Positions 1 to 64,000 of a DNA stretch of 64,000 bases are shown piece after piece. A program made the translations under genes and the position numbers. The stretch covers positions 744,001 to 808,000 of the forward strand of contig NZ_JABMEG010000001.1 in NCBI RefSeq assembly GCF_013179735.1, read 5' to 3'. The notes under the pieces are model-generated. The model was not told the origin of the DNA. It searched no databases and worked only from the letters and a program-made list of their open reading frames with translations. Origin of the DNA: Permianibacter fluminis. GTDB taxonomy: Bacteria > Pseudomonadota > Gammaproteobacteria > Enterobacterales > Permianibacteraceae. Every line of letters starts with the position of its first letter. Position 1 is the first letter of the stretch.

Positions 1-119
1 CCAAACCCGGTGTCGACCGGCTTGCGCCGCCAGAACTCCGCCGTCAGGTCCAACTGTTGTTGACCCGGCTGGCCCGTTCGCCCTCCGCTGCTCCCCCATC
101 CGATCGCACTCAAGGCTGA
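1..119 (+). CDS. rnpA: Ribonuclease P protein component, C-terminal end (partial)
   Basis: The frame starting at base 3 is open to a TGA at 117-119 and gives 38 residues. They contain the pattern KPGV-D-L...ELRRQ-(x)-LL-RLAR, which resembles the last helix of bacterial RnpA (basic, ending in RLAR). RnpA is the protein subunit of RNase P and helps process tRNA 5' ends. The position directly before yidC supports the call, since rpmH-rnpA-(yidD)-yidC-mnmE is the standard order. The tail after RLAR is Ser/Pro-rich and unconserved. Only the end is visible, so the call rests on a short match plus context. Confidence 0.7.
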   Translation, partial: KPGVDRLAPPELRRQVQLLLTRLARSPSAAPPSDRTQG

Positions 120-126
120 TCCTCAC

Positions 127-1821
127 ATGCTCGAATCGCAACGCGGTTTTCTGCTGCTGGCGTTTGCCGCTGTCAGCGCCCTGCTGTTCATCAACTGGAA
201 AGATGACCAGAACGCCAAGCAACAGGCAGCGATGCGGCCGGCAACCGAGCTCAGCACGCCGGTGACAACGCCGGTGGCCGATTCGGGTCCCGATGTTGTT
301 GCCAGTAGCGGTACCGATGTACCGACCGCACCGTCGATCAGCCCGACCGAGCCGGCCCCGGCAGCAACCGAAGCCGACCGCTATGTCGAACTGCGCACCG
401 ACGTCCTGCGGGTCGTGATTGACCGGGTCGGCGGCGATGTGGTCGAAGCCGACCTGCTGAAATACCGGAAAGAATTGAGCGCCGACAGCGACCCCATCCA
501 TCTGCTGCAGTACCGCGACAACCGTACCTATGTCGCTCAGAGTGGTTTGTCAGGCACCGGCGGTCCAGATAGCGATACGGGCCGGGCGACCTACAGCATC
601 GAGCCGGGCGCGACCGTGCTGGCCGACGGTAACGAAGCACTCACTGTCAAACTCGACTGGACCAGCCCGGAAGGCCTGAGCGTCAGCAAGCGTTTTACGC
701 TGGCCCGTGCCGAACACCTGATCAAGCTGGATGTCGACGTCAAGAATGGCACTGCCGCTCCATTTGCTGGCCGGCTTTTCACCCAGTTGAAGCGTGACCG
801 CTTCGTCGAGGCCAAAGCCAACTCGATGGGACTTTCCGCCTACACCGGCGCCGCCTTCAACACGGCCGACAAGCGTTACGAGAAGTACAAGTTCGAAGCG
901 ATGGACGAAGCGCCGCTGAACATCGACACCACCGGCGGCTGGGTGTCCTATCTGCAACACTATTTCATCGCGGCCTGGGTGCCGGCCGACAAGACCGCCA
1001 ACAACATCTATACCCGGGTCCGCGCCGACAAGCAGTCGATCATCGGTATCCAACAAGCGCCGGTCAGCATTGCCCCGGGCGAAAGCATGACCCTTTCGGC
1101 TTCGCTGTATCTTGGCCCGAAGATCCAGGACGATCTGGCCAAAGTTGCCCCCGGTCTCGACCTGACGGTCGACTATGGTTTCCTCTGGTGGATCGGCCAG
1201 CCGCTGTTTATCGCCTTGACCGCCATCCATGCCATTGTCGGCAACTGGGGCGTCGCCATCATTCTAGTGACCATGCTGGTCAAGCTGCTGCTCTATCCAG
1301 TCGCCAGCGCCCAGTACCGCAGCTTTGCCAAGATGCGGATGATGGCGCCGAAACTGGCGGCGCTGAAAGAGCGTTATGGCGACGACCGTCAGGCCTTTTC
1401 GCAGGCCATGATGGAGCTATATAAGAAGGAAAAGGTCAATCCGCTCGGCGGCTGCCTGCCACTGCTGATCACCATGCCGATTTTCATGGCGCTGTACTGG
1501 GTGCTGATGGAGTCGGTCGAGCTGCGCCACGCCGGCTTTATCCTGTGGATCAAAGACTTGTCGGTCATGGACCCGTACTACGTGCTGCCGATTCTGATGG
1601 GCATCTCGATGTGGGTCATGCAGAAGATGCAGCCGGCCAGCCCGACCATGGACCCGATGCAGCAGAAAATCATGCAGTACATGCCGGTCATCATGAGCGT
1701 GTTCTTCCTGTGGTTCCCGGCCGGTCTGGTGCTGTACTGGCTGGTCAACAACCTGCTGTCGATCGCCCAGCAAACCTATATCACCAAGAAGATCGAGCAC
1801 GAACAGGCCCGCAAGAGCTGA
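127..1821 (+). CDS. yidC: Membrane protein insertase YidC
   Basis: 564 residues, close to the 548 of the E. coli protein. YidC inserts and folds inner-membrane proteins, alone or with SecYEG; the ATP synthase c subunit encoded at 31352 is a classic client. An N-terminal anchor (about 5-22) is followed by a Pro/Thr-rich linker, a periplasmic beta domain (about 85-340) and the conserved five-helix insertase core (about 350-550). Arg398, in the pattern AQYRSFAKMR, corresponds to the essential groove arginine. The basic tail (KKIEHEQARKS) would face the ribosome. The gene starts 8 nt after the rnpA stop, so it is probably co-transcribed with it. Confidence 0.97.
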   Translation: MLESQRGFLLLAFAAVSALLFINWKDDQNAKQQAAMRPATELSTPVTTPVADSGPDVVASSGTDVPTAPSISPTEPAPAATEADRYVELRTDVLRVVIDRVGGDVVEADLLKYRKELSADSDPIHLLQYRDNRTYVAQSGLSGTGGPDSDTGRATYSIEPGATVLADGNEALTVKLDWTSPEGLSVSKRFTLARAEHLIKLDVDVKNGTAAPFAGRLFTQLKRDRFVEAKANSMGLSAYTGAAFNTADKRYEKYKFEAMDEAPLNIDTTGGWVSYLQHYFIAAWVPADKTANNIYTRVRADKQSIIGIQQAPVSIAPGESMTLSASLYLGPKIQDDLAKVAPGLDLTVDYGFLWWIGQPLFIALTAIHAIVGNWGVAIILVTMLVKLLLYPVASAQYRSFAKMRMMAPKLAALKERYGDDRQAFSQAMMELYKKEKVNPLGGCLPLLITMPIFMALYWVLMESVELRHAGFILWIKDLSVMDPYYVLPILMGISMWVMQKMQPASPTMDPMQQKIMQYMPVIMSVFFLWFPAGLVLYWLVNNLLSIAQQTYITKKIEHEQARKS

Positions 1822-1935
1822 GTTAGCCTCCGATCGAAGACTATCGGCCCCGCCCGCCCTGTTCCGCTAAGATGGACCGGGCGCCGGGGCCGAGTTGTTT
1901 CTGCCCGGCCTGAAACCCGCCGACCGCGAGTCGCC

Positions 1936-3300
1936 ATGAAAGCCAGCACCGACACCATTGCAGCGATAGCCACCGCGGCCGGCCGTGCCGGGGTCGGCGT
2001 TGTCCGCGTTTCTGGCGCGCTGGTGCCGGCGATGGCCGAAGCCCTGCTCGGCAAGCTGCCGCCGGTCCGGCTGGCGACCCGGGCTCATTTTCGCGATGCC
2101 GACGGCAGCGCCATCGATGATGGTCTGGCGTTGTATTTTGCCGCGCCGAAATCCTTTACCGGCGAACCCGTGCTGGAACTGCAGGGCCACGGTGGTCCGG
2201 TGGTGCTGGACCGCTTGCTACGGCGCTGCCTCCAGCTCGGTGCCCGGGTTGCCCGGCCCGGCGAGTTTTCCGAACGCGCCTTTCTCAATGACAAACTCGA
2301 TCTGGCCCAGGCCGAAGCCATCGCCGATCTGATCGACGCCAGTTCCGAAACTGCTGCGCGATTGGCGATGCGCTCGCTCAGCGGCGAATTTTCCGCGCGC
2401 GTGCACGCACTGGTCGAAGCCTTGATTCGGCTGCGCATTTATGTCGAAGCCGCGATCGATTTTCCGGAAGAGGAAATCGATTTTCTGTCCGACGGTAAAG
2501 TCGCCAGCGATGTTCAGCAATTGCAAACCGATCTGGCCGAATTGCTCAATGCCTCGCGTCAGGGTCAGGTGCTGCGCGAAGGCATCAAAGTGGTGATTGC
2601 CGGCAAACCGAACGCCGGCAAATCCTCATTGCTGAACGCGTTGTCCGGCCGCGACGCGGCCATCGTCACCGCGATTGCCGGCACCACTCGCGATGTGTTG
2701 CGGGAATTGATCACGGTTGATGGTCTGCCGATTCATTTAATCGACACCGCCGGTTTGCGCGACAGTGCCGATCCGGTCGAACAAATCGGCATCGAGCGCG
2801 CGCAGCGCGAAATGCGCGACGCCGATGCCTTGCTGTTGGTCGTCGACAGCAGCGACAGCCGGGAAACCGATCCGGAAAAACTATGGCCGCTCGCCTCACC
2901 GCTACCGGTCAGCCGCGACAAGATCACCGTGCTGCACAACAAAAGCGATCTCAGTGGCGAACGCGTTGGCATTCATCCCGAACATGGAGCACAGGTCATC
3001 GCGTTGTCCGCACAAACCGGTGCCGGCATGACGATGCTGCGTGAGCGCCTGAAACAACTGGCGGGTCTGACCGCACCGGCCGAAGGCCTGTTCATGGCGC
3101 GCCGTCGTCATCTTGATGCGCTCGAACAGGCGCAAGCATTGATCCAACATGGCGCGCAGCAACTACGGGATTTTCGTGCCGGCGAATTGCTGGCCGAAGA
3201 TCTGCGCTTGGCGCAGCAGCAATTGAACAGTATCACCGGCGAATTCAGTGCCGACGATTTGCTCGGCCGCATTTTCAGTTCATTTTGCATCGGAAAATAA
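1936..3300 (+). CDS. mnmE: tRNA uridine-5-carboxymethylaminomethyl(34) synthesis GTPase MnmE
   Basis: 454 residues, the usual family length. With MnmG (20759) it installs the carboxymethylaminomethyl group on U34 of certain tRNAs using a folate one-carbon unit. Seen: an N-terminal folate-binding/dimerisation domain, a helical domain, and an inserted G domain with P-loop GKPNAGKS at 223-230, DTAG at 270-273 and an NKSD base-recognition motif. The C-terminus ends FCIGK with the conserved Cys451. The gene lies 114 nt after yidC, as in most gammaproteobacteria, but its partner mnmG is 17 kb away instead of next door. Confidence 0.97.
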
Positions 3301-3332
3301 ACCCGGTAGTTGACCGCACCACGGAGGGCACG

Positions 3333-3701
3333 ATGACCATCAACCGAATCCTGTTGGTAGAAGATGATCCGGATCAGCTGCAGGCGCTGAAAATCATGAT
3401 CGCGGCCCTGTTTCCGTCGGCGCAGATTCTGGCGGCGCCCGACGGCTACAATGCGCTCGCGATGGCGACGCCATTCCGGCCCGACGCCATCATTTCCGAT
3501 GTCGGGCTGCCGCAAGCCAATGGCCTGAGTTTTCTGCACGCGCTGTTACCAACGTTGACGCCCCAGCCGAAAGTACTGGTGCTGACCGCGTTTGACCGGC
3601 AGCAATTGCAGCGGGTTGGACCACTGCCAGCGCAGGCGCAGTTTCTGCAGAAACCGATCACGCCGGAGCAGCTCAGCGCGGCCATCGCCGACTGGTTTTG
3701 A
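3333..3701 (+). CDS. Single-domain response regulator (CheY-like receiver), copy 1
   Basis: 122 residues consisting of one receiver domain with no output domain. Seen: acidic pair D11-D12, phospho-acceptor D56 in IISDVGLPQ, T85 in VLVLTAFD and K107 in FLQKP, so all residues for Mg-dependent phosphorylation are present. The ATG at 3333 was chosen because GGAGGG lies 4 nt upstream (3323-3328); an upstream start inside the mnmE end has no such site. No histidine kinase is nearby, so the partner is unknown. It is clearly paralogous to the next gene. Confidence 0.85.
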   Translation: MTINRILLVEDDPDQLQALKIMIAALFPSAQILAAPDGYNALAMATPFRPDAIISDVGLPQANGLSFLHALLPTLTPQPKVLVLTAFDRQQLQRVGPLPAQAQFLQKPITPEQLSAAIADWF

Positions 3702-3867
3702 TCGCCGTCAGCAGGTAAAAAACGGCAAGGCTGGCGTTGACCGTCGCAAAGTTTCAGGCTCGTCGCAGCGCCTGCTGCGGCAAGCCCGGTTTTGTCACAA
3801 CAAGCGCTTTACAAGAACCAGCACGTTGCCAGAGCTGGTGCGTTACAAAAACAAGAAAGGTCGCCGA

Positions 3868-4239
3868 GTGGCAAAACGAATCCTGTTGGTCGAAGACGAC
3901 CCGATCCACCAGTTGCTGTTGAGCGATATGGTGACCAGCCTGTTTCCCGATGCGCTGCTGCAAATCGTCCCCGACGGCTTCAATGCCCTGACCATGGCGC
4001 CGGAGTTTCAGCCGGATGCCATCATCACCGACGTCATGATGCCGCAGACCGACGGGCTCAGTTTTCTCCATGCGTTGTTGCCGCTGCTGACCAGCAATCC
4101 GCATGTGCTGGTGCTGACTTCCTACAGCCGCGTCCGCTTGCAGCGCTTCGGCAGCCTGCCGGATCAGGCGCAATTTCTGCAAAAGCCCGTCAGCTTCGAA
4201 GCGCTGAAACAGGCGACCGCCGACTGGTTTGCCGCATGA
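3868..4239 (+). CDS. Single-domain response regulator (CheY-like receiver), copy 2
   Basis: 123 residues, again a bare receiver domain: D10-D11, phospho-acceptor D55 in IITDVMMPQ, the VLVLTSYS strand and the FLQKPVS lysine are all present. The GTG at 3868 is preferred because AGAAAGG sits 7 nt upstream and the protein then begins directly at beta strand 1 (AKRILLVEDD). It shares segments such as NGLSFLHALLP/DGLSFLHALLP and QAQFLQKP with copy 1, indicating local duplication. 166 nt of non-coding sequence separate the two. Function is unknown; a phosphorelay or scaffold role is only inference. Confidence 0.85.
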   Translation: MAKRILLVEDDPIHQLLLSDMVTSLFPDALLQIVPDGFNALTMAPEFQPDAIITDVMMPQTDGLSFLHALLPLLTSNPHVLVLTSYSRVRLQRFGSLPDQAQFLQKPVSFEALKQATADWFAA

Positions 4240-4297
4240 AAACCTTCATGCTGCTGCGGTATCAAGTCGTCGCCATCAACCCGGATTGGACGCGACC

Positions 4298-5152
4298 GTG
4301 AACGCTGGCGGCAAATCCGGTTTGCTGGCGGCGGCCGGCGCCATTTTGCTGTGGTCGTCCTTGGCGGCGCTGGTCAGTCAGTTGTCGGCGTTGCCGCCGT
4401 TGTTGTTGACCGGTTCCGCGCTGCTCATCGGAGCGCTGGTCAGTCTGCCGCACTGGCGGCAATGGCGAGTGCCGTGGCCGACCTTCCTGCTCGGCAGCAG
4501 CGCCCTGTTCGGCTATCACCTGTTGTTGTTTTTGGCGCTGCGCTGGGCGCCGCCGGTCAGCGCCAACCTGATCAATTATTTGTGGCCCCTGTTGATCGTG
4601 CTGTTGTCGCCGCTGTTTGATCGTCGGCTGCGGCTCGGCCGTTATTCGCTGCTGGCGGCCCTGCTCGGTTTTGCCGGCGCCGCCGTCGCCATCCTGAGCC
4701 GCCCCTCCGCGACCGGCACCGACGGCGCGCCGCTTGGCTATCTGTTGGCGCTATTGGCGGCCATCATCTGGGCCAGCTATTCGCAGTTGCTGCGCCGGTT
4801 GCCGCCGTTTTCCAGTTGGGCGGTCGGCGGTTTTGCCCTGGCTGCCGGGCTGGCGTCATTGTTGAGTCATGCCGTGCTGGAACCAGCGGCGGTGATCAGC
4901 AGCCACGATGCCGTCCGCCTGCTGACCTTGTTGCTGGTACTGGGTTTCGGACCGATGGGTCTGGCGTTTGTGCTCTGGGATCGGGCGATGAAACAGGCCG
5001 ACCCGCGCCAGGTCGGGGTGCTGTCTTATGCGACGCCGGTGCTGTCGACGACCCTGCTGCTGCTGGTCACCGGCGAGCCGCTGACACTGGCCATCGCGAT
5101 GGCGACCGCGCTGGTGGTCGCGGCGGCACTGCTCAGTCTGAAAGCCGGCTGA
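4298..5152 (+). CDS. DMT-superfamily (EamA) transporter
   Basis: 284 residues with about ten hydrophobic segments in two repeated halves, as in EamA/RhaT-type drug/metabolite transporters. The first half contains the family-like stretch LFGYHLLLFLALRWAPPVS followed by LINYLWPLLIVLLSP; the second half ends with a helix rich in Val/Ala. The GTG at 4298 (reading MNAGGKSG) gives a protein starting just before the first helix; a TTG at 4229 overlapping the response-regulator gene is possible but less likely. It probably exports a small metabolite, but the substrate cannot be inferred. Confidence 0.85.
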   Translation: MNAGGKSGLLAAAGAILLWSSLAALVSQLSALPPLLLTGSALLIGALVSLPHWRQWRVPWPTFLLGSSALFGYHLLLFLALRWAPPVSANLINYLWPLLIVLLSPLFDRRLRLGRYSLLAALLGFAGAAVAILSRPSATGTDGAPLGYLLALLAAIIWASYSQLLRRLPPFSSWAVGGFALAAGLASLLSHAVLEPAAVISSHDAVRLLTLLLVLGFGPMGLAFVLWDRAMKQADPRQVGVLSYATPVLSTTLLLLVTGEPLTLAIAMATALVVAAALLSLKAG

Positions 5153-5235
5153 AAATCGCCGGTGCGGCGCGCGAACGCGTCGCCCGGCGGCGAAAAATAT
5201 CACTTGGCCGCCGCGCAACAGCGCCGGCCGCCGCC

Positions 5236-5244
5236 TGCTAGAAT
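5236..5244 (+). promoter_or_regulatory. Candidate extended -10 promoter for the DUF945 gene
   Basis: TG-C-TAGAAT is an extended -10 (TG at 5236-5237, hexamer 5239-5244), 72 nt before the ATG at 5316. No convincing -35 at 16-18 nt spacing was found, which extended -10 promoters can tolerate. Confidence 0.4.
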
Positions 5245-5315
5245 CCGCCGCTCAGCTGCCGCTGCCGTACCTGCGTCAGCGCGCGCCAATCGCCATCATC
5301 AGGAGCAGTCAGGCA

Positions 5316-6653
5316 ATGAAGAAATGGATTCCGGTTGCGGCCGCCGCCGCGGTGGTTGTTACCTTGAGCGCGAGCGCGTGGTATTGCGGGCTGCGCGCCG
5401 AACAGGCGCTGCAGCAACAGTTGGCCAGCATGCAGACCAACCCGGCAATCAAACTGGAATTGGCCAACTACGAGCGCGGACTGTTTCGCTCGCACGGTGC
5501 GCTGCGCATCCGCTTGCTTGGCGCCGACAGCGCGCTGACCGGTAGCGACAGTCCGGTGCTGTTCGAGCAGCCGTTCACCGTCGTGCATGGTCCGATTCTG
5601 TGGGACAGCGCGTTTGCGTTCCGGCCGGCGGCGTTCGGCGTCAAAACTCAGCTGCATGCCCAGCCGGAATGGCCGCAGGATTTCAAAACCATTCTGGCCG
5701 ATGAGCGCGTGCGTTTGATCAGCCGCATCGGTTTTACCGGCGCGACCCACACGCAATTGCGGATCGCCGAAGGCGACTTGCAACTGTCGACCGGCACACT
5801 GGCGCTGCAACGCGGTGAGCTGCAAGTGGATTACGATCCGTCTGACAAGGCGATGGTTGCCGATCTGACCTGGCCCGGCCTGCATTTCAGCAACGAAACC
5901 GGCACGCTGGAAATGGCCGACATGGGTTTCCACTGGGCAGGCACGTATTACAGCCAGAATTTGCAGATTGGTTCCGGCGATTATCACCTCGGCAAAGTCA
6001 GCGCCAAGCAAGGCGAGATGGACGCATTCACCCTGACCCAATTGCAGCTGAGTGCCAAGCAAGGGCTCGATCCGAGCGGCGAACAAGTGAATAGCGCTGT
6101 AGACATGAAGCTGGCCGGCGTCAATTTCATCGGCCAGGAAATGGTCAAGGACGGCAGCATGCATCTGGAGATCAACAAGCTGTCGGTTTCGGCGCTGCAA
6201 AATCTCGACAAGCACAACGGCGCCAACATGACGCCGGAGCAACTGCAAAACATGTTCGGCGATCTGATGGCGCTGTTCCAGCACGGCGCCGAACTGAAAA
6301 TCGAGCCGCTGACCGCGACCGTGCAAGGTCAGCCGCTGCAGCTGAACCTGCTGGCCAGAATGCCGGTTGCCGACGCCAACGCGCCGGTCAGTGATCCGAG
6401 CGCGCTGTTCCAGCAAACCGAAATCGATCTGAATCTCAAAGCAGCGCAGCCCTTGTTGGCAGCGTGGGCGCCTGCCGAGCTGATCGCCTTGATGGAGCAG
6501 TCCGGTCAGCAAGATGCGCTGGTCGTGAAAGTGCGCGCCGGCCAGATCACCGTCAATGGTTTGCCGTATGCGTCAGACAGCAGCACCGCTGACGACAGCG
6601 ACGCGACCATGGATGACAGTGAAGAGTTGGCGGAAGACGAATCCAGTATTTGA
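5316..6653 (+). CDS. DUF945 family protein (YdgA-like)
   Basis: 445 residues with an N-terminal anchor or uncleaved signal (about 4-24), then a long beta-rich periplasmic-type domain. The family hallmarks seen are the early YERGLFRS segment after a short helix, the FEQPFTVVHGPI strand, and alternating strand patterns to about residue 400. The C-terminus is strongly acidic with Asp/Glu/Ser. DUF945 proteins are envelope proteins of unknown role. AGGAG lies about 12 nt before the start. The gene heads a run of same-strand envelope genes (protease, FHA protein, macroglobulin, pbpC). Confidence 0.8.
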   Translation: MKKWIPVAAAAAVVVTLSASAWYCGLRAEQALQQQLASMQTNPAIKLELANYERGLFRSHGALRIRLLGADSALTGSDSPVLFEQPFTVVHGPILWDSAFAFRPAAFGVKTQLHAQPEWPQDFKTILADERVRLISRIGFTGATHTQLRIAEGDLQLSTGTLALQRGELQVDYDPSDKAMVADLTWPGLHFSNETGTLEMADMGFHWAGTYYSQNLQIGSGDYHLGKVSAKQGEMDAFTLTQLQLSAKQGLDPSGEQVNSAVDMKLAGVNFIGQEMVKDGSMHLEINKLSVSALQNLDKHNGANMTPEQLQNMFGDLMALFQHGAELKIEPLTATVQGQPLQLNLLARMPVADANAPVSDPSALFQQTEIDLNLKAAQPLLAAWAPAELIALMEQSGQQDALVVKVRAGQITVNGLPYASDSSTADDSDATMDDSEELAEDESSI

Positions 6654-6676
6654 TTGGCAGCCATTTGCTGAAACCA

Positions 6677-6704
6677 GCTGACCGCGAGCTCCCGCGCGGT
6701 CAGC
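6677..6704 (+). terminator. Hairpin after the DUF945 gene, possible weak terminator
   Basis: Perfect 10-bp stem GCTGACCGCG / CGCGGTCAGC with an 8-nt loop, 24 nt after the DUF945 stop. The following sequence has only a short TTTT a few bases on, so termination would be weak or Rho-dependent. Confidence 0.35.
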
Positions 6705-6756
6705 GCCAAGGTTTTGAATGACGGGCTGTTGCGGTAACCGTGGCAAGGAAGTACTC

Positions 6757-8040
6757 ATGGCCAAACTGCTTTTCCGTATGCCGCGATTGTGCGGTTTGTT
6801 GCTTGCCGCGGTCGCGGCATTCGCGCTGCCGGTACAGGCCGATGATCTGGCCCAGCAGCTGTATGCAACGCACAAGAATTCGGTTTATCGCATCGAAGTC
6901 ATCTCGCCCGGCACCGACAAGAAAAGTTCGCTTGGCACCGGCTTTGTCATGGCGCGCGGCGATGTGCTGGCCAGCAACTTTCATGTCGTCTCCGATGCCG
7001 TCCACGAACCCGAGCGCTATCGGCTGGAATGGCAAGGCGTCGACGGTTCGCGCGGACCGCTGGCGATCATCGCGGTCGATGTCATTCACGATCTGGCCTT
7101 GTTGAAAGCCGAGCAAAACCTCGGCACGCCACACCAAACTACTACGCTGCCGCAAAAAGGCACTGCGCTGTATTCGATGGGACATCCGCTCGGCCTCGAT
7201 CTGGCCATCGTGCCCGGCAGCGCCAACGGCCTGCTGGAAAAGTCGCTGTACGACAAAATCCATTTCAGCGGCAACATCAATCCCGGCATGAGCGGCGGCC
7301 CGGCGCTTGATGGCCAGGGCCGGGTGGTCGGCATCAATGTCGCGACCGCCAGTGAAGGCGTTGGCTTTCTGGTGCCAGCGCATTTTCTCGATGCGCTGGT
7401 CCAGCGCGCCAGCGAGCGCGATTTTGCGGTCGATGCGGATCTGCAACAGCGGATTGGCGAGCAGCTGGTCGCCAATCAGGCCCAGCTGTTTGCCGATTTC
7501 CTGAATCACCCGTGGCCGAAGCAGCAGGTCGGCAAATTCAGCGTGCCGGGCGAAATTTCCTCACGGTTGGATTGCTGGGGCCGCACCGATCCGGCGACCG
7601 AGAAAAAACCGTATCTGGAAATCGAAACCAACTGCAGCGGTCAGGACGACGTGTTCCTGTCCCAGCGGCAAAATGCCGGCAATGTCGGTTACCAGTTTTT
7701 CTGGCTGGAATCCGACAAGCTCAGCCCGCGGGCGTTCTATCGCGAATACCAGAAGCGGCACAACAGCCAGTTCCAGTCCTACGCCGATGAAACCGATGTC
7801 GGCAACTTCAGCTGCAGCGTGCATTTTGTCGAAGTGTCGGGGCAATCATTCAAAGCCAATATTTGTGCCCGGCCTTACAAGCGCTATCCGGGCCTGACCG
7901 ATTTCATGGTGCTGATGGCGATGACCGGCCACGATCGCGAAGGCTTGCTGTTCACGCTGGACTTGTCATCGGTGTCGCTCGATAACGGCATGAAGCTGTT
8001 GCAACACTTTCTGGAGCAGTTCCAATGGCAACCACGCTGA
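6757..8040 (+). CDS. Exported trypsin-like serine protease (HtrA-type chymotrypsin fold, no PDZ seen)
   Basis: 427 residues. A signal peptide ends near Ala28 (VQA|DD). The catalytic triad is complete: His76 (SNFHVV), Asp112 (VIHDLALL) and Ser179 (NPGMSGGP). The protease fold ends near residue 220; the remaining 200 residues have several Cys and no domain I recognise, and no PDZ repeat is apparent. The ATG at 6757 was chosen because AAGGAA lies 6 nt upstream and the signal peptide starts there. The stop overlaps the start of the next gene by 16 nt, so the two products are probably made in step. Substrate unknown; envelope quality control or defence are possibilities. Confidence 0.85.
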   Translation: MAKLLFRMPRLCGLLLAAVAAFALPVQADDLAQQLYATHKNSVYRIEVISPGTDKKSSLGTGFVMARGDVLASNFHVVSDAVHEPERYRLEWQGVDGSRGPLAIIAVDVIHDLALLKAEQNLGTPHQTTTLPQKGTALYSMGHPLGLDLAIVPGSANGLLEKSLYDKIHFSGNINPGMSGGPALDGQGRVVGINVATASEGVGFLVPAHFLDALVQRASERDFAVDADLQQRIGEQLVANQAQLFADFLNHPWPKQQVGKFSVPGEISSRLDCWGRTDPATEKKPYLEIETNCSGQDDVFLSQRQNAGNVGYQFFWLESDKLSPRAFYREYQKRHNSQFQSYADETDVGNFSCSVHFVEVSGQSFKANICARPYKRYPGLTDFMVLMAMTGHDREGLLFTLDLSSVSLDNGMKLLQHFLEQFQWQPR

Positions 8041-9002
8041 TCCTCGAGATTGTCTCGCGCGGCCGTGGCCAGCCGCAGTACCGGCGCGTTCGCCACTTGC
8101 CCTACCGGATCGGTCGTGGTTACGACAATGATCTGATCCTGGCCGACGACACCGTGTCCGCTGATCACCTGCAACTGGAACAAGGCACCGATGGCGGTAT
8201 TCGCGCCCGCAATCTGTCGCATGAAAATGGCAGCCGGCTCGGTCATCGCAAACTGGGTTTTGTTCCGGAAGATCTTTCGCTGCCGGCCACACTGCAACTC
8301 GGCCACACCCAGATCCGGGTGCTGAAGCCTGACACCGTCGTCGCGCCGGCGCGGCGACCGCAAGCAGTGCCCGGCTCGCTCGCGCTGGTCGAACGCTTAC
8401 CGTTTGCCTTGGCGCTGCTGGCGCTGCTGTTCTTGAATGAAGTGCTGATGGCAGTCACCCACCAAGTCGAGCCGCTGACGTTGCGCGCCGTGCTGCTCAA
8501 TCAGGCACCGGAAATGCTGGCGCCGCTGATGACCGCGGTGCTCACCGGTTTCATCAGCCGCTTACTGCTGCATCGCTGGCAGTTTGGTTTGCAATTGACC
8601 ATCGCCTGCGTCGGTTTCATTGCCGGCCAACTGGCCATCGAGTTGTTGCAACGGGTCAGCTATTTCTACAGCAGCAATGAAGCCGCCGCCGTGCTCAACT
8701 TGATGCTTGGCGCCACCGTATTCACCGCGCTGTTTGCCTGGCAACTGCGCGCCTTCAGCAACCTGACCCGCGAACGCTCCATCGTCACCGCCATCGCCAT
8801 CGCCTGGCCACTGCTGGCGCTGTTCTGGGTGCAAGGCATCGTCCGCACGCCGGACTTCCGCGCCCAGCCGGCATTGCATTTGCAATTGCAGGCGCAGGAC
8901 GTGCGGCAGGATGACACCTTGTCGCTGCCGGGTTTTCTCGAGACGGTATCGACCGAGCTCAGCGACGCCAACCAAATGGACGTCAGCAACAACGGAAAAT
9001 GA
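8025..9002 (+). CDS. FHA-domain integral membrane protein
   Basis: 325 residues. Residues 5-105 form a forkhead-associated domain with the core residues present: Gly30-Arg31, Ser45-x-x-His48 and Asn68-Gly69, which in this fold bind phosphothreonine peptides. About five hydrophobic helices follow (roughly 123-143, 167-183, 189-208, 222-240, 245-265), then a 60-residue polar tail. The FHA domain would be cytoplasmic if helix topology follows the positive-inside rule. The start lies inside the end of the protease gene. No Ser/Thr kinase gene is in the window, so the phospho-partner is not evident. Confidence 0.82.
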   Translation: MATTLILEIVSRGRGQPQYRRVRHLPYRIGRGYDNDLILADDTVSADHLQLEQGTDGGIRARNLSHENGSRLGHRKLGFVPEDLSLPATLQLGHTQIRVLKPDTVVAPARRPQAVPGSLALVERLPFALALLALLFLNEVLMAVTHQVEPLTLRAVLLNQAPEMLAPLMTAVLTGFISRLLLHRWQFGLQLTIACVGFIAGQLAIELLQRVSYFYSSNEAAAVLNLMLGATVFTALFAWQLRAFSNLTRERSIVTAIAIAWPLLALFWVQGIVRTPDFRAQPALHLQLQAQDVRQDDTLSLPGFLETVSTELSDANQMDVSNNGK

Positions 9003-9219
9003 TCGATCGGTGCCATCCAGCGCGCCGCGCTTTCAACGCGCGTGACCGCGCGACCGAGCAAGTAACCTGTGACGCAGAGGGTCGCTTGGTGGCATTGCGA
9101 CACATCGCACCATCGCCGGAAAATTTTCCTGGTCCAGGTCGGACGACCTGCTAGGCAGTGGCATTCTTCTATGGCTAAATGACCGCCATTTCCCGAAACC
9201 ACAAGGTAGTGGATCGATC

Positions 9220-12200
9220 ATGCGCTGGTCGTCGTTGTTCTCGCCCTTTCTCCTCATTTTCCAAGCCATTGTCTGGTTGCTTCAATTTTGCTGGCTCACG
9301 CTGTCGCGGATTGCGGCGGCGCTGTTTGGCAGCGTCAGCTGGCAGCGGCCGGCCTGGTTCGCGCCGGCAGCTGATGCCATCAGCGACGCCTGGTTTTGGT
9401 GCAGAAGCCGGCCCCGGCAAATGGCCTTGGCAGTGGGCTTGTTTGCGGCAGTCTTTATCGGCGGCTGGCAACTCTGGGACTGGTACCAACATCGACCGAA
9501 GCCGGTGACCATCGGTTACCAGGTGGACGCGCCGTATCTGACCTACTTCGCTGACGAGCAATGGCACATCGATGATGTGCTGATCAATTTTGACGATTCG
9601 GTCGCGCCGCTGGAGCAGATCGACAAGACGGTCAGTCAAGGTCTCACGTTGTCACCAAAAGTCGACGGAGAATGGCGCTGGGTAACGGACCGGCAGCTGC
9701 GCTTTGTGCCGAAAGCGGACTGGCCCATCGACCAGGAATATGAAATTCAATTCGCCAAAACCGGCTTGTTGGCTGCCAATGTCTTGCTCAGCGAGTATGA
9801 GACGCACTTTCATACCAAGCCGTTCCGCGCAGAATTGCAAAACAGCGAGTTCTATCAGGACCCGGTCGACCCGCAACTGAAGAAAATGGTTGCTACATTC
9901 AGCTTCAGTCATCCGGTTGATACGACGTCGTTTGAAAAGCGACTGGAGCTGAAGCTGGCGGATGGACTCAAATTCCTGAATAGCAATCAGCCCGAGCTTA
10001 CCGTCACTTATGACAAAGAGAAGCTGCATGCTTATGTGCATACAGCTGCACTGTCCATACCACGGGAAGACTTGGCACTCCGGTTGCTGCTTGCAAAAGG
10101 GGTCGCTGCAGAGCGCGGTGGCAACGCGACGGAAGATCCGCTCGAAACGCGCGTGATGGTGCCCGGACGCGGGTCGTTGCGATTCAACAATTTTGACATG
10201 GCGATTGTCGACAACGAGCGCTTTGAACCGATACAGCTATTGAATTTTGCCAGCTCGGCACCGGTTGCCGAAAATGCGCTGACCGGCAAAATCAAGGCTT
10301 GGTTGTTGCCGGAGTTTCCTGACAACTACAACGGCAATCGCAACAGTCCTTATCGCTGGAGTCAAAGCGAAGTCACTGAGGCTATTCTAAAAAAATCGCA
10401 AACATTGCCACTGAGCTATCAGACTGGCGAGCTCGAACATAACGAACAACATGGCATGACCTTTTCAGCACCGGTGGGCCGGATGGTGTACGTGCTCGTT
10501 CCGGAAGGGGTACAGGCTTTTGGTGGCTATGAAGCGATCAAGCCAACCGCCCATCTGTTCCAGGTGGAGCGCTATCCGACGGTGCTGAAGCTGATGTCGG
10601 AAGGCTCGTTACTGACAGCCGCGGGCGCTAAAAAAATCGCCTATGTCTCACGAGGCCTGGGTGCAGTTCGCTATGAAATTGGCCGGTTGTTGCCGAATCA
10701 GCTGCATCACATGATTGCCGAACACCACAATGATTACGCCCGGCCCTATATCGAAGATTATCGCTTTGATCGGCTGGTGGAACGGTTTGCAGACGTTCAG
10801 CCGGTACCGGGTAACGACCCGACCAAGGCGCATATTCAGAGCATCGATCTCGACAAATACCTCTACACCAAAGAGGGTCGCAAGCGCGGCATTTTCGTGC
10901 TGCGTATTCGGCAGGCCGAAAAAGGTGAAGACCCCAATCGGGAAACTTATGAAGGCGGCGGCGATGGCCGCTTGATCGTCGTTACCGATCTGGGTGTTGT
11001 GGCGAAACGGGTGATGAACGGCAATTACGAGTTGTTCGTCATGTCGATAGCTACCGGTCGACCGGTGGAAGGTGCCCGCGTCGATTTGGTTGGGACCAAT
11101 GGTCAGCCGGTGGTCAGTGACACCACCGACAGCAGCGGTCATGCCAGTATTGCCATGCAGGAACGTTGGCGCCGGGAGAAGACGCCGCTGATGTTTGTGG
11201 TCACCAAAGAGGACGACACGTCATTCCTGCCGCTCAATCGCTACGATCGCCAACTGGATTTTTCCCGCTTTGATATCGGAGGCATCGAGAACGCGTCGTC
11301 CGGCCAGCAGTTGTCCGCTTATGCCTTCACCGACCGCAATCTTTATCGACCGGGAGAAACGGCGCACCTGATGTACGTGGTACGAACCGCAGATTGGCAG
11401 GGAGATCTGACCGGCATGCCGGTGGAGATCGATGTCATAGACCCGCGTGGCTTGCTGGTCCAGCGCAGCCGCATGGCACTGTCGCGCGCTGGATTCGAGG
11501 GCCTCGATTTCGTCTCTCGTGACAGCTCTCTGACCGGCGAATATCAGTTCAATATTTCTTTGATACGCGACCAGAATCGTCGCGATCGTATTGGTGGTGC
11601 CAACTTCACGTTGCGGGAATTTGAACCGGACCGGCTGAAAGTGCACGCCACCTTGGCGCCGCAATCGGTTGATGGTTGGTTGAAGCCCGAGCAGGTGCAG
11701 GCGGCAGTTCAGGTCATGCATTTGTTTGGCAATCCTGCCGGTGGCGCCCGTGTTGATGCCGAATTGACGCTTAGCGGGGGCATCAGCAGTTTCAGCAAAT
11801 ATCCGGACTACGAATTTCGTGATCCGGCCAAGCCACTGCAAGCGCCGGTGACAGAAACACTGACTTCGGCCACCACCGACGACAAGGGCGAAGCAAGTTT
11901 TGATCTGAATCTGAAACGTTTCGACAAAGCCAGTTATCGTCTGCATCTGCTGACACGGGCGTTTGAGCCGGGTTCGGGCCGCAGCGTCAATGCTCAGGCC
12001 AGTGTGCTGGTGTCATCGGCTTCCTATTTGGTTGGAGTGAAAGCCGATGGTGCGCTGAACTACATCAGTCGTGGCAGCGAGCGCAATTCGCATTGGTTGG
12101 CCATTGACCAGAGTTTGCAAGCCACCGCTGCCAGTGAGCTGGTTCTGGAATGGGTTGAGCGGCGTTATGTCTCGGTGCTGGCCAAGCAGGACAACGGCAC

Positions 12201-15144
12201 CTACCGCTACGTTTCACGGCTGAAGGAAACCATCCGCGACAGCAAACCGAGCAAGCTTGGCAAAGAGGGCTTGAAGCTCGCGTTGGCAACGGATCAGCCG
12301 GGCGATTTCAGTTATGTGCTGCGCAACGGTGCCGGTGAAACGGTCGCCCGACTCGACTATTCGGTCAGTGGCGCCGCCAATCTGAGTCGCTCGCTGGAGC
12401 GCAATGCCGAACTGCAGCTGTCATTGAACAAGACCGAATACGAGCCGGGCGAAACGATTGAACTCAATATTCGGGCGCCCTATACCGGTGCCGGTCTGAT
12501 CACCATTGAGCGCGACAAGGTGTTGGCACATCAATGGTTCCAGGCCAGTACCAGCAGTTCCGTGCAGCGCATTACGGTGCCGAAAGATCTCGAAGGCACC
12601 GCCTATCTCAACGTCCAGTTTGTCCGCGACATGGCGTCCGATGAGGTCTATACCAGCCCGCTCTCCTACGGTGTCGTGCCCTTCACGGTCAATTTGGCCG
12701 CACGTCGGCAAACGGCGAACCTGACGGTGCCGAAGCGGGTCAAGCCGGGTGAAACGATCACGTTTCAGTTGGCGACGGGTGAGCCGGCGCGGGCTGCGGT
12801 GATCGCGGTCGATGAAGGTATTTTGCAAGTCGCCAAGTTCCAGACCCCTGATCCGCTTGGTTTCTTCTTCCAGAAGCGCCGGCTACAGGTTCAGACCAGT
12901 CAGATTCTGGATTTGATCCTGCCGGAGTTTGAGCGTCTGATGCAGGCGGCAGCGGCCGGTGGTGACGCCGAAGAGCTGTTGCGCCAGCAGCTCAATCCGT
13001 TCAAAAAGAAACGCCAGCCGCCGGTTGCCTGGTGGTCCGGGGTTCGCGATGTTGCTGCGGGTGACAACAGCTTTGATTACACGGTCCCGGATTCCTTCAA
13101 CGGCAAGCTGAGGGTTTATACCGTTATCGCGACGGCCAGCAAGGTGGCGGTTTATGAGGATGGAACCGAAGTTCAAGGCGACCTGATCCTGAATCCGAAC
13201 GTGCCGATGGCCGCTGCACCTGGCGATGAGCTGGTCGTTACGCTCGGCGTATACAACAACCTGAAAGGAAAAGGTCAGCAAGCGATCAAGGTGCGTGCGG
13301 TTACCGACAAGGGCCTCAGCGTACTGGGCGAAGCCAACGTCACGCTCAACATCGGTGAAGGTCAGGAGCAAGTGGCGGAATACCGGGTCAAGCTGACCGA
13401 AACACTCGGCTCGGCGGCGATCCGGTTTGAAGCGGAGTCGGGAGACGCACGCGCGAAAATCACCGACAGCATCAGCGTGCGACCGGCCACTCCGTACCGC
13501 ACGGTACTCCGGACCGGCAGTTTTGATGATGACAAGGCCAGCGTGGCCGTAACGCGCGATCTGTTCAGTGAGTTCCGTGACGTCAATGCCGGCTTGGCGC
13601 CCTCGCCGCTCATCTGGGCTCAGGGTCTGCGCGCTTACCTTGCCGGCTATCCGTATTCCTGTACCGAACAAATTACCAGCCAGGCCATTCCGGCGCTGAT
13701 CCTGAAGCGTTATCCGGAGCTGGGTGAAATCAGCGGCGGCGGTGATATCGATTCGGCATTGCGGACCCTGCGTTCACGGCAGAACGATGCCGGTGGTTTT
13801 GGCATGTGGGCGGCCAACCCCGTGGTTGATGAGTACGCCAGTCTGCATGTCAGTCAGTTCCTGATCGAAGCCAAGGACCGGGGTGAAGAGGTGCCGGACG
13901 ACATGCTGCGCAATGCCATGTCGTTTGTGCAGCATCTCAGCGGCAAGACCAGCAGTGGTCTCTATGGTGCGCGGCAACGTGCATACGGCATTTACTTGTT
14001 GGCCCGCCAAGGGATTAATCCGGCCGCGCAAATCAGCGCACTCAAATCGGATCTGAATGAACGCTACAAGGACCAATGGCCGCATGACCTGACTGCGGCT
14101 TACCTCGCTGCGTCGTACCGGTTGCTGAAACAGGATGAGCTGGCCTGGCGACTGATGAAAGAGGTGCCATGGCAAACCACCAGCGAATGGAAGGCGGGTG
14201 ATACCGTTTACTATGATCCGTTGGTTCACGACGCGGTGCATTTGCATTTGCTGGCACGACACTTTCCGGAACGGCTGAATACCGTACCGGACAATCTTGG
14301 CGATGCCTTGGGCAAGCAGTTGACCGATCAGCGTTTCCATTCGCTGTCTGCCGGTCTGCTGCTGCTGGCGCTGGATCAGTATCATGTCGCCAGTACGGCC
14401 CAGATCGGTGTGCTATCGATGGCGGAGATCGACAAGGCCGGCAAGAGCAAGGTGTTGCCCCTGAAGAGCGGTTCGTTGGCGCGTGTGCTGATCGCTCCGG
14501 AAGCGAAGTCATTGCAGCTCAATCGCAGCGGCAAAGGTCGCGCATTCTATGTCTTGGCGGAAACCGGGTTTGATCGGGTCAGTCCCGAGCCCATCAGCAA
14601 AGGCCTCGAAGTGCAGCGCGACTTTGTCGACGCCAACGACAAAATACTGACCAGCGTGAAAGTTGGCGACGAATTCTTTGTCCGGTTGCGGCTGCGTGGG
14701 ACCGCGTACGACGAGTCGCCACAAATCGCCTTTGTTGATTTGCTGCCGGGTGGTCTGGAGCCGGTGCCGGTGGTTCGGGCATCGCAAGCACAGCAAACGT
14801 ATGGTTGTGCCGACGAGAGTTGCGATGAGGCTGCAGATCAGGACAATGGCTATGAAGGTGACTATGAGGGTGATGGCGACAGTGACTATTCCGACAGTGT
14901 CTGGGAGTCTCCGCTAGGTGTGACGGCCGATCGCGGTTGGCGCCTGCAATACGCGGATGTTCGTGACGACCGGGTAGTGCTGTACGGCAACCTGAGTGGT
15001 CGCGACGTCATCACCATGAAGTATCGGGTTCGGGCGGTGAATCCTGGAACCTTCCAGGTGCCGGCGCCGTATGCCGAGGGCATGTATGACCGCGCGATGT
15101 ATGCAATCGGCAAGGTCAGCAAGCTTGAGATTGTAAAACCGTGA
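9220..15144 (+). CDS. Bacterial alpha-2-macroglobulin with thioester, membrane-anchored
   Basis: 1974 residues, longer than the about 1650 of E. coli YfhM. Bacterial macroglobulins sit in the periplasm and trap proteases that cleave their bait region, then bind covalently through a Cys-Gln thioester. Seen: MG-type domains including the typical RNLYRPGE motif near 706-713, an A2M-type segment starting near 1268, and the thioester motif CTEQ at Cys1481-Gln1484. A helical thioester domain and receptor-like C-terminal part follow. The N-terminus has two hydrophobic segments (about 8-36 and 67-88) and no lipobox, unlike the lipoprotein form. An acidic insert with two Cys lies at about 1863-1897. 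pbpC follows 58 nt later, the well-known pairing for repair of breached peptidoglycan. Confidence 0.93.
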   Translation: MRWSSLFSPFLLIFQAIVWLLQFCWLTLSRIAAALFGSVSWQRPAWFAPAADAISDAWFWCRSRPRQMALAVGLFAAVFIGGWQLWDWYQHRPKPVTIGYQVDAPYLTYFADEQWHIDDVLINFDDSVAPLEQIDKTVSQGLTLSPKVDGEWRWVTDRQLRFVPKADWPIDQEYEIQFAKTGLLAANVLLSEYETHFHTKPFRAELQNSEFYQDPVDPQLKKMVATFSFSHPVDTTSFEKRLELKLADGLKFLNSNQPELTVTYDKEKLHAYVHTAALSIPREDLALRLLLAKGVAAERGGNATEDPLETRVMVPGRGSLRFNNFDMAIVDNERFEPIQLLNFASSAPVAENALTGKIKAWLLPEFPDNYNGNRNSPYRWSQSEVTEAILKKSQTLPLSYQTGELEHNEQHGMTFSAPVGRMVYVLVPEGVQAFGGYEAIKPTAHLFQVERYPTVLKLMSEGSLLTAAGAKKIAYVSRGLGAVRYEIGRLLPNQLHHMIAEHHNDYARPYIEDYRFDRLVERFADVQPVPGNDPTKAHIQSIDLDKYLYTKEGRKRGIFVLRIRQAEKGEDPNRETYEGGGDGRLIVVTDLGVVAKRVMNGNYELFVMSIATGRPVEGARVDLVGTNGQPVVSDTTDSSGHASIAMQERWRREKTPLMFVVTKEDDTSFLPLNRYDRQLDFSRFDIGGIENASSGQQLSAYAFTDRNLYRPGETAHLMYVVRTADWQGDLTGMPVEIDVIDPRGLLVQRSRMALSRAGFEGLDFVSRDSSLTGEYQFNISLIRDQNRRDRIGGANFTLREFEPDRLKVHATLAPQSVDGWLKPEQVQAAVQVMHLFGNPAGGARVDAELTLSGGISSFSKYPDYEFRDPAKPLQAPVTETLTSATTDDKGEASFDLNLKRFDKASYRLHLLTRAFEPGSGRSVNAQASVLVSSASYLVGVKADGALNYISRGSERNSHWLAIDQSLQATAASELVLEWVERRYVSVLAKQDNGTYRYVSRLKETIRDSKPSKLGKEGLKLALATDQPGDFSYVLRNGAGETVARLDYSVSGAANLSRSLERNAELQLSLNKTEYEPGETIELNIRAPYTGAGLITIERDKVLAHQWFQASTSSSVQRITVPKDLEGTAYLNVQFVRDMASDEVYTSPLSYGVVPFTVNLAARRQTANLTVPKRVKPGETITFQLATGEPARAAVIAVDEGILQVAKFQTPDPLGFFFQKRRLQVQTSQILDLILPEFERLMQAAAAGGDAEELLRQQLNPFKKKRQPPVAWWSGVRDVAAGDNSFDYTVPDSFNGKLRVYTVIATASKVAVYEDGTEVQGDLILNPNVPMAAAPGDELVVTLGVYNNLKGKGQQAIKVRAVTDKGLSVLGEANVTLNIGEGQEQVAEYRVKLTETLGSAAIRFEAESGDARAKITDSISVRPATPYRTVLRTGSFDDDKASVAVTRDLFSEFRDVNAGLAPSPLIWAQGLRAYLAGYPYSCTEQITSQAIPALILKRYPELGEISGGGDIDSALRTLRSRQNDAGGFGMWAANPVVDEYASLHVSQFLIEAKDRGEEVPDDMLRNAMSFVQHLSGKTSSGLYGARQRAYGIYLLARQGINPAAQISALKSDLNERYKDQWPHDLTAAYLAASYRLLKQDELAWRLMKEVPWQTTSEWKAGDTVYYDPLVHDAVHLHLLARHFPERLNTVPDNLGDALGKQLTDQRFHSLSAGLLLLALDQYHVASTAQIGVLSMAEIDKAGKSKVLPLKSGSLARVLIAPEAKSLQLNRSGKGRAFYVLAETGFDRVSPEPISKGLEVQRDFVDANDKILTSVKVGDEFFVRLRLRGTAYDESPQIAFVDLLPGGLEPVPVVRASQAQQTYGCADESCDEAADQDNGYEGDYEGDGDSDYSDSVWESPLGVTADRGWRLQYADVRDDRVVLYGNLSGRDVITMKYRVRAVNPGTFQVPAPYAEGMYDRAMYAIGKVSKLEIVKP

Positions 15145-15153
15145 TCCACTCAC

Positions 15154-15191
15154 TCGATACGGCCAGCGACTCCAATCGCTGGCCGTATCGA
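15154..15191. other. Perfect 16-bp inverted repeat between the macroglobulin gene and pbpC
   Basis: Arms at 15154-15169 and 15176-15191 are exact reverse complements with the 6-nt loop CTCCAA. The hairpin starts 9 nt after the macroglobulin stop and ends 11 nt before the pbpC GTG. No T-run follows on either strand, so it is not a standard intrinsic terminator. It may slow transcription, protect the upstream mRNA 3' end, or mask the pbpC ribosome-binding region. Confidence 0.75.
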
Positions 15192-15202
15192 ATTTCGCGT
15201 CC

Positions 15203-17545
15203 GTGTCGACCGTGATCCTTAAACTTCCGCAACGACCACGCTCGATCCGTGATCTGATCTGGCGGGCATCTGGCTGGTTGCTACTGCTGCTGCTGGTACT
15301 GATCGCACTGCGACTCTATCCCAAGCCATCGCTGGCCAGTTTTGCCCCACAATCCAAGACTATCCTGGCGGCAGATGGCTCGCTGTTGCGACTGACCCTG
15401 GCCAGCGATCAGCAATTTCGGTTGTGGACAGCACGGGAGCAAATCGCGCCGATCTTTGTCGAGGCGATGTTGCTGCAAGAGGACCAATGGTTTTATTGGC
15501 ATCCCGGCGTGAATCCCATCAGCCTGTTGCGCGGTGCCTGGTCGACCTATCTCAGCGATGTCCGTCAGGGTGGCTCGACGTTGACGATGCAGTTGGCGCG
15601 ATTGCTCTATCGGTTGGATACCAAGTCACCGCTTGGCAAGCTCAAACAGAGCGCATTGGCCATCTGGCTGGAGGCGCGCTATTCCAAAAAAGAGTTGCTG
15701 GAGGCCTACCTCAACTACGCACCGTTCGGTGGCAACATTCAGGGCATTGGCGCCGCCAGTTTGATTTACTTCAACAAGCAGCCGGCGGAATTGACCATTG
15801 CCGAAGCGATGACCTTGGCAGTGATTCCCCAGCAGCCCAATCTGCGACCGGCGCGCGGTCAGTCGCTGGTCGGTGCGCGCGATCGCTTGCTGGCGCGCTG
15901 GCGACATCAACATCCAGAAAACAGGCAAAGTCTGCCAGACAGCGACTTTGACATACTTGGCCGCGACCGCCAGAAACTGCCATTTCTTGCGCCGCATCTG
16001 GTTGAGCAATTGCTGCCGCAAGCAGCGCCCGGCGAACGCCTTCTCAGCACACTGGATTTGCCACTGCAACGCCTGTTGGAACGGCAGATCCGAAGCCACC
16101 TGGCCCAGCAACGCAGTCGTGGCATCCGCAATGCTGTCGCCATGCTGGTCGATTGGCGGGACCAAAGTGTGAAAGCCATGGTTGGCTCAGCTGACTACTT
16201 TGACGATGACATCGCCGGTCAGGTAAACGGCGCGCTGGCCAAGCGCTCACCTGGTTCGACACTGAAGCCATTCATCTATGCGCTGGCGCTGGATCAGGGC
16301 GTCATACATCCGCTGTCCATGCTCAAAGATGCGCCCACCGCGTTCGGTCCATTCACGCCGGAAAATTTCGATGGTCGTTTTGCCGGACCGCTGTCGGCGC
16401 GCGATGCGCTCAACCGCAGTCGAAACATTCCGGCGGTATGGCTCGCGACCCAAATCAAGCAACCTGACTTGTATGAACTGCTGCGAGCAGCTGGCGTTTC
16501 GGCGTTGCAGCCGCGTTCGCACTATGGGCTGGCGCTGGTGCTCGGTGGTGGTGAAGTCACCATGGAAGAATTGGCCCAGCTCTATGTGATGCTGGCCAAT
16601 GGCGGCGAGTTGAAGCCGCTACGCTATCGGCGTGACGCCGGCATCGCTCCGGGTACGCGCTTGATTTCGCCGGAGGCGAGTTGGTTGACACTGGATATGA
16701 TGAGTGCCAATACCCGTCCGGATGCGGCAGCAAAAAAAAATGCCCGGCAATGGTTTACAGCGTGGAAGACCGGCACGTCGTGGGGCTTTCGTGATGCCTG
16801 GACTGCTGGCGTCGTTGGACCGTACGTGTTGGTGGTATGGCTGGGCAACTTCGATGGCGAAGGCAATCCCGCGCTGGTCGGCATAGAAACTGCTGCACCG
16901 CTGTGGTTACGGATTGCGGATGCACTACCGCTGCTCAGCAATCAGCCAGAACCAGTGCGGCCACTGCCACCTGCATTGACCAAGGTCGATATCTGTTCGG
17001 CATCCGGTGATTTGCCGAATCGCTGGTGCCCGAAAATTGAATCCGGTTGGTTCATTCCCGGAAAGTCACCGATTCGCGTCAGCAACTTGCATCGGCCGGT
17101 ATGGATTGATCCGCGCACCGGCAAAGCGATCTGTCCACCTTATGGCGCCAATGCCAAAGAAGAGGTGTTCGAATTCTGGCCCTCTGATCTGGCGCATCTG
17201 TTCCGCCAGGCAGGACTGCCCCGACGACCGCCGCCAACCCCTGCGGATTGTCATGGCGACCTGCCCATTGCTGCCAATGACATGCCACGCATTACCTCGC
17301 CTTACATCGGTTTGCGTTACACCTTGCGGCAATCGCACCCGGAAGAAATGCTGGCACTCAATGCGGCTACGGCAGCGGACGCAAAAACCGTGTTCTGGTT
17401 TATCAACAATGATTTTGTTGGCCGCAGCAACCCCGGCACCGCGCTCGGCTGGCGCCCGACGGCGACCGGCCATTATCAAATCACCGCGACTGACGACCGA
17501 GGCCGAAGCAGCAGTCGGGCGATTGATGCCGACTTGGTGCCGTGA
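15203..17545 (+). CDS. pbpC: Penicillin-binding protein 1C
   Basis: 780 residues, the usual length. Order of parts: a membrane anchor (about 24-42), a glycosyltransferase (GT51) domain with the EDQWFYWHPGV and GGSTLTMQLAR motifs, then a transpeptidase with Ser352-x-x-Lys355, SRN and KTGT. A C-terminal BiPBP_C-type domain covers about the last 90 residues. The enzyme polymerises and cross-links peptidoglycan in the periplasm. The GTG at 15203 is used; a GTG at 15212 is an alternative, and no strong ribosome site marks either. It follows the macroglobulin gene as in E. coli yfhM-pbpC, separated here by a hairpin. Confidence 0.95.
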   Translation: MSTVILKLPQRPRSIRDLIWRASGWLLLLLLVLIALRLYPKPSLASFAPQSKTILAADGSLLRLTLASDQQFRLWTAREQIAPIFVEAMLLQEDQWFYWHPGVNPISLLRGAWSTYLSDVRQGGSTLTMQLARLLYRLDTKSPLGKLKQSALAIWLEARYSKKELLEAYLNYAPFGGNIQGIGAASLIYFNKQPAELTIAEAMTLAVIPQQPNLRPARGQSLVGARDRLLARWRHQHPENRQSLPDSDFDILGRDRQKLPFLAPHLVEQLLPQAAPGERLLSTLDLPLQRLLERQIRSHLAQQRSRGIRNAVAMLVDWRDQSVKAMVGSADYFDDDIAGQVNGALAKRSPGSTLKPFIYALALDQGVIHPLSMLKDAPTAFGPFTPENFDGRFAGPLSARDALNRSRNIPAVWLATQIKQPDLYELLRAAGVSALQPRSHYGLALVLGGGEVTMEELAQLYVMLANGGELKPLRYRRDAGIAPGTRLISPEASWLTLDMMSANTRPDAAAKKNARQWFTAWKTGTSWGFRDAWTAGVVGPYVLVVWLGNFDGEGNPALVGIETAAPLWLRIADALPLLSNQPEPVRPLPPALTKVDICSASGDLPNRWCPKIESGWFIPGKSPIRVSNLHRPVWIDPRTGKAICPPYGANAKEEVFEFWPSDLAHLFRQAGLPRRPPPTPADCHGDLPIAANDMPRITSPYIGLRYTLRQSHPEEMLALNAATAADAKTVFWFINNDFVGRSNPGTALGWRPTATGHYQITATDDRGRSSSRAIDADLVP

Positions 17546-17561
17546 CTGAATTTGTGCCGAC

Positions 17562-17595
17562 AAAAACAAACCCGCCAATCGGCGGGTTTGTTTTT
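17562..17595. terminator. Bidirectional terminator between pbpC and the M6 protease gene
   Basis: The arms at 17562-17576 and 17581-17595 are fully complementary, with the loop AATC. A GC core (CCCGCC/GGCGGG) is flanked by A-runs on one side and T-runs on the other, so it can stop transcripts from both convergent genes. Confidence 0.88.
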
Positions 17596-17625
17596 CAGGC
17601 GTCTGAACCGCAACAACGGCCCAGC

Positions 17626-20166
17626 TTATTTGCGCCGCAGTTTGCGCACACCGGCCAGCAGCAGCAAGGCGCCGACAGCGAAACTACCGCCACCGCCTCC
17701 ACCACCGCCACCGTTACCGTTACCGCCAGAACTCGACGCGCTGACGGTGATGCTGTCCGTTACCACCTTGGCGATGCCGCGGCTATCAGTCACCGTCAAC
17801 GACACGGTGTAGGTACCGGCGCTCGCGTAGGTGTGGCTGGCTGCTAGGGTGGTTGCGCTGCTGCTGTCACCAAAGCTCCAAAGATAGGTCAGCGCACCGA
17901 CACCACCGCCGGCGGTACCGGTAAAGTTGACCGCCAGCTTGTCGATACTGCGGCTGATGCCGGCCGTCAGTTCGGCGGCGGCCGGATCGGCGTTCAGCAC
18001 GATGCGGGCACTGCTGCTGTCAGCGGCTTGTTCAGTAACGGTCATCACGAGCTTGTGTTCCGGCAGGACCAGACCCGATTGCGGTGAGCCAGCGCTGCTG
18101 TAGTCGTAGCGATCATCGAAACCGAAGATAGCGGCCAGATTGTTGTCACCCGATTTCACCATCTGGTTCATCCGGCGGAACGCAGCGTCGCGGATCTGGG
18201 TGCTGGTATCGGCGTTTGCACTGCCAGATTTGACCAACGTTTGGTCGGCATCGACAACGCCGAGGAAGCCATGGCCCGGATGCCGGCTGACATTGTTGTC
18301 GCCGTAGTTCGGATCGGCATACCACATCACGACACCGTGGTCGTAGCCCTCATCTTTGAGGCCGGCATCAAGATCACGATGGCTGCGCAGTTGGACGTAA
18401 TAATTTGGCTGGGCGCCTTCATAGTTGGCACCAACGCGAGCAAAACCATCGAACGTGATCGCGCCGTTTACCGCCTCTGCGTCGGCGGTGAAAGCGGTGC
18501 TGCCGCCACCCGTAACCAGCAGATCATCGATGGCGATACCGAAATCGCCGGCCGACTGGTCGGTGACGTACTCGACGGTGACGATGACGGTCTGGCCCTT
18601 GTAGGCAGCCAGCGGGAAAACCTGCTGCTGCCAGGCAGAGCTGTGATCGCCCGTCAGGTAATACTGAATGCCGCTGTGCTCCGGGTTTACCGTATTGACG
18701 GTATCAGTACCGGCGATAGCGGAGCCGTTGATCAGCACACGGGCATAGTCGTAATCGGGTTCGATATTCCACTTGGCGTAAAACGCCAGCTGCGCATCAT
18801 TGCTGTTCGGCACGGTGACCGAGAATGACATGCTGTTATCAAGCATGTCGCCTTTGCCGGAATGAAACTGGAATGCGCCAGCATGTGGTGCAAACAACGT
18901 CTGCTGCGGTCCCGGCAGCATGATTTTAACCTGGTTCACACTACTGCTGTGGTTGATGGCATCGACCAGATCAATGCTGCTGAGACTGCTTTGCAGAGTG
19001 CTCAAATCAAGTACGGTCTGATTGATCCAGTTGCCGCCATAGGTTTCTTGAAAATAATCGCGAGCGTAGGGACTGAATCCGCTCGGTTTCGACCCAGGCA
19101 GTCCGCCAGCCCAACTGCCGCCAGACATAATGGACCAGAACCCAATTGGCTCGCCAAAGTTGTCGATATCGGTATTCGGGTCGGTTTCATATTCGTCCGG
19201 CAAACCGAGATCGTGGCCGAATTCGTGCGCGACAACGCCGGTTGCAGCATCGATCGGTTGAATGGTGTAGCCATACATCTTGTACGCGCCGCTGGTACCG
19301 GTAATGGTTACCGGCGCATCAGCGACATAGTAGCGATGGGACCAGATTGCATCGTCATCCAGCACGCCGCCACCGGCCTCTTCGCCGACGCTGGAATGGA
19401 ATACCTGGATGTGATCGATGATGCCATCCGGCTCATCCAGAATACCGTTATCGTTAAGGTCGTACTGATCCTCAACGTCGTAATCGGCCAGATTGATGCT
19501 GTTGGCAGCGACGGCTTTGTTGACAGCTTCCATCACCAGCTGCTGGGCATGGGCGTCATCATTACTGGGGCCGACATTCCCGCCATAGTATGCGGCATTG
19601 TTATCGGCAGTCACCCAGCCAAACACGTCACCGGTATAGAGCAGCGAATCACCCGATTCACTTTTGTAATACTGATGTGCTGTCTGCAGCGTCTGACCAC
19701 TTGGGCCGGCGTAACCGGTGGTGGAGAACATCAGGTTGCGGTAGTGTGCGACATTGTAGTCGGCATAAAACATGTCAGTATCAGTGCGACTCAGGCCGTT
19801 GTTGTTGTAACGGCGATCCGGAAAATCGATCAGCACCGCCAGCACCTTGACCGTCTTCTCGCCGGCCAGCTTTTGCTTGCTGTTAACGTTTGTGTTGCGT
19901 TTGGCGATGGGGGCCGGCAACAGGTCGGCATGCTTACTGGCCATGGCGATATATTTCTGCAGCAGTTGCTGCTTCTGTTCGGCGCTGGCATTGGCTGGCA
20001 GTTCGCCGCGCTTCTCTGCCCAATACAGGATGCGATCTTTGTTTACCAGCGCCGGATCTTTCGGCGTGGTGTTGTGGTGCAGCGGCTTTGCGGCGACGGT
20101 GCCAGTGGCCAGTGTCATGGCGCTGGCGACAGCCAGTGCCAACAGCGAAGGCTTGTTCAGTTTCAT
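17626..20166 (-). CDS. Secreted M6-family metalloprotease (immune inhibitor A-like) with PKD domain and GlyGly-CTERM tail
   Basis: 846 residues. A signal peptide (about 1-27, ending TVAA) is followed by a propeptide-like segment and the M6 catalytic domain with the zinc motif HEFGH at His314-His318 and the downstream GLPDEY. A beta-rich domain, a PKD domain (YLWSFGDSSS ... YTVSLTVTD, about 740-805), a poly-Gly stretch, a short hydrophobic helix and RKLRRK complete the protein. The end is a textbook GlyGly-CTERM signal, expected to be cut by a rhombosortase after type II secretion. The ATG at 20166 is chosen because it starts the signal peptide; it lies 5 nt after the upstream lipoprotein stop, so the two form an operon. 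Confidence 0.92.
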   Translation of the reverse strand: MKLNKPSLLALAVASAMTLATGTVAAKPLHHNTTPKDPALVNKDRILYWAEKRGELPANASAEQKQQLLQKYIAMASKHADLLPAPIAKRNTNVNSKQKLAGEKTVKVLAVLIDFPDRRYNNNGLSRTDTDMFYADYNVAHYRNLMFSTTGYAGPSGQTLQTAHQYYKSESGDSLLYTGDVFGWVTADNNAAYYGGNVGPSNDDAHAQQLVMEAVNKAVAANSINLADYDVEDQYDLNDNGILDEPDGIIDHIQVFHSSVGEEAGGGVLDDDAIWSHRYYVADAPVTITGTSGAYKMYGYTIQPIDAATGVVAHEFGHDLGLPDEYETDPNTDIDNFGEPIGFWSIMSGGSWAGGLPGSKPSGFSPYARDYFQETYGGNWINQTVLDLSTLQSSLSSIDLVDAINHSSSVNQVKIMLPGPQQTLFAPHAGAFQFHSGKGDMLDNSMSFSVTVPNSNDAQLAFYAKWNIEPDYDYARVLINGSAIAGTDTVNTVNPEHSGIQYYLTGDHSSAWQQQVFPLAAYKGQTVIVTVEYVTDQSAGDFGIAIDDLLVTGGGSTAFTADAEAVNGAITFDGFARVGANYEGAQPNYYVQLRSHRDLDAGLKDEGYDHGVVMWYADPNYGDNNVSRHPGHGFLGVVDADQTLVKSGSANADTSTQIRDAAFRRMNQMVKSGDNNLAAIFGFDDRYDYSSAGSPQSGLVLPEHKLVMTVTEQAADSSSARIVLNADPAAAELTAGISRSIDKLAVNFTGTAGGGVGALTYLWSFGDSSSATTLAASHTYASAGTYTVSLTVTDSRGIAKVVTDSITVSASSSGGNGNGGGGGGGGGSFAVGALLLLAGVRKLRRK

Positions 20167-20171
20167 GAGGT

Positions 20172-20498
20172 TCACTTCTTCTCTTTGCAGTTCAGATAGG
20201 TTTGGTTTTTCTGGCGAATGTATTCGCGAATGACTTGTTCTTTTTGTTCCCGGCTCATCTCGGCCGTGATCAGGCCGTCTTTGCGCAGCATCGGCTCCAG
20301 CGCCCAGATATCGCGGACCGGTGGTGGCGCGCTGCATTTGATGGCTGGTGTCGTTGGCGTGCCAGATTTTGGCGGTGTGGCTAGCGAGTCCGTCGCGGCT
20401 GGTTCGGCGGCGCATGCCATCAGGCTGCTGGCAAGCAGGGCCGGAAGCAAGGCACGGACAAGCGGCGTACGGGGTAACACGTCGGACAACGAGGTCAT
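20172..20498 (-). CDS. Small lipoprotein encoded upstream of the M6 protease
   Basis: 108 residues. A signal peptide with lipobox LMAC (Cys near 28) predicts a lipoprotein; a Thr/Pro-rich linker and a short charged helical domain follow. Its C-terminal part (RKDGLITAEMSREQKEQ then REYIRQ) resembles the segment just after the signal peptide of the M6 protease (EKRGELPANASAEQKQQ then QKYIAM). This suggests a detached propeptide-like helper or inhibitor, which is inference. The ATG at 20498 has GAGGGC 4 nt upstream. I recognise no named family. Confidence 0.75.
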   Translation of the reverse strand: MTSLSDVLPRTPLVRALLPALLASSLMACAAEPAATDSLATPPKSGTPTTPAIKCSAPPPVRDIWALEPMLRKDGLITAEMSREQKEQVIREYIRQKNQTYLNCKEKK

Positions 20499-20696
20499 GG
20501 AGCCCTCCTCGGGTGTTAATTGAGCGCTGGAGCCTATCACCGACCTTACGGCCATTCCGTCTCGGTTTGTAGCCTTGCCAACGCTTCGATACATATTTGT
20601 ACAGGCTTGCGCCTGCCGATGGGCCTGATCTCAACGCAGTTTGTCCCCTCGGCGCTGTGCGGAATTCGACAAGTGAGCGATCCGGCTGCCCATTTT

Positions 20697-20725
20697 TTGA
20701 CCAGCGCCCGGTCCGCCGGTACAAT
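20697..20725 (+). promoter_or_regulatory. Sigma70 promoter of mnmG
   Basis: -35 TTGACC (20697-20702) and -10 TACAAT (20720-20725) with the ideal 17-nt spacer, 33 nt before the mnmG ATG. Each hexamer differs from consensus at one position. Confidence 0.8.
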
Positions 20726-20758
20726 GCGCGCCCCGTTCTGGTCCTTGCCGCTAAACCC

Positions 20759-22648
20759 ATGATTTTTCCGCAGGAATTTGCCGTTATCGTCGTCGGTGGT
20801 GGCCATGCCGGCACCGAAGCCGCCTTGGCTGCGGCCCGGATGGGCGTGCCGACGCTGTTGCTGAGCCATAGCATCGAGACGCTGGGTGCGATGAGCTGCA
20901 ACCCGGCCATCGGCGGCATCGGCAAGGGCCATCTGGTCAAGGAAATCGATGCCCTTGGCGGCATCATGGCGCGTGGCGCCGATCGCGCCGGCATCCAGTT
21001 CCGGACCCTGAATGCCTCGAAAGGCCCCGCCGTGCGGGCGACCCGCGCCCAGGCCGACCGCCTGCTATATAAGGCGTTCATCCGCACGACGCTGGAAAAC
21101 CAGCCGAACCTGTGGCTGTTCCAGCAGCCGGTTGAGGACCTGTTGCTGGACGGTGATCAGGTCACTGGTGTCGTGACCAAGATGGGTCTGACCTTCAAAG
21201 CCCGTCAGGTTGTGCTGACGGTCGGTACCTTCCTGCAGGGGCTGATTCACATCGGCGAACAGAATTATGCCGGCGGTCGCGCCGGCGATGCGCCGTCGAT
21301 TGGTCTGGCCAACCGACTGCGCGAGCTGCCGTTTCGTTATGGCCGGTTGAAAACCGGCACGCCGCCGCGCATCGATGGCCGCTCGATCAATTACGCCGGT
21401 CTGCAAGAGCAGCCGGGCGACAACCCGACCCCGGTGTTTTCCTTCCTCGGCTCACGGGCTGACCAGCCGCCCCAGATCAGCTGCTGGATTACCCACACCA
21501 CCGAAAAAACTGCGGACGTGATCCGCAAGAACTTGCACCGCTCGCCGATGTACAGCGGCAAGATCGAAGGCATCGGGCCGCGTTATTGTCCGAGCATCGA
21601 AGACAAGATTGTCCGTTTTGCCGACAAGGAAACGCACCAGATCTTTATCGAGCCGGAAGGCCTGACCACCAACGAGGTCTACCCAAACGGTATCTCGACT
21701 TCGCTGCCGTTTGATGTGCAAATGGAAATCGTCCATTCGATCACCGGTTTCGAAAACGCCTACATCCTGCGGCCCGGCTATGCCATCGAATACGATTACT
21801 TCGACCCGCGCGAACTGAAGACCACGCTGGAAACCAAGCACGTGTCGGGGCTTTTTTTTGCCGGCCAGATCAACGGCACCACCGGTTATGAAGAAGCGGC
21901 CGCACAAGGTTTGCTGGCCGGTGTCAACGCGGCGCTGCGCGCGCAAGAGAAGGCGGCGTGGGCGCCGCGCCGTGACGAAGCCTATATTGGCGTGTTGGTT
22001 GACGATCTCACCACCAACGGCACCCAAGAGCCGTACCGCATGTTCACTTCGCGTGCCGAGTATCGCTTGCTGTTGCGTGAAGACAACGCTGATCTGCGGC
22101 TGACCGAAAAAGGCCGCGAGCTGGGACTGATTCCGGATGCGCACTGGGATGCCTATTGCCGCAAGCGCGATGCGATCAGCGCCGAGCATGACCGGCTGCA
22201 CCGCACGTTTGTCCAGCCGAATTCCGAACAAGCCGCGCATCTGAATCAGCATTTCGAAAAGCCGTTGACCCGGGAATACCGGCTGGAAGAGCTGTTGCGC
22301 CGGCCGGAACTCGATTACGCCAGGTTGACCGCAGCGCCGGATCTGGCGGTGGCAGGGATGGACCCGCTGGTCGCCGAGCAAGTGGAAATCCAGGTCAAAT
22401 ACGCCGGTTATATCAGTCGGCAAGCGGAAGAAATCGAAAGCGCCCAGCGCTACGAAAACACCAAGCTGCCACTGACCCTGGATTACAGCACCGTAACCGG
22501 TCTTTCGGCGGAAGTGATGCAGAAGCTGAATCGCATCAAACCGGAAACGGTTGGCCAGGCCTCGCGCATTGCCGGCATCACGCCGGCAGCGATTTCGCTG
22601 CTTCTGGTGCATCTGAAAAAAGGCAATTTGCTGAAGGCATCGGCCTGA
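20759..22648 (+). CDS. mnmG: tRNA uridine-5-carboxymethylaminomethyl(34) synthesis enzyme MnmG
   Basis: 629 residues, identical in length to E. coli MnmG. It is the FAD/NADH partner of MnmE in U34 modification. Seen: the N-terminal dinucleotide-binding motif [12 protein letters not shown], the conserved [19 protein letters not shown] region, the [11 protein letters not shown] segment and the C-terminal helical domain that docks MnmE. The ATG at 20759 was chosen because the protein then begins [15 protein letters not shown] as expected and a strong promoter lies just upstream. The gene precedes the rsmG-parAB-atp block as usual, though a minus-strand DUF3016 gene intervenes. Confidence 0.97.
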
Positions 22649-22667
22649 TGGCTTACGGCTGACGAGT

Positions 22668-22703
22668 AAAACAAAAGGGCCGCGTTTGCGGCCCTTTTGT
22701 TTT
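22668..22703. terminator. Bidirectional terminator after mnmG
   Basis: 16-nt arms 22668-22683 and 22688-22703 are perfect complements around a GTTT loop, with GGGCCGC as GC core and A/T flanks. It separates the convergent mnmG and DUF3016 genes. Confidence 0.9.
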
Positions 22704-22768
22704 GTCTCAAGTTTGTCAAAGCGTTTGCCAAGTCGATTGGCAATGCGTTTTGCAAATAATCAGACGAT

Positions 22769-23290
22769 TCATTGCTCGGTCGGAAATTCCTTTTTCAGCC
22801 AATCCTCGAGCAAGCCCTTGTCATGCTCCAGCGCATCACGGCCGATGTTGCCGCTCTCCATCATGAAACCCAGATTGCGCAAATCGCGATTGCCTTCCTT
22901 GAGCACGCTGCCATCGGCACCGAACAACTGAAAGTGCAGCTTCATCCGCGGCGGATACATATCCTTGACGATGCGGATGTCTTGCATCGCCGGGGCGTTC
23001 CAGGGTTCGAAAGCGCCAGCCAGATCGATGTCATTGATGGCGATCTCCAGTCGCTGACCGGCCGGTAGTTGTCGGGTCGCGCGCTTCTCCAGCCACTTCT
23101 TCAACTCGCTGAGATTGGCGTTCTTCTCCGGCGCGGTTTTGAATTGCCGCTCCTTGACGTCAGTGAATTTTTCCGGCGCCTGAAAAACCACCTTGACCGG
23201 CCCGGCACTGCTGTCGGTTTCGGCAACGGCCGCTGCGGCAAAGGCACTGAGCAAGCCGGCGGTAATAACAACGCGTGAACGGGATTTCAT
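22769..23290 (-). CDS. DUF3016 domain-containing exported protein
   Basis: 173 residues. A signal peptide (about 1-23, ending AVA|ETD) is followed by a compact domain beginning VKVVFQAPEKFTDV, the characteristic opening of DUF3016 proteins, and containing the DLRNLGFM segment near the end. Family role is unknown; it is probably periplasmic. The ATG at 23290 is supported by GGAGGT 7 nt upstream (23298-23303 on the complement). It is convergent with mnmG and shares its terminator. Confidence 0.8.
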   Translation of the reverse strand: MKSRSRVVITAGLLSAFAAAAVAETDSSAGPVKVVFQAPEKFTDVKERQFKTAPEKNANLSELKKWLEKRATRQLPAGQRLEIAINDIDLAGAFEPWNAPAMQDIRIVKDMYPPRMKLHFQLFGADGSVLKEGNRDLRNLGFMMESGNIGRDALEHDKGLLEDWLKKEFPTEQ

Positions 23291-23353
23291 GACGAGACCT
23301 CCGGTTTCCAGACCAGACCAACACAAGGTCAACACAACGCCTATACATCAGGG

Positions 23354-23395
23354 CCGACACAACGGGGCGAATACAATAGGGTGAATACAACAGGC
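23354..23395 (+). repeat. Three tandem copies of a degenerate 14-bp repeat upstream of rsmG
   Basis: The copies are CCGACACAACGGGG, CGAATACAATAGGG and TGAATACAACAGGC. Looser ACACAA units continue upstream to about 23321. The tract lies in the 268-nt divergent gap between the DUF3016 gene and rsmG, so it could carry binding sites for either; the middle copy also contains TACAAT, a possible -10. The rest of that gap shows nothing else I can support. Confidence 0.5.
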
Positions 23396-23558
23396 CAACC
23401 ATACGCCTAAGCCTTAGTCCTGTAACGATCAGGACGGTTCCTGTTGGTTGGTCGTACCGCAGTGGCGCAAAACAGCCCTCGGCAAACCCTGACTCAGGCT
23501 GGCACATTGCCCTGCCCTGCTGGACAATGCGCGCTGCCCTGACAACTTGTTGCCGAAC

Positions 23559-24164
23559 ATGACGGTCGACCAAAAACTGCATCAGGCCTTGAGCCTCTGG
23601 TCCTTGCCGAGCACGGCCGCCGCGCCGCTGCAGCATTTGCTCAATGAATTGCTGAAGTGGAACAGCGCCTTCAACCTGACCGCGATTCGTGATCCGGATG
23701 AAGCCTTGACGCTGCACATCCTCGATTCGTTGACGTTGCTGCCCTACGTCACCGGACCACGGCTGCTGGATGTCGGCACCGGTCCCGGTTTTCCGGCGCT
23801 GCCGCTGGCGATTCTGCGGCCGGATGTGCAGATCACCGCGCTCGATTCCAACGGCAAGAAAATCCGTTTCATCCGGCAGATGGCGCATGAGCTGAAGCTC
23901 GACAATATCGAGCCGGTACAAGCGCGGGTCGAACAGCATCAGGGCCAGTATCAACAGATCACCAGCCGGGCCTTTGCCGAGCTCAAGCTGTTTCTCGACC
24001 TGACCGGACACCTGCTGGCGCCCGGCGGCGAGTGGCTGGCGATGAAAAGCCAGAGCGCTGCCGCGGAAATCGCCCAGTTGCCGGCTGGGCTGCAGGCCGA
24101 AGTGCTGCCGCTGCAGGTGCCGGGCCTGCAAGCCGAGCGCTGCCTTGTCCGCGTTCGTCGTTAA
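23559..24164 (+). CDS. rsmG: 16S rRNA (guanine527-N7)-methyltransferase RsmG
   Basis: 201 residues, near the E. coli length of 207. It methylates G527 in the decoding region of 16S rRNA with S-adenosylmethionine. Seen: N-terminal NLTAIRDPDEALTLHILDSL, the SAM-binding motif LLDVGTGPGFPALPLAI, and the TSRAFAEL segment. The ATG at 23559 (MTVDQKLHQAL) is preferred over a TTG at 23547, but no strong ribosome site marks either. The gene is followed 18 nt later by an unrecognised gene and not directly by parA. Confidence 0.95.
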   Translation: MTVDQKLHQALSLWSLPSTAAAPLQHLLNELLKWNSAFNLTAIRDPDEALTLHILDSLTLLPYVTGPRLLDVGTGPGFPALPLAILRPDVQITALDSNGKKIRFIRQMAHELKLDNIEPVQARVEQHQGQYQQITSRAFAELKLFLDLTGHLLAPGGEWLAMKSQSAAAEIAQLPAGLQAEVLPLQVPGLQAERCLVRVRR

Positions 24165-24182
24165 ATCGCTCGGAGTCCTGTC

Positions 24183-25091
24183 ATGTTGCCGCTAACCCGT
24201 CTGCGCCGGCTTGATGTGCTGACCGAGCAAGGCCAAACCGGCCAACTCAGCGCAGCCAGCGGTTTGGTCGCGATCGATGATTATCTGCATGTTATCGCCG
24301 ACGATGAGCTCACGATGGCGACCTTTCGCTACTCGGAGCCGAGTCGCCCGGGCCAATTGCAGCGGCTGCTGCCGGGTCGTTTGCCGGTCGAGAAGGCCGC
24401 CCGCAAGCGGCAAAAGCCGGACTGGGAGGCGCTTTTGCCAGTACCGGCCAGCCCCGCTCAACCGCATGGCGCGCTGCTCGCTTTCGGCTCCGGCTCGACC
24501 GAAGAGCGCATGCAGGCCGCCTTGCTGGAGCTGGATGCATCCGGTGCGCTGACCGGTGTGGTCAGCACTTACTCCCTGCGGCCGTTCTATTCGGCGGCCA
24601 GCCGCAAGCTGGAAGAGCTGAATGTCGAGGCGGTGTTCCTGAAAGCCGGCCGCATCCATTTTGTCAGCCGCGGCAACCGGATCCATCCGATCAGCTGCGT
24701 GATCGCCTGCGAGTTCGCGGCCTGGTTGGCTTGGCTATTCGACGCCAGTAAGCCGCTGCCGGCCTTGACCCTGACCTCGCTGACGCTGCCAAGCCTCAAT
24801 GACGTGGTCGCCAGTGTCAGTGATGCCGTGGCCCTGACCAATGGCTGGCTGGCGACCGCCATCGCCGAAGCGACCGACGACCGTTACCAGGACGGACCTT
24901 GCGTCGGCGCGGCGTTGGCGCAGTTCGACGAGCGCCACCGTCTGATCGGCTGGTGGCCGCTGGCCGAGCCGGTGAAGATTGAAGGGCTGGCCTTCGTGTC
25001 CGGCAAATCCGGCCCGGAACTGTTGCTGGTCAACGACCCGGACGATGCCCGGATAGCAGCCGAATTGTTTTCGGTGCGGCTGCCGGTCTGA
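24183..25091 (+). CDS. Conserved-looking protein of unknown function between rsmG and parA
   Basis: 302 residues, no signal peptide or membrane helix, so probably cytoplasmic. The sequence is rich in short hydrophobic strands alternating with turns (for example LHVIADDELTMATFRY, IHFVSRGNRIHPIS, PELLLVNDPDD), consistent with a beta-rich, propeller-like fold, but I cannot assign a family with confidence. It begins 18 nt after rsmG and uses codons like its neighbours, so it probably belongs to the rsmG transcript. Its place in the otherwise tight rsmG-parA-parB block is unusual. Confidence 0.75.
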   Translation: MLPLTRLRRLDVLTEQGQTGQLSAASGLVAIDDYLHVIADDELTMATFRYSEPSRPGQLQRLLPGRLPVEKAARKRQKPDWEALLPVPASPAQPHGALLAFGSGSTEERMQAALLELDASGALTGVVSTYSLRPFYSAASRKLEELNVEAVFLKAGRIHFVSRGNRIHPISCVIACEFAAWLAWLFDASKPLPALTLTSLTLPSLNDVVASVSDAVALTNGWLATAIAEATDDRYQDGPCVGAALAQFDERHRLIGWWPLAEPVKIEGLAFVSGKSGPELLLVNDPDDARIAAELFSVRLPV

Positions 25092-25162
25092 ACAGATTTC
25101 ACAAAACCGGGCGAAAATCGCCAAGCTGCCGAATTTGTGAGCGAAATCGGCTTTTTACCCAG

Positions 25163-25171
25163 TTATCCACA
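25163..25171 (+). promoter_or_regulatory. Perfect DnaA box in the parA leader
   Basis: TTATCCACA matches the consensus DnaA site exactly. It lies 104 nt before the parA GTG start. I see no cluster of further boxes or an AT-rich unwinding stretch, so this looks like a regulatory or titration site and not the origin itself. Confidence 0.6.
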
Positions 25172-25182
25172 GGCATTACACC

Positions 25183-25214
25183 GATCTGTTCCGTGGAACA
25201 GGGTTCCACAGATC
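25183..25214. promoter_or_regulatory. parS-like nested inverted repeats upstream of parA
   Basis: TGTTCC-GT-GGAACA at 25187-25200 looks like a gammaproteobacterial parS (TGTTCC-ACGT-GGAACA type) lacking two central bases. It overlaps a hairpin GTGGAAC (25193-25199) / GTTCCAC (25203-25209), extended by GATCT (25183-25187) and AGATC (25210-25214). The position 53 nt before parA suggests a ParB or ParA operator, which is inference. Confidence 0.5.
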
Positions 25215-25266
25215 CGTTACCCTATCGCCCCGGCCAAAAACGCTGGATTTCGCTATGGAGCATTCC

Positions 25267-26058
25267 GTGGGTCGCATCATCGCAGTAGCCAATCAGAAAG
25301 GTGGCGTCGGCAAGACCACCACCAGCATCAACCTCGCCGCCAGTCTGGCGGCCACCCATCGCCGGGTGCTGTTGATCGATCTGGATCCGCAGGGCAACGC
25401 CACCATGGGCAGTGGCGTCAACAAGCATGGCCTCGAAGCCACCATTTATGACGTGCTGATGGGCGACATCAACGCTCGCGGCGCCATCATCAAAGCCGCC
25501 AACGCCGGCTATGACCTGATCCCTGCCAACCAGGAACTGACCGCCGCCGAAGTGCACCTGCTGGAAATCGAGCAGCGTGAACACCGGCTGGAATTGGCGC
25601 TGGCCGATTTGCTCAATGATTACGATTACATCTACATCGATTGCCCGCCCAGTCTGAACATGCTGACCGTCAACGCGCTGGTCGCCGCCGATTCGGTACT
25701 GATCCCGATGCAGTGCGAGTACTACGCGCTGGAAGGCATCTCGGCGCTGATGAACACCGTCGAACAAATCAAATCGGCACTGAATCCGGAGCTGCATATC
25801 GAAGGCGTGCTGCGCACGATGTTCGATCCGCGCAGCAATCTGTCCACCGATGTCGCGCTGCAATTGCAGGAGCATTTCGGTGAGCGGCTGTACAACACCG
25901 TGATCCCGCGTAATGTCCGCCTCGCTGAAGCGCCGTCGCACGGTGTGCCAGCGTTGATCTACGACAAGCTGTCGGCGGGGGCGAAAGCCTATCTGACCCT
26001 GGCCGGTGAAGTGCTACGGCGCGACAACGTGCCGTTCTCGGAAATGTCCGTTCAATAA
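25267..26058 (+). CDS. parA: Chromosome-partitioning ATPase ParA (Soj)
   Basis: 263 residues from the GTG at 25267. It drives segregation of the origin region with ParB and parS by ATP-dependent DNA binding. Seen: deviant Walker A KGGVGKTT at 11-18, LLIDLDPQGNAT (Walker A'), YIYIDCPPSLNMLT (Walker B) and the C-terminal RNVRLAEAPSHG motif typical of chromosomal ParA. The GTG start is favoured because GGAG lies 6 nt before it and family members begin only a few residues ahead of the P-loop; an in-frame ATG at 25255 is the alternative. parB follows 119 nt later. Confidence 0.96.
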   Translation: MGRIIAVANQKGGVGKTTTSINLAASLAATHRRVLLIDLDPQGNATMGSGVNKHGLEATIYDVLMGDINARGAIIKAANAGYDLIPANQELTAAEVHLLEIEQREHRLELALADLLNDYDYIYIDCPPSLNMLTVNALVAADSVLIPMQCEYYALEGISALMNTVEQIKSALNPELHIEGVLRTMFDPRSNLSTDVALQLQEHFGERLYNTVIPRNVRLAEAPSHGVPALIYDKLSAGAKAYLTLAGEVLRRDNVPFSEMSVQ

Positions 26059-26177
26059 ATCGCACACCGTAATTTCGCCCGGCCAGTCTGGCCGGCGCTG
26101 CGGCGACCTCGCCTGTGAGCGAGGCGCCGGTTTCGCTGCATTCACAGCGATGATCCGATCGTTTTGGGGACAACAAC

Positions 26178-27071
26178 ATGGCAGTTAAAAAACGCGGCCT
26201 CGGTACCGGCCTGTCGGCGCTGATCGGCGCCAATACCGCGCAGGCACTCAGCACAGGCAAAACCTTGGCCGAAACCGACGGCGAACTGAAACAGTTGCCG
26301 GTCGAATTTCTGCAGCCGGGCCGTTATCAACCGCGTCGGGTGATGACCGAAGACGCGCTCAATGAGCTCGCTGAATCGATCAAGGCCCAGGGCCTGATCC
26401 AGCCGATCGTCGTGCGCCGTATCGGCGACAACAAATACGAAATCATCGCCGGTGAGCGCCGCTGGCGCGCCTCGCAAAAAGCCGGCTTGATGCAGGTCGC
26501 CTGCCTGGTCAAGGAAGTGTCGGAACACGGCGCTGCTGCGATGGCACTGATCGAAAACATCCAGCGCGAAGATCTGAACTGCATCGAAGAAGCGATGGGC
26601 CTGCAGCGGCTGATCCACGATTTTCAATTGACCCAGGAACAAGTGGCCACCGCCGTCGGCAAATCGCGCGTGTCAGTGACCAACCTGCTGCGCCTGCTTC
26701 ATTTGCACAATGAAGTGAAAACCCTGCTCGAACGCGGCGACATCGAAATGGGCCACGCCCGTGCCCTGCTCTCGCTGGATCCGAAACAGCAGGTCGAAGC
26801 GGCCCGCGAAGTCGCCGCGAAAGAATTGACTGTTCGCGATACCGAAAAGCTGGTGCGGCGCTTGTTGCAACCGGCCAACGAAAAAGCCGAAAAGCCGAAA
26901 CAGGGCGCCAGCGATGTCGCGCGGCTGGAACGGCAATTGGCCGAATTGCTTGGCACGCCGGTCCGGTTCGAGCAGTCGAGCAAACACGCCGGCAAGCTGG
27001 TGATCAGCTATAGCTCGCTGGAGCAACTCGATGGCGTGCTGGGCAAGCTTGGCGTCGTCAGCGAAGAGTGA
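26178..27071 (+). CDS. parB: Chromosome-partitioning protein ParB
   Basis: 297 residues, the usual length for chromosomal ParB. It is a CTP-dependent DNA clamp loading at parS. Seen: N-terminal RGLGTGLSALIG (ParA-stimulating), LQPGRYQPRR, then the GERRWRA and ENIQREDLN boxes of the CTP-binding domain, a helix-turn-helix segment LTQEQVATAVGKSRVSVTN, and a C-terminal dimerisation region. The 119-nt gap before it contains small GC-rich inverted repeats but no clear terminator, so it is likely co-transcribed with parA. Confidence 0.97.
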   Translation: MAVKKRGLGTGLSALIGANTAQALSTGKTLAETDGELKQLPVEFLQPGRYQPRRVMTEDALNELAESIKAQGLIQPIVVRRIGDNKYEIIAGERRWRASQKAGLMQVACLVKEVSEHGAAAMALIENIQREDLNCIEEAMGLQRLIHDFQLTQEQVATAVGKSRVSVTNLLRLLHLHNEVKTLLERGDIEMGHARALLSLDPKQQVEAAREVAAKELTVRDTEKLVRRLLQPANEKAEKPKQGASDVARLERQLAELLGTPVRFEQSSKHAGKLVISYSSLEQLDGVLGKLGVVSEE

Positions 27072-27084
27072 ACGCACGGTTGTG

Positions 27085-27144
27085 GGAGCGGCCTTGGCCG
27101 CGATTTGTTTTTTGCAAACAAACGATCGCGGCCAAGGCCGCTCC
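27085..27144. repeat. REP/REPIN-like palindromic element after parB
   Basis: 20-bp perfect arms (27085-27104 and 27125-27144) begin GGAGCGGCC and flank a 20-nt spacer that itself holds TTGTTT...AAACAA. Each arm contains its own small palindrome GCGGCC-TT-GGCCGC, so the structure is two inverted REP-like units. The element resembles the GGAGCGGCC-type extragenic repeats of pseudomonads and relatives. It starts 13 nt after the parB stop and may protect or end the parB transcript. Confidence 0.7.
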
Positions 27145-27254
27145 TGCAAGACAATTCGTACGGCAAACGCTTCGACCGGAAGATCGACCATTACACCGGC
27201 TAAAAAGCCGAAAGCGACAACAACACGTTCGATAAAGACAGGGATTCGCCGCGC

Positions 27255-28511
27255 ATGAAAGCCAACCGTCTGACGCTCTACATCATCATCGGATTATTTC
27301 TGGGTTTGCTGGTTGGTTTTGCCGTGCATGCCGAGCTCGGTGAGGACACCGTTGGCTTTGTCGATGGCATGGGTTTGATTACCACCGTGTTCCTGCGCTT
27401 GATCAAAATGATCATCGCGCCACTGGTGTTCACCACGCTGGTGGTCGGCGTCGCCAAAATGGGCGATCTGGCGGCGGTTGGCCGGGTTGGCGGCAAAGCA
27501 CTGCTGTGGTTCGTGTTTGCCTCGCTGGTGTCGCTGACACTGGGTCTCATCATGGTCAATGTGCTGCGGCCCGGCGATGCCCTGCTTGGCCACGTCACTA
27601 TTGATGCGGCTGCCCAAACCGGTATTTCTGGCGGCAATCTTACTTTGAAGGAATTCGTCACCCACCTGGTGCCGGCCTCGGTGTTTGACGGCATGGCAAA
27701 AAACGAAATCCTGCAGATCGTTGTTTTCTCGCTGTTCTTCGGTGCCGGTTTGGCGGCGCTCGGTGAGCGTGGCAAGGCGCTGGTCGAAAGCATCGATATT
27801 GCCGCCCATGTCATGCTGAAAGTCACCGGCTATGTGATGTGGCTGTCGCCGCTGGCGGTGTTCGCGGCGGTGTCGGCGGTCGTGGCGAAAAGCGGCGGCA
27901 CCTCGCTGCCGGGTATCGGCACTTTCATGGTCGAGTTCTATCTGAGCATCCTGCTGCTCTGGCTGACCTTGATGGCGCTCGGCGCGGTCTTTCTGCGTCG
28001 CCGGGTAATCAGCTTGATCAAAATGGTGCGTGAGCCGCTGATCCTGGCGTTCTCGACCGCCTCCAGTGAAGCGGCCTACCCGAAAACGCTGGCGCAGCTG
28101 GAAAAATTCGGTTGCAGCAATCGCATTGCCTCGTTCGTGTTGCCGGTCGGCTATTCGTTCAATCTGGACGGTTCGATGATGTACTGCACCTTCGCGACCG
28201 TGTTCATTTCGCAGGCCTATGGCATCGAGTTGTCACTGGGCACGCAAATCACCATGCTGCTGATCCTGATGCTGACCTCGAAAGGCATGGCCGGCGTGCC
28301 GCGCGCCTCGCTGGTGGTCATTGCCGCGACGTTGTCGCAATTCAATATTCCGGAAGCCGGTTTGCTGCTGATCCTCGGCGTCGATCATTTCCTCGACATG
28401 GCGCGCTCGGCCACCAACGTGGTCGGCAACTCGGTTGCCACCGCCGTGGTCGCGAAGTGGGAAGGCGAACTGACCGAGCCGGTGGCCGACAACGACAGTA
28501 GCCAAGGCTGA
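27255..28511 (+). CDS. Dicarboxylate/amino acid:cation symporter (DAACS family)
   Basis: 418 residues with 8 membrane helices and two re-entrant loops expected for the GltP/DctA family. Seen: the serine-rich loop STASSEAAYPKT (HP1), the YSFNLDGSMMYCTF helix (family motif NxDG in TM7), and LLILGVDHFLDMARSATNVVGNSVAT (TM8), which contains the conserved Asp/Arg/Asn substrate-binding region. It takes up glutamate/aspartate or C4-dicarboxylates with Na+ or H+; the residues visible do not let me choose. The small tail-anchored gene follows 12 nt later. Confidence 0.92.
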   Translation: MKANRLTLYIIIGLFLGLLVGFAVHAELGEDTVGFVDGMGLITTVFLRLIKMIIAPLVFTTLVVGVAKMGDLAAVGRVGGKALLWFVFASLVSLTLGLIMVNVLRPGDALLGHVTIDAAAQTGISGGNLTLKEFVTHLVPASVFDGMAKNEILQIVVFSLFFGAGLAALGERGKALVESIDIAAHVMLKVTGYVMWLSPLAVFAAVSAVVAKSGGTSLPGIGTFMVEFYLSILLLWLTLMALGAVFLRRRVISLIKMVREPLILAFSTASSEAAYPKTLAQLEKFGCSNRIASFVLPVGYSFNLDGSMMYCTFATVFISQAYGIELSLGTQITMLLILMLTSKGMAGVPRASLVVIAATLSQFNIPEAGLLLILGVDHFLDMARSATNVVGNSVATAVVAKWEGELTEPVADNDSSQG

Positions 28512-28523
28512 GTACGCGAGCTG

Positions 28524-28805
28524 ATGAAGCCGGATTCACTGGCGGAAATTCGCCAAAGCCAGCAGCAGATGCTGGCCAAGATCGACGAGATTGAGCAAGC
28601 CTACCGTGCCCGTCCTGACGGGGTCGAAGCGGACCCGGAGTTGGAACAGTGGTTGGCTGACAGTCGCCAGTCGGTTGCCGATCAACAGGCCTGGCTCAGT
28701 GGCCTGCAGGCCGATCAAATCGAGCGGCAACGGGCGCAGCGCCAGCAACTGGTTGGCATTGCCGTGTTGCTGCTGGTGCTGATCGGCATTTTCGTTTTTT
28801 CCTGA
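28524..28805 (+). CDS. Small tail-anchored coiled-coil protein
   Basis: 93 residues. The first 70 are charged and Gln/Glu-rich with heptad-like spacing, predicting a coiled coil. Residues about 75-92 are a single hydrophobic helix at the very C-terminus, so the protein is probably C-terminally anchored with the coiled coil in the cytoplasm. It starts 12 nt after the symporter stop and ends 40 nt before the nucleotidase. No family recognised; a regulator or partner of the symporter is possible but unproven. Confidence 0.65.
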   Translation: MKPDSLAEIRQSQQQMLAKIDEIEQAYRARPDGVEADPELEQWLADSRQSVADQQAWLSGLQADQIERQRAQRQQLVGIAVLLLVLIGIFVFS

Positions 28806-28845
28806 ACCGTGCCGGGCAGGCCGGCAGCAACGTGAGCGTACCGAC

Positions 28846-29748
28846 ATGGCCGTAACGCTGGATGGCAAATTGGTGGTCGCGGTGTCGTCGCGGGCGCTGT
28901 TTGATTTTGAAGAAGAAAACCATCTGTTCGAATCCAGCGACGACCGCGCCTACATGCAATTGCAGTTGCAGCGGCTGGAGCAGGCGGCGCGACCCGGTGT
29001 CGCGTTTCCGCTGGTCAAGAAACTGCTGGCGTTCAACCAGCAGGATCAGCACCGGGTCGAAGTGGTGATTCTGTCGCGCAATGATCCGGTGTCGGGTTTG
29101 CGGGTGTTCCGCTCGGCCACCAGCGCCGGTCTGGAATTGCAGCGCGGCGTATTCACCCGCGGCGCACCGCCCTACCGCTACCTGAACGCGCTGCACGCCA
29201 ATCTGTTTCTGTCGGTCAACGAAGACGATGTCCGCTCGGCGCTCAATGCCGGCTTTCCGGCCGCGCGCGTCTATCCGCAGTCGATCAAGGCCGCCGAGCA
29301 GTATCCGCACGAAATCCGCATCGCGTTCGACGGCGATGCCGTGCTGTTTTCCGACGAAGCCGAACGGGTTTTCCAGCGCGACGGCCTGCCGGAATTCCAG
29401 CGTCATGAACACGATCACAAAGGCCGGCCGCTGCCGCCGGGGCCGTTCCAGCCGCTACTCAAAGCGCTGCACGAGCTGCAGCAAACCAGCGCCGACGCAC
29501 CGATGCGCATCCGCACCGCGCTGGTCACTGCCCGCAGCGCGCCAGCCCATGAGCGCGCCATCCGGACGCTGATGGACTGGCATATCGTGGTTGACGAGGC
29601 GATGTTCCTTGGCGGCCTCGACAAAGCCGCCTTCCTGCGCGAATTCGCCCCGGATTTCTTCTTCGATGATCAGACCCGGCACTGCGATTCCGCCGCTTCG
29701 GTGGTGCCAACGGGCCATGTCAGCGCCGGCATCGCCAATGGCGGCTGA
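28846..29748 (+). CDS. 5'-nucleotidase (cytosolic 5'-nucleotidase 1 family)
   Basis: 300 residues. The pattern matches the PF06189-type family: N-terminal VVAVSSRALFDFEEE, VILSRNDPVSGLRVFRS, the acidic catalytic-type segment IAFDGDAVLFSDEAE, VTARSAPAHERAIRTL, LGGLDKAAFL and FFDDQTRHCD. Such enzymes dephosphorylate nucleoside 5'-monophosphates (AMP, IMP) in the cytoplasm. It is the last gene before the ATP synthase operon, which has its own promoter. Confidence 0.88.
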   Translation: MAVTLDGKLVVAVSSRALFDFEEENHLFESSDDRAYMQLQLQRLEQAARPGVAFPLVKKLLAFNQQDQHRVEVVILSRNDPVSGLRVFRSATSAGLELQRGVFTRGAPPYRYLNALHANLFLSVNEDDVRSALNAGFPAARVYPQSIKAAEQYPHEIRIAFDGDAVLFSDEAERVFQRDGLPEFQRHEHDHKGRPLPPGPFQPLLKALHELQQTSADAPMRIRTALVTARSAPAHERAIRTLMDWHIVVDEAMFLGGLDKAAFLREFAPDFFFDDQTRHCDSAASVVPTGHVSAGIANGG

Positions 29749-29855
29749 AGCGTGATGTGGCGATTAGTGGCTTCGGCCACCAATCACCACAATATCTGGT
29801 AGCGCTCCCACCCCGAGACTGGCGTATAAGCGCTTGAACTAGCTGCATTTCTGCG

Positions 29856-29884
29856 TTGTAAAAGCGGGTTTTGGCCCTTATAAT
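29856..29884 (+). promoter_or_regulatory. Sigma70 promoter of the ATP synthase operon
   Basis: -35 TTGTAA (29856-29861), 17-nt spacer, perfect -10 TATAAT (29879-29884), 103 nt before the atpI ATG. This leaves an untranslated leader of about 95 nt. Confidence 0.8.
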
Positions 29885-29986
29885 GCCGCGCGTCGCCGGC
29901 GGGCTAGTTGAGAATATTTCTCATTTTCTGCCGCGGTCTGAACTCCAGACTCCGAATCTTCCTATACATAAAGCGAGAACTGGCCT

Positions 29987-30409
29987 ATGACTTTGCATCC
30001 GGTCGAGCGCGGACGAGCGTTCGTCGCCAGGGTGCATGGCGCGATGGCCATCATGGCCTTGGTGTTGGCGCTAGCCATCGCCGTTGCAGTGGGGTTCACC
30101 GAAGCTCTGGCCACCTTTGTTGGTGGTATCGCGGTTGTGTTACCGCAAAATTTCGTTGCCCGCCGGCTGTTGCAGCCGATGGGCGCACGGGAAGCAACCC
30201 GGTTTGTGTTCCGGCTCTGGGCGTTCCAGGCCGTGAAATGGCTGACCAGTGCGCTGCTGTTGACCGCCGCACTGATGCAGTTCAAAGCCCAGACCGGCTA
30301 TGTGTTGACCGGATTCATCGTCATCTTTCAAGGGTTGTGGCTGATTCCATTGGTACTGGCCGGAATTGACCGCACCCGAACAGGTAACGCCCGCACAGGT
30401 AAGCAATGA
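29987..30409 (+). CDS. atpI: ATP synthase assembly protein I
   Basis: 140 residues with four hydrophobic helices (about 18-37, 40-60, 77-97, 100-122), matching the small, poorly conserved AtpI proteins that precede the ATP synthase genes. AtpI is thought to help c-ring assembly. The call rests on topology, size and position; sequence conservation is low in this family. Its stop overlaps the atpB start by 4 nt (ATGA), so the two are translationally coupled. Confidence 0.88.
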   Translation: MTLHPVERGRAFVARVHGAMAIMALVLALAIAVAVGFTEALATFVGGIAVVLPQNFVARRLLQPMGAREATRFVFRLWAFQAVKWLTSALLLTAALMQFKAQTGYVLTGFIVIFQGLWLIPLVLAGIDRTRTGNARTGKQ

Positions 30410-31263
30410 GCCAAGAGATGAGCGAGCAAGCGACCGAACACGGCCTGACGGCCAGCGAATACATCAAGCACCACTTGCATCACCTGCAAAGTGGCCATCA
30501 GCAGTCGCAGGTCGACTTTTCGGTGGTCAACCTGGATACCGTGTTCTGGGCATGGTTTGCCGGTTTGCTGGCGTTGTTCATGCTGTGGAAAGCCACCCGC
30601 AAGGCCACCACCGGTGTCCCGGGCCGGCTGCAATGCGCCATCGAGATGCTGGTCGAGATGGTCGACGAACAGGCCAAGTCGATTGTCCATGGTGACCGTT
30701 CGTTCATCGCCCCGTTGGCGCTGACCATTTTCGTCTGGATCATTTTCATGAACTCGCTCGACCTGTTCCCGGTCGACTGGTTCCCGTGGATTGCCCACAA
30801 CGTTTTCCATTTTGAATACATGCGTGTGGTCCCGACCGCCGACATCAATGCCACCTTGGGCATGTCGTTCGCGGTGTTCCTGCTGACCCTGTATTACGGC
30901 ATCAAGGTCAAGGGCATTGGCGGCTTCAGCCATGAACTGATCGCGGCACCGTTTGGTGACAAGTGGTTCCTGGCACCGATCAACCTGGCCATGCAATTGA
31001 TTGAATACGCCGCCAAGACCCTGTCACTGGGCCTGCGGTTGTACGGCAACATGTATGCCGGCGAATTGTTGTTCATGCTGATTGCCCTGCTCGGTGCCAT
31101 TGCTTTCCCGTGGGAAGGTGGTGCCGGTTTCGGCAGCTTCATGGGCAGCGCCGTGGCGCAAATGGCCTGGGCCATTTTCCACATCCTGATCGTCGTGCTG
31201 CAGGCTTACATCTTCATGATGCTGAGCCTGGTGTACCTCGGTCAGGCGCACGACGCGCACTGA
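30406..31263 (+). CDS. atpB: ATP synthase Fo subunit a
   Basis: 285 residues. Subunit a provides the proton half-channels next to the c-ring. Seen: SFIAPLALTIFVWIIFMNSLDLFPVDW, and the signature SLGLRLYGNMYAGE containing the essential arginine. The final helix has the conserved LQAYIFMMLSLVYL. The N-terminus carries a His-rich stretch (KHHLHHLQ), which is common in this family. It overlaps atpI by 4 nt and is followed by an 88-nt gap before atpE. Confidence 0.97.
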   Translation: MSQEMSEQATEHGLTASEYIKHHLHHLQSGHQQSQVDFSVVNLDTVFWAWFAGLLALFMLWKATRKATTGVPGRLQCAIEMLVEMVDEQAKSIVHGDRSFIAPLALTIFVWIIFMNSLDLFPVDWFPWIAHNVFHFEYMRVVPTADINATLGMSFAVFLLTLYYGIKVKGIGGFSHELIAAPFGDKWFLAPINLAMQLIEYAAKTLSLGLRLYGNMYAGELLFMLIALLGAIAFPWEGGAGFGSFMGSAVAQMAWAIFHILIVVLQAYIFMMLSLVYLGQAHDAH

Positions 31264-31324
31264 TTTGCAGTAGTGAGTTTGGCAGCACATTCATTCAGTA
31301 AATTTTTCAGTTTCAGTTTGTTAA

Positions 31325-31591
<267 letters not shown>

Positions 31592-31642
31592 TAACGGCCT
31601 TTCCGGGCACCTTGCTCGACATTTGCTGAGGAAGCATCAACC

Positions 31643-32113
31643 GTGAATCTGAATGCAACCCTGCTAGTGCAGACATTCACGTTCCTGATGTTCGCGTGGT
31701 TCACGATGAAGTTCGTGTGGCCGCCGATCATCAAAGCCATCGACGAGCGCCGGCAGAAGATTGCTGACGGCCTCGCAGCGGCAGAACGTGGCAAGCACGA
31801 CATCGAGATTGCCCAGAAGGAAGCGACCAAGATCATTCGCGAAGCGCGCGAATCGGCCTCTGAAATCGTCGATAAGGCGAATCGGAAGCACGCCGAAATC
31901 GTTGACGCTGCCGCCGGTGACGCCCGCAAAGAAGCCGAGCGCATCATCACCAGCGCCAAGTCGGAAGTGGAACAACAGGTGCAGCAGGCGAAAGAAGCCC
32001 TGCGTAGCCAGGTTGCCACTCTGGCGGTTGCCGGTGCCGAGAAGATTCTCGTGCGCTCGATCGATGCGAAAGCCCACAGCGATCTGGTTAACCAGCTGGC
32101 GCAAGAACTGTAA
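31643..32113 (+). CDS. atpF: ATP synthase Fo subunit b
   Basis: 156 residues, identical in length to E. coli subunit b. A single N-terminal helix (about 5-25, [18 protein letters not shown]) is followed by a long charged amphipathic helix with the expected Ala/Glu/Lys-rich dimer region. It forms the peripheral stalk linking a to delta/alpha. It starts with GTG; GAGGAAG lies 8 nt upstream. Confidence 0.97.
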
Positions 32114-32188
32114 TGTCGTTAGCAAGGCAGTCTCCAGTCGAGGCTGCCTTACCTTGACGTTGTTTTTTTACGAGACATGCACACCGCC

Positions 32189-32725
32189 ATGAGCGAACTG
32201 ACCACTGTTGCACGTCCCTACGCCAAAGCCGCTTTCGAGCACGCGCTCGCTGTGAAAGCGCTCGGGCCTTGGGCTGACTTTCTGCAATTTGCGGCGTATG
32301 CCGTCAATGACGCGGAAATGCACGCCCTGCTCGACAATCCGCGCGTGCCCCAGGAGACCCGCCTCGCGGCGCTCCTCGCCGTCTGCGAAGGCCGACTCCC
32401 TGACGGCGGCAAGGCGTTTGTAGAAATGCTGGCAGACAATGATCGTCTGTCGGTGCTGTCGGAAATCTGCGCGCTGTTCCTAGTGGAAAAAGCGCGTCAC
32501 GAGAAGACGGCAGAAGTGGTTATTACCTCGGCGGCTGTACTCGCCGACGGCGAGCGCAAGGCGTTGACCGACGCGCTGGCCAAAAAGTGGAACAAAGCAG
32601 TTGTAGCAACTTACGAAGTCGATGCGGCGCTGATTGGTGGCGTCGTGATTCGCGGCAACGATGTTGTGATCGACGGCTCTGTTCGCGGCAAATTGAATCG
32701 TCTGGCCGAGACCCTGCGAGCCTAA
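32189..32725 (+). CDS. atpH: ATP synthase F1 subunit delta
   Basis: 178 residues (E. coli 177). It caps the F1 head and binds subunit b. Seen: the N-terminal TTVARPYAKAAFEHA motif and the C-terminal IGGVVIRGNDVVIDGSVRGKLNRL motif of delta/OSCP proteins. The ATG at 32189 begins MSELTTVARPYAK as in relatives; an in-frame ATG at 32177 is also possible and lies next to a weak ACGAGA site. It follows atpF after 75 nt. Confidence 0.97.
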   Translation: MSELTTVARPYAKAAFEHALAVKALGPWADFLQFAAYAVNDAEMHALLDNPRVPQETRLAALLAVCEGRLPDGGKAFVEMLADNDRLSVLSEICALFLVEKARHEKTAEVVITSAAVLADGERKALTDALAKKWNKAVVATYEVDAALIGGVVIRGNDVVIDGSVRGKLNRLAETLRA

Positions 32726-32740
32726 TCAGGAAACCGAAGC

Positions 32741-34288
32741 ATGAGCATGCAACTCAACCCTTCCGAAGTTAGCGAGCTGATCAAGAACCGCATTGCCCAG
32801 TTCAAGGTGCAATCGGAAGCTCGCAACGAAGGCACCGTGGTATCGGTGTCGGACGGTATCGTCCGTATCCATGGTCTCGCCGACGCGATGTACGGCGAAA
32901 TGATCGAACTGCCGGGCAGCAAATATGCGCTGGCGCTGAACCTCGAGCGTGACTCGGTCGGTGCCGTTATTCTCGGTGATTACAGCGGCGTGGCTGAAGG
33001 CCAGACCGCCAAGTGCACCGGTCGCATTCTGCAGGTGCCGGTCGGCGAAGCGCTGCTGGGTCGCGTTGTTGACGCGCTCGGCAACCCGATCGACGGCAAG
33101 GGCCCGATTGCCCAGGCCGGTTACGAACCGATTGAAAAAGTGGCGCCGGGCGTGATCTGGCGTAAGTCGGTCGACCAGCCGGTGCAAACCGGTTACAAGT
33201 CGATTGACGCGATGATCCCGATTGGCCGTGGCCAGCGTGAGCTGATCATCGGCGACCGTCAGACCGGTAAAACCGCGATGGCCATCGACGCGATCATCAA
33301 CCAGAAAGGCACCGGCATTAAGTGCGTCTATGTTGCCATCGGTCAGAAAGCCTCGACCATTGCCAACATCGTCCGCAAGCTCGAAGAGCACGGCGCGCTG
33401 GGTCACACCATCGTTGTCGCCGCACCGGCCTCGGAATCAGCCTCGCTGCAATTCCTGGCACCGTTTGCCGGTTGCACCATGGGCGAATTCTTCCGTGACC
33501 GCGGCGAAGACGCGCTGATCGTTTATGACGATCTGACCAAGCAAGCCTGGGCCTACCGTCAAATTTCGTTGCTGCTGAAGCGTCCGCCAGGCCGTGAAGC
33601 CTACCCGGGCGACGTGTTCTATCTGCACTCGCGTCTGCTCGAACGTGCGGCCCGCGTCAGCGCCGAGTACGTCGAGAAAGAAACCAAGGGTGCCGTCAAA
33701 GGCAAGACCGGTTCGTTGACCGCACTGCCGATCATCGAAACCCAGGCCGGTGACGTCTCCGCGTTCGTTCCGACCAACGTGATCTCGATCACCGACGGTC
33801 AGATCTTCCTGGAAACCGATCTGTTCAACGCCGGTATCCGTCCCGCCGTCAACGCCGGTATCTCGGTGTCCCGCGTCGGCGGTGCCGCCCAGACCAAGAT
33901 CATCAAGAAGCTGGGCGGCGGTATCCGTCTGGCGCTGGCTCAGTACCGCGAACTGGCGGCGTTCTCGCAGTTCGCTTCGGATCTGGACGAAGCCACCCGC
34001 GCTCAGCTTGAGCACGGTCAGCGCGTCACCGAGCTGATGAAGCAATTGCAATACGCGCCGATGTCGGTTGCCGACATGGCCATCTCGCTGTTCGCGGCAG
34101 AAAACGGCTTCCTGAAGGATGTCGAACTGGCCAAGATCGGCAGCTTCGAAAAGAACTTGTTGGCGTTCATGAAGAGCGATTACACGGCCTTGGTGGATGA
34201 CATCAACGCCCGCTGTGATTACAACAAGGACATCGAGAAGCAACTGTCCGAAGCGATTACCAAGTTCAAGAAGACCGCGAGCTGGTAA
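32741..34288 (+). CDS. atpA: ATP synthase F1 subunit alpha
   Basis: 515 residues. It is the non-catalytic nucleotide-binding subunit of the F1 hexamer. Seen: N-terminal [17 protein letters not shown]-loop GDRQTGKT at 171-178, and the ATP-synthase alpha/beta signature region ending [23 protein letters not shown] lies 6 nt before the ATG at 32741; an ATG two codons later is the E. coli-like alternative. Confidence 0.98.
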
Positions 34289-34299
34289 GTCGATGTGTG

Positions 34300-34326
34300 A
34301 CGCGCCGCTTGGTAAAAGCGGCGCGT
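34300..34326 (+). other. Intra-operon hairpin between atpA and atpG
   Basis: 11-bp perfect stem (34300-34310 / 34316-34326) with loop GGTAA. A TTTTTTT run occurs only about 15 nt later, so it is not a tight intrinsic terminator. It may stabilise the upstream mRNA or partly attenuate, adjusting the alpha:gamma ratio. Confidence 0.55.
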
Positions 34327-34375
34327 TGAACAGAGCAGCGCTTTTTTTGGCATAGAGCTTTTCTCGAGATAAACG

Positions 34376-35239
34376 ATGGCCGGCGCAAGAGAAATTCGCA
34401 CCAAGATCGCTAGCGTGAAAAACACGCAGAAGATCACCAAAGCCATGGAGATGGTGGCCGCTTCGAAAATGCGCAGAGCGCAGGAACGAATGGCGGCAAC
34501 CCGTCCTTATGCGCGCAAGATCCGCAAGGTGATCGGGCATCTGGTGCATGCGAATCTGGAATACCAGCATCCGTATGTGATCCCGCGTACCGTCAAGCGC
34601 GTCGGTTACATCATCGTCTCCACCGATCGCGGCCTGTGCGGCGGTTTGAACGTCAACCTGTTCAAGCGCGCACTGACCAGCATGAAAGAGTGGAGCGATA
34701 AAGGCGTTGAGGTCGAGCTCTGCCTGATCGGCACCAAGGCCACGCAATTGTTCCGCCGGATCGGTGGCAACGTTGCGTCGCAAGTGTCGCATCTGGGTGA
34801 CAAACCGACCCTGGCCGATCTGATCGGCACGGTCAAAGTCATGCTCGATGGTTACGATGAAGGCCGCCTGGATCGCGTGTTCCTGGTCAACAACACCTTC
34901 GTCAACACCATGACCCAGCAACCGACAGTCGAGCAGCTGGTGCCGGTACAGGCAACAGCGGACGACGAAAAGCCGGACCACAGCTGGGATTACATTTACG
35001 AGCCGGAAGCCAAGCCGCTGCTCGACTTGCTGTTCAAGCGCTATGTCGAGTCGCAGGTGTATCAGGGTCTGGTCGAAAACATTGCCTGTGAACAGGCGGC
35101 GCGGATGGTGGCCATGAAGGCCGCAACCGACAACGCCGGCGATCTGATCACGGAAATGCAGCTGATTTACAACAAAGCCCGTCAAGCAGCGATTACTCAG
35201 GAAATTTCTGAAATCGTCAGCGGTGCGGCGGCGGTTTGA
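34376..35239 (+). CDS. atpG: ATP synthase F1 subunit gamma
   Basis: 287 residues, the usual length. Gamma is the rotor shaft inside the alpha/beta hexamer. Seen: N-terminal [20 protein letters not shown] followed by [13 protein letters not shown], the central [11 protein letters not shown] segment, and the C-terminal signature [19 protein letters not shown]. It lies 87 nt after atpA, with the hairpin between. Confidence 0.98.
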
Positions 35240-35285
35240 TTCAGCGATTGCTGAGTCGGCACAGCCAAGCGGAAAAAGTTTTTAA

Positions 35286-36701
<1,416 letters not shown>

Positions 36702-36712
36702 GGGGTAAGGTG

Positions 36713-37141
36713 ATGTCAGCAGTGAGCATTCATCTGGACATCGTCAGCGCCGAAGGCCAGCTCTTTTCCGGGCTGGTCGAGCTGATTGTCGCGAACGGTT
36801 CGCAGGGCGAGCTGGGTATTCTCTACAATCACGCCCCGCTGCTGACTGCGCTGAAGCCGGGCACGGTCAAGATCACGCTGCAGGGCGGCGAAGAAGAGTT
36901 CTTCTACGTCTCCGGCGGCATGCTGGAAGTGCAACCGAGTCTGGTGACGATTTTCGCCGACACCGCGGTGCGCGCCCACGATCTGGACGAAGCTTCGGCC
37001 CAGCAAGCGCAGCAACGTGCCCGCGTGGCGCTGGAAAATCGCACAGGCGAAATCGAGTACGGCCGGGCCGCCTCGGAACTCGCCGAAGCCGCGGCGCAAA
37101 TCGCCGCCATCCAGAAGCTGCGCAAGCAGGCCAAGCGCTGA
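36713..37141 (+). CDS. atpC: ATP synthase F1 subunit epsilon
   Basis: 142 residues: an N-terminal beta sandwich ([15 protein letters not shown] ... [16 protein letters not shown] ... [12 protein letters not shown]) and a C-terminal helical hairpin rich in Ala/Gln/Arg. Epsilon couples F1 to the c-ring and inhibits ATP hydrolysis. The ATG at 36713 was chosen because AGGGG lies 7 nt upstream; a GTG directly before it is in frame. It ends the operon before a strong terminator. Confidence 0.96.
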
Positions 37142-37191
37142 GCAGCGTCGTTTGCTGAGCGAGATCGTCCGGTAACAGTACGATCTGCAAA

Positions 37192-37219
37192 AAAAAAGGC
37201 AGCCTCGGCTGCCTTTTTT
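37192..37219 (+). terminator. Intrinsic terminator of the ATP synthase operon
   Basis: The arms AAAAAAGGCAGCC and GGCTGCCTTTTTT are complementary, with a GGCAGC-CTCG-GCTGCC core and a run of six T. It lies 50 nt after the atpC stop. Confidence 0.9.
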
Positions 37220-37404
37220 GTTGGCGGAAATTCGCTGGCGTGATGTGGGTGGCTGGCCGAGGCTTTGCCGCGACCGGTTGCCAGCGTCCGCTTGTCGGCG
37301 CCAGGACGCCATCGGCGCGTTGCTGCCAGAACCGGATCACCCCTGCCCGCCAGCCCTTGGAGCCCGTACAATAGCGCCCTCAGCGCCTGCCCTGGCGTGT
37401 TCCC

Positions 37405-38787
37405 ATGAGTCGCACCGGAATGGATCTCTCCGTCATCATCCTCGCTGCCGGTCAAGGCACCCGGATGAAATCTGCCATGCCCAAGGTTCTGCACGCCCTG
37501 GCTGGCAAGCCGCTGGTTCAGCATGTCATCGATAACGCCCATGGTTTGAACGCCAAGGCGATTCACCTGATTTACGGCCACGGTGGCGATCAAGTGCGCG
37601 CCGCGATTACCGATCCGCAGATTCAATGGGTGCTGCAAGCGCAGCAACTCGGCACCGGCCACGCCGTGCAACAGGCGATACCGAATGTGCCTGACGACCA
37701 CCGCGTGTTGATTCTGTACGGCGATGTGCCACTGACTCGCAGCGAAACGCTGCAGGCCTTGCTGACCAAACAACCGCAAAACGGCATCGGTTTGTTGACG
37801 GTAAATCTGCCCGACCCGACCGGTTACGGCCGCATTGTTCGCGCTGCTGGAAAAGTCACAGCGATTGTTGAGCAGAAAGATGCCAGCGACGAGCAGAAAA
37901 AAATAGGCGAAGTGAACACCGGCATTCTCTGCTGCGCCGGCAAGGATTTGCGCCGCTGGCTGGCCAATCTCGGCAACAACAATGCCCAGAAAGAATATTA
38001 CCTGACCGACATCATTGCGATGTGCGTCGCCGAAGGCGGCGTCGTTGAAACCCATCAGCCGGTTTCGCGTGATGAAGTCGAAGGCGTCAACAACCGGCTG
38101 CAACTGGCTGATCTCGAACGTCGCTATCAGCGCCGAGTCGCGGAAGAATTGATGACCGCCGGCGTCACATTGCGTGATCCGGCCCGGCTCGATGTTCGCG
38201 GCGTGGTGAAAATTGCCCAGGACGTCATTCTCGATATCAACGTCGTGCTTCAGGGCTCCGTCGAAATCGGCAGCGGCAGCGAGATCGGCGCCAACTGCGT
38301 GATCACCGATTGCGTGCTAGGCAAGAACGTTACGGTGCAGCCGAATTCGGTGCTCGAAGGCGCGGTGGTCGGTGATGGTGCCATCATCGGGCCGTTTGCG
38401 CGCTTGCGGCCGGGCGCCGAGCTTGCTGACAACGTCCATATCGGCAATTTTGTCGAAGTGAAGAAAGCAAAAATCGGCGTAGGCTCCAAAGCCAATCACC
38501 TCGCCTACATTGGTGATGCCGAAATCGGTCGCGACTGCAATGTCGGCGCCGGGACGATTACCTGCAATTACGACGGCGCCAACAAACACCTGACTGTGCT
38601 CGAAGACGATGTGTTCGTCGGCTCCGATACGCAATTGGTCGCGCCGGTACGGATCGGCAAAGGAGCAACGATAGGCGCCGGCACCACCGTCACCAAGGAT
38701 GTCAGCCCTGACGCCCTGGTGATCTCACGGACCAAGCAAACCGAAATCAGCGGCTGGCAACGGCCGCGGAAGAAGAAACCGGTTTAA
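37405..38787 (+). CDS. glmU: Bifunctional UDP-N-acetylglucosamine pyrophosphorylase / glucosamine-1-phosphate N-acetyltransferase
   Basis: 460 residues. It makes UDP-GlcNAc from GlcN-1-P in two steps for peptidoglycan and LPS. Seen: N-terminal nucleotidyltransferase motif [14 protein letters not shown]...PKVLH, then from about 235 a left-handed beta-helix of hexapeptide repeats with the acetyltransferase segment [15 protein letters not shown]. The start is either ATG 37405 or ATG 37420 ([11 protein letters not shown]); neither has a good ribosome site. A -10-like TACAAT at 37368-37373 lacks a clear -35. glmS, the previous pathway step, follows 167 nt later. Confidence 0.97.
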
Positions 38788-38954
38788 GTCTTTTGTAGAA
38801 ACAGCGTGTTGCCGGCAGGTTGTCGCGGCAGCCCGCAGAATATGACATGGATTCAGCCGGCGTTTAGCTCCCGCGCCGGACAGTAGCGGTCTCCTGATCG
38901 AGACGGCATCACGAATCGCACGGAGCGCGGTTCGGCAAACGAGGTAATGCAAAG

Positions 38955-40793
38955 ATGTGCGGAATTGTTGGCGCAATCGCGCAGCGTAACGTGGTCCCGA
39001 TGTTGGTCGATGGTCTGAAGCGGCTGGAATACCGTGGCTATGACTCGGCCGGTATAGCTGTGCTGGACAAAGAGATCAAGCGCGTGCGCCGGGTCGGCCG
39101 CGTCGCTGAAATGGAAAACGCCGCCAAGGAAATCAATCTGACCGGCTTGCTCGGCATTGGCCACACCCGCTGGGCGACTCACGGCGGCGTGACCGAACCG
39201 AATGCGCATCCGCATGTCTCGGCTGGTCTGATTGCCGTGGTGCACAACGGCATCATCGAAAATCACGATGAGAAACGTGACGAGCTGAAGCGGCTCGGCT
39301 ACATGTTTACCTCGCAAACCGACACTGAAGTCATTGCCCATCTGGTGCATCACCACTACACCCGGGCCAAGGATCCGGCGCGTGATCTGTTGGTAGCGGT
39401 GAAATCGGCAGTGAAAGAGCTGGTCGGTGCTTATGCGATTGCCGTCATCGCGATGGACAAGCCGGATCAATTGGTCGTTGCCCGCATGGGTTGCCCGCTG
39501 CTGATCGGCGTTGGTGAAGGCGAGAATTTTGTCGCCTCGGATGTCTCGGCCGTGCTGTCGTCCACCCGCAAAGTGATCTACCTGGAAGAAGGCGATGTCG
39601 CCAATCTGACTCGCGACAGCATCAAGATTTGGGACAAGAATGGCGTTGCCATCGAGCGCACCCAGCATCTGTCCGATGTCTCGCTGGCCTCGCTGGAACT
39701 CGGCCCTTACAGCCATTTCATGCAGAAAGAAATTCACGAGCAACCGAAAGCGCTGTCCGACACCATCGAGCAAGTGCTGGAACAGGGCTTTGTCCCGGAG
39801 TTGTTCGGCGCCGATGCGGCAAAAATTTTCAGCGACATCGAAGGCATCCAGATCATCGCCTGCGGCACCAGCTTCTATGCCGGTTCGGTAGCGCGGTACT
39901 GGATCGAATCGATCGCCGGTCTTCCCTGCCAGGTTGAAATCGCCAGCGAATACCGCTACCGCGATGTCGCAGCCAATCCGAAGCATCTGGTTGTCACCAT
40001 TTCGCAGTCCGGTGAAACCCTGGACACGATGGAAGCACTGAAGTTTGCCAAGTCGCTCGGTTGCAACAAAACCCTGTCGATTTGCAATGTTCGCGAATCG
40101 GCGTTGCCGCGCAGTTCAGCGCTGGTGTTCTATACCCGCGCCGGTGCCGAAATCGGCGTCGCCTCGACCAAGGCGTTCACAACCCAATTGGTCGCGTTGT
40201 TCACCCTGACCGTGACGCTGGCAAAAATGCGCGGTCGCATCAGTGATGAACAAGTGGCCCAGCATCTCGATGCGCTGCGGCACCTGCCGGGCAGCGTTCA
40301 ACACGCGCTCAATCTGGAGCCGCAAATCGCGATCTGGTCGGATAAATTTGCTCCCAAGCACCATGCGCTGTTCCTCGGCCGCGGCCTGCACTACCCCATC
40401 GCGATGGAAGGGGCGCTGAAGCTGAAAGAGATCACCTATATCCATGCCGAAGCCTACGCCGCCGGCGAGCTGAAACACGGTCCGCTGGCATTGGTTGATG
40501 AGAGCATGCCAGTGGTGGTGATCGCGCCGAACGATACGCTGCTGGAAAAAGTGAAATCGAACATGCAGGAAGTGCGCGCCCGCGGCGGCGAACTGTTTGT
40601 GTTCGCCGATCTCGACAGCCACTTCAGCGAATCGGAAGGCGTGCACGTGATCCGGACGCCGCGCCATGCCGGCGTACTGAGCCCGATCGTGCATTCGATT
40701 CCGGTGCAGTTGCTGGCCTATCATGCCGCGCTGGCGCGTGGCACCGATGTCGACAAGCCGCGCAATCTGGCCAAATCGGTCACCGTGGAATAA
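38955..40793 (+). CDS. glmS: Glutamine--fructose-6-phosphate aminotransferase (isomerizing)
   Basis: 612 residues (E. coli 609). It makes glucosamine-6-phosphate, the entry step to UDP-GlcNAc. Seen: the N-terminal catalytic Cys after Met ([10 protein letters not shown]), the glutaminase loop HTRWATHGG, two SIS sugar-isomerase domains with [20 protein letters not shown] and [17 protein letters not shown], and the end NLAKSVTVE. The 167-nt upstream gap shows no glmS ribozyme-like fold that I can support. It pairs with glmU. Confidence 0.98.
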
Positions 40794-40889
40794 ACCGGCG
40801 CGCGCATCGACAGCGCGCACCGGCAACGACGACGGCAGCCATAACGGCCATTCGAAACCGAAACAGAACAGGCATCACGAGGAACGCGC

Positions 40890-41579
40890 ATGCAATTCAA
40901 GACTGGGTCCCTGCTGCTGGTTTTGCTCGCCACACTGGCGCTGGCGGGCTGTGCCAAACCGGATGACGATCGCACCGGCAAGGAAAGTGGCAGCGCCGAG
41001 CAGAGCACGCCGTCGTCGAGCCGTGCCGAGGCAGAAGCGAACAATCCGGATCTGCCATACAAGCTGATCAATCCGGCTGGTGGCACCGAGCAACCGGAAG
41101 TGGTGGAGTTTTTCTCCTTCACCTGTCCGCATTGCCGGGCCATGGAAGGATTTCTGGCCGACTGGCTGCCAAAGAAGCCGGCCAACGTCCAGTTCCGCCG
41201 GATGCACGTGGTTGGCATGTTTGGCGAACAGGGTGACTTACTGGCCAAGGCGTTCTACACCGCGGAAGTGCTCGGCATCGAAGCCAAGATCCACCAGCCG
41301 TTTTTCGATCTGATTCATCTCGAACGCAAGATGCCGAAAAACGAACAGGAAGTGGCCGCGTATTTCGCCAACTTCGGCGTCTCCGCCGACACCGTGCTGA
41401 GTACCATGAACTCGTTCCCGGTCAGCATGAAAATGGGTCAGGCCAAGCAGGCTGTTGCCAAGTACAAACTGACTGGTGTGCCCGGCTTTATCATCAACGA
41501 CAAATATTTCACCGACGGCAGTACCGCCAAGAGCGCTGAGGCGCTGGACAAGGTACTGACGGAATTGCCGCTGCGTTAA
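40890..41579 (+). CDS. DsbA-family thiol:disulfide oxidoreductase, predicted lipoprotein
   Basis: 229 residues. The signal peptide ends in lipobox LAGC (Cys21), followed by a Ser/Glu-rich linker to about 50. The thioredoxin-fold domain has the active site Cys79-Pro-His-Cys82 in FFSFTCPHC and a cis-Pro loop TGVPGF, as in DsbA. It would oxidise thiols of exported proteins from a membrane-bound position. Most DsbA proteins are soluble, so the lipid anchor is a variation. It has its own terminator and no obvious operon partner. Confidence 0.88.
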   Translation: MQFKTGSLLLVLLATLALAGCAKPDDDRTGKESGSAEQSTPSSSRAEAEANNPDLPYKLINPAGGTEQPEVVEFFSFTCPHCRAMEGFLADWLPKKPANVQFRRMHVVGMFGEQGDLLAKAFYTAEVLGIEAKIHQPFFDLIHLERKMPKNEQEVAAYFANFGVSADTVLSTMNSFPVSMKMGQAKQAVAKYKLTGVPGFIINDKYFTDGSTAKSAEALDKVLTELPLR

Positions 41580-41596
41580 GCCGTTTTGTTGTTGGC

Positions 41597-41621
41597 AGCC
41601 CGCTTCGGCGGGCTTTGCTTT
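41597..41621 (+). terminator. Intrinsic terminator after the DsbA-like gene
   Basis: Stem AGCCCGC / GCGGGCT with a TTCG tetraloop, followed by TTGCTTTTT, 17 nt after the stop codon. Confidence 0.8.
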
Positions 41622-41694
41622 TTGCAGGATTTTTTGCTGTGCTTTTTCAGCGCGCATGATTGAAGTTGAACTGGCCGCAATCAGGAATTCACCG

Positions 41695-42639
41695 ATGAGC
41701 TCACTTCGTTTTCGTTCACTGCCAATCCTGCTGCTGCTGAGTGGCCTGTTCGCGGCAGCACCGACGGTTCACGCTGCCGAAAGCCTTGCGGTAAAAAACG
41801 CGCCGCTGCTGTGGCGAGTCGAAGGCAACGGTATCGACCGTGACGCCGCGCCCTATCTGTTCGGCACGATCCACATTCCTGATCCGCGGGTGACCCAATT
41901 GCACCCGGCCGTTGAGGCGGCATTCAAGGCCAGCACGCTGGTGCTGACCGAACTGAAACTCGATCTGGCTCTGCAAGCGGCCGCGGCGCAAGCCAGCCTG
42001 CTGCCGGCGCCGCAAAGCCTGTCGGCACAACTGACGCCAGCGCTGCGCGTGCAACTGGAAACCGAGTTGAAAGCGATAAACAGCCAATTGAGACCGGTGA
42101 TGTTTGATCGCTTGAAGCCATGGGCTTTGGCAACCCAGCTGGCACTGCTGCCAATCCAGTTGAAAAATCCCGGCGTGCCGGCGCTCGATTTTCAGTTGGC
42201 CCAGCGCGCCGAAGCCGAAGGTAAAACCAATGAAGGTCTGGAGCAACTGGAAGAACAGCTGATCATCTTTGATCGATTGAGTCAGACTGAGCAGCTCGCC
42301 CTGCTCAAGGAAGCACTGGACGCGCTCGCCAAAGCCAGAAAGACCGGCGATGACATGGTCGAGCAACTGACTACGGCATATTTGCGCGGCGATGAAGCCG
42401 ATGTGCAACAACTGCTGGAAGCATTCGAAGGCGACAACAAGGCGCTGAATGACAAGCTCAGCAAAGCCCTGCTCGATGATCGCAATCAGGTCATGACCAA
42501 GCGCTTGCTCCAGCGCATCAAAACGCAGCCGAAGACCCGGCTGTTTGTTGCGGTCGGCGCGGCCCATTTGATCGGCGACAAGTCCATCGTCGCGTTGCTG
42601 CGCCAGCAGGGCTACACGGTGACTCGCATTGAGCGGTGA
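41695..42639 (+). CDS. TraB/GumN family protein
   Basis: 314 residues. A signal peptide (about 1-26, ending VHA|AES) precedes a domain with the family hallmark LFGTIHIPDPRV, a conserved Glu in LTELKLDL, a long helical middle, and the end FVAVGAAHLIGDKSIVALLRQQGYTVTRI. TraB/GumN proteins are tentatively related to metalloproteases; the bacterial role is unknown. The ATG at 41695 was chosen because AGGAA lies 7 nt upstream and it starts the signal peptide. Confidence 0.88.
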   Translation: MSSLRFRSLPILLLLSGLFAAAPTVHAAESLAVKNAPLLWRVEGNGIDRDAAPYLFGTIHIPDPRVTQLHPAVEAAFKASTLVLTELKLDLALQAAAAQASLLPAPQSLSAQLTPALRVQLETELKAINSQLRPVMFDRLKPWALATQLALLPIQLKNPGVPALDFQLAQRAEAEGKTNEGLEQLEEQLIIFDRLSQTEQLALLKEALDALAKARKTGDDMVEQLTTAYLRGDEADVQQLLEAFEGDNKALNDKLSKALLDDRNQVMTKRLLQRIKTQPKTRLFVAVGAAHLIGDKSIVALLRQQGYTVTRIER

Positions 42640-42723
42640 GCTGCAATAGCTGAAGAGGGGGAGCGCAACTGCCCGCCAAAAAGCAGCTCAGCGAAATGCA
42701 AAGATCGGGAGCGCATTTTTGAT

Positions 42724-42744
42724 CCCCTCCTTGTCAAGGAGGGG
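42724..42744. repeat. Short GC-rich palindrome CCCCTCCTTG-T-CAAGGAGGGG
   Basis: 10-bp arms around a single base, in the gap between the TraB/GumN gene and convergent cysK. It resembles CCCCTCC...GGAGGGG intergenic repeats seen in many genomes; a looser relative lies at 45550-45579. No T-run on either side, so termination is uncertain. Confidence 0.5.
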
Positions 42745-42818
42745 AGAGCAAGCGCGATTTGTTAACAGAATGCTATTGGTCAGTTGCAGGCGATTTGTTG
42801 TTGAGCGGTTACGAACGA

Positions 42819-43784
42819 CTATTGCACCAATTCCTGCTCGGTGAAAATGCCCTCGAACAATGCTGTCGACAAATAGCGTTCGCCGGAGTCCGGCAACACC
42901 ACGACGATAGTCTTGCCCTTGTGCTGCGGTTGCTCGGCCACCCGCAGCGCTGCGACCAAGGCGGCACCGCAGGAGATGCCGGCCAGAATGCCTTCCTTCA
43001 ACATCAATTGGCGCGCGGCTTCGATCGCTTCTTCGTTGCTGACGGTCTCGACCTGATCGACCATTTCCAGATCCAGATTCTTCGGGACAAAGTTGGCGCC
43101 AATGCCCTGAATCTTGTGCGGTGCCGGTTTCAGCGCTTCGCCAGCGCGGGTTTGCGAAATCAGCGGCGATACCGCCGGCTCGACCGCGACCGTCGTGATC
43201 TTTTTGCCTTCTTTCAGTTTGATATAACGCGAGACGCCGGTCAGGGTGCCGCCGGTGCCGACGCCGGCAACAAATACGTCGATCTCGCCATTGGTATCTT
43301 TCCAGATTTCCGGCCCGGTGGTGTCGTAATGAATCTGCGGGTTGGCCGGATTTTCAAACTGCTTCACTTCAAAATACTTGCCCGGATTTTCATTGACCAG
43401 TTCAGTCACCTTGTCGACCGCACCGCGCATGCCTTTGGCCGGGTCGGTCAGCACCAGCTTGGCGCCAAGCGCTTTCAACAATTTGCGCCGCTCCAGACTC
43501 ATGCTGGCCGGCATGGTCAGGGTCAGGCCATAACCGCGGGCCGCCGCGACAAAGGCCAGCGCGATGCCGGTGTTGCCGGAGGTCGCTTCAATGATTTCCT
43601 TGCCGGCGGTCAGCAGGCCCTTCTTCTCCGCATCCCAGATCATCGCGGCGCCAATCCGGCACTTGACCGAAAACGCCGGGTTGCGGCTTTCCAGCTTGGC
43701 GTAAACCTTGGCATTGGTCAGCCGGGCCAGCCGCACCAACGGGGTGTTGCCGATGCTGAGCGAGTTGTCATTGAACGTAGCCAT
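42819..43784 (-). CDS. cysK: Cysteine synthase A (O-acetylserine sulfhydrylase)
   Basis: 321 residues (E. coli CysK 323). It forms cysteine from O-acetylserine and sulfide with PLP. Seen: N-terminal [14 protein letters not shown], the PLP lysine Lys41 in [16 protein letters not shown], the [18 protein letters not shown] loop, [14 protein letters not shown] and the [10 protein letters not shown] end. These match CysK rather than the shorter CysM. The ATG at 43784 is supported by AGGAGA 6 nt upstream. Confidence 0.97.
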
Positions 43785-44127
43785 TTGAGTTCTCCTGAAC
43801 CGGGCGCGGCTGCCCTGTGTAGCCGCCCTGTAATGATGACGCCATGGTCGCGCTGGCGCTGGCCGGCGGCAAAGACTCGGCCGCCATATTCTTATAGCGC
43901 GCCGGCACATGCCTTGTCCCAGCTCGATTTGGCCCGTGCGCGGGGAACGGCTCGGGCTTTGCCGGCGTATCCGCTAAACTGTCGGGCCTTGATTGCCGGA
44001 CCGTGCCGCACAGAGCGGGGCCGAGTGGGCAGGAAGGCCATTGGCAGGTACTGGACCGGAATGGACTGGTTCGGCATGGACTGGATCGGCATGAGCCGGA
44101 GTGGGTCGTCAGAGTGAGTCGTCAACC
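43785..44127. other. 343-nt divergent gap between cysK and the acyltransferase gene
   Basis: The region holds a candidate cysK promoter (43891-43920, minus strand) and, at its right end, two short tandem repeats just before and across the acyltransferase start. A + strand TAAACT at about 43975 could be a -10 but has no good -35. No gene or RNA could be supported; a long + strand open frame through it is the shadow of cysK. Confidence 0.5.
43891..43920 (-). promoter_or_regulatory. Candidate cysK promoter
   Basis: On the minus strand GGGACA (43920-43915), an 18-nt spacer, and TATAAG (43896-43891), about 107 nt before the cysK ATG. The -10 matches at five positions, the -35 at four. No CysB site could be recognised by eye. 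Confidence 0.4.
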
Positions 44128-44140
44128 GTGAGTCGTCGCC
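44061..44140 (+). repeat. Two adjacent short tandem repeats at the acyltransferase start
   Basis: First, two copies of the 15-mer ATGGACTGG(T/A)TCGGC at 44061-44075 and 44076-44090. Then three copies of a 13-14-mer GTG(G/A)GTCGTC(A/G)... beginning at 44101, 44114 and 44128. Each second-type copy carries a GTG, so repeat number alters the choice of start codon for the downstream gene. Confidence 0.6.
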
Positions 44141-45042
44141 GTCGCAAAAACCGCTACATGGCGTTGAAAACCTGGACATCGCTGCAGCTGATCCGGCTGA
44201 CGGCGGCGCTGTCGCTGGCCGGTGCCCAGCGCGTCGGCCGTGCCATTGGCTGGCTGCTGTATCACACCAACAACACCAACCGGCGGGTCGCCCGCATCAA
44301 TATCGCCCGCTGCCTGCCGGAGCTGAGCGCGGACCAACAAGAGCAGCTGGTGCGCAACTGCCTGCGCAATCTCGGCATGGTCTCGATGGAAGGCGGTGTG
44401 GCTTGGCTGTGGCCGATTGAGCGGGTACGGGCGCTGATCGTTGAAGTGACCGGTGAGCAGCTCTTTCACGACGCCGTCGCGCGCGGCAAAGGGCTCATCA
44501 TCGCCGGTCCGCACATGGGCAACTGGGAAGTGATGGCAACCTGGATCGCCGCCCGCACCCAGATGACCGGGCTGTACCGACCGCCGAAAATGCCGGCGCT
44601 TGATGACGTGATCACCAAAAGCCGCGAACGGCTGCCGGTGTCCATGGTGCCGGCCGATCAAAGTGGCGTGAAACAGCTGCTGAAAGAGCTGAAAGCCGGT
44701 CGCTGCATTTACGCGCTCAGCGATCACGAGCCGAGCAAAGGTGTTGGCGTGTTTGCGCCGTTCTTTGACCAGACCGCCTACACCGGCAACCTGGTGCCAA
44801 AACTGGCCCAGCGCACCGGCGCCACCGTGCTGATCACCTGCGCAGAACGCCTGCCGAATGCCGCCGGTTTCCGGCTGCACTTCCGGCCCGGCCCGGACGT
44901 GCCCGCCGATGCTGACGACATCACCAGCGCCACCGCGCTGAACGCTGCACTGGCCAATCTGATCCGCGAATTTCCGGAGCAGTTTCTGTGGAATTACAAA
45001 CGCTTCCGGACCCGACCGGACGGCGAGCCGCGACCTTATTGA
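44128..45042 (+). CDS. LpxL/HtrB-family lipid A acyltransferase-like protein
   Basis: 304 residues from GTG 44128. The HxxxxE catalytic motif typical of lysophospholipid/lipid A acyltransferases is at His129-Glu134 (GPHMGNWE); other family patterns are RVARINIARCLPEL, the LYRPPKMPALDDVI segment and SDHEPSKGVGVFAPFF. An N-terminal hydrophobic stretch is consistent with inner-membrane association. It probably adds a secondary acyl chain to lipid A. The true start is unclear: GTGs at 44101, 44114 (out of frame) and 44128, and ATG 44158, none with a good ribosome site. Confidence 0.9.
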   Translation: MSRRRRKNRYMALKTWTSLQLIRLTAALSLAGAQRVGRAIGWLLYHTNNTNRRVARINIARCLPELSADQQEQLVRNCLRNLGMVSMEGGVAWLWPIERVRALIVEVTGEQLFHDAVARGKGLIIAGPHMGNWEVMATWIAARTQMTGLYRPPKMPALDDVITKSRERLPVSMVPADQSGVKQLLKELKAGRCIYALSDHEPSKGVGVFAPFFDQTAYTGNLVPKLAQRTGATVLITCAERLPNAAGFRLHFRPGPDVPADADDITSATALNAALANLIREFPEQFLWNYKRFRTRPDGEPRPY

Positions 45043-45168
45043 ATCGGCCTGAACTGAATCAAACCGAATCGCGCCGCGTTCACCGCACCGGATCCTATCA
45101 CCTCACAGCAAGCCGGATACTCGCACTTGAACAGTTCACAACCGAACGCCGCGCCCGACTCGCCGCGA

Positions 45169-45543
45169 ATGCCGCGCCTGTTCCTGATTGGCGTGGTGTA
45201 CGCCGGCATCAGCGTGCTGCTCGGCAGCATGGGCGCGCACGCGCTGAAAGCCGTTCTCAGTCAGTACAACACCGCCGAAGTGTTTGAAATCGGTCATGAC
45301 TATCTGGCCTACCACGGTCTGGCGCTGATGCTGATTGCGCTGGCCGAACAGCGCTGGTCACAACTGCAGGCCGAACGCGCCGGCTCCTTGATTGCCATCG
45401 GCGCCGCGGTGTTCAGCTCGTCACTGTTTCTGTTCAGCATCACCGATTTGAAGTGGCTGACGCATTTCGCGCCACTCGGTGGCGGCCTGATGATTGTCGG
45501 CTGGCTGTGGCTGGCATGGCGGGCGTTTCATAGCGTGCGTTAA
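45169..45543 (+). CDS. DUF423 family membrane protein (YgdD-like)
   Basis: 124 residues with four membrane helices. The conserved features are the early LLGSMGAHALK segment, YHGLALMLIAL in the second helix, FSSSLFLFSI in the third and the APLGGGLMIVGWLWLAW end. Function is unknown. The ATG at 45169 gives the usual N-terminus; a TTG at 45127 would add 14 residues. It follows the acyltransferase gene after 126 nt. Confidence 0.85.
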   Translation: MPRLFLIGVVYAGISVLLGSMGAHALKAVLSQYNTAEVFEIGHDYLAYHGLALMLIALAEQRWSQLQAERAGSLIAIGAAVFSSSLFLFSITDLKWLTHFAPLGGGLMIVGWLWLAWRAFHSVR

Positions 45544-45549
45544 ATTTTC

Positions 45550-45579
45550 ATCCCCACCCCTCGCCTGCAAAGGGGGGAT
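45550..45579. repeat. Imperfect palindrome ATCCCC...GGGGAT after the DUF423 gene
   Basis: The C-rich arm (CCCCACCCCT) and G-rich arm (AGGGGGGAT) can pair around a CGCCTGCA loop. It resembles the element at 42724-42744. A second 8-bp hairpin CCATCAAG/CTTGATGG lies at 45656-45677. Neither has a T-run. Confidence 0.4.
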
Positions 45580-45734
45580 TGGGCTTGCCCGATAGGATGA
45601 TGGCTACTACAGCTTTGTCGCTTGCGAGCCCTGCTAGCGGCAATTTGCAAGACCGCCATCAAGAAAAGACTTGATGGGCTCTGACATCTCCATTCACCCG
45701 TTTATTTTCTTAATTTTGTGGACAGAAGGAGTGA

Positions 45735-46721
45735 ATGGCAATCATGAAAAGAACTGGCAAATGGCCACTCACGAGGCACATGGCGGCGATTCCGGGAATG
45801 ACGCTTGTGTTAGGTCTTTTCTGTTACATAGGTGTTGCTGCGCAAGCTTCAGATGTTGGTTGTCATGAACAATTCGCCGCCCTGAAGCAATTAAAGGAAG
45901 AGCGGGAGGCGAAAGGGATTTATCGACTTGAAGATCTGGTCAGGTTGCGCGATATGGGGGAGGCCATGGCTGGCTGCACGTTCGAGCAGGCACGACAGAC
46001 CGAGCTCGCATTGACGATGGCCGACACTTACTCTTGGCTTGCGCACTCAGGCGATCTCTTTCAGCAGTCACCAGATGATTTCAGGGAGCTCAGTCTTGGT
46101 TATATGCGCAAGTTTAATCAGCAAATGCAAAAATTATTCGAGCAGCAACCTGACGACTTGGCAGTCGCTCGGCGCTATATCGACTCGCTCGGATCTTCAC
46201 TGGAATTTTATCCAGAAGGAAGTTTCGTTAGTAGCTCTGCCAAGCAAGAAAAGCTAAAGCTGCTGAGAAGCTATCGGGCCAAGTATAAAAACAATGAATG
46301 GTTTATGGTTCAGCTAGCCTTGGAATTGACGAATTCAAGAGCAACGGAAGCCGACATTCGTGAATCAACCGATATTAAAGTGGAGTGGATATCAAGACTG
46401 CGAGATCCCATCCGGGCGTTTCGCATGCTTCCGTTCACCGCTAGCGAGTTTACTCGCAAGAGATGCTGGTTAAAAGATGCTTCGGTAGTTCAGTCAGCCA
46501 TTGCATTGCTTTCGGAAAACGTCTCCGATGGTGGCGAGTACATTGAAGTACAGGAGGAAGAATTTCAGCGGCGAATGGATGTCGACAGCTTTCTTGATAT
46601 TTCGAAATTGGAAGGGTTTGAGCGTGAAGAAGAGCGCAAAGCTCTCCGCACCAGACTTTCCGAAAGTCTGCCATCCGTATTAAAAGCGTTGCGAGATTTT
46701 GAATGCAAGAAACAGCTTTGA
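45735..46721 (+). CDS. Uncharacterised exported protein (orphan)
   Basis: 328 residues, no recognised domain. An N-terminal basic stretch and hydrophobic segment (about 20-38, ending AQA|SDVGC) predict a signal peptide. The mature part is helical and charged, with four Cys spread along it (about 43, 76, 238 and 324). AAGGAG lies 3 nt before the ATG at 45735; ATG 45744 is an alternative with more usual spacing. The gene is visibly richer in A/T than its neighbours and is flanked by long gaps, suggesting acquisition or weak selection. Confidence 0.7.
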   Translation: MAIMKRTGKWPLTRHMAAIPGMTLVLGLFCYIGVAAQASDVGCHEQFAALKQLKEEREAKGIYRLEDLVRLRDMGEAMAGCTFEQARQTELALTMADTYSWLAHSGDLFQQSPDDFRELSLGYMRKFNQQMQKLFEQQPDDLAVARRYIDSLGSSLEFYPEGSFVSSSAKQEKLKLLRSYRAKYKNNEWFMVQLALELTNSRATEADIRESTDIKVEWISRLRDPIRAFRMLPFTASEFTRKRCWLKDASVVQSAIALLSENVSDGGEYIEVQEEEFQRRMDVDSFLDISKLEGFEREEERKALRTRLSESLPSVLKALRDFECKKQL

Positions 46722-46879
46722 AGTTTGTTTTTTACGTTGGCGGATCTGAATGCTGCATAGGCGACACACAGAAAAATCCGAGCTCTGGTAATCACTCAAA
46801 TGAAAGTTTGTAAGACTTGTCCATGAGTTTTTGACCATGCGAGTTTTGCTGGCAGCTGGGCGGGATTAGGCGGGACAGG

Positions 46880-47143
46880 TCACCCTAATCCTTCTGTGAA
46901 GATGCATGTTTTGATTTGAGTAACGTGCCAAAAGCGGACAAGTACGATTGGCAAAAAGAGAAAGGCTATTCCAAACCGAATTGCCAGTGGCACTGCCTCA
47001 ATGCCAACAAAGGCAAACCAGACGCCGAATCCGAGGGAAAAGACCGCCGCGGCAAAACAAAGCAACATAGCCAACCACTCGCTGAACTTTCCTCCCGGTG
47101 CCAACGCGGCACCGAGCATTCCACCGATGATGTCGTCGACCAT
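46880..47143 (-). CDS. Small membrane protein of unknown function downstream of trkA
   Basis: 87 residues with two hydrophobic helices (about 22-48 and 52-70) and a short Gly-rich start. It begins 8 nt after the trkA stop on the same strand, which suggests co-transcription. No strong ribosome site and no family recognised, so this is a tentative gene supported by membrane-protein composition and position. The 158 nt between it and the orphan gene at 45735 show nothing further. Confidence 0.5.
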   Translation of the reverse strand: MVDDIIGGMLGAALAPGGKFSEWLAMLLCFAAAVFSLGFGVWFAFVGIEAVPLAIRFGIAFLFLPIVLVRFWHVTQIKTCIFTEGLG

Positions 47144-47151
47144 GGGAACAC

Positions 47152-48564
47152 TCAGCTGCCAAACATCGTCTCAACACTAAACAAGCGCTCAATCGCCGCA
47201 ACATGTTTCTTGTCACTCAGAAACAAAATCACGTGATCGTTTTCCTGAATGATGATGTTGTCGTGGGCGATGATGACTTCTTCGTCGCGGACAATCGCGC
47301 CAATGGCGCAGCCTTCCGGCAGTGGCACATTGCCGATCGGTCGGCCGACCACTTTCGAGGAGCGCTCATCGCCGAGCGCAGTGGTTTCAATCGCTTCGGC
47401 GGCGCCGCGACGCAGACTGTGCACCTGGCTGACCTGACCGCGGCGAATATGGGTCAGCAGCGCCGAGATGGTCACCTGCTCGGGTGAAATGGCGACGTCG
47501 ATATCACGGCCCTGGACGATATCGACATACGAGGCCTGGTTGATCAGCGCCAGCGTTTTGCCGGCGCCGAGTCGTTTCGCCAGCATGGCCGACATGATGT
47601 TGGCCTGATCGGAATTGGTCACCGCGATGAACGCGTCGGCCATTTCGATGTTCCAGTCTTTCAGCCGCTGCTCGTCGGTGCCGTCACCCTGCAGCACGAT
47701 GGCGTTCTTCAACCGTTCGGAAATCAGTTGCGCGCGGCGCGGATTGCGTTCGATGATTTTGACTTCGGCGTCGTATTGCAGTGCTTCAGCGAGGCCGAGG
47801 CCGATATGGCCGCCACCGGCGATCAGAATGCGCTCGTAGGGCCGTTCCAGTTTTTGCAGCTCGCCGATGATCGCCTGAATGTGATTGCTGGCAGCTAGGA
47901 AGAACACTTCATCGTCGGCTTCAATGATGGTGGCGCCGGTCGGCCGGATCGGTTTGCCGCGACGGAAAATGGCCGCGACGCGGGCATCGACCTTTGGCAT
48001 GTGCTGGCGCAATGCGGCAATCGCACTGCCGACCAGCGGGCCGCCGTAATAGGCGCGCACCGCCACCAGTCGCACTTTGCCGCCGGCGAAATCCAGTACC
48101 TGCAAAGCGCCCGGATATTCAATCAGACCCATGATGCTTTGGGTCACCAGCTGCTCCGGTGAAATCAGCACATCGATGGCAAAGCCGCCCTTGCCTTCGC
48201 GGCTGTCTTCCTTGCTGTCGGCGTCGCCAAACAATTCGGTTTCGTAGGCGCTGTACTCGGGCGCGCGCACGCGGGCGATTTTCAGCGGTGTCTTGAACAG
48301 GCTGTCTGCGATCTGGCAGGCGACCATATTGGTTTCGTCGGAATTGGTCACCGCAATCAGCAAATCGGCGTTGTCGGCGCCAGCACTCTGCAACACGTTC
48401 GGATGAGCGGCGTTGCCGTGCACGGTGCGCAGATCAAGATGCTCGCTGATGTCTTTCAAGCGCAGATCGTCGTTATCGACCAGCGTGATGTCATTGTTCT
48501 CGCGGGCAAGATGCATGGCCAGTGTGCTGCCGACCTGTCCTGCGCCCAAAATCAGAATCCGCAT
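47152..48564 (-). CDS. trkA: Trk potassium uptake system peripheral protein TrkA
   Basis: 470 residues. TrkA is the cytoplasmic NAD(H)-binding regulator of TrkH/TrkG potassium channels. Seen: two tandem RCK halves, each with a Rossmann start (ILILGAGQVGSTLA at the N-terminus, ILIAGGGHIGLGLAEAL near 230) and a TrkA_C-type domain. A short charged insert (DADSKEDSREGKGG, about 115-128) precedes FAIDVLISPEQLV and makes the protein slightly longer than the usual 458. It lies downstream of rsmB on the same strand, the order known from E. coli and Pseudomonas. Confidence 0.96.
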   Translation of the reverse strand: MRILILGAGQVGSTLAMHLARENNDITLVDNDDLRLKDISEHLDLRTVHGNAAHPNVLQSAGADNADLLIAVTNSDETNMVACQIADSLFKTPLKIARVRAPEYSAYETELFGDADSKEDSREGKGGFAIDVLISPEQLVTQSIMGLIEYPGALQVLDFAGGKVRLVAVRAYYGGPLVGSAIAALRQHMPKVDARVAAIFRRGKPIRPTGATIIEADDEVFFLAASNHIQAIIGELQKLERPYERILIAGGGHIGLGLAEALQYDAEVKIIERNPRRAQLISERLKNAIVLQGDGTDEQRLKDWNIEMADAFIAVTNSDQANIMSAMLAKRLGAGKTLALINQASYVDIVQGRDIDVAISPEQVTISALLTHIRRGQVSQVHSLRRGAAEAIETTALGDERSSKVVGRPIGNVPLPEGCAIGAIVRDEEVIIAHDNIIIQENDHVILFLSDKKHVAAIERLFSVETMFGS

Positions 48565-48632
48565 GCCTGCTTCCTTGTTGTCTGTCGGTCGCGGTGCTGC
48601 CTGTGTCGAAGTTGCTCAGTGCTTGCCAAGTC

Positions 48633-49922
48633 TCAACGCTTGCCGAGTAGAGCGTAATAAAAGCCATCCATCTGCGCCTCACCGGTGCGAATGACGCGAT
48701 CGGCGCGGTCACCGGCGTGACCGGGCAATGGCAGCAATTCGGCATCGGTTTGCCCGGCCAGAAAGGCGGCGATGACCTCGGCATTTTCCGCCGGCAAACT
48801 GGAGCAGGTGGCGTAGAGCAATTTACCGCCACGGGCCAGCGTTGGCCACAGCGCCTGCAACAGCTTCAGCTGCTGCGCGGCCAGCACCGGAATGTCACGC
48901 TCACGGCGCAACCATTTGATATCGGGATGACGGCGGATCACGCCGGTGCCAGAACACGGCGCGTCGAGCAGAATGCGATCGAATGGCTGTTGGTTCCACC
49001 AGCTGGCGGGTTCGCCGGCGTCGGCCATTTTCAGCTCGGCCTGCAGCTGCAGCCGGGCCAGCGTTTCCCGGACCCGTTCCAGCCGGTTGATGTCATTGTC
49101 GATGGCGAGCAGTTCGGCGGTCGGTGTGCGTTCCAGCAGATGCGCGGTTTTGCCGCCGGGCGCGCAACAGGCGTCGAGCACGCGCATGCCGGGCTGGACG
49201 TCGAGATAATCGGCCGCCAGTTGCGCTGCCGCATCCTGCACCGAGACCGCGCCGTCGGCAAAGCCGGGCAGCTGATTGACGTCCATGGGCGTTTGCAGCA
49301 CCAGCGCGTCGCGCGCTTCTGGATGCGCGGTGCTGACAATATCGAGCGCAGTCAACAGCGCCTGATAATCGGTGAGCTTGCCGCGCCGGGAATTGACCCG
49401 CAGCGTCATCGGCGCAGGCGCATTGTTGGCCGCCAGTAGTTGCTCGGTGTCGCGACCGTAAGCGCGTTTGAATGCGCTGACCAACCATTCCGGATGCGAA
49501 TGCTGCACGCCCCAATCGCTGTCGATTTGCGCCAGCAACGTTTCGCCTTTGCGTTGATAGCTGCGCAACACCGCATTGACCAGACCGCGAGCCCGGTCTT
49601 CATTGATGTCACTGACGGCGTTGACGGTATCGGCAACTGCGGCATGCGCAGGGATGCGGGTATACATCAGCTGATACAGACCAACGACCAACAGATTGGC
49701 GAGTTTGCCTTGCGGATTTTGCAACGCCTGACTGAGCAGGCGATCGCGCACGGCGGCGAGCCGGCGAAAGTGGCGCAAACTGCCGTACACCAGTTCTTTC
49801 AGCAGCGCCCGATCACGGCTATCGGAAAACGCTTGCGCCGCCGGCGTCAGCATTTCATTGAGTGAGCGGCCGTCTTTCAGCACAGCCGTCACCAGTTCGG
49901 TCGCGTGGGCGCGAAGGTTCAT
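48633..49922 (-). CDS. rsmB: 16S rRNA (cytosine967-C5)-methyltransferase RsmB
   Basis: 429 residues, the same as E. coli RsmB. Parts: an N-terminal NusB-like helical domain (about 1-130) and a SAM-dependent methyltransferase domain with DACCAPGGKTAHLLE, the PCSGTGVIRRHPDIKWLR segment and the catalytic-Cys TCSSLPAENAE motif. The ATG at 49922 overlaps the fmt stop (TGATG), so translation is coupled. An upstream in-frame extension was rejected because it runs into fmt. Confidence 0.97.
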   Translation of the reverse strand: MNLRAHATELVTAVLKDGRSLNEMLTPAAQAFSDSRDRALLKELVYGSLRHFRRLAAVRDRLLSQALQNPQGKLANLLVVGLYQLMYTRIPAHAAVADTVNAVSDINEDRARGLVNAVLRSYQRKGETLLAQIDSDWGVQHSHPEWLVSAFKRAYGRDTEQLLAANNAPAPMTLRVNSRRGKLTDYQALLTALDIVSTAHPEARDALVLQTPMDVNQLPGFADGAVSVQDAAAQLAADYLDVQPGMRVLDACCAPGGKTAHLLERTPTAELLAIDNDINRLERVRETLARLQLQAELKMADAGEPASWWNQQPFDRILLDAPCSGTGVIRRHPDIKWLRRERDIPVLAAQQLKLLQALWPTLARGGKLLYATCSSLPAENAEVIAAFLAGQTDAELLPLPGHAGDRADRVIRTGEAQMDGFYYALLGKR

Positions 49923-50926
49923 CAAAGACTCCGTTGCTCGTGTGCAGGCTTCTCGTGCGCAGATTGCGCGCTGGTCGGCGACGCAAACTGGTTGCCGACC
50001 GCCAGTTGTTTGGCGCGCGCATTCAGCACGTCGCGCACCGGCAGCCGTTTGCCACCGGGCCATTGCAGTTCAGTGATCGCAAGCACGCCATCACCGCAGG
50101 TCACCAGCAAGGCATCGCTCTGATGCTCGATGATGGTGCCGGCCGCGGCCGCACTCTTTTTGCGATCAGACAGCTGCGAGAACCAGATCCGCAGGGTATC
50201 GCTGCCGAGCTGCGTTTGCGCCACTGGCCAGGGATTGAACGCACGGATCTGGCGATCGATTTGCGCGGCCGACTGCGACCAGTCGATCAGCGCTTCGGCC
50301 TTGTCCAGTTTTTTCGCGTAGGTGGCCAGCGCATCATTCTGTTGTTGCCCGGAGCATTCGCCGCGCAGCAAGTGTGGCAAATGCGTCACCAGCAATTCCG
50401 CGCCAAGCTGGGCCAGTCGATCGTGCAGGCTGCCGCCGGTATCGTCGGCGCGAATTGGCGTGCGCGCCGACGCCAGCACCGGGCCGGTATCCAGCCCGGC
50501 TCCCATGCGCATCAGATCGACGCCGGTTTCATTGTCACCGGCCAGCAGCGCGCGTTGAATGGGTGCTGCACCGCGCCAGCGCGGCAATATCGAACCGTGA
50601 ACATTGACGCAGCCCAGTGTTGGAATGTCGAGCACGGCTTGCGGCAACAGCAAGCCGTAGGCCACCACGATCAACAAATCCGGTTGATAGGCGCGCAGCC
50701 GTTGTTGCGCATCATCGGCTTTCAAACTGAGCGGTTGCTCGACCGCAATGCCGTGCGCCAGCGCCAGTTGCTTGACCGCCGACATCTGCAATTGCTGGCC
50801 GCGACCGGCCGGCCGATCCGGTTGGCTGTAAACCGCCACCGGCTGGATGCCGGCGTGCAGCAGCGCAGCGAGATGGCTGGCGGCAAATTCCGGCGTGCCG
50901 GCAAAAACGATTCGGGCAGTAGTCAC
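49922..50926 (-). CDS. fmt: Methionyl-tRNA formyltransferase
   Basis: 334 residues from GTG 50926. It formylates initiator Met-tRNA. Seen: ARIVFAGTPEFAASHLAALL, the SQPDRPAGRG motif, NVHGSILPRWRGAAPIQRAL with the catalytic Asn/His, and GLDTGPVL with the catalytic Asp, then the C-terminal OB-like domain. A TTG at 50950 would add 8 residues; the GTG puts the first strand at the usual distance. def lies upstream but a terminator separates them, so fmt may have its own promoter. Confidence 0.95.
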   Translation of the reverse strand: MTTARIVFAGTPEFAASHLAALLHAGIQPVAVYSQPDRPAGRGQQLQMSAVKQLALAHGIAVEQPLSLKADDAQQRLRAYQPDLLIVVAYGLLLPQAVLDIPTLGCVNVHGSILPRWRGAAPIQRALLAGDNETGVDLMRMGAGLDTGPVLASARTPIRADDTGGSLHDRLAQLGAELLVTHLPHLLRGECSGQQQNDALATYAKKLDKAEALIDWSQSAAQIDRQIRAFNPWPVAQTQLGSDTLRIWFSQLSDRKKSAAAAGTIIEHQSDALLVTCGDGVLAITELQWPGGKRLPVRDVLNARAKQLAVGNQFASPTSAQSAHEKPAHEQRSL

Positions 50927-51038
50927 GGTGGCTTGATTGGCTGTGGTCAAGTTGATTGGATCGGCTCAGGTAAAACGGGTTGCGCCATTGCAGCATGGCA
51001 GCGCCATCATGACGGTGCCGTGCCGGTCTGCCAAAAAA

Positions 51039-51070
51039 CAACCGGCGCTCTTGGCGCCGGTTGTGATGCA
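51039..51070 (-). terminator. Intrinsic terminator downstream of def
   Basis: On the minus strand an 11-bp stem ACAACCGGCGC / GCGCCGGTTGT with loop CAAGA is followed at once by six T (51044-51039). It begins 6 nt after the def stop and stands between def and fmt. Confidence 0.82.
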
Positions 51071-51075
51071 GCAAA

Positions 51076-51594
51076 TCAGGCGTCAGCGTCTTGCGCTTCG
51101 CGCCGGTGTTTCTTTTCCAGTTGCTTGCGGATGCGCTCGCGTTTCAGCGGCGACAAATAATCAACAAACAACTTGCCTTCGATGTGGTCGAGCTCGTGCT
51201 GGATGCAAACCGCCAGCAAGTCGCCGGTATCGATTTCAAACGGCTGGCCATGCCGGTCGAGCGCGCTGATTTTGATCTCGTTGGCGCGCTGGACCTTGGC
51301 ATAGACGCCCGGGAATGACAGGCAGCCTTCTTCCATCTCTTCAACGCCGCGCTTTTCCAGCACCTTGGGGTTGATGAGGACGATCGGCTGGTTGTTCTCT
51401 TCCGAGACGTCGATGACGATCAGCTGCTTGTGGATATCGACCTGAGCGGCAGCCAGACCAATGCCCGGAGCCGCATACATGGTCTCCAGCATGTCGTCGA
51501 TCTGCTGCTGCAGCGCCGGGCCGAAGTCGGTAACCGGCTTGGCTTGGGTCCGCAGCCGCGGATCCGGATATTCAAGAATTTCTAACTTGGCCAT
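51076..51594 (-). CDS. def: Peptide deformylase
   Basis: 172 residues. It removes the formyl group from new polypeptides and so works with Fmt. All three family motifs are seen: [17 protein letters not shown] (metal-binding Cys) and [10 protein letters not shown] with His133 and His137 as metal ligands and Glu134 catalytic. The C-terminus is basic with Arg/Lys, then acidic. It is divergent from tsaP across a 181-nt gap. Confidence 0.97.
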
Positions 51595-51635
51595 GGGAAA
51601 GGGTGAACAACTTCTAGTAAGCTGCGAAAAACGCC

Positions 51636-51644
51636 TGCTAAGAT
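51636..51644 (+). promoter_or_regulatory. Candidate extended -10 for tsaP
   Basis: TG-C-TAAGAT (TG at 51636-51637, hexamer 51639-51644) in the def-tsaP divergent gap, about 130 nt before the tsaP ATG. No clear -35. Confidence 0.35.
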
Positions 51645-51775
51645 TAGGGCCCAGCTCAAGTTTTTCCAGTCCGGCGAGCTGCCGACTGGGCGAACCGCTA
51701 AGCTCCGGTGATCATACTGGAAAGCACCTCCGGCCGCGACCGCCCGGGGTGCCACGCTGCAGAAGGATAGAAGCC

Positions 51776-52933
51776 ATGAACAAGATCGTGGTCGGTCTCG
51801 CCGCCTTCACCCTGAGTGCTGCCAGCAGCCTGGCCCTGGCGCTCGAGCTGGCGCCCAACCCGCCGGAAGTCTATGTGGTGGTCAAGGGCGACACCCTCTG
51901 GGACATTTCCTCGCGCTATTTGAGCGATCCCTGGTCCTGGCCGGAAATCTGGCAGGCCAACCCGCAGATTGAAAACCCGCACCTGATTTATCCCGGCGAC
52001 GTGCTGAGCCTAGTCTATGTCGACGGCAAGCCGCGCGTGCAGCGCACTGCCGGCCCCGGCACCGCGATGCCGAGCAGCGGCAACAGCGATGTCATCGAAA
52101 CCCGCATGGCTGACGGCACCACCCGCCTGTCACCGCGTGCCCGGGTGCTGTCGGAAGGCGACGCCATCCCGACCCTGCCGCTGGAACTGATTGCACCGTT
52201 CCTGACCGATGCCCGCGTGATCGACGACGAATCGCTGAAAAACGCCGCCTATGTGCTGGCCAATGACAGCGAACACGTGGTCGGTGGTCAGGGCAACAAT
52301 GTCTACGTCCGTGGCGTCAACACCGGCCTGGAAGAAAAGAGCTACACCATTTTCCGTCCGGGTGCGGCCTATATAGACCCGGTTACCGAAGAGACGCTGG
52401 GCTTTGAAGCCATTCATGTCGCCGATGCCGCGATGATCCGCGAAGGCGACCCGGCCACGTTCCAGCTTCGCAAATCGCCGCAGGAAGTGCGCGCCGGTGA
52501 CCGCGCGCTGCCGGTCGAGAAGAGCTATCTGGCGCCGAATTTCTTCCCGACGCCGGCGCCGGAGACCCTGCAGCCGCAGATTATCTCGGTGTACGGCGGC
52601 GTCACCCAGATTGGCCAGTACAACATCGTGGTGCTGAACAAAGGCGCCCGCGAAGGCGTCAAGAATGGCCACACCTTCACGGTCTGGGCCGCTGGCAAGT
52701 TCATCAAGGACGATATCGGTGCCGATCGCGCCCAGTCCGACGAGAACAAGAGCTTTTTCAGCAAGGTGAAAGACTTCTTCTCCGGCGGTCCCGGCAGTCA
52801 GGCAGTCAAGCTGCCGGATGAAACCGCCGGTCACCTGATGGTGTTCCGCACCTTCGACAAGGTCAGTCTGGCGCTGGTGATGGATGCCAGCCGCGCCATC
52901 CACGTCGGTGACATTGCCAAGACACCGAATTGA
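51776..52933 (+). CDS. tsaP: LysM peptidoglycan-binding protein, TsaP-like
   Basis: 385 residues. A signal peptide (about 1-23) is followed directly by a LysM domain (VYVVVKGDTLWDISSRYLSDPWSWPEIWQ..., about 30-85), then a long beta-rich region ending at the C-terminus. LysM plus a FlgT-like C-terminal part, and the position divergent from def and before dprA, match P. aeruginosa TsaP (PA0020 locus), which anchors the type IV pilus secretin to peptidoglycan. The ATG at 51776 has AGAAGGA 8 nt upstream. The pilus role is inferred from position and domains. Confidence 0.85.
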   Translation: MNKIVVGLAAFTLSAASSLALALELAPNPPEVYVVVKGDTLWDISSRYLSDPWSWPEIWQANPQIENPHLIYPGDVLSLVYVDGKPRVQRTAGPGTAMPSSGNSDVIETRMADGTTRLSPRARVLSEGDAIPTLPLELIAPFLTDARVIDDESLKNAAYVLANDSEHVVGGQGNNVYVRGVNTGLEEKSYTIFRPGAAYIDPVTEETLGFEAIHVADAAMIREGDPATFQLRKSPQEVRAGDRALPVEKSYLAPNFFPTPAPETLQPQIISVYGGVTQIGQYNIVVLNKGAREGVKNGHTFTVWAAGKFIKDDIGADRAQSDENKSFFSKVKDFFSGGPGSQAVKLPDETAGHLMVFRTFDKVSLALVMDASRAIHVGDIAKTPN

Positions 52934-52978
52934 TCTGTTTTAGCCAGTAAGTGATGGCTCACTGCAGCTACTGAAATC

Positions 52979-53010
52979 AAGGGCGGGGTTCGACAGAGCA
53001 CCGCCCTTTT
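52979..53010 (+). terminator. Intrinsic terminator after tsaP
   Basis: Stem AAGGGCGG (52979-52986) / CCGCCCTT (53001-53008) with a 14-nt loop, ending in a T-run. It lies 45 nt after the tsaP stop. Confidence 0.75.
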
Positions 53011-53160
53011 TCTTGCTGTGGCCATGGTCGTCACAGGCGCCGCGATAGGCACCGGGGCGACTGCGGCCCTTGTCCGCTTCGGCTTGACCAGACGCGGCCA
53101 GCCGCCCGAAGATGCTCTGCCGCTGAGTACGCGTGAAAATCACCTAGGAGCACGGACGCC

Positions 53161-54249
53161 ATGACTGCAGTAACCACGGATCGGTTACAGCTTTGGCTGG
53201 AGCTGGCATTGCTGGCCCAGTACGACGGTAAAATTTTTCAATCGGCTCACGGCCTGCCTGACGAGCCCTTTGCCCTGCGCAACCGGCTGCCGGCGCTAAC
53301 TGCCGAGCTCGCCGCCCGGGTCGATGCCGCGCTGGCCTGGCAAACCGCCGAACGCCATCTGATTTGCCCCGACGATCCCCGCTACCCGGCGCTGCTGCGC
53401 GATCTGCCGGACCCGCCGCTGCTGCTCTATGTGCTCGGCAACGCCGAGCTGCTGGCCGACCCGCAGCTCGCCATCGTCGGCTCCCGCAACCCGACCCCGC
53501 CCGGTCGCGACAATGCCGTCGCCTTTGCCAAGGCGCTGGCCGAGTCAGGGCTCACTATCACCTCTGGCCTTGCACTGGGCATCGATGCCGCCGCCCACGA
53601 AGGCGCCCTGCTCGGCAAGGGTCCGACCATCGCAGTCGCTGGCACCGGTGTTGACCGGGTCTATCCGGCCTCGCACCGCGAGCTGGCCCACCGCATCGTC
53701 GCCGGTGGTGGCGCCCTGATTTCCGAATTCGCGCTCGGCACCCCGCCGCTCAAGCACCAGTTTCCGCAGCGCAACCGGATCATCTCGGGGCTGTCGCTCG
53801 GCACGCTGGTGGTCGAGGCGGCGCTGTCGTCCGGCAGCCTGATCACCGCGCGTCAGGCGCTGGAACAGGGCCGCGAGGTTTTTGCCATCCCCGGTTCCAT
53901 CCACAACCCGATGGCCAAGGGCTGTCACCAGCTGATCCGGCAAGGCGCCAAGCTGGTCGAAACGGCGAAGGATGTTTTGGAAGAACTCGGCGCGCTGATT
54001 CCGCTGACGCTGACGTCGCCCACCAGCGCTGGCGCCGAAGCCGCCAGCACCGTCAATCCCATTGACCGTGATGGCCTCGATGCCGAACAACTGCAGCTAC
54101 TGGCCGAAATGGGCTTTGATCCGGTCAGCCCCGACGAGCTGATCGCCCGCACCGGTTTCGGTGCCGACGTGGTCGCCGGCATGCTGCTGACGCTGGAGCT
54201 GAACAACGTGATTGCCGCCGTGCCCGGCGGTTATCTGCGCCGACGCTGA
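53161..54249 (+). CDS. dprA: DNA-processing protein DprA
   Basis: 362 residues. DprA binds incoming single-stranded DNA and loads RecA in natural transformation. Seen: an N-terminal helical region, the Rossmann core with LAIVGSRNPTPPGRDNA, SGLALGIDAAAHEGAL, VYPASHRELA and LGTLVVEAALSSGSLITARQALEQGREVFAIPGS, and a C-terminal winged helix (about 300-362). It follows tsaP after 227 nt with a terminator between. Together with a type IV pilus protein next door this fits, but does not prove, natural competence. Confidence 0.96.
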   Translation: MTAVTTDRLQLWLELALLAQYDGKIFQSAHGLPDEPFALRNRLPALTAELAARVDAALAWQTAERHLICPDDPRYPALLRDLPDPPLLLYVLGNAELLADPQLAIVGSRNPTPPGRDNAVAFAKALAESGLTITSGLALGIDAAAHEGALLGKGPTIAVAGTGVDRVYPASHRELAHRIVAGGGALISEFALGTPPLKHQFPQRNRIISGLSLGTLVVEAALSSGSLITARQALEQGREVFAIPGSIHNPMAKGCHQLIRQGAKLVETAKDVLEELGALIPLTLTSPTSAGAEAASTVNPIDRDGLDAEQLQLLAEMGFDPVSPDELIARTGFGADVVAGMLLTLELNNVIAAVPGGYLRRR

Positions 54250-54341
54250 GCTCGGCCAAAAACGCAGCCCGGACCGCAGTCCAGCCGCAGATCTGCCGAA
54301 GCTTGTGCCAGAATATGCACCTTTCCTGTGGTAGTCCGGCG

Positions 54342-54365
54342 GCGGGGTCTGGTTTCCCCGCTTTT
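54342..54365 (+). terminator. Probable terminator between dprA and purE
   Basis: Stem GCGGGG (54342-54347) / CCCCGC (54356-54361), loop of 8, followed by TTTTGTCATTTT. Confidence 0.6.
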
Positions 54366-54418
54366 GTCATTTTGGGCGCAGCCGAGCGGCGACCACGCGA
54401 CCGTAACGAGGCCATTCG

Positions 54419-54916
54419 ATGCAAGTGCAGGTAGGCATCATCATGGGTTCCCAGAGCGACTGGGAGACGATGCAACACGCGGCGACCATGCTGGATCAGC
54501 TCGGCCTGGCGTATGAAGTGCGCGTGGTGTCAGCGCACCGGACCCCGGACCTCTTGTTCGAATACGCCGAAGCTGCGCAAGCTCGCGGCCTGAAAGTGAT
54601 CATCGCCGGCGCCGGTGGCGCCGCGCATCTGCCGGGCATGTGCGCGGCCAAGACGGTGCTTCCGGTGCTCGGCGTGCCGGTCGAGTCGAAAGCGCTCAGC
54701 GGCGTCGATTCGCTGTATTCCATTGTCCAGATGCCGACCGGCATCGCGGTCGGTACGCTCGCCATCGGCAAGGCTGGTGCCGGCAATGCCGGTTTGCTGG
54801 CAGCGCAGATTATCGGTGCCTTCGAGCCGGCGGTGCAGGCGCGGGTCGATGCCTTCCGCAAGGCGCAGACCGAACGGGTGCTGGCCAATCCGGACCCGCG
54901 TGCGGCCAAGCCCTGA
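54419..54916 (+). CDS. purE: 5-(carboxyamino)imidazole ribonucleotide mutase
   Basis: 165 residues (E. coli 169). It converts N5-CAIR to CAIR in purine synthesis. Seen: the [13 protein letters not shown] phosphate loop, [22 protein letters not shown] and the [28 protein letters not shown] segment of class I PurE. GAGG lies 7 nt before the ATG. purK follows 54 nt later. No PurR-type operator was recognised. Confidence 0.97.
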
Positions 54917-54973
54917 GTCGGTGCCGCGCGCCATTCGGCCGCTTGTGACGGATTTCAAAACGAGGCGTTCTTG

Positions 54974-56086
54974 ATGAAAGTGGGTGTACTGGGCGCCGGC
55001 CAGTTGGGCCGGATGTTGGCATTGGCGGGCACGCCGCTCGGCATACGCTGCGCATTTTACGACGGCGATTTGACCGCGCCGGCCGCCCACCTCGGCCAGA
55101 ATTTTGATCAGCGTGATCCGGCCGCGCTCGATGCCTTTCTGGCGGCCGTCGATGTGGTCACCTACGAAAGCGAAAACATTTCGATCGATCTGGCCGAATA
55201 CGTTGCCGCGCGCAAGCCGCTGTATCCCGGTCCGGGTTCGCTGCGCATCTCGCAGCACCGGCTGAAAGAAAAAACGCTGTGTAACGAGCTTGGCATTCCG
55301 ACGCCGGCGTTTCGCGCCATTCACTCGCTCGATGACCTAAAAAACGCCGCGACCGAACTCGGTCTGCCGGCCGTGCTGAAAACCACCACCATGGGTTACG
55401 ACGGCAAAGGTCAGGCGGTGCTGCGCAGCGCCGCTGATGTCGACACCGCCTGGGCCGCGCTCGGCAAACAAGCGCCGCTGATCCTCGAAGCGTTTGTCGA
55501 TTACACCCGCGAACTGTCGCTGCTGGCGGCGCGCAACGCCGCTGGCGAAGCGGTGTTCTATCCGCTGACCGAAAATTGGCATTACCAGGGCATTCTGCGT
55601 TACTCGATTGCACCGGCGGAAAATGTTCCGGCGGCGTTGCAGCAAACTGCCGAAGACTACATGAACCGGCTGCTCAAGCAGCTCAATCACGTTGGCATGC
55701 TGACGGTGGAATTGTTCGAAACCCGAGACGGTCGCTTGCTGGTCAACGAGATGGCGCCGCGCGTGCACAACAGTGGTCACTGGACCATCGAAGGCGCCGA
55801 AACCAGCCAATTTGAAAACCATCTGCGCGCCATTTTGGGCAAGCCGCTCGGCTCGACCGAAGCGCGGCAACCGTCGGCGATGGTCAACATCATCGGCGAG
55901 CATGGCGATGTCGATGCCGTGCTGCGGCAACCGGGCGCGCATCTGCACCTGTACGACAAGGATGAGCGGCCGGCGCGCAAACTGGGCCACATCAATCTGC
56001 ACTGCCACCATCATGTCGAACTGCACGACAAGATCCGCGCGCTGCGTGATTGGCTACCGGCCGATGCCCCGATTCTGAAAGCGTAA
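54974..56086 (+). CDS. purK: 5-(carboxyamino)imidazole ribonucleotide synthase
   Basis: 370 residues. It makes N5-CAIR from AIR, bicarbonate and ATP, the substrate of PurE. Seen: VGVLGAGQLGRMLALAG, VVTYESENI, an ATP-grasp domain with KTTTMGYDGKGQAVL, and NEMAPRVHNSGHWTIEGAETSQFENHLRA. The ATG at 54974 was chosen (GAGG 8 nt upstream); a TTG lies just before it in frame. It forms an operon with purE. Confidence 0.97.
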   Translation: MKVGVLGAGQLGRMLALAGTPLGIRCAFYDGDLTAPAAHLGQNFDQRDPAALDAFLAAVDVVTYESENISIDLAEYVAARKPLYPGPGSLRISQHRLKEKTLCNELGIPTPAFRAIHSLDDLKNAATELGLPAVLKTTTMGYDGKGQAVLRSAADVDTAWAALGKQAPLILEAFVDYTRELSLLAARNAAGEAVFYPLTENWHYQGILRYSIAPAENVPAALQQTAEDYMNRLLKQLNHVGMLTVELFETRDGRLLVNEMAPRVHNSGHWTIEGAETSQFENHLRAILGKPLGSTEARQPSAMVNIIGEHGDVDAVLRQPGAHLHLYDKDERPARKLGHINLHCHHHVELHDKIRALRDWLPADAPILKA

Positions 56087-56173
56087 CGCGGTTTCAAAAA
56101 CTGGGTTCTGTTTCGCCAAATCGAAGCGGATTCGATCAGGTGAAACCGTTTCGACAAAAGGATGGCATTGCCG

Positions 56174-56749
56174 ATGGCGCAAAAAACCTCGGTGCCGGCC
56201 TGGCGCCAGCAACCACTGCGGGAAGTGCTGGCCTGTGACGGCGTCATCGCTTACCCAACCGAAGGGGTTTGGGGTCTAGGTTGTTCACCGGATTGTCTCG
56301 AAGCCGTTGAACGCATTCTGCAGCTCAAGCGGCGACCGCCCCACAAAGGCCTGATCCTCGTCGCCGCCGAACCCGAACAACTGTCGCCGTGGATCGATTG
56401 GGGCGCACTGCCGCTGGATCGGTTGACCGAGATCCTCGGCACCTGGCCCGGCCCGATCACCTGGGTGCTGCCCACCTTCCCGCATGTCTCGCCACTGCTG
56501 CGCGGCAAGTTCGATACCCTTGCCGTGCGCGTCTCGGCGCATCCGGTTGTGCGCGAACTCTGTTTGCGCCACGGCCCGTTGGTTTCCACATCTGCCAATC
56601 ACGCCGGGCGCCGCGCCGCCAAGACCGAACTGCAAGTGCGGCAATGGTTCAACGGTGAAATCGATGCGGTGATTCCGGGCAAGCTCGGCGGCCGCAAAGG
56701 GCCTTCGGAAATTCGGGATGGGCTGACGGGTGAGAGCTTTCGGATTTAA
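56174..56749 (+). CDS. tsaC: Threonylcarbamoyl-AMP synthase (YrdC/TsaC)
   Basis: 191 residues, the short TsaC form. It makes threonylcarbamoyl-AMP for t6A37 on ANN-decoding tRNAs. Seen: GVIAYPTEGVWGLGC, LKRRPPHKGLILVAA, WPGPITWVLP, TLAVRVSAHP and LVSTSANHAG, all typical of the YrdC fold. An ATG at 56162 touches the AAAAGG site, so ATG 56174 (or TTG 56168) is preferred. The gene sits in the same wider neighbourhood as in Pseudomonas (dprA-tsaC-hemF), but with purEK in between. Confidence 0.95.
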   Translation: MAQKTSVPAWRQQPLREVLACDGVIAYPTEGVWGLGCSPDCLEAVERILQLKRRPPHKGLILVAAEPEQLSPWIDWGALPLDRLTEILGTWPGPITWVLPTFPHVSPLLRGKFDTLAVRVSAHPVVRELCLRHGPLVSTSANHAGRRAAKTELQVRQWFNGEIDAVIPGKLGGRKGPSEIRDGLTGESFRI

Positions 56750-56770
56750 GCAACGCCAAAAAGGATATAT

Positions 56771-57175
56771 ATGCGTCTCGTGATTATTGTCTTGCTTGTT
56801 CTGGTCTCCAACGAAATCGGCGCACTGGACTTCAAACCCTTTCCGAGCGCAAACATTTCTGTTGACCAGTGGCAAGATTATCGTAACAAGGTCGTGGAAA
56901 CTTGTGGCGAACCACAACAAATCGTTGCTGAGCAGAAATTAGAGAAATTTCAATGTGCTGAGTTGGGAGTGAATTTAGCATTTACGCAACAAGGTCATCC
57001 CGCCCATCCTGCTTGGATTGCTCGACAGCCAGTTCAGACTGGCGATGGCATTCATATTCGAACCATTGGATATTTCGCGGGCCTAGAGCCACCTTTTGCA
57101 GAGCTATTTAAGCAGTACCTTGAGCTCAATGAAAAAATAAAAAGCGACTTTGAGACCAAGAACACCGCTCAGTAG
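56771..57175 (+). CDS. Small exported protein of unknown function (orphan)
   Basis: 134 residues. A short signal peptide (about 1-18, ending IGA|LDF) precedes a charged soluble domain with two Cys (about 45 and 62) that could form a disulfide. No family recognised. AAGGA lies 8 nt before the ATG. It is visibly AT-richer than tsaC and hemF around it and borders a repeat element, so it may be an insertion. Confidence 0.7.
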   Translation: MRLVIIVLLVLVSNEIGALDFKPFPSANISVDQWQDYRNKVVETCGEPQQIVAEQKLEKFQCAELGVNLAFTQQGHPAHPAWIARQPVQTGDGIHIRTIGYFAGLEPPFAELFKQYLELNEKIKSDFETKNTAQ

Positions 57176-57270
57176 CGATCCCCGTAGGTGCGAAACAGGG
57201 TCTCGGCTTTGTACAAATGCACTTTATGCGTCCGAAACGCTGCGCGGTTCGGACCTATCTCAAATTAAAC

Positions 57271-58827
<1,557 letters not shown>

Positions 58828-58860
58828 ACCGGCCCGGCCGGAGCCGGAACCGGTAGCAAG

Positions 58861-58896
58861 GTCCGTCAGAAAACCCGTCAGAAGGCCCGTCAGCTT
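58861..58896 (+). repeat. Three copies of a 12-bp direct repeat before hemB
   Basis: GTCCGTCAGAAA, ACCCGTCAGAAG and GCCCGTCAGCTT run head to tail with core CCGTCAG. They lie in the 201-nt gap between the membrane-protein gene and hemB, upstream of the hemB -10. Confidence 0.55.
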
Positions 58897-58987
58897 GCCG
58901 ACGGCGTTGTCATGAACTGCGCGCCGGCTTGTCATGTTCCGGTCATCAAAGCGTCATAGCATCAAAGCCTGCGGCGAACAGGAGGCC

Positions 58988-60033
<1,046 letters not shown>

Positions 60034-60114
60034 TCCTGCGCCGCTTGCCGCAGGGCCGGTGATTTCGCCGGCCCAGCAGCAAGCAACGGCAAACCGCGCG
60101 CCGAGGACGCAACG

Positions 60115-62271
60115 ATGGCGCCAGAATTGAGCGTGGTTACGCCGATCAAACCGCAACCGAATCCGCAACCTAATTCGCAACATCCGGAACCGATAGCGTA
60201 CCGGGATCTTGGCGATCCCGGGTTGTACCTGAATCGTGAACTGTCATTCCTGCAATTCAACTGGCGCGTGCTGCAACAGGCGCTGGATGAATCGCTGCCG
60301 CTGCTGGAGCGGTTGAAATTCATTTTCATCTGCTCCAGCAATCTCGATGAATTCTTTGAAGTGCGCGTGTCCGACATGGTGCGCCGGACCGAACTGCCCG
60401 GCTCGCATCGGGGCGCCGACGGCATGGCACCGCATGAAGTGCTCGAACGCATTGCCGATTTCACCCATCAGCTGGTTGACGAGCAGTACCGCATCTTCAA
60501 TGACGTGCTGATGCCGGCGCTGGCCGACAGCAATATCCATTTCATCCGGCGCAAACAGTGGACAGAGGCGCAAGCGCACTGGATCAAGCGCTACTTTCAT
60601 CACGAAGTGGTGCCGGTGATTTCACCAATCGGGCTCGACCTGGCTCATCCGTTCCCGCGCCTGGTCAACAAATCACTGCACTTCATCATTTCGCTGGAAG
60701 GCAAGGATGCCTTCGGCCGCGATTCCAGTTACGCGGTGATTCACATGCCACGCTCCTTGCCCCGTTTGATTCGCTTGCCCAACGAGCAGGCGCCGGGTGG
60801 CGACAGCTTTGTGTTCCTGTCATCGGTCATTCATGCGCACGCGGCGGAACTGTTTCCGGGCATGACCATCAAGGGCGTGTACCAGTTTCGCTTGACCCGC
60901 GACTCCGATCTGGATGTCGACGAAGAAGGCGTCGAGGATCTGGCCAACGCGCTGAAAAACGAATTGCTGTCGCGCCATTTTGGCACCGCCGTGCGGCTGG
61001 AAGTCAGCGACAAGTGTCCGGATCGCGTCGTCAAATTCCTGCTGCAGAAATGCAACCTGACCGAGCGCGAACTGTACCGGGTCAATGGTCCGGTCAACCT
61101 GAATCGCTTGATGACCATCACCAGTCTGGTCGAGCGGCCGGATCTCTGTTTCCGGCCCATGGTGCCGCGCATCGCGCCGGCGGTGCTGCAGCATCACAAC
61201 CATCTGTTCGAGGCGATTGCCGAGCGCGACATTCTGTTGCATCACCCGTTTGAAAGTTTTGAAACAGTGGTCGAGTTCGTCCGTCAGGCCGCTGCCGACC
61301 CGGATGTGCTGGCGATCAAGCAGACGCTGTACCGCACCGGCAAAAATTCCGACATGGCGCGGGCGTTGATCGACGCCGCTCGCAATGGCAAGGAAGTGAC
61401 CGCCGTGGTCGAGCTGCGCGCCCGCTTTGATGAACAGGACAATATCGATCTGGCGTCGCGGCTGCAGGAAGCCGGCGTGCTGGTGGTGTATGGCGTGGTC
61501 GGGCACAAGACCCACGCCAAGATGACGCTGGTGGTGCGGCGGGAAAAGCGCAAGCTGCGCCGCTATGTTCATCTCGGTACCGGCAACTATCACGCTGCCA
61601 ATGCCAAACTCTACACCGATGTGTCGTTGCTGACCGCCGAGCCAGATCTGTGCGAAGACGTGCACAAGGTGTTCCAGCAACTGACCGGCATGGGCAAGAC
61701 GCTGGAAATGAAACGCATCCTGCAGGCGCCGTTCACGCTGCAGAGCGAATTGCTGAAACTGATCGAACGCGAGGCCGATCATGCCCGCGCCGGCAAGCCG
61801 GCCAAGATTCTTGCCAAAATGAATTCGCTGACCGAAAGCTCGATGATCCGCGCGCTGTACGCGGCGTCACAGGCTGGCGTCAAGATTGAGTTGATCGTGC
61901 GCGGCGTCTGCTGCCTGAAACCGGGCGTGCCGGGTGTCAGTGACAATATCCGGGTGCGTTCCATCATCGGTCGCTTTCTCGAACACTCGCGGGTGTACTG
62001 GTTCCGCAACGGCCACCATGAACAGATCTACGCGTCCAGCGCCGACTGGATGGATCGCAATCTGCATCACCGGGTCGAGGTCTGTTTTCCCATTCTGGAC
62101 AAGGCGCTGGCGCGTCGCCTCAAACACGAAACGCTGGTCAATTATCTGCAGGACAACAGCCAGGCCTGGTTGCTGCAGCACGATGGCAGCTACCGCAAAG
62201 CAAAACCGGGCAAGAAGCAGGCTTATCGCGCCCAACGGGCCTTGCTGCAGGCGCTGGCGGACGAAAGCTGA
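60115..62271 (+). CDS. ppk1: Polyphosphate kinase 1
   Basis: 718 residues. It reversibly makes polyphosphate from ATP at the membrane. Seen: a Pro/Asn/Gln-rich N-terminal extension, LYLNRELSFLQFNWRVL, FICSSNLDEFFEVRVSDM, then the two phospholipase D-like halves with KTHAKM (His467, the phospho-His) and YVHLGTGNYHAANAKLY, and SSADWMDRNLHHRVEVCFP. It starts 81 nt after hemB; the gap shows no clear promoter or terminator, so co-transcription is possible. Confidence 0.97.
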   Translation: MAPELSVVTPIKPQPNPQPNSQHPEPIAYRDLGDPGLYLNRELSFLQFNWRVLQQALDESLPLLERLKFIFICSSNLDEFFEVRVSDMVRRTELPGSHRGADGMAPHEVLERIADFTHQLVDEQYRIFNDVLMPALADSNIHFIRRKQWTEAQAHWIKRYFHHEVVPVISPIGLDLAHPFPRLVNKSLHFIISLEGKDAFGRDSSYAVIHMPRSLPRLIRLPNEQAPGGDSFVFLSSVIHAHAAELFPGMTIKGVYQFRLTRDSDLDVDEEGVEDLANALKNELLSRHFGTAVRLEVSDKCPDRVVKFLLQKCNLTERELYRVNGPVNLNRLMTITSLVERPDLCFRPMVPRIAPAVLQHHNHLFEAIAERDILLHHPFESFETVVEFVRQAAADPDVLAIKQTLYRTGKNSDMARALIDAARNGKEVTAVVELRARFDEQDNIDLASRLQEAGVLVVYGVVGHKTHAKMTLVVRREKRKLRRYVHLGTGNYHAANAKLYTDVSLLTAEPDLCEDVHKVFQQLTGMGKTLEMKRILQAPFTLQSELLKLIEREADHARAGKPAKILAKMNSLTESSMIRALYAASQAGVKIELIVRGVCCLKPGVPGVSDNIRVRSIIGRFLEHSRVYWFRNGHHEQIYASSADWMDRNLHHRVEVCFPILDKALARRLKHETLVNYLQDNSQAWLLQHDGSYRKAKPGKKQAYRAQRALLQALADES

Positions 62272-62358
62272 GCGCGCTCATCACGCAATCTCCAACCGCG
62301 TCTATCGTCAGCACCAGTCACCCGCACTGCGCGCGTTTGCGATGCCGGCAAAGTCCGG

Positions 62359-62402
62359 TGCTACACTGACGCCATGTTCGGCGGCTGCCTTGCGCAGCCG
62401 CC
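62359..62402 (+). promoter_or_regulatory. Extended -10 promoter and leader hairpin of the first thioesterase gene
   Basis: TG-C-TACACT (62359-62367) is an extended -10; TTGCGA at 62337-62342 could be a -35 at 19 nt. Downstream, 62380-62388 and 62394-62402 form a perfect 9-bp GC-rich hairpin (GGCGGCTGC / GCAGCCGCC) 26 nt before the ATG, which would lie in the mRNA leader. Confidence 0.45.
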
Positions 62403-62427
62403 ACCGTTCCTGTCGTGAGTGTGTGCC

Positions 62428-62934
62428 ATGGTCGAGCCCGTTTTTTATCCGAAAGTCGCTGAAACCATCGATTCCTGGGACTTTGTCTTCCCGAACGACG
62501 CCAATCCCTATGGCTCGATGTTCGGCGGCAAATTGCTCGCCATCATGGACACCACGGCCGCCATCGCCGCGATTCGCTATGCCGGCCGCACGGTGTCAAC
62601 GGCGGCGGTTGAAGCGGTCGAGTTTGTTCATCCGGTGGTGGTCGGTGACCGGTTGAAAACCTCGGCCAAGGTGGTCCATGTCGGACGCAGTTCGATGATG
62701 GTGCGAGTCGATGTCTATGTCGATCACGGCGGCGATGATTTCGAGCGCGCCACCCACGCCCATTTCGCCATGGTCGCTTTCGATGACCGGCGTAAACCGA
62801 CGCCGGTGCCGCCACTGAAACTGGAAACGCCGGACGATCAGGCCGCGTTCAATCTGGCGGCGCAGATCCGCGAACAGGCACTGGCGCGCGCAAAGCAGGC
62901 CAAACAGGCTGCCGACGCGGTCAAACCGAAATAA
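62428..62934 (+). CDS. Acyl-CoA thioesterase, hotdog fold (YciA/BFIT type), copy 1
   Basis: 168 residues. The sequence has the ordered hotdog pattern: FPNDANPYGSMFGGKLLAIMD with the usual catalytic Asn and Asp region, VEFVHPVVVGDRL, and VYVDHGGDDFERATHAHFAMVA. A Lys/Ala-rich tail follows. Such enzymes hydrolyse acyl-CoA thioesters in the cytoplasm. ATG 62428 is preferred to an in-frame GTG at 62419. A second member of the same superfamily follows 96 nt later. Confidence 0.88.
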   Translation: MVEPVFYPKVAETIDSWDFVFPNDANPYGSMFGGKLLAIMDTTAAIAAIRYAGRTVSTAAVEAVEFVHPVVVGDRLKTSAKVVHVGRSSMMVRVDVYVDHGGDDFERATHAHFAMVAFDDRRKPTPVPPLKLETPDDQAAFNLAAQIREQALARAKQAKQAADAVKPK

Positions 62935-63030
62935 GCATCGTCAAAACAAAAGCCGTGTCGCCCAACTGTTCACAGCCAGCACGACCAGCACCACAACCAC
63001 AATCATCGCCACTGTGCCAAGGATGCCGCC

Positions 63031-63507
63031 ATGACTCAGAACCGTAGCCAAACCCTGCGCTTTCTGGCCGAACCCGGCGAGGTCAATTTTGGTGGCAAGG
63101 TGCACGGCGGCAGCGTGATGAAATGGATCGATCAGGCTGGCTACACCTGCGCCGTCGGTTGGAGCGGTCAGTATTGCGTGACCGTTTATGTTGGCGGCAT
63201 CCGCTTTTACAAACCGGTGCATATCGGCAGCCTGGTCGAAGTGCAGGCGCAGGTGATCTACACCGGCAAGACTTCGCTGCACATCGCGGTGGATGTCAGC
63301 GCCGGCGATCCGCGCAGCCCGCACCGCGAGAAGACCACCCATTGCATCATCGTGTTCGTCGCAGTCGACAGCCAGGGCAAACCGATTCCGGTACCGCAAT
63401 GGCAACCGCAATCAGCCGAAGACAAGGCGATGGAAGAGTACGCCAAGAAGCTGATGGAGTTACGTCAGCAGATTGAAGAACAAATGGAACCGTTCCTGCC
63501 GACTTGA
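63031..63507 (+). CDS. Acyl-CoA thioesterase, hotdog fold (YciA/BFIT type), copy 2
   Basis: 158 residues with the hotdog pattern EPGEVNFGGKVHGGSVMKWID, RFYKPVHIGSLVEVQAQVIYTG, SLHIAVDVSA and THCIIVFVAVD, followed by a charged helical tail. AAGGA lies 8 nt before the ATG. It is only distantly similar to copy 1 (different motif spacing), so this looks like two family members placed together and not a recent duplication. Chain-length specificity cannot be read from the sequence. Confidence 0.88.
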   Translation: MTQNRSQTLRFLAEPGEVNFGGKVHGGSVMKWIDQAGYTCAVGWSGQYCVTVYVGGIRFYKPVHIGSLVEVQAQVIYTGKTSLHIAVDVSAGDPRSPHREKTTHCIIVFVAVDSQGKPIPVPQWQPQSAEDKAMEEYAKKLMELRQQIEEQMEPFLPT

Positions 63508-63562
63508 TAGTTTACTGGGTTAATTTCAATCCCTGACGAACCTGAGACAGGTTCGATAAGCT

Positions 63563-64000
63563 TTAGTCAAATATGGCCACCAACTCCGAATTGCCTGCAG
63601 GGACACGTACTGTCCTATTCTTCGGATGTCTCCAGAAGATCCGATATTCATTTTGCCAAGCATCTTCAGTTGACTTTAAAAAATGATTTCTCTGGTGGCT
63701 GCTAGTGTACTCGCACGATCCCATAACTCCCTTAAAACCAAGTTGTTTATCAATGACTCTCCTCAATTTTTCAACATTGTAGATCTTGACGCATGCTGCC
63801 TTACCCAATTTCCTGGCAATCTCTTCGCTAAAGCTGTTACTAAGTGACAGGGTCAGTCCGTCATCCGTGTAATAGTTAGCATTCACTATGTCAGGGATAC
63901 GCTGACCATTAAAGTACGAGTTAGTAATAGTCAATCCCCGCACATTTGCACCATCACCAATATGAATAATGGGGGATAAACTTTTCAGGTCTATGGGCGA
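63563..64000 (-). CDS. Unrecognised accessory protein, C-terminal part (partial)
   Basis: The minus-strand frame is open from the window edge to a TAG/TAA-type stop at 63563-63565, giving about 145 residues with the start outside. It contains SPIIHIGDGANVRGLTI and, near the end, FLKSTEDAWQNEYRIFW then RVPAGNSELVAIFD. The phrase K-x-x-x-W/A-x-Q-x-EYRI is common at the ends of small accessory proteins linked to phage or stress islands, but I cannot name a family. The stretch is clearly AT-richer than the rest of the window, which suggests horizontal transfer. Confidence 0.65.
   Translation of the reverse strand, partial: SPIDLKSLSPIIHIGDGANVRGLTITNSYFNGQRIPDIVNANYYTDDGLTLSLSNSFSEEIARKLGKAACVKIYNVEKLRRVIDKQLGFKGVMGSCEYTSSHQRNHFLKSTEDAWQNEYRIFWRHPKNRTVRVPAGNSELVAIFD

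What the first reader, a model, noticed from the sequence alone, without database searches (positions are those of the whole stretch)
17626..20498. Small lipoprotein shares a segment with the propeptide region of the M6 protease it precedes
The lipoprotein's end (RKDGLITAEMSREQKEQ...YI) aligns by eye with the M6 protease just after its signal peptide (EKRGELPANASAEQKQQ...YI). The genes are 5 nt apart in one operon. A separate, lipid-anchored copy of a propeptide could act as a periplasmic chaperone or inhibitor for a secreted protease before type II export, which would be an uncommon arrangement for M6 enzymes.
Basis: partly seen in the sequence, partly recalled or inferred. Interest (0 to 1): 0.6.

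Follow-up and report, generated by a model that had tools for sequence, protein, structure and literature searches.

The report
Stand-alone copy of a protease propeptide
A tiny lipid-anchored protein made from the gene just ahead of a secreted protein-digesting enzyme is a real evolutionary copy of the removable "safety" segment of that same enzyme; the same arrangement recurs in many marine bacteria and, apparently independently, in Bacillus relatives, so it probably helps fold, restrain or hold the enzyme, though that has not been tested.

Summary
Observation confirmed and strengthened. The 108-aa lipoprotein (20172-20498, -) and the propeptide of the M6 protease it precedes (17626-20166, -) share a ~42-residue helical-hairpin module: hhalign probability 96.5, E 1e-9, 45 ungapped columns, against at most 2.0 in 100 column shuffles. 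The module is the propeptide domain solved in PrtV (5abk) and the InhA2 zymogen (4yu5). Of 87 M6 loci in the order, 35 have the lipoprotein directly upstream (all within 30 nt, 24 overlapping) and 15 (Vibrio-like) a soluble secreted version; no orphan was found. A Bacillota family carries such a lipoprotein near inhA in 12 of 15 genomes, apparently of separate origin. The genes are under purifying selection.

Most likely role: a membrane-held, trans-acting propeptide (chaperone, latency or retention factor) for its own M6 enzyme. Homology and linkage are shown; binding and function are inferred. A putative chaperone next to V. cholerae PrtV was listed in 2016 from adjacency alone; a 2026 paper did not know whether that gene (vca0224) is translated. 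New variant of a known kind.

The parts
20172..20498 (-). Small lipoprotein (108 aa), stand-alone propeptide-like protein
   Evidence: ORF and translation; no Pfam or NCBIfam family; 28-member family alignment A3
20412..20498 (-). Signal sequence and lipobox (LMAC), lipid Cys29; +2 residue Ala, so predicted for the outer membrane under the Asp+2 rule
   Evidence: Sequence; +2 residue is Asp in only 1 of 35 relatives
20337..20411 (-). Flexible Ala/Pro/Thr-rich linker between lipid and module
   Evidence: AF2 pLDDT 54-62; linker 21-44 residues in relatives
20175..20336 (-). Propeptide-like helical hairpin (helices 64-73 and 83-106), bracketed by invariant Cys55 and Cys104 (probable disulfide)
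   Evidence: AF2 pLDDT 86-98; both Cys present in 36 of 36; C55 and C104 invariant in A3; hhalign to M6 propeptide
17626..20166 (-). M6 (InhA/PrtV-like) zinc metalloprotease, 846 aa
   Evidence: PF05547 E 3.7e-98, InhA MAM E 1.9e-33, VEG E 7.6e-27, PKD_4 E 7.2e-16; AF2 model against 4yu5 Z 43.9, 630 residues, 2.4 A
19930..20055 (-). Propeptide module of the protease, residues 38-79 (helices at 43-52 and 62-76), homologous to the lipoprotein domain
   Evidence: hhalign; profile hits PDB 5abk E 1.4e-16 and 4yu5 E 1.3e-4; AF2 helices
19024..19866 (-). M6 catalytic domain; HEFGH zinc motif at 19213-19227
   Evidence: PF05547 residues 101-381; sequence
17743..18969 (-). MAM, VEG and PKD domains of the protease
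   Evidence: Pfam
17629..17724 (-). GlyGly-CTERM sorting tail (GGNGGGGGGGGGSFAVGALLLLAGVRKLRRK)
   Evidence: Sequence; two rhombosortase genes over the cut-off and a T2SS secretin in the same genome

Best explanation
The lipoprotein is a stand-alone, membrane-anchored version of the M6 protease's own propeptide module, made in step with the protease by translational coupling. Most likely it acts in trans on its partner: the disulfide-stapled helical hairpin docks on the M6 zymogen or catalytic domain, at or near the site used by the cis propeptide, and holds the enzyme at the membrane in a folded, latent, export-ready state until it is delivered to the cell surface. Shown here: homology to the propeptide, gene linkage, purifying selection, lipobox, predicted hairpin fold, recurrence in other lineages. 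Inferred: physical binding to M6, the docking site, the disulfide, and the balance between folding help, latency and retention. I favour chaperone/latency over a classical active-site inhibitor, because the N-terminal element that (from memory of the InhA2 zymogen paper) blocks the zinc is not available in an acylated lipoprotein. The homology part of this statement I hold at about 0.97; the confidence below is for the mechanism.
For: Homology by profile comparison with shuffle control. The module is the solved PrtV/InhA propeptide domain, and the protease model superposes on the InhA2 zymogen from the propeptide on. In PrtV this region is removed: mature PrtV starts at residue 106 (PMC2613228). 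Linkage: 35 of 35 lipoprotein-M6 pairs within 30 nt, 24 overlapping, median -1 nt. No orphan lipoprotein: every strong hit in 395 genomes is beside an M6 gene, or in one case (L050) at a contig end. Soluble counterparts beside Vibrio-like M6 genes. Bacillota: 12 of 15 genomes of a family have a lipoprotein with the module upstream of inhA, 269-298 nt away in 11 of them; these modules are about 48% identical on average to the propeptide of the neighbouring InhA and 26% to proteobacterial lipoproteins. Median dN/dS 0.08 (lipoproteins) and 0.16 (soluble type). Precedents: SUB1-ProM, a stand-alone propeptide-like inhibitor beside subtilase genes (PMC6993865); CpaB, a membrane chaperone needed for secretion of metallopeptidase CpaA (PMC4713064).
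Against: No binding, inhibition or secretion data exist here, and a complex could not be predicted with these tools. The lipoprotein module differs from the module of the protease it accompanies (26% identity in the window, 21% on average in its clade; the M6 YW and KRGE positions are replaced), so it may not use the same docking surface. 37 of 87 M6 loci have no detectable stand-alone copy, including M6 genes that keep the propeptide module, so the partner is dispensable in those lineages. Predicted outer-membrane sorting would place it away from the Sec exit, where a foldase such as Lif acts.
Confidence: 0.5

Rival explanations
1. Surface tether: the lipoprotein is a receptor that keeps the mature M6 protease at the cell envelope or in vesicles, by binding where the removed propeptide used to sit.
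For: Lipid anchor with a 21-44 residue flexible linker, and no Asp at +2 in 34 of 35. In the sampled order every complete M6 with a lipoprotein partner ends in a GlyGly-CTERM tail (33 of 33), while all 15 with a soluble partner lack it; GlyGly-CTERM proteins end up on the cell surface (PMC6219818). Fits Bacillota, where the lipoprotein faces the wall.
Against: GlyGly-CTERM already anchors the protease, so a tether is redundant. The tail and the lipoprotein follow one M6 clade, so the match is not independent evidence. The Vibrio-like partner is soluble.
Confidence: 0.2
2. Classical propeptide-like inhibitor or self-protection protein: the domain binds active M6 and blocks it, protecting the producing cell.
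For: Stand-alone propeptides in other protease families are potent inhibitors (SUB1-ProM PMC6993865; I29 proteins, PMC4089206). Always beside the protease, never an orphan.
Against: From memory of the InhA2 zymogen work, latency comes from the propeptide N-terminus binding zinc; the lipoprotein N-terminus is acylated and distant. The two invariant Cys probably pair, so a free-thiol cysteine switch is unlikely. 18 GlyGly-CTERM M6 genes do without it.
Confidence: 0.15
3. The module binds a third partner (a maturation protease, secretion machinery or another propeptide), so the lipoprotein is a competitor or adaptor rather than a ligand of M6.
For: Divergence of the lipoprotein module from its own M6 module in the gammaproteobacterial clade.
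Against: Bacillota and gammaproteobacteria share no obvious export machinery beyond Sec, yet both have it. No orphan lipoproteins away from M6.
Confidence: 0.1
4. Evolutionary by-product: a duplicated propeptide fragment without a selected role.
For: Absent from many relatives; tandem duplication is a simple origin.
Against: dN/dS 0.03-0.33 over all three types, invariant lipid Cys, C55 and C104, maintained start/stop overlap.
Confidence: 0.02

Closest known systems
PrtV / InhA M6 protease propeptide (PDB 5abk, 4yu5)
   Same: Same sequence module: profile E 1.4e-16 and 1.3e-4; helix-loop-helix predicted in both
   Different: There it is a cis N-terminal part of the protease, removed on maturation; here a separate lipoprotein with two bracketing cysteines
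vca0224 / A5E_A0255 beside prtV in Vibrio cholerae (PMC4713064 Table 1; PMC13250501)
   Same: Small gene just upstream of an M6 protease in one transcript; other Vibrio species' equivalents carry the module
   Different: Proposed as a putative T2SS chaperone from adjacency and a TM prediction only; propeptide homology not noted; a 2026 paper did not know whether it is translated. The V. cholerae sequence itself was not read here
CpaB and Lif/LipB membrane chaperones of T2SS substrates (PMC4713064)
   Same: Membrane-held dedicated partner encoded beside a secreted enzyme, 22 bp away for CpaB
   Different: N-terminal TM helix in the inner membrane; SRPBCC domain reported for CpaB; not derived from the enzyme's own propeptide
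SUB1-ProM and I29 propeptide-like inhibitors (PMC6993865, PMC4089206)
   Same: Stand-alone copies of a protease propeptide; SUB1-ProM is syntenic with its protease family
   Different: Eukaryotic, soluble, subtilisin or cathepsin proteases; shown inhibitors

Membership tests
M6 (InhA/PrtV) propeptide module | Sequence homology over the helix-loop-helix module | tested here: met
   hhalign prob 96.5, E 1e-9, shuffles at most 2.0
M6 (InhA/PrtV) propeptide module | Helical hairpin fold | tested here: met
   AF2 helices 64-73 and 83-106, pLDDT 86-98; propeptide helices in the M6 model. Prediction only
M6 (InhA/PrtV) propeptide module | Structural match of the lipoprotein domain to 5abk or 4yu5 | tested here: inconclusive
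   Foldseek and VIA returned no useful match for so short a hairpin
M6 (InhA/PrtV) propeptide module | Binds the M6 catalytic domain | not testable with these tools
   No complex prediction available; only the cis module is covered by the superposition with the zymogen 4yu5
Bacterial lipoprotein | Signal sequence with lipobox and conserved Cys | tested here: met
   C29 invariant in A3; lipobox context in 35 relatives
M6 peptidase family (the downstream gene) | M6 catalytic domain with HExxH motif | tested here: met
   PF05547 E 3.7e-98, 328.8 bits against cut-off 22; HEFGH at 19213-19227
Propeptide-like protease inhibitors | Stand-alone protein homologous to a protease propeptide | tested here: met
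Propeptide-like protease inhibitors | Measured inhibition of the cognate protease | not testable with these tools
   Needs purified protein
T2SS membrane chaperones (CpaB/Lif class) | Encoded adjacent to a probable T2SS substrate and held in the membrane | tested here: met
   5 nt gap, lipobox, T2SS secretin in the genome
T2SS membrane chaperones (CpaB/Lif class) | N-terminal transmembrane helix | tested here: not met
   A lipobox signal instead; not filed as a member
T2SS membrane chaperones (CpaB/Lif class) | Required for secretion of the partner | not testable with these tools
   Needs a deletion

The most novel reading that the evidence does not exclude
M6 proteases across two phyla repeatedly evolve a second, separately encoded and usually lipid-anchored copy of their propeptide that is needed to fold, keep latent or position the enzyme: a general two-part (cis plus trans) propeptide system not described before, with vca0224 of Vibrio cholerae as an unrecognised member.
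Probability: 0.4. Interest if true: 0.75.

Novelty: new variant of a known kind. Interest (0 to 1): 0.58.

Why it matters
PrtV/InhA proteases are studied secreted enzymes, and the small gene in front of prtV had no identified function; a 2026 paper states it is unknown whether vca0224 is translated (PMC13250501). The module homology, together with dN/dS of 0.16 across related Vibrio genes, turns that into a direct test with a predicted partner. If the trans copy acts on the enzyme, it would be a compact natural handle on M6 protease folding, latency or placement, in a form (lipid-anchored propeptide) that I have not found described in the papers I could search. The recurrence in Bacillota makes it a natural experiment on why a protease would need a second copy of its propeptide.

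Tried and rejected
Chance or composition (amphipathic helices, signal peptides): rejected by mature-only and column-shuffle controls. Curated families: Pfam and NCBIfam give nothing consistent for the lipoprotein family. Foldseek/VIA with the lipoprotein model: no useful match, as expected for a short hairpin. phmmer of the lipoprotein alone against PDB: only chance matches. Cysteine switch (C-x-x-P-P resembles the MMP motif): considered and disfavoured, because a second Cys is equally invariant and a disulfide is more likely. GlyGly-CTERM as an independent correlate of the lipoprotein: rejected as statistical evidence, since it is one clade. Double modules within one M6 N-terminus: none found among 152 checked. 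Wider class: no lipoprotein outside the order in a sample of 369 genomes. The order-level search scored at most 12 candidates per genome, so absences were rechecked on fetched M6 loci. The PrtV N-domain structure paper is not held and no held paper on the InhA2 zymogen was found; what I say of its latency mechanism is from memory. Promoter/terminator scan of the region: no better than shuffles.

Full report
WHAT IS THERE. On the minus strand, a 108-residue lipoprotein (20172-20498) is followed after 5 nt by an 846-residue M6 metalloprotease (17626-20166). The protease has the M6 catalytic domain, InhA-type MAM and VEG domains, a PKD domain and a GlyGly-CTERM tail. Its genome holds two rhombosortase genes above the curated cut-off and a type II secretin. 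The genome has one M6 gene by the Pfam search. The sampled genome of the same genus and the one of the same family have neither M6 nor lipoprotein.

IS THE SIMILARITY REAL. The pair alone is suggestive, and with signal peptides removed it exceeds 2000 of 2000 shuffles. Collected relatives decide it: the lipoprotein domain family (36 sequences) aligns with the M6 N-terminal region (88 sequences) over 45 columns without a gap, hhalign probability 96.5 and E 1e-9; 100 column-shuffled controls reach at most 2.0. The lipoprotein HMM places its best hit in the propeptide of 79 of 79 M6 frames that it hits.

WHAT THE MODULE IS. A profile of the M6 modules finds two solved structures: 5abk (E 1.4e-16), which I know as the N-terminal domain of V. 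cholerae PrtV, and 4yu5, the B. anthracis InhA2 zymogen (E 1.3e-4) (entry titles). In PrtV this region is removed, since the purified enzyme forms start at residue 106 (PMC2613228), so it is a true propeptide. AF2 gives lipoprotein residues 55-108 at pLDDT 86-98 as two helices, 64-73 and 83-106; the protease model has the matching helices and superposes on 4yu5 at Z 43.9, 2.4 A over 630 residues, with an aligned range that starts in the propeptide. The lipoprotein adds two cysteines, C55 and C104, that bracket the module in 36 of 36 relatives; a disulfide is the likely reading (inference).

LINKAGE. Of 87 M6 loci fetched from the order, 35 have the lipoprotein directly upstream, 15 (Vibrio-like) have a soluble secreted small protein with the module and different cysteine positions, and 37 have no detectable copy. 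All 35 gaps are within 30 nt, 24 are overlaps, median -1, which suggests translational coupling. Named examples of the lipoprotein type are Kangiella, Shewanella, Ferrimonas and Colwellia, and of the soluble type Vibrio, Photobacterium and Enterovibrio. Within one genus code (g7) some M6 genes sit directly after a marC-like gene and others have the lipoprotein in between. On the M6 tree the three states need 9 changes against 38 for shuffled labels, so the trait is inherited with some gains or losses. No strong lipoprotein hit lies away from an M6 gene; one is at a contig end. My note says 36 of 87; the correct count is 35 of 87 plus the window itself.

BACILLOTA. Three named Bacillota loci (L226-L228), and 12 of 15 genomes in the family of one of them, have a lipoprotein carrying the module upstream of inhA; the gap is 269-298 nt in 11 and longer in one. 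Another, Fictibacillus, has one downstream. Their modules are closest to InhA propeptides of their own group (47% on average, up to 60%) rather than to the proteobacterial lipoproteins (26%), which points to a separate origin. With modules this short, an old common origin is not strictly excluded.

SELECTION. Pairwise dN/dS over the module is 0.08 (lipoproteins, median of 24 pairs), 0.16 (soluble Vibrio type, median of 50 pairs) and 0.07-0.16 (Bacillota, 2 pairs). These are translated, constrained proteins.

HOW IT MOST LIKELY WORKS. A membrane-held, trans-acting propeptide for the partner enzyme is the best-supported reading, by homology, linkage, coupling and precedent (SUB1-ProM; CpaB). Whether it folds, restrains or holds the enzyme is open. 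Against a simple zinc-blocking inhibitor: the N-terminus is acylated and 21-44 residues from the module, whereas the InhA2 zymogen, from memory, uses its free propeptide N-terminus. Against a purely Sec-side foldase: 34 of 35 lack Asp at +2, so outer-membrane sorting is predicted under a rule that varies between species. Against a purely type II role: Bacillota. Co-export of the lipoprotein to the surface by the T2SS, as shown for some Acinetobacter lipoproteins (PMC12802150), is not excluded.

NOVELTY. Harding et al. listed the gene next to prtV in V. cholerae B33 (84 bp away, predicted TM 5-27) as a putative T2SS chaperone (PMC4713064 Table 1). A 2026 paper shows that prtV and cisR are transcribed from a promoter upstream of vca0224 and says that translation of vca0224 is unknown (PMC13250501). 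I did not read the V. cholerae sequence itself, so its membership is inferred from other Vibrio species. No paper in the held library, as searched, reports the propeptide homology, the lipid-anchored form or the Bacillota version; subscription literature was not searchable. Hence a new variant of a known kind.

Noticed in passing
window 9220-17545 (+): A bacterial alpha-2-macroglobulin gene and a PBP1C-type gene (a known pairing, from memory) lie convergent to the M6 protease; PrtV is reported to act on human alpha-2-macroglobulin (PMC2613228), so a protease trap beside a protease is curious but probably coincidence.
   Followed up: no
window 22769-23335 (-): A small secreted-looking protein gene of unknown function sits on the opposite strand between mnmG (20597-22648, +) and an rsmG-like gene (23547-24164, +), which are usually neighbours.
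   Followed up: no
G253, G301, G104, G088, G338, G017, G125, G147: Several genomes carry two M6 genes; in G253 and G301 the second M6 (L149, L151) has no detectable propeptide module and no stand-alone partner.
   Followed up: partly
L083-L090, L196, L197, L200: Aeromonas-type M6 proteases have a propeptide module resembling the lipoproteins (KVLEMLKKSGRI) but no stand-alone copy upstream.
   Followed up: partly
L068-L082, L180-L195: The soluble Vibrio-type proteins have a cysteine directly after helix 1 (GVIC) and one near the C-terminus, so the cysteine pairing differs from the lipoprotein type.
   Followed up: no
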